The translations under genes were made by a program, and so were the position numbers. This document shows positions 1 to 30,533 of a stretch of DNA of 30,533 nt, piece after piece. Numbering within the stretch: the first letter of the stretch is position 1; every line of letters starts with the position of its first letter. Source of the DNA: a virus; the IMG/VR virus record IMGVR_UViG_3300030430_001676, positions 1 to 30,533 of that record, one strand, 5' to 3'. Under the pieces are notes generated by a model. It was not told where the DNA came from, made no database searches, and saw nothing but the letters and a program-made list of their open reading frames with translations.

Positions 1-18
1 TCAGTTAGTGTAATAGTT
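1..18. repeat. Terminal direct repeat, left copy
   Basis: The 18 bases tcagttagtgtaatagtt are identical to 30516-30533. They lie inside the capsid gene, whose frame is continuous when the copies are merged. This is the signature of a circular assembly with a short overlap at the cut, not of a biological terminal repeat, which would normally be longer and intergenic. Confidence 0.95.
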
Positions 19-236
19 GAAGTTGGGTCAAAATCACAACTTGCATCTTTTACAATGTCATTAGTTGAAACCTTTTTTATTACTTCTTTCAAAGCAATAT
101 TTGGCTTGATTGTAATAAGTTCCTCTCCCAAAGTCTTACCTGAAAGCAAAGCTGCACTAATATACTGCCCAGCAAATTCCCCAGCATAAGATGTGGTCAA
201 AGAAGTTGTTGTACTTAAATCTACTTTTCTTTTCAT
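1..236 (-). CDS. Major capsid protein, N-terminal part (gene continues across the circular junction to 30533-29807)
   Basis: The frame opens with ATG at 236-234, five nt after the scaffold stop codon, and runs off the window after 78 codons plus two bases. Bases 1-18 are identical to 30516-30533. Joining there completes a GAA codon and continues in frame with Arg-Ile-Leu-Gln-Pro-Glu-Glu into the 233-residue piece that ends at 29807, giving 314 residues in all. The N-terminus (start MKRKVDLSTTTSLTTSYAGE) reads as a capsid N-arm followed by a region rich in Ile, Val and Lys. The gene order scaffold, capsid, decoration protein, tail tube supports the assignment. The function rests on position after protease and scaffold and on the sequence character of the C-terminal part. 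I recognise no catalytic motif. Confidence 0.85.
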   Translation of the reverse strand, partial: MKRKVDLSTTTSLTTSYAGEFAGQYISAALLSGKTLGEELITIKPNIALKEVIKKVSTNDIVKDASCDFDPTSTITLT

Positions 237-240
237 CTTA

Positions 241-819
241 TTATAAATTATTAATTCTTCTTAGAACTCTGTCATAAGTAGTTTCATTTCTTTTTCTTTC
301 TAACAGGGTTCTTTCCTTTTTCACTTCATTTTCAGGAGAATGAGTAACCTTTTGAGGTGGTTCTTGAACAGCAGACATTTTTTCTTCTTTTTTAGTGTCC
401 ATTGCTTTTACCATCTCTTTGACTTCCTCAACTAATTTCTTTACTTCTTCAAGCTCAGTCTTAGTTGCGTATCGCATTTCTTCTTTATCCTCCTCTAAGT
501 TCTGTTCTTGAACATCATCTTGAGGTTCTTCTTTTAATTCCTCAGAGGCTTCTTCTTTTTCTTCTTCCTTTGCACCTACTGAGTCTATAACTCCTTCTTC
601 TTTAATCATTAAAATTTCACCATCTTCAAGGGTATACTCTCCTACAGGCATTGGTACTTTTTCATCTTCTGTTACAATGAACACCTCATTACCTTCACTA
701 AAGTTTTCTGCCTCTATTACAGTTCCATTTTCTAAAGTAGCTTGAGCTAATTTTACTTCCTCTTGGAGTTCTACTCCAACAAGGTCTTTTACTTTGTTTA
801 TAATATCAAGTGCTTTCAT
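241..819 (-). CDS. Capsid scaffolding protein
   Basis: This is a 192-residue protein dominated by charged residues. A Glu-rich stretch (about residues 83-115, many EEE and KEE runs) is followed by a predicted coiled coil (about 117-145: ELEEVKKLVEEVKEMVKAMD) and a basic C-terminus (ERKRN, RVLRRINN). The basic C-terminal helix is the usual capsid-binding end of scaffold proteins. The N-terminal 70 residues look like a compact beta domain (NGTVIEAENF...EGNEVFIVTEDE). The gene ends five nt before the capsid start and follows the protease by two small genes, the classic protease-scaffold-capsid order. It would act inside the procapsid and be removed by the protease. A copy of the shared A/T start motif lies three nt upstream of its ATG. 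The call is by composition and position, not by a recognised family. Confidence 0.75.
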   Translation of the reverse strand: MKALDIINKVKDLVGVELQEEVKLAQATLENGTVIEAENFSEGNEVFIVTEDEKVPMPVGEYTLEDGEILMIKEEGVIDSVGAKEEEKEEASEELKEEPQDDVQEQNLEEDKEEMRYATKTELEEVKKLVEEVKEMVKAMDTKKEEKMSAVQEPPQKVTHSPENEVKKERTLLERKRNETTYDRVLRRINNL

Positions 820-832
820 ACATATATAATAA
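820..832 (-). promoter_or_regulatory. Start-proximal TTATTATATA motif, copy before the scaffold gene
   Basis: On the minus strand TTATTATATA (832-823) is followed by TGT and then ATG (819). The same 10-mer or a one-base variant, at the same 3-nt spacing, precedes the ATGs at 3090, 12522 and 28702, all late structural genes. It could be a -10-like late promoter giving a leaderless mRNA, or an A/T-rich ribosome-loading leader. Which of the two it is cannot be told from sequence. Confidence 0.5.
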
Positions 833-847
833 ATAATTAATTTTTTG

Positions 848-1273
848 TTAGATTTTTATAATTGCTTTAGCATCATCAAACCTTTGTCTTGCTATATTAA
901 TTGTATCTTCAACATCTGCTACATCCTTCACTATTGTTGTATCAACAAGTTCTTTTGGTTGGATACCTAATTCTTTTGCTGCTGCTGCTATTTTATCTGC
1001 TGCTTTTTGTAAACGCTGTATATCTTCTTCAACATCTTCTGCAAAATCTTTTGCTCTAAAATACGCATCTTCTAATTTTGCTTGATAGGGTATAAATTGG
1101 TTTAATAAATTAACAAATTCTTGGACAACTTTATTATATGTATTTCTTGATTGTTTTACAAAACTTGCTGCTTTTTTAAAATCTTCTACTGCACCTAAAT
1201 GAACCTTTTGAGTTGCTAAGTCTACTTTTTCTTTTGGTAGTTTATTTATTATCTTTTGTACTGAGGGTTTCAT
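848..1273 (-). CDS. Coiled-coil structural-region protein, function unknown
   Basis: The protein has 141 residues and is almost entirely helical by composition. Heptad-like segments run from about residue 25 to 100 (FKKAASFVKQ..., EEDIQRLQKAADKIAAAAKE) and again near the C-terminus (VEDTINIARQRFDDAKAIIK). There are no Cys residues, membrane segments or catalytic motifs. It lies between the Cys-rich mini-protein and the scaffold in the capsid-morphogenesis block, so a virion or assembly role is likely. Candidates are an accessory scaffold, an internal head protein or a connector helper. The leader (1274-1321) is very A/T-rich and holds a TTATATATAA run about 14 nt before the ATG. I do not recognise the family with confidence. 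Confidence 0.7.
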   Translation of the reverse strand: MKPSVQKIINKLPKEKVDLATQKVHLGAVEDFKKAASFVKQSRNTYNKVVQEFVNLLNQFIPYQAKLEDAYFRAKDFAEDVEEDIQRLQKAADKIAAAAKELGIQPKELVDTTIVKDVADVEDTINIARQRFDDAKAIIKI

Positions 1274-1321
1274 ACTTTAAGCTTTTATATATAATTAAAT
1301 TATTAAGAGTTTGTTATATTT

Positions 1322-1501
1322 TTAACCTGTCCTACTTACTCCATTTATGGTAGCTACTGAGCCACCAGTTAAAGCACCAATACCCTGAGCCTCTAAGCTG
1401 CCATCACAGCACTTTGTTGCATAAGTACCATCTGGACATAAACATGGTCTACTGTCTCCTATTGGACTTGTTCTGCTTGGTGTTTTTTTATATTTTTTCA
1501 T
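1322..1501 (-). CDS. Small Cys-rich conserved-type protein (59 aa)
   Basis: The ATG overlaps the protease stop codon as ATGA (1501-1498), a translational-coupling arrangement. The 59-residue product begins with a basic stretch (MKKYKKTPSR). It then has a compact Cys motif, RPCLCPDGTYATKCCDGS, with four Cys residues at 20, 22, 31 and 32, followed by a Gly/Ala-rich tail (EAQGIGALTGGSVA). The CxC...CC spacing suggests a zinc knuckle or a disulphide-stabilised turn. From memory, similar mini-proteins occur next to head genes of other flavobacterial phages. Its role is unknown. The tight coupling to the protease suggests stoichiometric co-expression with head-assembly proteins. Confidence 0.75.
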   Translation of the reverse strand: MKKYKKTPSRTSPIGDSRPCLCPDGTYATKCCDGSLEAQGIGALTGGSVATINGVSRTG

Positions 1502-3090
1502 TTCTTGTTAGATTTAGGGTGTTTAGCAGGTAACAAATCAAAGTCTCCTGTATATTTAGGATTTTGTGGTCTACCATTTCTAATTAAATACAAGTAAGCA
1601 TTTACTCTTGCTTGTGCCCAAGCAGTTGGAGATTTGATTCTTGGACTATGAGAAGTGTTAAATGCACCAAGTCCTCTTTGGAATACTGCTTTAAGTTGTC
1701 CTACTGTAGTACCATAGCCTAACTTTTTTTTGTATCTTTTGTTAAAGTCATCTGCTTTTTTCTGTAAGGCTGCTAAATCTTTTTGAGATACCTTTGCACC
1801 TCTTGAAGTAGAAGCATCTCCTTTTGCTGTGCCTTTACCTTTTGGATTTGGGTTTGGTGTACCAGACCTGGGTGCTTTTGGACTCTTTCTAATACCTCCT
1901 CTTGGACCTATTTCAGCAAGTTCTTCTGCTGACATCTTTACACACTTATGTTTTTTGTAGTCTTTTTTATATCCCTTTGGACATTTATATCTCATATTTA
2001 CACTATGCTGCTCACAGGGCATATACCACTTCTTGCCTTCTAACTCATGGACATGAAAACCTTGACAGCCTAAGTCTTTGGATATTTCTATTGCTTTGGC
2101 AACAGAGCTATAAGCAAGTCTGTCATCAATAATAGCAAAAGTATCATCAACTACTTGAGTTTCTAACTGCTGTAAATCTTCATAGCCTAATGACTTGAGT
2201 TTGGAGTTTACATATCTTTTCATAGAAAGACCTCCCCAAGCTAAGTAAGCTATAGTACCACAAGCAGATTTGTCTTTCTCATCATAGTAAACCTCAGCTC
2301 TTTCAAGGTATGACCTAACTCTTACTAAAACTTGTTCTGATAGTTTTGCTTTTTTGCTTATTTGTCTTGCTCTTACTTTTCCTACCTGAGTCATACATTT
2401 GTTGCCCACCTCTTTGTTGTACTCAATAGCCTTTTTAGCATTGTTAACAGCAGAGTCAGGATAGTCATTATAGCTTACAAGAGCTACTCTTTTAGCAGAT
2501 AACAATTCTCTAAGTTCTTCTACTAATAGCTCATCTTCATATTCAGCAAGTTCACTTTTTAGTCCTCTGTCTTGAGGTGAATCTAACTTATCAGCAAAGT
2601 AGCCTTCTATAGAAAATCCTTTTACCTTTTTTGTTTTTACAAAGTTCTCCCAAACTTCATCATCTAAAACTTTCATAGCAACCATCCATGTTCCCTCAGG
2701 CATATCTAAACCATAGTTTTTTGATTTGTCATTCTCTCCTTCTACTATCCAGCTCTCAACTACAGACATTCCTTTCAGTTTAAGTTGGTGTTCTAAGGTT
2801 GCATTGTTTTGATTGCCTCTTATAAAAAACAACTCACTTGCTTTTTTAACTGTACTTTTCGAGAAGTATATATAATATTCTCTGTCTCCTGACTTTCTAA
2901 AAATAGGTTTGTTGGGAATAAGAGCAGGTCCAAGAAGAATCTTTTTCTCTTTGTCTACTTCTGCAAATTCTATTTTTTGTTTACTAAGAGCAACAAAATC
3001 AGCATCTATTGCTGGTTTGTCTACTATTGAAATAGCCTCTATTCCAAGAGACTCATCATTCTCATCTATAAAAAGTTCTATGATATCCAT
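1498..3090 (-). CDS. XkdF-type prohead protease with C-terminal accessory domains
   Basis: The protein has 530 residues. Residues 1-170 match the XkdF-like serine protease family: VDKPAID near 24-30, LGPALIPNKPI at 53-63, TLEHQ with candidate catalytic His101, and KVKGFSIEGYF with candidate nucleophile Ser160. It would cleave scaffold and capsid arms during head maturation. The rest is a mosaic. Residues about 205-300 hold the YPDSAVNNAKKAIEY...AWGG module often attached to phage proteases. Residues 340-385 hold a Cys/His motif (GFHVHE..WYMPCEQH, then KCPKGY...KCVK). A Pro/Gly/Ser-rich linker (405-430) leads to a DUF5824-like end (about 440-530: VFQRGLGAFNTSHSP...WAQARVNAYL). The tail modules may be structural proteins released by self-cleavage. 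Residue roles are inferred from family recall. Confidence 0.85.
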   Translation of the reverse strand: MDIIELFIDENDESLGIEAISIVDKPAIDADFVALSKQKIEFAEVDKEKKILLGPALIPNKPIFRKSGDREYYIYFSKSTVKKASELFFIRGNQNNATLEHQLKLKGMSVVESWIVEGENDKSKNYGLDMPEGTWMVAMKVLDDEVWENFVKTKKVKGFSIEGYFADKLDSPQDRGLKSELAEYEDELLVEELRELLSAKRVALVSYNDYPDSAVNNAKKAIEYNKEVGNKCMTQVGKVRARQISKKAKLSEQVLVRVRSYLERAEVYYDEKDKSACGTIAYLAWGGLSMKRYVNSKLKSLGYEDLQQLETQVVDDTFAIIDDRLAYSSVAKAIEISKDLGCQGFHVHELEGKKWYMPCEQHSVNMRYKCPKGYKKDYKKHKCVKMSAEELAEIGPRGGIRKSPKAPRSGTPNPNPKGKGTAKGDASTSRGAKVSQKDLAALQKKADDFNKRYKKKLGYGTTVGQLKAVFQRGLGAFNTSHSPRIKSPTAWAQARVNAYLYLIRNGRPQNPKYTGDFDLLPAKHPKSNKK

Positions 3091-3103
3091 ATTTATATAA
3101 TAT
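3091..3103 (-). promoter_or_regulatory. Start-proximal A/T motif, copy before the protease gene
   Basis: The minus strand reads ATATTATATA (3103-3094), then AAT, then ATG (3090). This is a one-base variant of TTATTATATA at exactly the spacing seen at 819, 12522 and 28702. It sits in the only short gap (3091-3121) between the tape measure and protease genes, at the start of the head-gene block. Confidence 0.45.
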
Positions 3104-3121
3104 TAATTGTATGCTTTTGTT

Positions 3122-4735
3122 TTAAATTGCTGCCTCATCCTCTATGGACCTGTCAAGTGCTTGTTGAGAAGATACATCTGTACTTGTTACAAAAGCCTTT
3201 ATAGGTCTGTCTTGTTGTGCTCCTATTGTTTCTGCCAATTGATTTTCAGGTGCTGCTCCTACAACATTAAATGCAGGAGGAGGAGTAGGTGCAGATGACA
3301 TACCACCACCTCCACCTGATGCTGAGGGAGTAGATGAGCTTACTACACTTTTTGCTGCACCTGCTGCTGACTTAACTGCTGATAATATTCCTGCTGCTTG
3401 AGCTGCAAAAGCAATAAGTAAAGGAATATTTTGGGGAAATCCTACTTTAGCAGTTTCAGCAGCACCTTGAGCAGTTGCTACTCCACTTTCTGAGGACTTC
3501 ATTGTTATTCTTGCAAGTGTTGCTTTGGCTGCTGCTATTTGTTCTTGTATAATTCTTTTTTGTTGAGCTATAAATAAAACTTTCTCCATTTTGTCCTGCA
3601 TACCTATAGAGGCTGCTATACCTAAAAGTTTTTCTTCTCTTTTCTTTTTTTGTTCTTCTTCAAGCTCTATTTGTTTTTCTGCATTTTCTATAGCTAACTC
3701 TCCTGCCTCTCTTTCAAGAGATATTCTGTTTATTAACTGCTCACTTCTAAATCCTTCTATCTGTGCAAGTATACCTTCTTTTTCTGCTTTTGCATCTAAC
3801 AGAGCAATTTGGTTTTCATCATTTGCATTTTTATCAAACTGAGCTTGAGCTGCATCTATAACAGCTTGAGCATTTGCTAACATTAATCTTTCTTGCTCAT
3901 TAAGAACTTCTCCAAGTTTCTCATTTGCAGCTATCCTTTCTGCTATTGTTAGAGTTTCATCATCTCTTATCTGTCTGAGCTTTTCTGCTTCTCTGTCTTT
4001 CTGTTCTAAAATAATTCTGTTTTGTGCTATACCTACCTCTGCTGCTCTGTTGAGTTCTACTGTACTTTTTGCAGCTTGTACTGTACTCTTAGCATAGTCA
4101 GTAATACCTTTTACTACAGCAGGAGCTGCCTCTGCTATTTTGTCAAAGGAATCATCTACTCCTGTAACTACATCTACAAGCTCTTTCCCTGCATTTTTAG
4201 CTGATTCTGCTGCACCAGCAAAGTCTCCTTTAAATACTTTTATAACCGCATCTCCTAAAAATCCTAAAGCATCTAAAGCAGACCTAACTCTTTCAACAAC
4301 ATTATTTACTATTGCAGCACCAAAGTTTTTAAGTGAAGTAACAGGGTCCTCAAATAAACCTTTAAAATAGTCTATAACTGTACCTACATTTCTATTTAAG
4401 AAATTAAAGAAATCATTAAAAGCTAAACTAAGTGCTTCAAAAGTTGTGTTAAAAAAATTAGTTACTTTTTGGTTTTCTTGAAATACCTCAGCTAATTTTG
4501 TAAAAGCAGCAATAGCCAAACCTATACCAGCACCTTTTAGTGCAGTTCCAAGAGCTTTAAAACCTCTACCTGTTTTTTTTACAGCTCCCTCTAAACCTTT
4601 AAACCCTTTAGTAGCTTTAGTGTTTGTAGTTGCTACCTCAGCGTTAAACTTTTCTACTCCTTGTGCTAAGTCATCAACAGCTTTTGTAGCTGCACCTGTT
4701 TTTATGTCTATTTCAGCATTAATTACTTTTGCCAT
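3122..4735 (-). CDS. Tail tape measure protein
   Basis: The product has 537 residues and is Ala/Lys/Glu-rich. The N-terminus (MAKVINAEIDIKTGAATKAV) is typical of tape measure proteins. A glycine-rich hydrophobic helix follows (about 61-85: GTALKGAGIGLAIAAFTKLA). A long coiled-coil section runs from about 225 to 395 (ERIAANEKLGEVLNEQERLM, EIENAEKQIELEEEQKKKRE-like). A second hydrophobic segment lies near 430-460 (IPLLIAFAAQAAGILSAVKS), followed by a Gly/Pro/Ser-rich tail. It sets tail length and is extruded during DNA injection. By the usual rule of about 0.15 nm per residue, the tail would be near 80 nm if the whole protein spans the tube. It follows the baseplate-type genes, which is the reverse of the common order. 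Confidence 0.85.
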   Translation of the reverse strand: MAKVINAEIDIKTGAATKAVDDLAQGVEKFNAEVATTNTKATKGFKGLEGAVKKTGRGFKALGTALKGAGIGLAIAAFTKLAEVFQENQKVTNFFNTTFEALSLAFNDFFNFLNRNVGTVIDYFKGLFEDPVTSLKNFGAAIVNNVVERVRSALDALGFLGDAVIKVFKGDFAGAAESAKNAGKELVDVVTGVDDSFDKIAEAAPAVVKGITDYAKSTVQAAKSTVELNRAAEVGIAQNRIILEQKDREAEKLRQIRDDETLTIAERIAANEKLGEVLNEQERLMLANAQAVIDAAQAQFDKNANDENQIALLDAKAEKEGILAQIEGFRSEQLINRISLEREAGELAIENAEKQIELEEEQKKKREEKLLGIAASIGMQDKMEKVLFIAQQKRIIQEQIAAAKATLARITMKSSESGVATAQGAAETAKVGFPQNIPLLIAFAAQAAGILSAVKSAAGAAKSVVSSSTPSASGGGGGMSSAPTPPPAFNVVGAAPENQLAETIGAQQDRPIKAFVTSTDVSSQQALDRSIEDEAAI

Positions 4736-4872
4736 AACTGTATCTTAAATTGTTGGTAAGCCTCTACAAGACTATTTGGAAACTTATACTTACCCAAAGC
4801 AATATCTGTATACTTCCCACCTGTCTTAGCTTCTTTGGCTATCTCTAATAAATTAATAATATTTTCTATCAT
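4723..4872 (-). CDS. Small protein (49 aa) upstream of the tape measure
   Basis: This is a minus-strand frame with ATG at 4872 and TAA at 4725-4723. It starts four nt after the 1121-residue tail gene stops and overlaps the tape measure start by 13 nt. The product (start MIENIINLLEIAKEAKTGGK, end EAYQQFKIQLWQK) is helical at both ends with a central GKYTDIALGKY segment and has no Cys. It fills the whole gap between two solid genes with no alternative frame. The position suggests a small tail or tape-measure-associated protein, but no family is recognised. Its shortness keeps confidence moderate. Confidence 0.65.
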   Translation of the reverse strand: MIENIINLLEIAKEAKTGGKYTDIALGKYKFPNSLVEAYQQFKIQLWQK

Positions 4873-4875
4873 CTG

Positions 4876-7800
4876 TTAATAATATAATCTTCTGTTAGTT
4901 ACAATTCCGTTTACTACTTCTGCTGATACACCTGTACTTCTTGAGAAATTGCCATCTAAATCAAACCCATAATAAGCATAGAATCCATCAGCAGCTAAAG
5001 CAATTCCAGATGCTGCCTCTGTATTTTTTACTACAGATTTAGAATATAAACTAAATCCTTCTGCTCTTAAAGGGAATATGTATTGACTGCTGTTTGTTCT
5101 ATTAGAAAAACCTACCTCAGGAGCTGAATTTCTACCTAACCTTGCATGAATTTCTGCTGTAGTTCTTGATGTAGCATTATAAGCATTTCTTCTTGATGGT
5201 AAAATGTGTAAAGCATTTACACCAAATTTAGTGTTTGATAAAAATGCAACAAATCCACTATTAGTTCTATTAGTTCCAACTTGTGTAAAAGTACCTGATG
5301 ACCCTGCAATAACAACAGGAACAGTCTTAGAAAAGAATCTTGCACCCTCTCCAGAAAGGTTTTGTAAGTCTACTACTGTACCATCTGAATGAGTAATCCT
5401 TATATCTACAACTTCTGTTGTTGCATCTTTAGTGTACTCTCTTACATCTGTTGTTGCTGTCAAAGTTATGGTTTGAGATGTATGACCTACAAATGTTGGA
5501 CTCAAAAAGTCTCCTGTATCAAAAGCTATGTCTGTGTTTGTTCTTCCATAGAATCTATAATACACAAATGTATTTGACAGACTTGGTATTCCATGCTGTA
5601 CCTCTTTACCTGCTGTAAATTTATCTACATCTGCTGGTAAAAATTGTATATGAGTTACATTTGATGCAGATTTTAAGTCCTCTATAGCTGTGCTGCTTGT
5701 AAATTGTTCCACATCATTTCTTGCATTTGTAGAATAAAAGAATCCATACTCTGCAATCTGCGATAAGTCTCCTATAGTTCCAAGAGTTGTTACTTTGAAT
5801 TTCATATAAACTACAGAAGATGTAGCACTTGTAGGTGTTTGAAAACTTAGCACAGGAGGTACTACCTCAAGCTCCTCATTTTGTATTTTAACTACAGGTG
5901 TGTTTTTAGGTTTTTCTGTTTGTGGCAGAACCTCATTAGCACTAATAATTGACTTGCCATCAAAATTACAGTCTGCATCTGCTTTAATAAGTCCATTGTC
6001 TGCTCTTATGTTTGTTCTGTCTGCTGTAAGTTCACAAATAGTCCTACCTGACTCATCTATCTCAACTTCATTAGTTAAAAATCTTGATGGTATAGTTCCT
6101 GAAATTTCTTTGTGTGTATTTATAAGTTCTAAATCACTAACTAAAGTCTCAAAATTTGTAGTTATTTTATTGATTTTATATTTTCTGTTAAATATAATTA
6201 TTATATCTGCAAGACTTAGGTTTAAAAGTGTACCATAATTTAAATGAGCTTTTACTTTTGTAAGCCTTCTGTTTACATCAAATACTTCTTCTATGTATGA
6301 TTTGTAATACTTCTCAAAAAGAGTTTCAGTAAAAGGTACAAATGCAAATTCATTAATCTCAGAATTAAAATTTATATTATCAGAAGTGTTGATTTTTTTT
6401 ACATTGAAAAGTAAAGTTTTTTCTTTCTCTAAGTTTATTGAATTACTTGGTACAAAATAACTTGACTTAGAGCTTACATTACCCTCTATATCTATTACAC
6501 TTAAATTAGTACCAGAAGATAGCACAGGATAGAAAAGTAGAGGTTTACCTATTGTTGGTTGTTGCTTTTCATCTACTGACCATCCCCATTGTATTTTGGT
6601 TTGATTTGTTGGAGAGCTTACAGAACTATTTCCATCTATTAGCCTCTCAAACTTATGGTGCTCAAAAGGTATTTTTATTTCATACACACTACCATCTAAA
6701 ACATTATCAGGAGGACTTGGGTGCTGAGTTGCATCATAGTCTAAACATCCCCACTTTCTATAGAATTGCCTCTCATGGTTTTTTGCAAAAAAACTATCTC
6801 TACCTTCATACTCAAAATTAATCTGTCTGTAAGGCATTACAGTATCAATCATTGAGCTTGTCTTATCAAGGTCTTTTGTTATGTCATAAGTTGTAGTGCT
6901 GTTTGCATAAAAGTCATCAAGGGTTTGTATTTTAACTGTTTTATCATTTTGCACACTTGCAGTCAGATTAAACATATTGAAAATAGCTCTGAGAAAGTCT
7001 ATAACTTTTATATCTGGTATGTATCTCTCTAAATCTAAAGTTGTATCAGTACCAATACTTGCACTCATTGTAAAATCCCTGGAGGGAGAGGTAGTGTTAA
7101 AAATTGTTTTTCTTGTAAATTCTACTCTTGCATTTAAAGTAAAAGTACCTGCACTATTAGACTTTATTCCAAAAGAATATATACCCTTTGGTAAAACAAG
7201 AGCTGTTTCTATTCCTGTTTGTGTTCCTGTAAGTTCGCTATATTCTTTAAATATTTCTCCATCTTTATATAGGTATATTGTGTAAACTTGACTACCTGAG
7301 GGTATCACCTCAAAACTCATTCTCCTTTGCCTTGTTTTTTCTTTTCTTCCTGCATTTCTTGAGGGTGATTCAAAACTATTTGTATCACTATCTACATTTA
7401 CAACAGTTGTAAGACCATGAACATGAGCATAATTAGTAAAAGATTCTATTTTTTCTTGGTCCTCAAATAATGCACCTGCTTTATTGTGCATCCACATATA
7501 CAATCCACATAGGTTTGGGTTAGTGTCATAAAAAAAGTCTGTAGAAAATTTATAACCTTGAGGTGTAAAATATTGTTTTTCTATAGCTCTTATAATAGCA
7601 TAAACATTAAGAGCTGGTTTTAATTGTGTAAGCTCAAGTCCATGATTCCCTCCTGAATGATATACATTTGCTTGAGTTGCTGTATTTGCAGTAGACTGAG
7701 AAGAATCATAAATAAGCCTCTGTGTGTGTGTTATTATTGGGAATAAAAGAGCCTCTTTAAATATTTCACCATCTGAGGTAATGTCTACAGCAGTAGATAG

Positions 7801-8241
7801 TGCATTTTTTATATTAGTGCTATTATAATCAAAAGTAAAGTTTCTTAAAAGCAAAAGAGAGGCTATTGATGTTTCTCCTACAAGGTCTTTTAAGTTTACT
7901 GTATTACCAAAGAATACTATTCTGTATGTGTGAGGTTTGTTATTTTTAAGAGTTGAGCCTTTTAGTTTTACCTTACCATTTTTAAAAAGCTGATGATTTA
8001 GATAAAGGACAGCATCTATCTTTTGTCTTGCATCTAATCCATCAACAATATCTTGGTTGTAGAAATGCTGAAAAACTCTATTGTTATTTTTGGAGGCAGG
8101 TATAGAAAACTGTCTTGTAAACTCAGTAAATATCTTTGATATATCTCTAACATCCTGTATGCTCTGAGTAAGAGTAATACTTTCATCTTCAAACAATTCT
8201 ACTTGCTGACCATTTACATAAAGCTGTAAAGATACTTTCAT
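4876..8241 (-). CDS. Large tail tip / baseplate hub-like protein
   Basis: At 1121 residues this is the largest protein in the genome. The N-terminal part (about 1-130: LYVNGQQVELFEDESITLTQ, DISKIFTEFTRQFSIPASKN) resembles N-terminal regions of flavophage tail proteins that pack against the tail tube. A central part (about 250-700) alternates beta-rich segments with a conserved-looking DFLRAIFNMFNLTASV. The C-terminal third (from about 790) contains fibronectin-like and Thr/Ser-rich beta segments (VEIDESGRTICELTADRTNI; VVYMKFKVTTLGTIGDLSQI) and ends in GIVTNRRLYY. Start and stop are 1 nt and 4 nt from the neighbouring genes. The likely role is a baseplate hub or distal tail protein that contacts the receptor or holds fibres. 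Assignment is by size, position and composition. Confidence 0.7.
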   Translation of the reverse strand: MKVSLQLYVNGQQVELFEDESITLTQSIQDVRDISKIFTEFTRQFSIPASKNNNRVFQHFYNQDIVDGLDARQKIDAVLYLNHQLFKNGKVKLKGSTLKNNKPHTYRIVFFGNTVNLKDLVGETSIASLLLLRNFTFDYNSTNIKNALSTAVDITSDGEIFKEALLFPIITHTQRLIYDSSQSTANTATQANVYHSGGNHGLELTQLKPALNVYAIIRAIEKQYFTPQGYKFSTDFFYDTNPNLCGLYMWMHNKAGALFEDQEKIESFTNYAHVHGLTTVVNVDSDTNSFESPSRNAGRKEKTRQRRMSFEVIPSGSQVYTIYLYKDGEIFKEYSELTGTQTGIETALVLPKGIYSFGIKSNSAGTFTLNARVEFTRKTIFNTTSPSRDFTMSASIGTDTTLDLERYIPDIKVIDFLRAIFNMFNLTASVQNDKTVKIQTLDDFYANSTTTYDITKDLDKTSSMIDTVMPYRQINFEYEGRDSFFAKNHERQFYRKWGCLDYDATQHPSPPDNVLDGSVYEIKIPFEHHKFERLIDGNSSVSSPTNQTKIQWGWSVDEKQQPTIGKPLLFYPVLSSGTNLSVIDIEGNVSSKSSYFVPSNSINLEKEKTLLFNVKKINTSDNINFNSEINEFAFVPFTETLFEKYYKSYIEEVFDVNRRLTKVKAHLNYGTLLNLSLADIIIIFNRKYKINKITTNFETLVSDLELINTHKEISGTIPSRFLTNEVEIDESGRTICELTADRTNIRADNGLIKADADCNFDGKSIISANEVLPQTEKPKNTPVVKIQNEELEVVPPVLSFQTPTSATSSVVYMKFKVTTLGTIGDLSQIAEYGFFYSTNARNDVEQFTSSTAIEDLKSASNVTHIQFLPADVDKFTAGKEVQHGIPSLSNTFVYYRFYGRTNTDIAFDTGDFLSPTFVGHTSQTITLTATTDVREYTKDATTEVVDIRITHSDGTVVDLQNLSGEGARFFSKTVPVVIAGSSGTFTQVGTNRTNSGFVAFLSNTKFGVNALHILPSRRNAYNATSRTTAEIHARLGRNSAPEVGFSNRTNSSQYIFPLRAEGFSLYSKSVVKNTEAASGIALAADGFYAYYGFDLDGNFSRSTGVSAEVVNGIVTNRRLYY

Positions 8242-9233
8242 TATCTAACATTGTTTATCTTGTTAAAGGCAAAGTCAAAGTCTACTGTGTAATTTATTAG
8301 TTTGTCATTAAGACTTGTTTTATGAGTAAATGATTTTGTCTTAGGTATGATAGGCAGAGTTTTACTTTCAAACCTTATAAATACATTCTCAGATATAAAG
8401 AGTTCTTCTACTGCTTCTTTTAAATCTTCTGGTATAAAGCCTGTATTTAGTTGTAAACTACTAAGAGCATTTACATTAAACCTTTCCTTTTGTCCTTCAT
8501 AAGTGTTATAAGTAACTGTGCTTGTGCTTACTGTGTTTCTTTTAAAACTCTCATCTCCTGTTACATTAAATGTTTCTACTGACTTTTTAAAGAAATATAA
8601 GTCTTGAAAAGCTCCATGCTTGTTTACAAATGTTACTTTATATGGTGTATGTTTGTCAGGACATTCTGTAGATACTGTAATGGTTTTTCTTGTAGTGCCT
8701 CCACTATCTTTTACAACTATTGTAGAACTGTTTGCAGGAATGGTTACATATTGTATCTTCTGATTAGAGTTACCATTGTCTGTAATGGAAGTTGTACTAC
8801 TATCTATAACTACACTTCCTGTACTCGCTGCATATACAGGTAATTTTCCAGCAGTATCTTTTGGAAGTACAATATTAGAAGAAGTAATAAGGTCATAGAT
8901 ATTACCCTGTGGATTTATCTCATCCTCAAAATATCCAAACCCATCAAAAGCTAAATAAGTATTTGTAACAGGATTACCAAAACTAAATACTGTATCTGTC
9001 TCATCAAATAAATTAGCTACAGTAGTAACCCAAACTGTATTAGATACATAGTCATTATTAAAACTAATATCTATAAAATCCCTTACAAGCTCTGCAATTT
9101 CAAATATAATTTTAGATTGTCCTGTGATTATTTCTTTTTGGATTGTAAATTTTAAATCACTATCAGAGTAACTCCCAGAAGTGCCTGTGTAAATATAGAT
9201 TTGTAATGTAACTGATTTAAGTGTTGCTGCCAT
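8241..9233 (-). CDS. Tail tip / baseplate protein
   Basis: This 330-residue beta-rich protein begins MAATLKSVTLQIYIYTGTSG. Recognisable features are IIFEIAELVRDFIDISF (about 38-54) and a central Ser/Thr/Val-rich insert (about 130-185). A C-terminal domain holds HTPYKVTFVNKHGAFQDLYF and FIPEDLKEAVEELFISENVF. From memory, the last motifs resemble tail-tip proteins of Bacteroidetes siphophages that pair with a large hub. The 1-nt stop/start overlap with the 1121-residue gene suggests one assembly unit. The exact role (distal tail protein versus baseplate wedge) is open. Confidence 0.65.
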   Translation of the reverse strand: MAATLKSVTLQIYIYTGTSGSYSDSDLKFTIQKEIITGQSKIIFEIAELVRDFIDISFNNDYVSNTVWVTTVANLFDETDTVFSFGNPVTNTYLAFDGFGYFEDEINPQGNIYDLITSSNIVLPKDTAGKLPVYAASTGSVVIDSSTTSITDNGNSNQKIQYVTIPANSSTIVVKDSGGTTRKTITVSTECPDKHTPYKVTFVNKHGAFQDLYFFKKSVETFNVTGDESFKRNTVSTSTVTYNTYEGQKERFNVNALSSLQLNTGFIPEDLKEAVEELFISENVFIRFESKTLPIIPKTKSFTHKTSLNDKLINYTVDFDFAFNKINNVR

Positions 9234-9235
9234 AA

Positions 9236-10789
9236 TTATCCAATTTGTCTACCTTGTCCATCTCCTCCACTACTACAGTTCCATTCCCAAACTTCTGAGA
9301 CTACACCATCTCCTATTCTCCATAAAATAAAACTGTTAAAAAAACTTGCATTTAGTGCTTGTAAGCTTATAAATGTTCTATTTACAAAAGTGTCTACAAC
9401 AAAATAGTTATCTTCACCCAAAAATGGTCCTTCTGCTGCATTTGTACTTTGGTTTGCATAACAGACTGTTTTACCTCTTGCATCTAAAATATCTACAGCC
9501 TCAGATAGAATTTTATAAGTTCTTGGATATTGGAAACCACTTTGACAAAAACTATCTTCTTCTGTCTCCCCATTTGAATTAATGTAATATACTATAGAGC
9601 CACATCTTGTTATTACAGCAGGTTGTTTTAAAGTAACTCCACTTGAACTTGGACAAGTAATAGCTGAATCACTTGAATACACTCCAGCAGGAGGAGTAAT
9701 TTCAAAAGAAACATTTCTGTCTGTTTCTGAGGTTACCTCTGGAAATGTTTTACCTGTTTGACCTATCAAAGTGTAGTCTGTTATTGTTCCTACTTTGGCA
9801 GTTCCTACAATTACATTACCATCTTTTCTAATACCTTGACCTTCTATCCCTGCAATTTCACAAGTAAATGTAGGTAAACCAGTACCTGCTTGAGATATGA
9901 CTTTAGGACAAACAATAGTAGCACCTGAGTTTGAAAAACCAGCTCCTACTGTGATGTTAAAATATACTGTAACATTCTGAGCTGCTGAGCCTGTATTTTC
10001 AGGTATAGTTGATAAAGTAGGAGAACCACTTGAGTCTGTTGCAAAAGAAGCAATCAATCCACCTGTAAGAGATGGAAGTGTAACTACCCCTGCTGCTGTA
10101 GCAGAACCACCTTGTAAATCTACTGCTGTAACTCCAGAACTCGCTGTACATCCAAGAGCATTAGATACTGTTACTGTAACAGGCACTCTTTGAACTGCTG
10201 TACAGGTATTTACTCCATTGTCATTAGCTCTAAGATATGCACTACCAGGACCTCCTGAATTACCTGATGTAATTGTTAAAGTAGAGCCACTAAGAGAAGT
10301 ATTAAATAAAGCAGGGTTCATATTTATTACTGAATACTTTGTAGCACTATTAAAAAAACTTGCTGCATTTATAGTTGCAGTATTGCCTCCTGATGCTATT
10401 GTTTGTGTTGATATACTACCATTAAGTGTAGGTCCACCTGTACAGGAGGGTGTAGAACCTGAGGTTACCTTAGCAATTTGAGTTGCTGTAGCTGTGCAAG
10501 TAAATGTACCATCAGAGCTGTTTGTATATCCTGTAGGTATACCAATTACTACAGATATAGTTCTTGATGTGTCTGTGCTTACTGTAGCAAATTTACCATT
10601 TGCAAAATCTCCAGCAGAACTTGTAAAACTTCTGAAAGTTCCTCTTTCTACATTTGGAATTGTTACTACCCCTTCTTGGTCTACAGAAAAACCTGTAAGG
10701 TTTGCTACATTACAATCATAAGCTACAGTTGGTTCTGTAGGTGTACTATAGTTTAAGTAAAAAGGACTCCTTGCATTTATCTTACTCAT
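9236..10789 (-). CDS. Beta-repeat tail protein
   Basis: The 517-residue protein opens with SPFYLNY and is then rich in Thr, Ser, Gly and Val for some 350 residues. Recurrent Cys-bearing beta repeats suggest three or four Ig-like units: ADFANGKFATVSTDTSRTIS near 60-80, GLIASFATDSSGSPTLSTIP near 245-265 and a more diverged copy near 335-375. The C-terminal 120 residues are different (CGSIVYYINSNGETEEDSFC; AVDILDARGKTVCYANQ; WEWNCSSGGDGQGRQIG), a globular end with several Cys. It lies between the gp10-like protein and tip proteins, suggesting a distal tail or host-surface adhesion component. The ATG overlaps the previous stop codon by 4 nt. No named family is claimed. Confidence 0.65.
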   Translation of the reverse strand: MSKINARSPFYLNYSTPTEPTVAYDCNVANLTGFSVDQEGVVTIPNVERGTFRSFTSSAGDFANGKFATVSTDTSRTISVVIGIPTGYTNSSDGTFTCTATATQIAKVTSGSTPSCTGGPTLNGSISTQTIASGGNTATINAASFFNSATKYSVINMNPALFNTSLSGSTLTITSGNSGGPGSAYLRANDNGVNTCTAVQRVPVTVTVSNALGCTASSGVTAVDLQGGSATAAGVVTLPSLTGGLIASFATDSSGSPTLSTIPENTGSAAQNVTVYFNITVGAGFSNSGATIVCPKVISQAGTGLPTFTCEIAGIEGQGIRKDGNVIVGTAKVGTITDYTLIGQTGKTFPEVTSETDRNVSFEITPPAGVYSSDSAITCPSSSGVTLKQPAVITRCGSIVYYINSNGETEEDSFCQSGFQYPRTYKILSEAVDILDARGKTVCYANQSTNAAEGPFLGEDNYFVVDTFVNRTFISLQALNASFFNSFILWRIGDGVVSEVWEWNCSSGGDGQGRQIG

Positions 10790-11328
10790 GTCAAATTAGT
10801 TTGTTCTAAAAAATTATCAAAGTCAAGCTCAAAGGCATCTATAAACTCCTCAGGAAGTTTAAGGTAATTATCCATAAAAGGTCTTGTGAAAAAATTACTT
10901 GCTCTTAGTCCTTTTTCATATATACTTTTTGCTATTAAATATTTAAGACTCTTTCTTGATATAAACCTTCCTTGAGCATCTCTTATACCATCTAAATTCT
11001 TTTTGACCATCCACTTATCTAATGATTGTGGTCTTATTGTTTTAAATCTACCTGAAAAGGCAAATCTACTGTTTCTACTTTGTGAGTATGAGCTTTTGCT
11101 ACCCCTTACACCCTCATCTTGGTAAGAGCCATATTCAAGCATAGAAAACTCTAAATTAAAACTGTTTGGATACTCATTAAGTGTATAACCCAAACTACCA
11201 TCTAAGTTACCTGAGCTGTTACCTGTTATAAATCTATTGTTTCTATTTCTTCTTAGATTCCCTTTAGCTTGTTTTATAACACTATCAGCAAACTTCTCTA
11301 ATATTTTTTTTACTTCTTTATATTCCAT
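10786..11328 (-). CDS. HK97 gp10-like tail completion / neck protein
   Basis: The product has 180 residues. It begins with a long amphipathic helix (EVKKILEKFADSVIKQAKGN), then a strand-rich middle (NSFNLEFSMLEYGSYQDEG), then RFKTIRPQSLDKWMVKKN and a C-terminal SNFFTRPFMDNYLKLPEEFI. The helix, the MLEYGSYQDEG.RG pattern and the FF.RP.....L..L ending fit the gp10-like family, which joins tail to head. Its order, just before a tail-terminator-like gene on the map, agrees. Family membership is inferred from pattern and context, since gp10 proteins diverge strongly. Confidence 0.65.
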   Translation of the reverse strand: MEYKEVKKILEKFADSVIKQAKGNLRRNRNNRFITGNSSGNLDGSLGYTLNEYPNSFNLEFSMLEYGSYQDEGVRGSKSSYSQSRNSRFAFSGRFKTIRPQSLDKWMVKKNLDGIRDAQGRFISRKSLKYLIAKSIYEKGLRASNFFTRPFMDNYLKLPEEFIDAFELDFDNFLEQTNLT

Positions 11329-11786
11329 TAGCTACAGACTGTCATTTCGTTTTGTAATAATATGTTAAAGGTTGCTGTCCATCCTGCAAGTTTATTTTCA
11401 AACCTATCTACAAAAGGCTCACAACTTACATCTTCTATAATTTGAAATTTGTTTACATATAAATCCCCTCTTTGAAACTGATTTAGAACTCTTGTAAGGA
11501 CTGCAAGTTGAGTATTTAGTATGTCTTGCTCATTGTCATTACCCACAAATATATCAGTAGTCTCATCTTTGCTAATATCTACTATATCCATGCAGATAAT
11601 AGAAGTATTAAATGTAATGACCTTTTCACCTACTGTAGCATTGTTTACAATCAAGTGAGCCAAAGGAAAGATAGTTTGCTTACCTAAATCTACATCTGAA
11701 AGCTCACCATAAGTAACAGTCTTTACAAAAGGTTCTGCTGCAAGAGTAGTCTTGAGCTGGTTTGTTACATCATAAAAGGCTTTCAT
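11328..11786 (-). CDS. Tail terminator-like protein
   Basis: This 152-residue protein has alternating helix and strand. It begins KAFYDVTNQLKTTLAAEPFV, followed by TVTYGELSDVDLGKQTIFPL, AHLIVNNA, a central IICMDIVDISKDETTD and a C-terminal ENKLAGWTATFNILLQNE. The pattern of an N-terminal helix, a 'fixed-date' strand pair and a C-terminal hydrophobic strand is typical of phage tail-terminator or minor tail proteins that cap the tail tube. The next gene (gp10-like) starts at the overlapping stop. The ATG overlaps the TGA of the -1 frameshift frame of the chaperone gene, indicating translational coupling to it. Confidence 0.6.
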   Translation of the reverse strand: MKAFYDVTNQLKTTLAAEPFVKTVTYGELSDVDLGKQTIFPLAHLIVNNATVGEKVITFNTSIICMDIVDISKDETTDIFVGNDNEQDILNTQLAVLTRVLNQFQRGDLYVNKFQIIEDVSCEPFVDRFENKLAGWTATFNILLQNEMTVCS

Positions 11787-11932
11787 TTTTTAAGTCTTTT
11801 TAATTCTATTTCTGTTTTCTCTTTCTCAAATGATAAATACATCAGACATTTATGGACATTTAATTTGGTAACCAGGTCATACTTGGTAACATCCCCCTGA
11901 GCCAATCCATAGATTGACTGATACCACCCCCA
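11783..11932 (-). CDS. -1 frame extension of the tail assembly chaperone (frameshift product part)
   Basis: From the slippery site the -1 frame is open for 49 codons to TGA at 11785-11783, which overlaps the next ATG. The product reads WGWYQSIYGLAQGDVTKYDL followed by VTKLNVHKCLMYLSFEKEK and a Lys-rich helix. It is far more protein-like than the frame-0 end (GGGISQSMDWLRGMLPSMTW), which is compositionally odd. From memory, the WGWY...LA.GD....VT.LNVH..L..L.FEKEK pattern occurs in flavophage tail chaperone products. There is no start codon before the slippery site in this frame, so expression requires frameshifting. The fused product would have 245 residues if initiation is at 12522. Confidence 0.8.
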   Translation of the reverse strand, partial: WGWYQSIYGLAQGDVTKYDLVTKLNVHKCLMYLSFEKEKTEIELKRLKK

Positions 11933-12522
11933 TTTTTTTCCAAAGTTAGCTTTTGCTCCATAGTCAGGTTCTCCTCCATTTCTTTGCTCAAATAATTCAG
12001 GGTAGTTTGCAGTAACTCCTCTTGTAAAAGATAAAAAAAAACCAGAGCACCCATAACAACATCTAAAGGCATCTGCTTCATTAGCTCTGGATTTTCTTCT
12101 GCTGTATAATCCTCTATTTGGTATCTATCTCCTTTTTTAAATTTAACAGGCCTGTAAAGAACTGTCATAGCTTTGTGCATATTATCCCAATCTTTTATGT
12201 TGTTATCTATGTCTATGTATTCTCCTAAAGTCATATCATCCAGCTTTGGTATAAAACCATACTGAATACCATCCATAATAAATAGATTTATAAAAGGTGT
12301 TTTAGATTGAAAGTTCTTATTAAGTTCTTTTATTACTTTTTGAACATAGGTAAATTTTACTGTAGCTATATCTTTCAGAGGGAGGTTACAAAATATCTCT
12401 ACCATCTTTTGAAGTAGAAAGTTAGAACCTTGGTTGTCCTCTGTGTTTATCTTTTCAAATTTTTGATATTGTTCTAAAGTCATCTCTGAGAGACTTTCAG
12501 GAACAGGTATTTTAATCTTCAT
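11860..12522 (-). CDS. Tail assembly chaperone (frame-0 product)
   Basis: Starting at the second Met (12522), the frame-0 product has 220 residues. The 39 extra bases back to 12561 overlap the terminator and are unlikely to be translated. The body contains SLSEMTLEQYQKFEKINTED, then FIPKLDDMTLGEYIDIDNNI near 112-131, MHKAMTVLYRPVKFKKGDRY and MPLDVVMGALVFFYLLQEEL. These are features I recall from a conserved flavophage protein located near tail genes. The combination of a body, a slippery site and a -1 extension matches the G/GT-type chaperones that load the tape measure protein. The order here differs from lambda because the tape measure is far downstream. Start motif TTATTATATA lies three nt before the ATG. 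Confidence 0.75.
   Translation of the reverse strand: MKIKIPVPESLSEMTLEQYQKFEKINTEDNQGSNFLLQKMVEIFCNLPLKDIATVKFTYVQKVIKELNKNFQSKTPFINLFIMDGIQYGFIPKLDDMTLGEYIDIDNNIKDWDNMHKAMTVLYRPVKFKKGDRYQIEDYTAEENPELMKQMPLDVVMGALVFFYLLQEELLQTTLNYLSKEMEENLTMEQKLTLEKNGGGISQSMDWLRGMLPSMTWLPN
11901..11938 (-). promoter_or_regulatory. Programmed -1 frameshift signal: slippery A_AAA_AAT plus hairpin
   Basis: In frame 0 the codons are GAA AAA AAT, so the heptamer A AAA AAT (11938-11932) is in the X XXY YYZ phase. Both tRNAs can re-pair one base back as AAA AAA. Thirteen nt downstream a 7-bp stem GTCAATC / GATTGGC (one T-G pair, loop TATG, 11918-11901) could pause the ribosome. The run of seven A residues is the only such run near the gene end, and it sits immediately before the point where the -1 frame becomes protein-like. 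Confidence 0.75.
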
Positions 12523-12535
12523 ACTTATATAATAA
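12523..12535 (-). promoter_or_regulatory. Start-proximal TTATTATATA motif, copy before the tail operon
   Basis: The minus strand reads TTATTATATA (12535-12526), then AGT, then ATG (12522). It follows directly after the terminator at 12560-12585, so it lies exactly where a new transcription unit for the tail genes must begin. This position favours a promoter role for the motif. Confidence 0.55.
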
Positions 12536-12559
12536 AATTCTTGTAAAAGTGTATAAAAC

Positions 12560-12585
12560 AAAAAACCCCCAATCTCTTGAGGGTC
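12560..12585 (-). terminator. Rho-independent terminator after the terminase block
   Basis: The minus strand has ACCCTC (12584-12579), an 8-nt loop, GGGGGT (12570-12565) and then a run of T. The 6-bp stem has one T-G pair. It lies six nt after the stop codon of the 12591-13016 gene and just before the tail operon. Confidence 0.8.
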
Positions 12586-12590
12586 TTTTT

Positions 12591-13016
12591 CTAATCAAAT
12601 GAAAAATGTTTTCTTTTATAATAAGCTCCATCAGGCTGTGTAAACCTATGCTTGTAATTATCATAGAGCCAAATGTAGGTCTCCTTAATTTTTTTGCTTA
12701 TCATATATTGTCCTTTTTTATTTTGTTTATATATTATTGTTCCTTCTTTATACTGACCTTGTAATTCTATTTCAAGTCTTACATCAGGTCTTGGACCTTT
12801 ACTCAAAGGTACGGGATAAACTCTTATGTAATTATCCCAACACCTTGTCATTTTTTTCCAAGGAGGTTTATTCAGTCTATAATCCATTTTACTGTAGTTG
12901 CTAAACCTATAATACCAAGATAGGTATAAACTATAATAAAACAAAACCCAAGAAATACTTTTCTTAGGTTCTTTTTGTTTTGTTCTTCTGTAATTGTTTT
13001 TATTTTCATATATCAA
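12591..13016 (-). CDS. Unknown protein after the terminase genes
   Basis: The open frame is 141 residues from 13016. The first 43 residues are Tyr/Ser/Lys-rich with a short hydrophobic run (ISWVLFYYSLYLSWYY). A second Met at residue 44 (start near 12887: MDYRLNKPPWKKMTRCWDNY) could give a 98-residue soluble protein. The second half has a conserved-looking core (RVYPVPLSKGPRPDVRLEIE; WLYDNYKHRFTQPDGAYYKR) rich in aromatic and basic residues, suggesting nucleic acid binding or an early regulatory role. The frame overlaps the 64-residue gene by 11 nt. Family unknown. Which start is used is uncertain. Confidence 0.55.
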   Translation of the reverse strand: MIYENKNNYRRTKQKEPKKSISWVLFYYSLYLSWYYRFSNYSKMDYRLNKPPWKKMTRCWDNYIRVYPVPLSKGPRPDVRLEIELQGQYKEGTIIYKQNKKGQYMISKKIKETYIWLYDNYKHRFTQPDGAYYKRKHFSFD

Positions 13017-13200
13017 AATTATTCATTATATTATTTGTTATCTCTTGATTTAAATTTATCAAGTCTTGAGCATCTACTAATGTTTTATACTCCTCTGCTT
13101 CTTTAAGTGAAGGGAAGTCTCTATAACCTCCTCTATAGTCTCCATCTTTCCAATGGACTCTAAAGTAACCTGTAATTAATTCTTCTATTGTTGTTTTCAT
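13006..13200 (-). CDS. Unknown small protein (64 aa)
   Basis: The product is 64 residues: MKTTIEELITGYFRVHWKDG then DYRGGYRDFPSLKEAEEYKT and an Asn-rich helical end. It looks like a small alpha/beta protein: strand (FRVHWKDG), turn (YRGGYRDF), helix (SLKEAEEYKTLV). It follows the 81-bp regulatory gap at 13201-13281 and overlaps the next gene by 11 nt. Position between terminase and tail operon, and its own probable promoter, suggest an independently regulated small gene. No family is recognised. Confidence 0.6.
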   Translation of the reverse strand: MKTTIEELITGYFRVHWKDGDYRGGYRDFPSLKEAEEYKTLVDAQDLINLNQEITNNIMNNFDI

Positions 13201-13281
13201 TTTCTATTGTTTTAATTTTAGTTTTAAAATTGTTTTAATGTTTATGATGTAAATGTAATAAACATTTTATTAACAACCAAA
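13201..13281. promoter_or_regulatory. A/T-rich control region with direct repeat and inverted repeat
   Basis: This 81-bp gene-free stretch is one of the longest in the genome. It holds two copies of attgttttaat (13206-13216 and 13229-13239, 23 bp apart). It also holds a perfect 9-bp inverted repeat, AATGTTTAT / ATAAACATT (13237-13245 and 13258-13266), around a 12-bp spacer, and the palindrome ttttaaaa (13222-13229). The arrangement resembles operator sites or iterons in front of the 64-residue gene. It may be a regulatory site, or a small replication element since a DnaA-like initiator is encoded nearby. Confidence 0.5.
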
Positions 13282-14454
13282 TCAATAAATAAAATATTGT
13301 CCTTTGTGTGGATTTTCTAATACATCTGTTAGAACATATCTGGCAGCATCTATACAGTCAGGATGCTCTCCCTCAGGCTTTTGCAAAGTGTTACCTTCTT
13401 TATCTTTTGACCATACATAGCCTTGTAACTCTCTTTTTAGGTTCTTACTTCTTTGAGTTACATATATTTCATTCTGATTTATAAGATTTATACCATAGAT
13501 AACAGAGTCTCTGCCTTTGGTACAAGGAAAGATATTATGACCATACTGAGAAAGTTCAGATATACTCTTTGGTTCTGCTGAGTCTGCTATTATGTTTTCT
13601 TTGATATTATGCTGATTTAGATATCTGCTTATGTCTCTATTTAACATTCCTGTCTTGTACAGGACCTCGTCAAATATGTAAGCATCATTATACTTATAAA
13701 GTGCAATTAAGGTTGTTGGGTCTACACTATAACCAAAATCCATGCCATAGCTAAGCAGCTTTGCCTCTCCAGGTATAGTATCAATTTCTTTCCAATCAGA
13801 TATACAAGCTCCCTCAAGACTTCCTGTAAGACCATCCAAATACACCCTACAATAGTTTTTCCAAAAAGTTGAGGTCTTAGCTTTTACTCTTGCTTTCTCC
13901 AGCTCCTTGACTATTGCATCAGATAAGTTTTCATTATCTCTGTAGGTAAGAGTTATGTAATCTGTATCAGGCTGACCTATCAGTTCCTTGTCTACCCAAA
14001 ACCTATTAACAGGATTGTAGTCAAGCCATATAGCTCCAGAGGTTCTTACAGCTAATTCTTGATAGCTGCTAAAGCTACAGTTGTTACACTCATTCATAAA
14101 TAGGTCTGTCCTTCTTGCCCCTTTGAGTTTCTCTGGCATATCTGTTGAGAAGAACTCTATATAGCTTCCATTACTAAAAGTGTACTTTAGAAGGCTTCTA
14201 TTGAACTTACTCTCATCAAACCTACCAAGACCTTGCATGATACTGAGAAAGTCTTTTAGAGAGCCTCTCCTTAAACTTGGGATAGTAGAAGCTACTACAC
14301 TTATTTCTTTTCCTTTATTCTTTATGGCATCATTTATAAGAATCAAAAGTATACCTATAGTCTTACCAGCAGAAGTACCTCCTCTGATAATTTTTATTCT
14401 TTGTTTTAACTCTCTGAGTTTATTTACTGCTGTAGTTTTCTTTGGCAGCATCAA
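13282..14454 (-). CDS. terL: Terminase large subunit
   Basis: This 390-residue packaging ATPase/nuclease is of the PBSX/Terminase_3 type. The Walker A motif is GGTSAGKT at residues 25-32, and Walker B is DLFMNE at about 117-122 with a following catalytic-type Glu. The C-terminal nuclease shows MDFGY (Asp239), ADSAEPKSI (Asp291) and HPDCIDAARY (Asp366/Asp369), the usual metal-binding triad positions. It cuts and pumps genome DNA into the prohead through the portal. The ATG overlaps the small-subunit stop codon. Unlike most siphophages, the portal is not next door but 12 kb away on the map. Confidence 0.95.
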   Translation of the reverse strand: MMLPKKTTAVNKLRELKQRIKIIRGGTSAGKTIGILLILINDAIKNKGKEISVVASTIPSLRRGSLKDFLSIMQGLGRFDESKFNRSLLKYTFSNGSYIEFFSTDMPEKLKGARRTDLFMNECNNCSFSSYQELAVRTSGAIWLDYNPVNRFWVDKELIGQPDTDYITLTYRDNENLSDAIVKELEKARVKAKTSTFWKNYCRVYLDGLTGSLEGACISDWKEIDTIPGEAKLLSYGMDFGYSVDPTTLIALYKYNDAYIFDEVLYKTGMLNRDISRYLNQHNIKENIIADSAEPKSISELSQYGHNIFPCTKGRDSVIYGINLINQNEIYVTQRSKNLKRELQGYVWSKDKEGNTLQKPEGEHPDCIDAARYVLTDVLENPHKGQYFIY

Positions 14455-14681
14455 TCAACAAATATTGGAATATCTTCTGTGAGTTGTATGTTCTTATTCT
14501 CTACAGGTTTACCTGCATAGTAATTTAGGTAGAGCTGCACAAACTTAAAGTCTCCTTCTTTGACTCCCTTTGCCAGAGCCTCCAATGCATAAGGTTCTAA
14601 TGGAGTAAGTTTCTCTATTAAAGATACCTCATCTGATTTAGATTTCCTACCTGCTCCTTGTCTTTTACCACCATGTTTCAT
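14451..14681 (-). CDS. terS: Terminase small subunit-like protein
   Basis: The 76-residue product starts with a basic Gly-rich segment (KHGGKRQGAGRKSKSDEVS) found in many terminase small subunits and other DNA-binding phage proteins. It continues as helices (LIEKLTPLEPYALEALAKGV; FKFVQLYLNYYAGKP). It is shorter than common small terminases (120-200 residues), but its 4-nt overlap with terL makes the role likely. It would recognise the packaging site on concatemeric DNA. The palindrome TTGATTAATCAA sits 12 nt upstream of the ATG. An alternative is a small helix-turn-helix regulator co-transcribed with terL. Confidence 0.7.
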   Translation of the reverse strand: MKHGGKRQGAGRKSKSDEVSLIEKLTPLEPYALEALAKGVKEGDFKFVQLYLNYYAGKPVENKNIQLTEDIPIFVD

Positions 14682-14692
14682 CTTGAAAAAAC

Positions 14693-14715
14693 TTGATTAA
14701 TCAAATATATAATAA
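14693..14715 (-). promoter_or_regulatory. Promoter-like element overlapping a palindrome before terS
   Basis: The minus strand carries TTATTATATA (14715-14706), TATATTTG (14709-14702, matching the Bacteroidetes -7 element TAnnTTTG) and a perfect palindrome TTGATTAATCAA (14704-14693). The palindrome overlaps the end of the promoter element, a position where a bound repressor would block transcription. The -33 element is not obvious. Confidence 0.5.
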
Positions 14716-14731
14716 AAAAAAGCCTTGTTTG

Positions 14732-15151
14732 TTAAAATAACTTTCTTTGATTTATGTCTGTTTTTGGTTGTGTATTCTCTTTATGAGTACACCACCTTAG
14801 ATTGCTCACAAGATTATTAAATGAATTATCATCTATGTGGTCTACATCTGTATATAAAAGTTTTTTGTAATTTTTTATAAAACTACAAGCAACTAATCTA
14901 TTAATCCTAAAGTATTTTGGTTTACCTAATACAGGAAGTCTTACAGAAAGATATCTTTTATCTGCTGTGAGTTGATATTTTAAGAACTTATTTGTTTTCA
15001 TGCTATAAACTCTACCCATTCTATTTATCCTATATTCAGGGTCTATTTGTTCAACAAAATCTTTTTTATATTCCCAATGCTGAATGGGGAACAATGTTGA
15101 AAGATGTTCATTTTCAGAATCTGTAAATTGAAATTTTAATTGCTTGTTCAT
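14732..15151 (-). CDS. HNH endonuclease with NUMOD4-like segment
   Basis: The 139-residue protein has a NUMOD4-like segment (about 38-75: EYRINRMGRVYSMKTNKFLK) and an HNH core (DVDHIDDNSFNNLVSNLRWC at 102-121, then THKEN). This is the arrangement of phage free-standing homing or packaging-associated HNH nucleases. Location directly before terS-terL fits two hypotheses: a homing endonuclease parked in the early region, or an HNH protein assisting terminase cleavage as in some cos phages. Its ATG overlaps the initiator stop codon by 4 nt, so it is co-translated with the replication genes. Confidence 0.9.
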   Translation of the reverse strand: MNKQLKFQFTDSENEHLSTLFPIQHWEYKKDFVEQIDPEYRINRMGRVYSMKTNKFLKYQLTADKRYLSVRLPVLGKPKYFRINRLVACSFIKNYKKLLYTDVDHIDDNSFNNLVSNLRWCTHKENTQPKTDINQRKLF

Positions 15152-15582
15152 ACTTCTTTGTCATGGTATTTTACATGAAGGAAACCTTCATAGCTTTTCT
15201 TTAGTTCTCTGTAGTTATGTGTGAGAGTTCTATGTTCCAAAAGTAACCTTGTATATCTTTTTCTGTAGTAGAGGTCAGGATTTAGTATTTTTTCTACCTT
15301 TCCTGTTTTAGTTGAGAGTATATTGTCAAGTCTGTTAAATATCTTTAAATATTCTACTTCATAATTTACTATTACCTCATCAAATAGTTTAAGATTATGT
15401 AAGACTGTTGCATGGTCTCTACCTATGACTTGTCCTATTTTACTCAAGCTATTTTTGGTATGTATCTTTGCAAGTTTACAATACAGAGCTCTACAGTATA
15501 CATTGTCTTGTTCTCTGTTTCTTACATTTAGTTTCCTTTTGGTATGTTTTTCTACCAGCTTTTTAATTTGTTTTAATTCCAT
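15148..15582 (-). CDS. DnaA domain IV-like replication initiator
   Basis: The 144-residue product has the signature of DnaA domain IV: SLSKIGQVIGRDHATVLHNL at about residues 45-64, matching the DnaA signature helix-turn-helix (..IG...GRDH.TVLH). Upstream residues (NVYCRALYCKLAKIHTKN) match the preceding helices. The AAA+ part of DnaA is missing, so it would bind DnaA-box-like sites without ATPase activity and may recruit host or phage helicase. It is flanked by an overlapping 53-residue gene and the HNH gene. The C-terminal 60 residues are basic and helical, possibly protein-binding. Confidence 0.8.
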   Translation of the reverse strand: MELKQIKKLVEKHTKRKLNVRNREQDNVYCRALYCKLAKIHTKNSLSKIGQVIGRDHATVLHNLKLFDEVIVNYEVEYLKIFNRLDNILSTKTGKVEKILNPDLYYRKRYTRLLLEHRTLTHNYRELKKSYEGFLHVKYHDKEV

Positions 15583-15734
15583 GTTTCATCTATTGCTTTT
15601 TTAATGCCTTGACAGGCTTCATATTGTTCAAGCTCCTCATAGTATTTGAGGACCTCCTCCATTCTTTTTTTGGGGTTTCCGTTGGATATATCTACAAGAG
15701 CCATTAAATAAAACTCTTTTGCACTTTGGTTCAT
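15573..15734 (-). CDS. Small helical protein (53 aa)
   Basis: The ATG overlaps the exonuclease TGA as ATGA (15734-15731), and the TAA lies 10 nt inside the initiator gene. The product begins MNQSAKEFYLMALVDISNGN and continues with PKKRMEEVLKYYEELEQYEA, an amphipathic helical segment. It is clearly a gene by its coupling to both neighbours. The absence of Cys and the helical charge pattern suggest a small protein partner for the exonuclease or initiator. No family is recognised. Confidence 0.65.
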   Translation of the reverse strand: MNQSAKEFYLMALVDISNGNPKKRMEEVLKYYEELEQYEACQGIKKAIDETWN

Positions 15735-16525
15735 TTAGCATCTACCTCTAATATATATTGGTCTAAAATATATTCTGTTTCTTCTGTTGTTTTATTGTAA
15801 AACATTTCTTTGTAGGCTTTAAGAGCAAGATTAAACTTAGTCTCTCCTCTTGAAATAATCTCAGCAGGAACATTTACAATTCCAACATCTCTGTTATTTT
15901 TGTTTATTGTAATAAACTTAAACTTATCTTTTTTAAACAACCTACAATATATAAAAGCCTGTAGGTCATAGTTCTTTTTGTCTACCTCCCATTTAGCAAA
16001 ACTCTCAACAGGAGCAATAGTAGTTTTTAAATCATAGATACAATCTTTTGTAAGTATGTCTGCTTTACCTCTGATGGCAAACTTATCAAACATTCTAATC
16101 ATAGGAACTTCTACATCTGCACCTTTCATGATTGACTGTATTGTTTCATTGTTTGCAAGTTTTCTTATAAGCCATTCTACATAATCTTTATCTTTTTGTT
16201 TAAATACATTTTCAGGTCCATGCTCTGCAACCGCATCTTTATATATTTTGGCATTGGTTCTGTCTGCTTCTACATAAATCTTTTTATAGAATTTGTGTGG
16301 TTCTAAAAAACACTCATGGGTGAGTCTACCTATTCTTAAAGCCTCTGTTTCTTTCTTTGGCTTTTTCATATACTCCAATAGAGTATTTGGACTATCTAAT
16401 AAATTTCTAAGCAAAGAGCTGCCAAGAGCATTTGTAGCCAGGACTCCATAGTAAAAAGAATCATCAAGCATATAGCCTAATATCTCCTCTGTCCTGTAAG
16501 TGTCATTGTTTAGTAGTGTTATCAT
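15731..16525 (-). CDS. PD-(D/E)XK exonuclease (RecE/YqaJ-like)
   Basis: The 264-residue protein shows the ordered motifs of the phage exodeoxyribonuclase 8/PD-(D/E)XK exonuclease family: RIGRLTHECFLEP near 65-76 (His70), RGKADILT with Asp156, YDLKTT with Asp165 and Lys167, and YDLQAFIYCRLF near 186-197. It would resect double-stranded DNA from an end to create single-stranded DNA for annealing. With the DUF3127 single-strand-binding-like protein and NinG it forms a recombination set, though no annealase such as RecT/Erf is seen. It opens a group of tightly coupled genes ending at terS. Confidence 0.85.
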   Translation of the reverse strand: MITLLNNDTYRTEEILGYMLDDSFYYGVLATNALGSSLLRNLLDSPNTLLEYMKKPKKETEALRIGRLTHECFLEPHKFYKKIYVEADRTNAKIYKDAVAEHGPENVFKQKDKDYVEWLIRKLANNETIQSIMKGADVEVPMIRMFDKFAIRGKADILTKDCIYDLKTTIAPVESFAKWEVDKKNYDLQAFIYCRLFKKDKFKFITINKNNRDVGIVNVPAEIISRGETKFNLALKAYKEMFYNKTTEETEYILDQYILEVDAK

Positions 16526-16566
16526 TGTTTATTAGTATATATTTAAACTTTATATTTAAGCTATTG

Positions 16567-16899
16567 TTAGAGACCCAATTCATTTTGTGATTTTAATTTT
16601 TGTATTTCTTGAAGAAGCTCATCTATTCTTTTTTCTGCCTTTTGTGCTCTTTCTATAGCTCTTATTTTTTGACTTCTATAATCATCTACTGTATCAGCAA
16701 AACTCTGCCTCTCAAGTCCAAACTTGTTTGTTATAAATGTAACTTGAATTATTGCATCCCTGACTTTGTTAAGTTTTTCATTGTCTGGTTTTTGCTCACT
16801 CCATTCAATGACTTGCTCTTGCAGATATAATAAATTAGATTGAAGTCTTAAATCTTCAATAGCATCAAACTTTTTTCTCATGTTAATTTCTTTTTCCAT
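16567..16899 (-). CDS. Coiled-coil protein, function unknown
   Basis: The 110-residue product begins MEKEINMRKKFDAIEDLRLQ. A C-terminal coiled coil (about 70-105: KIRAIERAQKAEKRIDELLQ then EIQKLKSQNELGL) is clear. The middle (QVIEWSEQKPDNEKLNKVRD AIIQ) is helical. The ATG overlaps the preceding TAA by one base, and Met7 is an alternative start. It could be a small structural adaptor or an oligomerisation module for the nuclease. No family is recognised. Confidence 0.65.
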   Translation of the reverse strand: MEKEINMRKKFDAIEDLRLQSNLLYLQEQVIEWSEQKPDNEKLNKVRDAIIQVTFITNKFGLERQSFADTVDDYRSQKIRAIERAQKAEKRIDELLQEIQKLKSQNELGL

Positions 16900-17291
16900 T
16901 AGAACTTACATTTACTACACTTCCATTTGACTCCTAATCTATTTATAAAATATTTAAAATCATATTTTTTTTTTGGATAGTGCCAATTTTTTTTGTGATA
17001 CCATGCTGAAACTCTACACTCCTCAAGAGGAATATTTATACTATCATCTTTAAAATTATGTTCTACTTTTATAGCTATTGAATGACCATCCCAACTATCT
17101 ACTATTCTCTCAAGTATTAGCTTTTGTCCTGTGGGTATTCTGTTAAATTGTCTTTTAACTTCTCCCAATATTAAAACTCTATTGTCAAACTCTAATACAA
17201 AATCAATATCACTTGGGTGCACCTTTCCATTTTGCACTCCTGTGAAGTCAATGACTTGCTTTACTTGGTCTCTATTTCTTATAAGACTCAC
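16899..17291 (-). CDS. PD-(D/E)XK-type nuclease-like protein
   Basis: The 130-residue protein contains VIDFTGVQNGKVHPSDIDFV near residues 13-32 and ILGEVKRQ near 41-48, the Asp...Glu-x-Lys arrangement of a PD-(D/E)XK nuclease (Asp28/Asp30, Glu44, Lys46). It is small for a full nuclease. A C-terminal CSKC pair (residues 126-129) and a basic end could form a zinc or DNA contact. Likely roles are a Holliday-junction or packaging-related nuclease. The 4-nt overlap with the preceding gene puts it in the replication operon. Confidence 0.65.
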   Translation of the reverse strand: MSLIRNRDQVKQVIDFTGVQNGKVHPSDIDFVLEFDNRVLILGEVKRQFNRIPTGQKLILERIVDSWDGHSIAIKVEHNFKDDSINIPLEECRVSAWYHKKNWHYPKKKYDFKYFINRLGVKWKCSKCKF

Positions 17292-17725
17292 AGGTATTGT
17301 TTATATACTTTTTCAAGTTTTTTATGTACGTTATTTAGAAAACATGGTCCACAGGTTGTAAGCTGTGCCTTTTCTCTAAATACTCTGTTGTTGATTGCTA
17401 CCATTCTTCTTTGTACATCAGGAGTAATTGTATTGCCTTTGTTGTTAAAATAGTCATAAAGATAATTAAACTCATCCTCCTCAAGACATTCTGGTTTTTG
17501 ATATGGAAATATCTTATTTAAAGATTTTTTTCTACTATCGCATCCGCAATCTTTTCCCTCTGGTGTAAACTTCTTTACTACCTTTTTAATACCTGTAGCT
17601 TTTGTAATCTTTTCTACAGTATCTCCAAGACCTTTGCTTTGTTTCTCATGATTAGCTTTCCAGGTCTTGTAGGCTTTAGTTCTTTTATCAGTTGGAATTT
17701 CTTGTTTTGTATTCTTTGTACTCAT
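17288..17725 (-). CDS. Cys-rich conserved phage protein, unknown function
   Basis: The 145-residue product has a central segment GLGDTVEKITKATGIKKVVK (about 32-51) followed by DCGCDSRKK, LNKIFPYQKPECLEEDEF and, near the C-terminus, TTCGPCFLNNVHKKLEKVYK. The CGC, C and CGPC cysteines could bind zinc or an iron-sulphur cluster. From memory, the GLGD..EK.T.ATGIK.VV followed by CGC..RK..LN..FPY combination occurs in other flavophage genomes near replication or head genes. It overlaps the sigma-like gene by 38 nt, unusually deep, showing both frames are constrained. Function unknown. Confidence 0.75.
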   Translation of the reverse strand: MSTKNTKQEIPTDKRTKAYKTWKANHEKQSKGLGDTVEKITKATGIKKVVKKFTPEGKDCGCDSRKKSLNKIFPYQKPECLEEDEFNYLYDYFNNKGNTITPDVQRRMVAINNRVFREKAQLTTCGPCFLNNVHKKLEKVYKQYL

Positions 17726-18227
17726 CTTTAAATATTTCTTTAAGTTCTGTTTTACATTTTTTTAAGGTGTGGAAAATACTAACCCAACTAATTTTAGTTT
17801 TGTCTGCAATTTTTCTTATACTTAAATCTGTGTCTCTATATATTTCAAATAGTTTCCTGTCATACCATCTCCAGCTTTGTATATGGTCATCTATCTTTTT
17901 TGTAAAATTATAATAATTTATTTCTTCATCCATTTTATCAATGTTTGGTATTTGGAGATACACTTCTTTATCATCAATACTAATTTTTTGTACTTTGTTT
18001 TTAGCATTGACATACTGTAGGAACATACTCCTAAGAACAATCCATATATACGCTTTATTAACTTTACCATTATTTAAAACTTTTTTCTTATTTGAATATT
18101 TATACAAAGCCAAATAGCTCTGCTGTACTATGTCCTCATGATAGCTTCTTTCTCCAAATGATTTTACTATAGCTACCCATTCATCATGATACTTTGCTAC
18201 CTCAGCTAACCATTTTTTTCCTCCCAT
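17688..18227 (-). CDS. Sigma-70-like factor
   Basis: The 179-residue protein has a region-2-like section (SYHEDIVQQSYLALYKYSNK near 28-47; KAYIWIVLRSMFLQYVNAKN near 58-77, the core-binding and -10-melting helices). It also has a C-terminal helix-turn-helix (DLSIRKIADKTKISWVSIFH near 134-153) matching sigma region 4.2. This is the ECF-like layout: regions 2 and 4 with a short linker. It would redirect host RNA polymerase to phage promoters, presumably late ones. The shared TTATTATATA motif at structural-gene starts is the best candidate target. There is no anti-sigma gene nearby. Confidence 0.8.
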   Translation of the reverse strand: MGGKKWLAEVAKYHDEWVAIVKSFGERSYHEDIVQQSYLALYKYSNKKKVLNNGKVNKAYIWIVLRSMFLQYVNAKNKVQKISIDDKEVYLQIPNIDKMDEEINYYNFTKKIDDHIQSWRWYDRKLFEIYRDTDLSIRKIADKTKISWVSIFHTLKKCKTELKEIFKDEYKEYKTRNSN

Positions 18228-18421
18228 TGTACTGTCATGCTAATTACAAAAAAACAACATTGTAATGTGTATTCTCTTTCATTGTCATAATCAGTATAAG
18301 ATAATAATGCACCTGCCATAAGACCAAGTACAGGAGATATACCAATAGTTGCATTTTTATATAGTGCTACCATATAAAATAAAATGCAAACTAAAAGTAA
18401 TGATACTCCAATTATTATCAT
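18206..18421 (-). CDS. Small membrane protein (71 aa)
   Basis: The product begins MIIIGVSLLLVCILFYMVAL, then NATIGISPVLGLMAGALLSY and a polar middle followed by YTLQCCFFVISMTVQWEE. The first segment is a strong transmembrane helix (about 1-20), the second a likely one (about 25-41), and the third weaker. The start overlaps the helicase stop (ATGA), and the end overlaps the sigma start by 22 nt. Possible roles: superinfection exclusion, membrane tethering of the replication complex, or membrane-damage function during takeover. No family is recognised. Confidence 0.7.
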   Translation of the reverse strand: MIIIGVSLLLVCILFYMVALYKNATIGISPVLGLMAGALLSYTDYDNEREYTLQCCFFVISMTVQWEEKNG

Positions 18422-19326
18422 ATTTCAATTTGTTTGGGTTGTTTATCTTTAAGTATATCTAAGCCTTCAAATAAAAAGCCTACATTGTCAATAGCCATTC
18501 TAAACTTTAATGGTTTGTCATAGCTTGTTGGTCTACCATTTAGCTCAATTTCTTTTATTTTTAACACATGAAGCTGAGTAAACATCCATTCCTGAGGGTG
18601 TGCTATATATCTGTGTATAGAAAGAATATCATCAGACCTTGATACCCACTTAGAGCCACCTTCAATGTTTGCTCCATTTAGGGGAGTTGCTAAACCTTCA
18701 TAGTCATGACCTTTTGGATGTACCTGTCTTATAGATTGTGTGTTTGCATGGACATTTAAATATACAGATACCTTTTGTTTTTTTGCAAACATCCTAAACT
18801 CAGAAGCTACCTCATAGTCATACTCATGAGTACCTACTGCCTTTACAAGTGTGTGCTCTTTTTTTAAAGAGTTGTAAGGGTCAATTAATATACAATTATA
18901 ATCCCAAGCCTCTTTAACTGCTTTGGCTTCATTAAGTAAGTCTTTGTAATTGTAAAGTCTTGAATTATCTATTAGTTTAAAGTGTGCCTCTGCCCAAGAG
19001 ATTGCATTACCTATTTTCATCTCTGAGGCTTTGTCTACTGTCTGACCCATTTTAAATTCTATTATCTTTCTCATAATACTTTCAGGAGTATTCTCAGAAG
19101 AAAATAATAGAAATCTAAGATTGTGTTTTATTGCCCAAACTACAAACAGGTATATAATAAAAGTAGTCTTGCCTGTATTGGCATGACCTATAGTTAGGAC
19201 AAAGTTATTCTGTAAGTATCTGTAATGATTGTCTATTCCCTCTATGCCTATTGGTAGACCTTTTTTAATTCTACCATACTTGTAGTCTAATATCTTATCA
19301 AGTATTTCTTTTCCTTGTACAATCAT
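18418..19326 (-). CDS. RecA-fold replicative helicase (DnaB/Twinkle-like)
   Basis: The 302-residue protein has Walker A GHANTGKT at residues 47-54, a Walker B CILIDPYN near 145-152 and a conserved-type motif with SVYLNVHANTQSIRQVHPKG near 187-206, plus a glycine-containing NGANIEGGSKWVSRSDDILS. These are the order and spacing of the DnaB/Twinkle RecA-like C-terminal domain. No primase domain is attached, so priming must come from the host. The N-terminal 30 residues (MIVQGKEILDKILDYKYGRI) act as a short linker. The start codon directly abuts the U-tract of an intrinsic terminator at 19327-19350, so expression depends on read-through, antitermination or a start further downstream. Confidence 0.85.
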   Translation of the reverse strand: MIVQGKEILDKILDYKYGRIKKGLPIGIEGIDNHYRYLQNNFVLTIGHANTGKTTFIIYLFVVWAIKHNLRFLLFSSENTPESIMRKIIEFKMGQTVDKASEMKIGNAISWAEAHFKLIDNSRLYNYKDLLNEAKAVKEAWDYNCILIDPYNSLKKEHTLVKAVGTHEYDYEVASEFRMFAKKQKVSVYLNVHANTQSIRQVHPKGHDYEGLATPLNGANIEGGSKWVSRSDDILSIHRYIAHPQEWMFTQLHVLKIKEIELNGRPTSYDKPLKFRMAIDNVGFLFEGLDILKDKQPKQIEI

Positions 19327-19350
19327 AAAAAAAAGGGGGAATAATCCCCC
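19327..19350 (-). terminator. Terminator immediately upstream of the helicase start codon
   Basis: The minus strand has GGGGGA, a TTAT loop, TCCCCC and then eight T, which end exactly at the ATG (19326). The 6-bp G+C-rich stem and U-tract have the standard intrinsic-terminator form. It lies six nt after the DUF3127 stop (19357). Confidence 0.85.
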
Positions 19351-19356
19351 TGTTAG

Positions 19357-19686
19357 TTAAAATGGTAAGTCTCCTGTTTCTACAGGTTGTCTACTTGGAT
19401 TTTGTTGTAAGTTAGAAACCTCTCCAAGCATTTCTGATATTTTCCAACCTTGAAGGTTTGTGTAATACTTTCCTTTGTATTCATTGCCTCTTACATTAAA
19501 AGAAACACTTACATTATCTCCATCATTAAACTTTGACAATTCTTTTACCTTGTCATTGATAAAGTCTAATTGTACTGTCTGAGGATATTTGTCATTTGTA
19601 GTTAATAACATACTCCTTTTTGTCAAGTTTTTAATTTGTTCTTCTTGACCAATCTTTTGAATTTTACCTTCTAATTTTAATTCCAT
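19357..19686 (-). CDS. DUF3127-like single-strand DNA-binding protein
   Basis: The 109-residue protein has an OB-fold layout: MELKLEGKIQKIGQEEQIKN, then LTTNDKYPQTVQLDFINDKV, NDGDNVSVSFNVRGNEYKGK, and YYTNLQGWKISEM. The acidic C-terminal tail ends GDLPF, the same style of tail (DLPF) that SSB proteins use to recruit partners. DUF3127 proteins are common in Bacteroidetes and their phages and are thought to bind single-stranded DNA. It lies between two tiny upstream genes and the helicase, so it likely coats unwound strands. It ends just before the terminator at 19327-19350. Confidence 0.85.
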   Translation of the reverse strand: MELKLEGKIQKIGQEEQIKNLTKRSMLLTTNDKYPQTVQLDFINDKVKELSKFNDGDNVSVSFNVRGNEYKGKYYTNLQGWKISEMLGEVSNLQQNPSRQPVETGDLPF

Positions 19687-19688
19687 AA

Positions 19689-19829
19689 TTACTGTGTTAC
19701 ATGATGTTCTAATTTTGTAGCTACTTTTGTTAAGTCTTTAATTTCTACCTTGTTAGCTACTACAAGGTCTACTGCCATTTTCAGCGTAGATTGTCTAATA
19801 ATGTCCTGTTGTGTTAATGTTCTGACCAT
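19689..19829 (-). CDS. Small protein (46 aa), early operon
   Basis: The frame has ATG at 19829 and TAA at 19691-19689, two nt before the DUF3127 start. The product begins MVRTLTQQDIIRQSTLKMAV and ends NKVEIKDLTKVATKLEHHVTQ minus one residue here, all helical with alternating charges and no Cys. The start lies 35 nt inside the coiled-coil 41-residue gene in another frame. The arrangement suggests a compact early operon of three genes ending in DUF3127. Function unknown. Confidence 0.6.
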   Translation of the reverse strand: MVRTLTQQDIIRQSTLKMAVDLVVANKVEIKDLTKVATKLEHHVTQ

Positions 19830-19920
19830 AATGAAGTTGTTGTTTTAATAATCTGTTTTCTGTTTTAAGCTCTAAGTTCTCCCCTTCAAGCTCAATTAAT
19901 CTTTGGTATAAATTTTCCAT
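19795..19920 (-). CDS. Small coiled-coil protein (41 aa), first gene of the early operon
   Basis: The frame begins with ATG at 19920, four bases past the TATATTTG element, and ends with TAG at 19797-19795. The product MENLYQRLIELEGENLELKT then ENRLLKQQLHYGQNINTTGH is a leucine-zipper-like coiled coil (Leu at regular spacing from about 4 to 29). It is the first gene after the terminator at 19948-19977. Its likely role is a small regulatory or oligomerising protein. The transcript would be leaderless or nearly so. Confidence 0.6.
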   Translation of the reverse strand: MENLYQRLIELEGENLELKTENRLLKQQLHYGQNINTTGHY

Positions 19921-19923
19921 AAC

Positions 19924-19931
19924 TCAAATAT
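19924..19931 (-). promoter_or_regulatory. Bacteroidetes-type -7 promoter element (TATATTTG) of the early operon
   Basis: The minus strand reads TATATTTG (19931-19924), matching the TAnnTTTG consensus of Bacteroidetes promoters, followed by AGTT and ATG at 19920. The expected start point some 6 nt downstream falls at or next to the ATG, predicting a leaderless mRNA. No clear TTTG -33 element is seen, because the upstream sequence is the U-tract of the preceding terminator. Confidence 0.5.
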
Positions 19932-19947
19932 AGGAAAAAATGTTAAT

Positions 19948-19977
19948 AAAAAAAAGGAGGGTTTTTACACCCTCCCT
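19948..19977 (-). terminator. Strong intrinsic terminator after the NinG-like gene
   Basis: The minus strand has GGAGGGT (19975-19969), a 6-nt loop, ACCCTCC (19962-19956) and then eight T. The 7-bp perfect stem lies 25 nt after the NinG-like stop codon. It closes the lysis/NinG block and isolates the early operon. Confidence 0.9.
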
Positions 19978-20002
19978 AACCAAACAATTAAAACAAACTA
20001 AA

Positions 20003-20374
20003 TCAAACAATGATTTTTTTATAATATTCTATAAGTTCTTGTAGCTCAAAGATACTGTGTTTTTTTGTTTCTTGACTTTTAATGTAAAGTTTTTCTGATA
20101 ACTCTACACCTAAAGCTCTTGAGTATTCATATATACTTCCTTGATTGTATCTGTTACAGTACCTACATTGGCTGTAAACATTCTGTTCATCATAGCGAGT
20201 TGCCATATATTTTCTTGACCTAAAATGTCCTGCATCCATTTCTTTCCAATGTAGTTTTTTATTACATGAAATACATTTTGCAAATCCATTTTTATCAGCA
20301 TCTCTCTTTCTTATGTATTCGCTAAAAATTCTATCCAGCTTTTTTATTAGTTTACTTCTTGTTACTTTACGCAT
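20003..20374 (-). CDS. ninG: NinG/Rap-like recombination nuclease
   Basis: The 123-residue product shows the NinG pattern: FSEYIRKRDADKNGFAKCIS, then LHWKEMDAGHFRSRKYMATR, and NVYSQCRYCNRYNQGSIYEY. Cys34, Cys37, Cys70 and Cys73 form a zinc-binding set. DAGHF (His50) is the HNH-like catalytic part. Lambda NinG (Rap) resolves recombination intermediates, acting with the phage recombination genes. It follows the lysis-gene side of the map and overlaps its upstream neighbour by 8 nt. A strong terminator follows it. Its presence implies the phage uses recombination-dependent replication. Confidence 0.85.
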   Translation of the reverse strand: MRKVTRSKLIKKLDRIFSEYIRKRDADKNGFAKCISCNKKLHWKEMDAGHFRSRKYMATRYDEQNVYSQCRYCNRYNQGSIYEYSRALGVELSEKLYIKSQETKKHSIFELQELIEYYKKIIV

Positions 20375-20693
20375 CCATCTGAAAAAGTAGAGACTTACCT
20401 AAAGGCTCATCAATACTTTTTATTTGTTTATAAATATACTTACTATCAGATTTTACTTTATTCTTTTCTCCCTTGCTTGAATCAATTCCCAGATTAGTGT
20501 ACATTGTAGCATCAAGCATCAACAAAATATCTGTTTTTTCTTTAATTGTTTTGCCAAAATCTTTAATGATTTTGTCAGATAAATCTCTGATAGTAGTATC
20601 TTCCATTTTATAATTAATTATTAAGTTAGACATATATCCCACTAACCCACCAAAGTTAGAAGGAATTTTTTTAAGATGTAAAATATTGTTCAT
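20367..20693 (-). CDS. Unknown protein upstream of ninG
   Basis: The 108-residue product has no recognised domain. It begins MNNILHLKKIPSNFGGLVGY, and the central segment is a charged helix (TIRDLSDKIIKDFGKTIKEK), followed by ILLMLDATMYTNLGIDSSKG and a C-terminal IKSIDEPLGKSLLFQMDA. A second Met (residue 21, start near 20633) could shorten it. It overlaps ninG by 8 nt, so the two are likely co-translated. Role unknown; candidates are an early host-takeover protein or a partner of NinG. Confidence 0.6.
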   Translation of the reverse strand: MNNILHLKKIPSNFGGLVGYMSNLIINYKMEDTTIRDLSDKIIKDFGKTIKEKTDILLMLDATMYTNLGIDSSKGEKNKVKSDSKYIYKQIKSIDEPLGKSLLFQMDA

Positions 20694-20705
20694 AATTTCT
20701 AAAAA

Positions 20706-20837
20706 TTATTTGCCTTGCCCTCTATAGAGCTTCTTGTAGGTCTTTGAATTTTTAAGTAAGGATGCTTTTTTAGAATGTCTACCCTTTCTTTTTATCTTTT
20801 TTTTTACTCTATATACAAAGGTAGCTTGTTTTGCCAT
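20706..20837 (-). CDS. Small very basic protein (43 aa)
   Basis: The ATG is at 20837 and the TAA at 20708-20706. The product begins MAKQATFVYRVKKKIKRKGR, then HSKKASLLKNSKTYKKLYRG. Nearly half the residues are Lys or Arg. The ending (SK.YKK.YRGQG) resembles, from memory, a tiny basic protein found in many Bacteroidetes phages. Such proteins are thought to bind nucleic acid or act at the ribosome, but no function has been shown. It lies right after the candidate promoter at 20858-20892 and heads the 20706-20003 group. Confidence 0.75.
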   Translation of the reverse strand: MAKQATFVYRVKKKIKRKGRHSKKASLLKNSKTYKKLYRGQGK

Positions 20838-20857
20838 TATCTAAAAGTAAAATAAAT

Positions 20858-20892
20858 CAAACTTAAAACCACCAATATACAATGTGGACAAA
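20858..20892 (-). promoter_or_regulatory. Candidate Bacteroidetes promoter (TTTG, 23 nt, TAAGTTTG)
   Basis: In the 55-nt gap after the holin the minus strand has TTTG (20892-20889), 23 nt and TAAGTTTG (20865-20858), which match the TTTG / TAnnTTTG elements of Bacteroidetes promoters at the long end of the usual spacing. The predicted start is about 14 nt upstream of the small basic gene. Confidence 0.4.
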
Positions 20893-21270
20893 TCATTTTG
20901 CTTTGTCTTTTATTTTTTCATAGGTCCTTAAACCACCTAAGCCTAACATACCCATTAGAACTGTAAATAAAGGTTCTGTTTCTAATACAGGAAATTCAGT
21001 ATTTGGATATATAGTTTTAATAATTGGAAAGGCAACAAAGTGATAAGCAAATGCAAGAGAGCATACCCACCCAACAGAAGGACGCCAACCACTAACAAAT
21101 AAGTTTCTATGTTGTGCTTCAATTTCATTGATTTTAGCTTGGATTTCAAGTATTGCATTTGGGTCAAGTTCTTTACCTTTTATTGCTTCTCTAAGTTCTA
21201 TTGCAAGACCTCCTAAAGCTGACTTGCCTTTGTTTCTTCCTGTAAGTAAACTAAGTATTGTTTTAATCAT
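20893..21270 (-). CDS. Holin of the 3-TM (GTA-holin-like) family
   Basis: The 125-residue product has a basic N-terminus, a charged helix (LAIELREAIKGKELDPNAIL; EIQAKINEIEAQHRN), and then the signature GWRPSVGWVCSLAFAYHFVA (about 61-80). A hydrophobic second half ends MLGLGGLRTYEKIKDKAK. The GWRP..GW...and...MLGLGGLRTYEK motifs are characteristic of the three-transmembrane holin family PF11351-like proteins. It would form pores that let the endolysin reach the cell wall. It is the last gene of the lysis cassette and its start overlaps the spanin-like frame. Confidence 0.85.
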   Translation of the reverse strand: MIKTILSLLTGRNKGKSALGGLAIELREAIKGKELDPNAILEIQAKINEIEAQHRNLFVSGWRPSVGWVCSLAFAYHFVAFPIIKTIYPNTEFPVLETEPLFTVLMGMLGLGGLRTYEKIKDKAK

Positions 21271-21655
21271 TTAAGGTGCTTCCTACTGTGTCAGTTTTAA
21301 TAGGTCCATATAACAGGAGAGGCTTTCCATAAATCGCTTGAGTCCACATGAATGAATGAGGAGCTAATCCCAATCCTTTTAAATCCTGCTTCTTGTAAGG
21401 CTGTAATGATAGTCCATCTATCTTTTGAGCTTTTGCAGACAATATCTGCTGCCTCTCCTTTAAGATGGCTTGAGTTTGGACTCGCTGAATATCCTCTTGC
21501 ACTAAGAGATTGATTGTATTCAGTTGTTCTGAATCCAGAAGAAATTTTGAAGGGTATACCAGCAATCCCCCTCGCACTATCGAGCATTGAAAGAAAGTTG
21601 CTGTCCATATTAGCAGCACCAGAGTTAGGCAAATCTGGAGAGTCAAATTCTTCAT
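21263..21655 (-). CDS. Possible spanin-like gene overlapping the endolysin in another frame
   Basis: A 130-codon open frame lies in the +1 frame of the endolysin gene and extends past its stop to overlap the holin start by 8 nt. The N-terminus has a hydrophobic helix ([19 protein letters not shown]) ending in a Cys, followed by a helical, polar part ([20 protein letters not shown] then [16 protein letters not shown]), the layout of an inner-membrane spanin. The lysis cassette otherwise lacks a spanin. An open shadow frame of this length can arise by chance in A/T-rich coding DNA, so reality is uncertain. Confidence 0.3.
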   Translation of the reverse strand: MKNLTLQICLTLVLLIWTATFFQCSIVRGGLLVYPSKFLLDSEQLNTINLLVQEDIQRVQTQAILKERQQILSAKAQKIDGLSLQPYKKQDLKGLGLAPHSFMWTQAIYGKPLLLYGPIKTDTVGSTLND

Positions 21656-21677
21656 ATCTAAAATATTTAAGACTCAT
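21297..21677 (-). CDS. Endolysin, peptidase M15 family
   Basis: Starting at Met (21677), the product has 126 residues: [20 protein letters not shown], then [32 protein letters not shown] and [19 protein letters not shown]. The [11 protein letters not shown] and IHVD motifs are the zinc-binding and catalytic sites of the M15A peptidase fold (His and Asp in S-H-...-D, then the second His). It cleaves peptidoglycan peptide cross-links. The upstream 18 codons (open frame from 21731) lack similarity and overlap the preceding gene, so Met at 21677, 11 nt before the previous stop, is chosen. Confidence 0.85.
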
Positions 21678-22074
21678 TACTGCATTTGTTTTTACATTTA
21701 CACTTACCTGACTTGCAGTCATCATAGGCAAGTGTATTTTTTAATAGTAGTCTATCTATTGTGTCATCTTGTAATTTAATAAGCATACCTTCAAGCATAT
21801 CCTTAGCACTTACAAGCATTTCTATTTTCATCTCTAAGTTACTAATTTTCTTTTTAGCAGCTTCAAGGTCATCAGGGTTTCTGCCTGTAATACTTGCAAT
21901 GACCATAGCAATAGAAGCAGCTATCATTCCAATTAGTGTATTTACTATTTGTGCATTTTCATTAGGAATTGAATACTTTGTAAGATAAAAAAGTATTATA
22001 ACAACTAAAAAGAATACCAGAAGTGACCCTGCAAAATGTCTTATGTCTTTGGCAGCACCATTTGTAATTTTCAT
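21667..22074 (-). CDS. Membrane/coiled-coil protein of the lysis cassette
   Basis: The 135-residue product has two transmembrane helices ([19 protein letters not shown], about 17-35; [20 protein letters not shown], about 43-62), then a coiled coil ([20 protein letters not shown]) and a C-terminal Cys/Lys tail ([16 protein letters not shown]) with five Cys. The position directly before the endolysin and directly after a tiny membrane protein suggests a holin, antiholin or spanin-type accessory. The Cys-rich tail could bind metal or cross-link. The ATG overlaps the 51-residue gene stop by 4 nt. Confidence 0.65.
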
Positions 22075-22226
22075 TTCTTAAAAGATTTATATATGTTAAG
22101 TACTGTATAAACAAGCGTTGCTAATAATACTAAGAACTGTAACAAAGAGTTAATATCACTTATACTAAAAACCAAAGCAAAAAGACTTGCTGCATAGGTT
22201 GAGAAAATTTTCATTGAATCATCCAT
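22071..22226 (-). CDS. Small membrane protein (51 aa), holin-like
   Basis: The frame begins with ATG at 22226, one base after the fibre stop codon (TGA T ATG), and ends with TGA at 22073-22071, overlapping the next start as ATGA. The product [20 protein letters not shown] then [20 protein letters not shown] has two hydrophobic helices (about 8-22 and 28-46) and a basic C-terminus (NIYKSFKK). This is the hairpin layout of small class II holins or antiholins. It lies at the head of the lysis cassette, which already contains a 3-TM holin, so one of the pair may be an antiholin. Confidence 0.75.
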
Positions 22227-22227
22227 A

Positions 22228-24666
22228 TCATTTAAATGCTATATATAAGTAACTGTTTCCAGCACCATTAATGTTTGAATTATTCCCTAAAACAGTAAAA
22301 CCATCATCATCAAACCTAACATTAATATCACTTGCACTAAAATCAGGGTCATCTAAATTCCAAAATAAACAAGTATCTGTTTGAGGTGCATTAGCTGTAT
22401 CTCGCCTATTATCATACACCATCCAATGTCCTGTGCCTGAGCCACTAAATTTTTTAATGACTAAGAGGCTTGGCTTAAATCCAACAGTTGAAACTCCTAA
22501 ATTACTTGAACTATCGCCATTGTAGCTTGAGATTTTGCTTAGTCCTGTTACAGATGCGAAACAATATGCTATCATTGTGTTAGCACCATTTACCTCATTA
22601 TTTCCGCTTGCTCCACCTTTAAAGGTTGTAGTAGTTATAGTTCCAAATCTATCTGATATAGCATTGCTTAAAGCATTGGAGTTTAACTGTAAAGTTTCAC
22701 TTGAAGATGTAAACACACTTGACCAAACCGCCCAACTTGGATTATTGGTAGCTGTTCTATTTTTTACAATTATTAAATCAGGTCTTGTTTCTGTAGTCCC
22801 TATCTTCAACCCATGACCTATGGTATTACTCATGTTAGCATCCCCTGTGTAAGATACAATACTAAAACCAAGTGTGCTGTTCAAACTTACCTGAGAGGAT
22901 ATATCTCCAACACTATTGCCACTTGTTGCACCCCCAGCCTTAAAAACCCACGATACATAATCTTCACCATTTGTATTAGTTCTTCCACCACTACCTTGTA
23001 CAAAAAACCCATTTTTTTCTAATGAAGATGGCATATTTGTACTTGAAGCCTCTGCATCAGTTCTATCACTTGCTATATAATTACTACCACTTGTAGCTAT
23101 ACCTCTTACACTATCCACAATAGCGTAAGAAACATCACTACCTGTTCTTCTTTTAGTCCAAAGTAATCCACCACTTGTCTCTAAGTCCATACCTACATTT
23201 GAAATGTATTGAGTAGAACCAGTACCTTCATACAATACACACTTAAAATTAGATGTGTCTGTTTCAGGTTTTTCGTTAAAAAGTTGAGTAACTTGAGTTG
23301 AGGTAAGCTCAGAATTGAAGTATCTGTGTGTGTCTAATAAACCTTTGAAATTAGCTTGATTAGACCTATTATGACCAAATGCACCTAAAGCTAAAGCAAT
23401 ACCATTTTTGTTTCTTGTTTCTGATGATGAAACAGACTGAGCTAATGAGCCATCAATATATAATTTTGCACCTGTGCCATCTGTCCAAGTTGCAACAATA
23501 TGATGCCATTTGTTTTGTGTTATAGTTCCTGAGGCTTCAACGTGCTGTGAAGTAGTGCCACCAACACCACCAAAAAACACCCTCCAATTAACAGTAGTTG
23601 TATTAGTCCACATATAATATCCTAAATGCAAGGGGGTATTTCCATCCCAATATCTACCTAAAACTACGTTAAATCCACCAGCACTCAAACCTGACTGGTT
23701 CATCCAAATAGAATGAGTTAAAGCAGTATCGCCTGTTGTATAGTTTGTGTTTATCTCTGACCCATTATTTAAACCATTAAATAAAGCTGCTTGTCCATAT
23801 TTACCAAATCTGTACTGCATTTGTTGCTCTGTAGATGTAGCAGTACCTATTTCATCAACTGCACTATTGTCAAGTTTGTGGTACATAGTGTTGGCTACAG
23901 GGTAGATATTACTAGTAGTTGTAGCGGTATGTACACACGCTGTTTCTCCGTTTCCACTATTATATAAAGTAGAAATTTCTGATGTACTTAAGGCTTTAGA
24001 GAATATTCTCACTTGGTCTATATCTCCATTCCAATATCTAAAAGGTCCTCCTGGTTTTTGATAACCTAATTCAGCACCTCCGTTAAATATATTAACTGTT
24101 CCAGGTGTAAGTGAAGTGTGTTGTAAATGAGGGGTACTATTTCCATCTAAATACAAACTTAAAGTTCCAGCACTATAATCAAAAACTACTGCCACAAAAT
24201 GCCAATTTCCATCTCCAACAGCTGTGCCACCTGTTAATCCACTTGCACTACTTTTTAAATAATATTGAGTAAAAAAGAAAGTGTTTCCTGCATCTTTAAA
24301 TAATGCCCAACCCCCATTGTTAGCAGTTGTGCTACCATTCCAAGCGTTTACTATTGTCATTTGATTTCCTGAAGTATCGCTTGTTCTAAACCAGCAAGTA
24401 AAACTTGAATCAGCATTACTATTAGCAGGAAGTATATCAGGTAAATCTATTTTACTACTACTACCATTAAATCTTGCAGAATTTACAGTCCTTCCCGAAA
24501 CACCAAAGTCAACGTTTGTAGGGGTAGCATCAACTGTCCCATCTTGACTACTTGCATCAAAATCCATTGAGTATAATGCCTTGCCTGTTGAGCCACCAAA
24601 TATGTCAGTAGTTTCAGTAAGACAAACTGCTGCTCCTTCTGTAAATAATCTTTTACCTAAACTCAT
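22228..24666 (-). CDS. Large tail fibre with two LamG-like domains
   Basis: The 812-residue product has an N-terminal attachment region (about 1-30) and a first LamG/concanavalin-like beta-sandwich (about 30-240: ...NWHFVAVVFDYSAGTLSLYL, DGDIDQVRIF-like). A second follows (about 260-465: KWHHIVATWTDGTGAKLYID, then LLDTHRYFNSELTSTQVTQL). The C-terminal 340 residues (about 475-812) match a DUF7483-like module recalled from marine phage fibres (DYVSWVFKAGG, PSLLVIKKFSG, NSYLYIAFK end). LamG domains bind carbohydrate, so this is the likely host-glycan receptor-binding protein. The next gene back on the map is probably its assembly helper. It lies at the end of the structural block, before lysis. 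Confidence 0.85.
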   Translation of the reverse strand: MSLGKRLFTEGAAVCLTETTDIFGGSTGKALYSMDFDASSQDGTVDATPTNVDFGVSGRTVNSARFNGSSSKIDLPDILPANSNADSSFTCWFRTSDTSGNQMTIVNAWNGSTTANNGGWALFKDAGNTFFFTQYYLKSSASGLTGGTAVGDGNWHFVAVVFDYSAGTLSLYLDGNSTPHLQHTSLTPGTVNIFNGGAELGYQKPGGPFRYWNGDIDQVRIFSKALSTSEISTLYNSGNGETACVHTATTTSNIYPVANTMYHKLDNSAVDEIGTATSTEQQMQYRFGKYGQAALFNGLNNGSEINTNYTTGDTALTHSIWMNQSGLSAGGFNVVLGRYWDGNTPLHLGYYMWTNTTTVNWRVFFGGVGGTTSQHVEASGTITQNKWHHIVATWTDGTGAKLYIDGSLAQSVSSSETRNKNGIALALGAFGHNRSNQANFKGLLDTHRYFNSELTSTQVTQLFNEKPETDTSNFKCVLYEGTGSTQYISNVGMDLETSGGLLWTKRRTGSDVSYAIVDSVRGIATSGSNYIASDRTDAEASSTNMPSSLEKNGFFVQGSGGRTNTNGEDYVSWVFKAGGATSGNSVGDISSQVSLNSTLGFSIVSYTGDANMSNTIGHGLKIGTTETRPDLIIVKNRTATNNPSWAVWSSVFTSSSETLQLNSNALSNAISDRFGTITTTTFKGGASGNNEVNGANTMIAYCFASVTGLSKISSYNGDSSSNLGVSTVGFKPSLLVIKKFSGSGTGHWMVYDNRRDTANAPQTDTCLFWNLDDPDFSASDINVRFDDDGFTVLGNNSNINGAGNSYLYIAFK

Positions 24667-25223
24667 TAATCAAGTTTTATAGGAAAAAAAGTAGTATTAT
24701 AATCTAAAAGACTTTCATATTTCTTTTTAGAGTTTACCTCTTTTTTCTTTTTATAATACTCTGCTAATATTTTTGCTCTTTCTTCTTTTACATCATCATC
24801 AATAGCAATATCTCTTTCTGCTTTTCTAACTACTTGCCAATCTGTTGGTGATAATAATTTATTAGCTTTTGATTTTAACTCTTTAATTAATTCTGTTTTC
24901 TTTTCTGGTACATCATAAGTATTTTTAAACTCTCCTGTTCCTACTAACTTACCATCTTTTTCTTCTAATACTTCATAAGTTGCAGAGAAATCAATATCTG
25001 TTACTTTGCGAGTAAATACCTTATTTTTTTTATCCCATTCAATACCTCCTATATTTTGAGTTCTTGGATTATATGCAGGCTCAACTACATCATAAAAACC
25101 TTCTGACTCTAAAGTTTTTTTATCTACATTTCTAAAGTTTATATAATGTCCTTTCTTACCATTCCATGTAGAAGGTAATATAGGATAAGTAGTAATTCCG
25201 TTTTTTGTTTCTCTTGCTTTCAT
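24666..25223 (-). CDS. Tail fibre assembly-like protein
   Basis: The 185-residue product has no membrane segment. It begins MKARETKNGITTYPILPSTW, has a central strand-rich part (KVFTRKVTDIDFSATYEVLE) and a basic C-terminal helical region with KANKLLSPTDWQVVRKAERD, and a Lys-rich end. The LLSPTDWQV.R..E.DI segment resembles the C-terminal motif of tail fibre assembly chaperones. Its position directly upstream of the large fibre fits a helper that folds or attaches the fibre. The ATG is 2 nt after the preceding stop and the TAA overlaps the fibre ATG. Confidence 0.65.
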   Translation of the reverse strand: MKARETKNGITTYPILPSTWNGKKGHYINFRNVDKKTLESEGFYDVVEPAYNPRTQNIGGIEWDKKNKVFTRKVTDIDFSATYEVLEEKDGKLVGTGEFKNTYDVPEKKTELIKELKSKANKLLSPTDWQVVRKAERDIAIDDDVKEERAKILAEYYKKKKEVNSKKKYESLLDYNTTFFPIKLD

Positions 25224-25225
25224 AA

Positions 25226-25816
25226 TTATGGTGTTGTATCTGCTGCAAAGGTGTTTACAGTATAATTTACTATTGATGAGCCACTATCTTCTTTTACACA
25301 AACTAATACAATATGATTTGTCGCACTTGTATCTAAATCTGTACTTCCAACTTTGTTAAAAGTAGTAGTTCCTAAACCTGTACCTCCTGCAAATGTTATT
25401 GCTGCACTTGATAAAGTTCCTGACAATACTAAATCAACAACTTGGTTTTGTTTCATATTGTTAAAAGTTATTGTAGAAGTGCCTATATTACCTGTACATA
25501 AAAATGTACTACCAGCAGAGCAATCAACACTAAAATTTCCTGTGTCTGTTTTATCTACTTTGTTAGCATATCTATTAGCAAGTTCATCATGGTCAACAGC
25601 ATTATCTGCTAACATAGCATTTTCAACTGCACCATTTGCAATAGTTAAAGCTCCTGCTGAAACAGTAGCATCTCCAGTTATTGCAAGTGTGCTACCATTA
25701 CCAAACAAGTTATAAATCTCATCTGTATTAGAATTTATGCTTGTAAAAGCTGTTCTTAAAGGGTCTCCATCCCCTTCATTAGGTCCACTACCTGTATTTA
25801 CATTTGTCTTTGCCAT
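25226..25816 (-). CDS. Phage fibre/attachment protein
   Basis: The 196-residue product opens with GSGPNEGDGDPLRTAFTSIN then SNTDEIYNLFG, a segment common at the N-terminus of phage tail-fibre proteins. A repetitive Ala/Asn/Gly part follows (ALTIANGAVENAMLADNAVD), with the phrase AVDHDELANRYANKVDKTDTG typical of trimeric fibre shafts. The C-terminal third is beta-rich (STITFNNMKQNQVVDLVLSG; AITFAGGTGLGTTTFN). It is probably a short fibre or connector that docks the large LamG fibre. It lies immediately upstream of the assembly helper. Confidence 0.75.
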   Translation of the reverse strand: MAKTNVNTGSGPNEGDGDPLRTAFTSINSNTDEIYNLFGNGSTLAITGDATVSAGALTIANGAVENAMLADNAVDHDELANRYANKVDKTDTGNFSVDCSAGSTFLCTGNIGTSTITFNNMKQNQVVDLVLSGTLSSAAITFAGGTGLGTTTFNKVGSTDLDTSATNHIVLVCVKEDSGSSIVNYTVNTFAADTTP

Positions 25817-25818
25817 AA

Positions 25819-26016
25819 TTAAATAAATTGTACATCTGCTTTTAAATCAATATTATCTGCTCTAAACAATGTTGAATCTGCACTTATTGTAAATGTAGTC
25901 CAACAGGTTGGAGTTGAGTCATCATTTATTGCATTTGTGGTATAAACCTCATCTCCCCAAGAGCTGTTGGTTACCATCTCGCAATAGACCTTACCCCAAT
26001 TTATTGTATTTGCCAT
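25819..26016 (-). CDS. Small protein (65 aa) before the fibre genes
   Basis: The product MANTINWGKVYCEMVTNSSW then GDEVYTTNAINDDSTPTCWT ends with SADSTLFRADNIDLKADVQFI. It is a small acidic, Thr/Asn-rich protein with Cys at 12 and 38, possibly a disulphide pair. The TTAATAT-rich leader immediately precedes the ATG. It lies two nt before the fibre gene. It may be a small virion or fibre-base protein. No family is recognised. Confidence 0.6.
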   Translation of the reverse strand: MANTINWGKVYCEMVTNSSWGDEVYTTNAINDDSTPTCWTTFTISADSTLFRADNIDLKADVQFI

Positions 26017-26019
26017 ATA

Positions 26020-26124
26020 TTAATAATACTTTTTTTCTTTTTTTGTTATATATCCTTTTTTCAAAAACTCTTTTAGCTTTTGTATATTCTTATCTTTATT
26101 TTTATAACTCTTTACAGTACCCAT
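26020..26124 (-). CDS. Very small basic protein (34 aa), tentative
   Basis: A frame with ATG at 26124 and TAA at 26022-26020 fills the only gap between the adaptor and the 65-residue gene. The product MGTVKSYKNKDKNIQKLKEF then LKKGYITKKEKKYY has 13 Lys and no acidic cluster. It overlaps the adaptor end by 13 nt. It may be real because the gap is otherwise empty, but Lys-rich A/T-rich open frames arise easily by chance. Confidence 0.4.
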   Translation of the reverse strand: MGTVKSYKNKDKNIQKLKEFLKKGYITKKEKKYY

Positions 26125-26618
26125 CCAGAAAATCCATAACTGTTTTTGTCAGGAAAGACATCATCATTACTATTGGTAAAATACTCAGGGTATTTACTTG
26201 GAGCTTCAAAACTCATAAAGTCTACAAATCTATCTGTATAATACTGAGCTATGCTTCTTTCTTTCTCTATTAGAAAGTCTACTTCATTCTTATCAGCGTT
26301 TATTGCATTTTCAGAATTGTGTTTAAATATACCTTTGTTAGATATTGTATAAGCTGCATAAGGAAGGAACTCTACAAGTGCCCAATGGCAGAGCATGGGT
26401 TTTATATAGGTGTTTACTAATGTCAAATAATCACCTGCAAGAGAAGAACCCTCAATGTCTGATTTTATTTTATCATATAGTTTTGAACCAAGATAGTTTT
26501 GGATATGAGTCTCTTGTGCTATCAAGATATATTGTATAAACTTATCTGTGTCAATATTACCATTCAAGGAAGTAAACTTGACTATATCTTTTCTTGAAAT
26601 CATTAATCCTGTTGCCAT
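26112..26618 (-). CDS. Head-tail adaptor (DUF6712-like)
   Basis: The 168-residue product is helical: ISRKDIVKFTSLNGNIDTDK then FIQYILIAQETHIQNYLGSK, LYDKIKSDIEGSSLAGDYLT, YIKPMLCHWALVEFLPYAAY, ISNKGIFKHNSENAINAD. The IDTDKF..YI..AQE..I..YLG..LY....YI.P.L..WAL.EFLP..AY.ISNKGI pattern is typical of the DUF6712 family of head-tail adaptors in Bacteroidetes phages. It would bind under the portal and pass DNA to the tail. It directly follows the portal gene with a 2-nt gap. Confidence 0.8.
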   Translation of the reverse strand: MATGLMISRKDIVKFTSLNGNIDTDKFIQYILIAQETHIQNYLGSKLYDKIKSDIEGSSLAGDYLTLVNTYIKPMLCHWALVEFLPYAAYTISNKGIFKHNSENAINADKNEVDFLIEKERSIAQYYTDRFVDFMSFEAPSKYPEYFTNSNDDVFPDKNSYGFSGWVL

Positions 26619-26620
26619 AT

Positions 26621-28366
26621 CTATACTCCTTTACTTCTTGGTGTTTTAAAATTCTTTGGTTGTAAAAAACCTCTGTTTACTTGGTCTCTTGTTCTTTTAG
26701 CTACTTTTGAATCATTTTTTACAGGTTTTAAACCTTCTGCTTTAGCTTCATTTACTGAAACCTCTGCCCTTGGATTTTTTGCATCAGGATTAACTCCTTT
26801 AGCCATGTAAGTTTTTCTCATCCAAAAGTGTCTGCATGACCCACCGCCTTTGTAAAACCAAATAGAATAAGTATTAGCTCCATTTGGACCCCATCCTGCA
26901 TTGACTACTTTATTTTCCATTGAGATAATATCTTCTTTTCTGTAGATTTTACCTGCTGATGCCATTTTTACACAAAATTCTCTGCTTTCACTATCACTCC
27001 TAAGAGGTGCATATTGATACCTAACTTTGAATCTCAAGTCTCCTATCTCTTTATCTTGTTCACTTTTAGCATTTGGTCTTGCACTACCTGTAGAAGCAAG
27101 TCCTATCATTTTATCAAGTGTTTCTTCTTGGTCATAATCTACCTCTCTTTCATCTACCAGCTCCCAATTTTCTAAATCTTCATCTTCTCCTAAGTCTATA
27201 AGTGCATCTGCTACATCTGTAGGAACTGCTGCAAGTTTAACTCCTGTTTCTTCTTCCTTAGCTTCTTTAGTTACTGCATTTTCTGTATCAATAAATTCAA
27301 GAGGCTGTAACGTAACAAAATATAATTTAAGACTAATATCATTAACTGCAAGAATAGCATCCATACAGTCCACTATAAGGTCCTGATATGGTCTAATAGT
27401 AGTGTTTTGAAACAGCAAAGAAGCTGTTCTAATCTCATCTGCATTATTTCCAAGACCATTGTTGTCATCTCTAATACCTAAAAGCAGAGGAGAGGTTACT
27501 CTATGACCTACCATTATTTTCCTTGCACACTCAGAAGATAAATACTCATAGTGAGCAGGAGCATCATTCAAAGGTACATCATCAATAGTAGTTTTACTCT
27601 CAGCATTATTGTTAAAAGCTACAATGACCTTTTCTCCCATTGACCCTGTGAGCTTTCTCATTACATCATTTTTAACCTGTAACTGTTTTTCTCTTTCAGG
27701 TACACCATTGTTAAAGTTTATAACCTTAGTACCAGAAAAACCAGATTGAACATCATTAATAAGATAATCAGATATTTCACTCTCAAGCTCTGCATAGGCT
27801 AAAGAACCAGCATAGTCAGGAGGACATATATAATCATAGCCTGAAACATATCTCTTAACTATTTTAATCTCTGGTTCTGTTTTATTTCCAAAACCAAAAG
27901 CTGCAATTCTTTCAGCCTTGTCTGACTTTTTCATGTTTGCCCAATCAGGAGAATAGTAGTAAGCTCTTATGTCTCCATCTATCATCTTCTCAGGTCTAAG
28001 GGTTTGTCTTGGAAAGTGTTCTGCTTTTACTACTTTGTTGTTTTGGTATATAACCTGGAATGATGCCTCTCCTAATAGTTTTAAATCTAAAGCTATTTTT
28101 CTAAGGCAGTCATTGTTAAATATAGATTTAAGTGCTGCATACTCATCCGTCTTTGTAGAGCTGTCTAAAGCATCTATACCTTTGCCATAAATAAGCTGAG
28201 ATATACCATTTATTGTAGCATTGTTTGTAGTAGAGTTTATAAAGTTGTCTATTAGGTATTGATAGTAGTTGTTATCTTCTCCATAGGCAACATAATCTTT
28301 TTTTTTGTCCTCTACTACCTCAGGTCTGTTATAGCTTGATAAATTTATTAAGTGTACGTTTTCCAT
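26621..28366 (-). CDS. Portal protein with C-terminal Cys/His accessory domain
   Basis: The 581-residue product has a portal body (about 1-380): LKLLGEASFQVIYQNNKVVK, YICPPDYAGSLAYAELESEI, and the portal-type HRVTSPLLLGIRDDNNGLGN near 292-311. Beyond an acidic linker (about 385-425) it carries an extra module (about 445-530): ESREFCVKMASAGKIYRKED, VNAGWGPNGANTYSIWFYKG and GGSCRHFWMRKTY, with conserved Cys, His and aromatic residues. This module recurs, from memory, on protease or portal proteins of other Bacteroidetes phages. It may be a late-cleaved structural domain. The body forms the dodecameric DNA channel that terminase binds. Confidence 0.85.
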   Translation of the reverse strand: MENVHLINLSSYNRPEVVEDKKKDYVAYGEDNNYYQYLIDNFINSTTNNATINGISQLIYGKGIDALDSSTKTDEYAALKSIFNNDCLRKIALDLKLLGEASFQVIYQNNKVVKAEHFPRQTLRPEKMIDGDIRAYYYSPDWANMKKSDKAERIAAFGFGNKTEPEIKIVKRYVSGYDYICPPDYAGSLAYAELESEISDYLINDVQSGFSGTKVINFNNGVPEREKQLQVKNDVMRKLTGSMGEKVIVAFNNNAESKTTIDDVPLNDAPAHYEYLSSECARKIMVGHRVTSPLLLGIRDDNNGLGNNADEIRTASLLFQNTTIRPYQDLIVDCMDAILAVNDISLKLYFVTLQPLEFIDTENAVTKEAKEEETGVKLAAVPTDVADALIDLGEDEDLENWELVDEREVDYDQEETLDKMIGLASTGSARPNAKSEQDKEIGDLRFKVRYQYAPLRSDSESREFCVKMASAGKIYRKEDIISMENKVVNAGWGPNGANTYSIWFYKGGGSCRHFWMRKTYMAKGVNPDAKNPRAEVSVNEAKAEGLKPVKNDSKVAKRTRDQVNRGFLQPKNFKTPRSKGV

Positions 28367-28702
28367 CTATATGAATATGAAATCATTATTGCTTTCTGTC
28401 TGTTGATACTCCCCATTGTTTATGGAGTAATTAGTTTGGTTTGTGCAGAAAATTCTGTCTTTGAATACTACATCACTACCTGACTTAATTGTTAAGACAT
28501 AAAAGTTATCTTGTTTTGTAGTAAAGGTAGCATTATATCTATTAAAGTACAGAACTTCTGAAATGCTTGTAGTAGTAGCATTGTGAATGTTTGTACCTGT
28601 TTGCTCATCATCTATCGTAACTACATAGCTACCTCCACTAACAAAACTTCTTGGAATAAAATCTATGTTCTGAGCTGAACCACTCTCTTGTAAAATAATC
28701 AT
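28367..28702 (-). CDS. Unknown structural-type protein before the portal
   Basis: Starting at the internal Met (28702), the product has 111 residues: MIILQESGSAQNIDFIPRSF, then VSGGSYVVTIDDEQTG, AFTTKQDNFYVLTIKSGSDV-like strands and an acidic Asn-rich end (QTESNNDFIFI). The 17 codons upstream (open from 28753) fall in the gap between the terminator and the start motif and are unlikely to be translated. It looks like a small beta-rich structural protein, perhaps a minor head or tail component. It lies immediately after the shared start motif and one nt before the portal. Confidence 0.65.
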   Translation of the reverse strand: MIILQESGSAQNIDFIPRSFVSGGSYVVTIDDEQTGTNIHNATTTSISEVLYFNRYNATFTTKQDNFYVLTIKSGSDVVFKDRIFCTNQTNYSINNGEYQQTESNNDFIFI

Positions 28703-28715
28703 ATATATATAATAA
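28703..28715 (-). promoter_or_regulatory. Start-proximal TTATTATATA motif, copy before the portal operon
   Basis: On the minus strand TTATTATATA (28715-28706) is followed by TAT and ATG (28702). As at 12522, it follows a terminator (28736-28768) and starts a new late operon (portal, adaptor, fibres), supporting a promoter role. Confidence 0.55.
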
Positions 28716-28735
28716 AAGAGTTTTGATTTTGTTAT

Positions 28736-28768
28736 AAAAAAAAAGGGAGACAAATGCCTCCCCTCTTT
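28736..28768 (-). terminator. Rho-independent terminator after the tail tube gene
   Basis: The minus strand has GGGAG (28762-28758), an 8-nt loop, CTCCC (28749-28745), then nine T. Extra A-T and G-T pairs lengthen the stem outward. It lies 16 nt after the stop of the tail-tube-like gene. Confidence 0.85.
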
Positions 28769-28784
28769 ATTGGTCTAAGATTTA

Positions 28785-29333
28785 TTAGGTGTTAGTACCT
28801 TCTGTAATTGTTACAGTATTAGTCATTCCAGCAAATGGATTTGCAGAAGTTGCTCCTTCTAAGAAGTTAGCAGGTTTAAGCTCTTGTGCTGTAAGAGTAA
28901 GTGTATAACCACTTAAATCTCCCATAGCAGCTCCTGTAACTATTGTTCCACCAGAAACATCTGCTCCATGCTCAAGACCCATGATAAAAGCATTTCCATT
29001 ATAATCTTCTACAACTACATGGGGTCTGCCAAAAGTTAGAAGTTTTAACTCTTTATGGTCTTGAACAGTCAATTTAGTTAGAGTCAAATTAAGAGTTTGC
29101 TCAAAAAAAGTTGTTCCATTTTCTCTTGAACTTGTAATAGTTTGCTCAAAACTACTGTTGCCTTTTACTTCATAATTAAAACAAGTAACTACACCTAAAT
29201 CTTCAACTACATCTGTGTCTGTACTATCAAAGGCTGCTGTGATAGAACCAAAGTCAAAAAAGTATACTCCTTTGATTCCACCAACCACATCTTTACATGG
29301 TACTTTTCTTCCTATACTAAGCGTACAAGCCAT
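28785..29333 (-). CDS. Major tail tube protein (likely)
   Basis: The 182-residue product begins MACTLSIGRKVPCKDVVGGI. A beta-rich body (VTCFNYEVKGNSSFEQTITS, FFEQTLNLTLTKLTVQDHKE, RPHVVVEDYNGNAFIMGLEH) is followed by GGTIVTGAAMGDLSGYTLTL and ELKPANFLEG. The GAAMGDLSGYTLTL..QE..PA.FL ending matches, from recall, tail tube proteins of Bacteroidetes siphophages. Unusually it lies next to the capsid and decoration genes and far from the tape measure. A role as an abundant capsid-associated protein remains an alternative. A terminator follows 17 nt later. Confidence 0.65.
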   Translation of the reverse strand: MACTLSIGRKVPCKDVVGGIKGVYFFDFGSITAAFDSTDTDVVEDLGVVTCFNYEVKGNSSFEQTITSSRENGTTFFEQTLNLTLTKLTVQDHKELKLLTFGRPHVVVEDYNGNAFIMGLEHGADVSGGTIVTGAAMGDLSGYTLTLTAQELKPANFLEGATSANPFAGMTNTVTITEGTNT

Positions 29334-29377
29334 AATTTATTGAATTTATTAGGTAGCGTTTCAGCTATCTGTTATAA

Positions 29378-29788
29378 TTATCCTGTTGCTGTAATACCTC
29401 CTGAATTAAGTGCATTACCTGATACATAATAGTTTGACCCATCAGAGATAATCTCTACAAAGTCTCCTAAGTTATCAGCAGTATGTACAAAATTTAGTTG
29501 GTCAGCAGCATCTACATCTACTACAGCTCCTGCTACAATAATAGAACCTTCCATTACATCAGCAGTTCCTCCTGCAATTACAGTATTAGCTGTAGTTAGT
29601 CCTCCTGTTGTTACAAATTTAATATTAAATCCTTCTGTTGGAGCTGGTAGAGTTACTGTTCCACCTGTACCAGAGACTTTAATAGTCTTACCACTATCTG
29701 CCATTGTGTAAGTTTCCCCTATGGTAATGTCTTGGTACTTTTCTACTTGTCTTTCAACATCATTACTATGTGTTATTGTTGTGCTCAT
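29378..29788 (-). CDS. Capsid decoration or head-fibre-like protein
   Basis: The 136-residue product has an N-terminal charged helix (NDVERQVEKYQD) and a beta-rich body: SGKTIKVSGTGGTVTLPAPT then EGFNIKFVTTGGLTTANTVI, GDFVEIISDGSNYYVSGNAL. The GGTVTLPAP..GF.IKFV.TG pattern is common in phage decoration and fibre-tip beta domains. It starts 18 nt after the capsid stop codon, the usual decoration-protein position. It would bind the outer capsid surface. Fibre-like function is also possible. Confidence 0.7.
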   Translation of the reverse strand: MSTTITHSNDVERQVEKYQDITIGETYTMADSGKTIKVSGTGGTVTLPAPTEGFNIKFVTTGGLTTANTVIAGGTADVMEGSIIVAGAVVDVDAADQLNFVHTADNLGDFVEIISDGSNYYVSGNALNSGGITATG

Positions 29789-29806
29789 CTATCTATATTT
29801 TTAAAA

Positions 29807-30533
29807 TTATGAATATAATACAATGTCGCTTCCTATGCCATGCTGAATACCTGCTGTAAATCGCATTACTACTCGTACATTTTGGCTTCCATCAATGTCT
29901 CTCATGTCAATAACCTTTACTTCTTGGTTGTCTGATAAAAGACCTGTACCAAAGAATAGGTTGCTTTTCTGAGCAGCTACTGCTGTATCACTTGCTAAAC
30001 CACTTACATTAACAACCTTGATACCATCAAAGAAGGCAGGTTGAATGTCTTGGTTTGTTCCTCTGTTCTCATAACCAGCAGCTCCTAAACCTGATGCTCC
30101 AAATCCACCTAAAGCTCTAATATAGTTTCTATACATATTAGAAGGTAGATAGATAATAACATCTTCATTACCATAAACAGCAGAAGGAATTGCATCTGCA
30201 ATTTTTCCAAGCTCTGTAATAATGTTTGAAGCTGTTGAGCTTGTTCCTGAAACATCTACTACATCTGAATCTGCAAGTAGTGTAGTTTTGAAACCATCAA
30301 ACTCTCCTGCATTTGAGTTTGTACCATTCCAGATGTTCTGCTCTAATTTCTGAGCTACTTTATCTGCTGCATGAGCAATTAAGAAATCTGAGAATTTAGG
30401 AGGCAAAGTTCTGTCCATTGGACCTACACCCATTTGAGCAGCTTCCCAATCTGACACGAAATCACGCACACAAAGTTGGAGGTTTACCATAAACTCCTCT
30501 GGCTGCAAAATTCTTTCAGTTAGTGTAATAGTT
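29807..30533 (-). CDS. Major capsid protein, C-terminal part (starts at 236 across the junction)
   Basis: The frame is open from the window end to the stop at 29807 and continues the frame at 1-236. The last window bases encode TLTERILQPEEFMVNLQLCV, the T-L-T-E overlapping the last residues of the left part. The body shows FSDFLIAHAADKVAQKLEQN, a Gly/Ala-rich ALGGFGASGLGAAGYENRGT loop, FDGIKVVNVSGLASDTAVAA and a C-terminal VRVVMRFTAGIQHGIGSDIV. The layout (helical spine, P-domain-like beta segments and a loop of glycine) fits the HK97 capsid fold and is typical of flavophage capsid proteins. A TTG at 30508 is not a true start; the real start is ATG at 236. Confidence 0.85.
   Translation of the reverse strand, partial: TITLTERILQPEEFMVNLQLCVRDFVSDWEAAQMGVGPMDRTLPPKFSDFLIAHAADKVAQKLEQNIWNGTNSNAGEFDGFKTTLLADSDVVDVSGTSSTASNIITELGKIADAIPSAVYGNEDVIIYLPSNMYRNYIRALGGFGASGLGAAGYENRGTNQDIQPAFFDGIKVVNVSGLASDTAVAAQKSNLFFGTGLLSDNQEVKVIDMRDIDGSQNVRVVMRFTAGIQHGIGSDIVLYS
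30516..30533. repeat. Terminal direct repeat, right copy
   Basis: This is the second copy of the 18-base sequence at 1-18. Merging the two gives a circle of about 30,515 bp. A circular map fits either a circularly permuted (headful-packaged) genome or a cos phage whose ends were closed by assembly, and the sequence alone does not decide between them. Confidence 0.95.

Follow-up and report, generated by a model that had tools for sequence, protein, structure and literature searches.

In the window, the whole stretch of 30,533 nucleotides of viral DNA analysed here, one gene near the terminase gene is accompanied by a second open frame in the -1 register. The locus raises the question of where the frame changes, which machine changes it and what two products with a common beginning would be used for. 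An earlier note had proposed a programmed -1 frameshift of the lambda G/GT type in a tail assembly chaperone gene and had placed it at the heptamer A AAA AAT. Our comparison of related genes indicates that conserved recoding of this gene is real, as is the -1 extension, and that the site is an uninterrupted run of nine T (T9). The features of the locus are collected in the table.

Features of the two-product gene and its surroundings (positions in the window)
Feature	Position	Strand	Basis or remarks
Frame-0 ORF, short product, 220 aa	11860..12522	(-)	ATG at 12522, stop 11862-11860; phrog_32199
-1 frame C-terminal domain, 83 codons + TGA	11783..12034	(-)	LSFTRGVTANYPELFEQ...KWGWYQSIYGLAQGD...; AlphaFold2 mean pLDDT 84.7
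T9 run, conserved recoding site by comparison	12033..12041	(-)	Codons GTT TTT TTT TAT; context GG TTTTTTTTT ATC
T TTT TTT heptamer, in phase, inside T9 run	12034..12040	(-)	Where a ribosomal shift would take place
Dual-coding stretch, 57 frame-0 codons over the -1 domain	11863..12033	(-)	Fall in third-position change; openness test
Next gene, 152 aa	11328..11786	(-)	phrog_30964, annotated unknown function
Terminase large subunit	13282..14454	(-)	Upstream of the two-product gene; Pfam PF04466/PF17288, phrog_2
Probable tape measure protein, 537 aa	3122..4735	(-)	Weak phrog_58 match, E = 7e-4; sequence character

The frame-0 product is conserved over its full length in 80 near homologs from viral contigs, with identities down to 57%. 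Counted from T9, the -1 frame stays open for 83 codons, reading LSFTRGVTANYPELFEQRNGGEPDYGAKANFGKKWGWYQSIYGLAQGDVTKYDLVTKLNVHKCLMYLSFEKEKTEIELKRLKK, and its stop codon, TGA at 11785-11783, shares bases with the start codon of the following gene (ATG at 11786) in the form ATGA, as the earlier note had observed; the same overlap with the downstream gene start was found in 46 of 78 clusters. The two-product gene lies on the same strand as the probable tape measure gene and about 7 kb upstream of it, between the terminase gene and small connector-like genes of the tail module. The direct adjacency to the tape measure that is usual in lambda-like phages is absent from the window, in agreement with what had been noted before, and a Flavobacteriales prophage (L274) has the same gene order with tip-like genes in between, the gene roles there being judged by size and sequence character instead of profile matches. 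Directly upstream of the gene, at 12589-12560, a strong intrinsic-terminator-like hairpin is followed by a T run, so the gene may start its own transcript or be read through. The neighbourhood also includes a gene for an HNH endonuclease (14732-15151), close to the terminase gene. Further homopolymers in the window are an A9 (sense strand) at 28298-28306, near the 5' end of the portal gene (26621-28366), a T9 at 28736-28744, at the very start of the ORF 28367-28753, and an A10 (sense strand) at 16974-16965.

T9 was invariant in position and phase in all 80 near homologs, and the -1 frame from T9 onward was a conserved protein in all of those long enough. In the predicted long product the junction residues read FF-LSF and the C-terminal domain carries KWGWY. 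Furthermore, frame-0 third-position mismatch was 0.31-0.40 before T9 and about 0.07-0.27 per block just after it, so T9 is also the point at which the constraint changes. In 75 of 79 clusters the -1 ORF has no ATG among its first 33 codons; most of these ORFs therefore have no independent start, and separate translation of the -1 domain was ruled out. TTTAAAC, AAATTTG and further in-phase heptamers within the overlap were rejected as well, as altogether they occur in only 28 of 79 clusters.

The site put forward before, a -1 frameshift at A AAA AAT (11938-11932) with a stem at 11918-11901, has to be weighed against this junction. The heptamer is indeed in phase, and beyond it the -1 frame continues for 49 codons without a stop, beginning with WGWYQSIYGLAQGDV. 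The stem exists too, with 7-8 bp (AGTCAATC/GATTGGCT) and z = -1.86, although 10 of 200 shuffled sequences folded equally well. However, the aligned heptamer AAAAAAT was kept in only 8 of 77 clusters. In the window it arises from Lys-Lys-Trp codons (AAA AAA TGG), and elsewhere its place is taken by AGAAAAT, GCAAAAT or AGCAAAT, among others. The -1 frame upstream of it, starting from T9, is already conserved protein and encodes the peptide GVTANYPELFEQR between the two sites. A stimulatory role of the stem found no support either, since the region that includes it, 80-150 nt past the T run, showed no enrichment of structure (mean z -0.04, n = 79). Hence a shift at A AAA AAT is very improbable. 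The T9 junction and the change of constraint at T9 together put the proposed site wrong by about 100 nt, and the extension is 83 codons long instead of 49. Scarcely credible, in turn, is the explanation of the two frames by mistakes in sequencing or assembly, by gene decay or by phase variation through replication slippage. Homopolymers are error-prone and hypermutable, but over 320 loci, from many metagenomes and from deposited genomes of cultured phages, share the frame relation, both frames are under constraint and no locus was found in which a change of run length fuses the frames.

Alignment-based searches reached relatives at 20-35% identity, and with all searches pooled there were 326 loci, with 243 distinct junction sequences, in which 9, 10 or 12 consecutive T precede a C-terminal domain encoded in the -1 frame. 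Comparison with related phages, which the earlier note had suggested, bore out the -1 frame as a conserved part of the protein that appears to be reached by programmed recoding. Among the homologs are two cultured phages of Nonlabens (Persicivirga), P12024L with gp40/gp41 (NC_018272) and P12024S with gp38/gp39 (NC_018271), both with T9 at the corresponding position and a KWGWY domain encoded in the -1 frame. Each pair is a single recoded gene whose two portions were annotated as independent hypothetical proteins. In P12024L the extension appears as a hypothetical protein of 55 aa in its own right, which agrees with the expectation that a plain gene call truncates the probable chaperone. T9 is also present in some of the most divergent members, prophages of Bacteroidales and Flavobacteriales (L257-L261, L263, L266, L267), including homologs about 20% identical and one in DNA of 52% GC.

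None of the 326 T-run loci carried an extra T that joins both frames in one. One added T would fuse the frames and such homopolymer mutations are frequent, so the two-frame state is under active maintenance, an argument that the phages need the short product as well as the long one. The exceptions to the rule are few. One locus (L207) has T8, which still holds T TTT TTT. In another (L233, 1983-2669) both domains are naturally fused in frame with no T run, which shows them to be parts of a single protein; this locus is a singleton in its collection, with no near relatives in viral contigs. A divergent prophage at a contig edge (L262) has the C-terminal domain in the -1 frame behind a junction of only T5 and could be decayed or recoded differently. 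One further locus (L150) is cut off by the contig end, and the matches in two others (L269 and L270) were too weak and partial to use. Gp10 of Flavobacterium phage 6H (L268:10044-10927), a weak structural match, was not counted as a homolog, its junction being a different one, T6C. In 6H, the -1 frame at T6C has its stop after the junction, and an unannotated overlapping -1 ORF of about 105 aa (10044-10361) follows gp10.

A further property of the locus is that the frame-0 product continues beyond T9 over the -1 domain. In the near set the frame-0 ORF stays open for 53-63 codons after T9. We kept the -1 protein fixed and drew its codons at random among synonyms; in most of the 17 representatives the median draw left frame 0 open for a few codons, and an opening as long as the real one was reached in 0.05-2.3% of the draws per representative (P = 0.0005-0.02). 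On this evidence the stretch is dual-coding and both frames appear to be selected over it, which also explains the odd composition of the frame-0 end that had been remarked on earlier. Part of what is conserved in frame 0, such as the NGGG motif, is a consequence of the WGWY codons of the -1 frame. Distant homologs have frame-0 tails of 16 to 86 codons. The tail in the Nonlabens phage has only 25 codons and shows no relationship to the one in the window, which makes this part of the product lineage-specific.

Since U UUU UUU occurs in phase within each run of nine or more T, either the RNA polymerase or the ribosome could slip there. Programmed -1 ribosomal frameshifting at U UUU UUU within T9, as in lambda and P2, would give the same two products, and a shift in a few per cent of passages would be sufficient for the lambda ratio. 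The T8 exception, moreover, keeps the ribosomal heptamer. The frameshift in G/GT is a classic of phage recoding, and the recoding of tail assembly chaperones has been described as ribosomal (PMC5009743, PMC10885494). Seven T would be enough for a ribosomal site, yet the runs of 9-12 T start at codon position 1, 2 or 3 and their length stays at least nine. Loss on one side is compensated on the other: runs that lack the T on the right tend to have one more on the left (Fisher P = 9e-5 with clusters at 70% and 0.006 with clusters at 60%), and those that lack the T on the left tend to have two or more on the right (P = 0.02). Run length rather than phase is thus what is kept, which favours the polymerase. 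The codons of the run are TTT TTT in 79 of 79 clusters, compared with 22% TTC for the upstream Phe, and the change of T to C at the last base of the heptamer, silent in both frames where the first -1 codon is TTA or TTG, was never seen in the 59 clusters of this kind. A 3' structure is lacking as well: no stimulatory stem or Rfam element was found at the junction, and a search limited to stem-loops gave no enrichment from +5 to +75 after the T run (mean z 0.05 ± 0.11, 79 clusters), although the lambda frameshift, a ribosomal one, also does without a stem-loop. In E. coli, U_UUU_UUU is much less shift-prone than A_AAA_AAG (PMC5009743).

Counts of homopolymers elsewhere in 247 kb of coding sequence of these phages bear on both machines. 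Runs of at least nine T were absent (4.3 expected), runs of at least eight T numbered 2 where 14.1 were expected (P = 8e-5) and runs of at least nine A numbered 6 against 28.6 (P = 4e-7), with T7 runs only mildly reduced (25 versus 35). In many bacterial genomes A and T runs become selected against at a length of nine, an effect attributed to transcriptional slippage (PMC1088944). In-phase T7 (14 versus 22.3) and in-phase A7 (26 versus 42) were somewhat depleted too, so ribosomal slippage matters in these genomes as well, a point that counts against the polymerase, as do the T8 and T5 exceptions described above. The flanking Ts may also be held in part by hydrophobic residues in both frames, which would weaken the same reading. 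In all clusters the third frame closes within 11 codons, usually within 2, which would suit a heterogeneous transcript pool; we give this little weight because the closure is partly forced by Phe-Arg/Lys codons. The selection for a run of at least nine is evident from the alignments. Weighing both sides, we favour programmed RNA polymerase slippage at T9, with some confidence, and regard ribosomal slippage at the same run as a genuine but lesser possibility.

For the function of the gene, profile and structure searches gave limited guidance. No Pfam match was obtained for the two-product protein, and the only PHROG hit, phrog_32199, is annotated as of unknown function. AlphaFold2 modelled both the frame-0 product and the -1 domain confidently, the former with a pLDDT of 81.9 and a long helix at residues 153-184 that passes through the slip point. 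Fold searches of the PDB returned nothing usable, the VIA-align rows covering almost only residues 160-220, a helical stretch, with Z of at most 5.4; the sequence search of the PDB gave nothing for the -1 domain and one chance match for the frame-0 profile. Among predicted viral structures (BFVD) the best matches were uncharacterised phage proteins, followed by gp10 of Flavobacterium phage 6H and an annotated tail assembly chaperone, the latter a weak match (E = 0.023, prob 0.99, TM 0.40). A search of the literature available to us found no paper in which tail assembly chaperones of flavobacterial phages are linked with frameshifting. The gene recoded at T9, lying beside the terminase, could instead encode a different factor for head or tail morphogenesis, a reading that agrees with the missing Pfam and PDB fold matches, the uninformative PHROG and the separation from the tape measure. 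We consider it unlikely in view of the location in a tail module whose order is repeated in a second genome (L274), the G/GT-like two-product layout and the structural match to an annotated tail assembly chaperone. From the position, the two-product design and the weak structural match, a lambda G/GT-like tail assembly chaperone role is likely.

We infer the following mode of action, in which the polymerase as the slipping machine, the product ratio and the chaperone function are the conditional parts. RNA polymerase would slip on nine or more T and add one U in part of the transcripts, and the U-added transcripts would be translated straight into the -1 frame. The two predicted products would share residues 1-163, one being the 220-residue frame-0 form and the other a 246-residue form that ends in the conserved KWGWY domain. 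The short form would most likely coat the tape measure protein, like lambda gpG, and the long form would recruit tail-tube subunits, like lambda gpGT, with slippage setting the ratio of short to long.

The layout resembles known systems in part. In phage P2 the tail chaperone gene E/E' is read by a ribosomal -1 shift at T6G; this U-rich site is similar to ours, but P2 needs six T and a G, whereas the run described here is uninterrupted and at least nine long. Lambda gpG and gpGT, made by a ribosomal -1 shift (PMC5009743), are likewise a short and a long product with a common N-terminal domain, encoded in a tail module upstream of the tape measure, and the -1 extension stops where the following gene begins. 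The comparison to G/GT made in the earlier note holds for this two-product layout; the slip itself is probably made by RNA polymerase, which had not been considered. In contrast to T9, the lambda slip site is G GGA AAG. Lambda shifts near the end of G, whereas here the frame-0 product continues in the dual-coding stretch for about 57 codons past the slip; tip-like genes stand between our gene and the tape measure, and no sequence similarity to the lambda proteins is detectable. Programmed transcriptional slippage in bacteria is known from Shigella spa13, spa33 and mxiE, from IS elements and from Thermus dnaX (PMC1088944, PMC5009743, PMC3711429), where a homopolymer of about nine A or T also stands at a two-frame junction and its length is under selection. 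None of these is a phage tail gene, and the site described here, with slippage inferred from sequence, is kept across a whole phage lineage.

Our data thus describe a T9 recoding site that is conserved over great evolutionary distances in a tail gene of phages and is probably read by transcriptional slippage. On balance we lean towards a whole ancient lineage of Bacteroidota tailed phages and prophages that would set the ratio of the two forms of its tail assembly chaperone by polymerase slippage on T9, in place of ribosomal frameshifting, and carry in addition a dual-coded overlay of about 57 codons. For annotation, the finding corrects several hundred phage genomes in which the chaperone gene is truncated and a small ORF is spurious or missing; the T9 homopolymer is a sequence that automated frame correction might wrongly "repair". 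If the proposed reading is true, evolution would keep the ratio of the two products and not the machine that sets it, and the host RNA polymerase would have a direct part in tail assembly.
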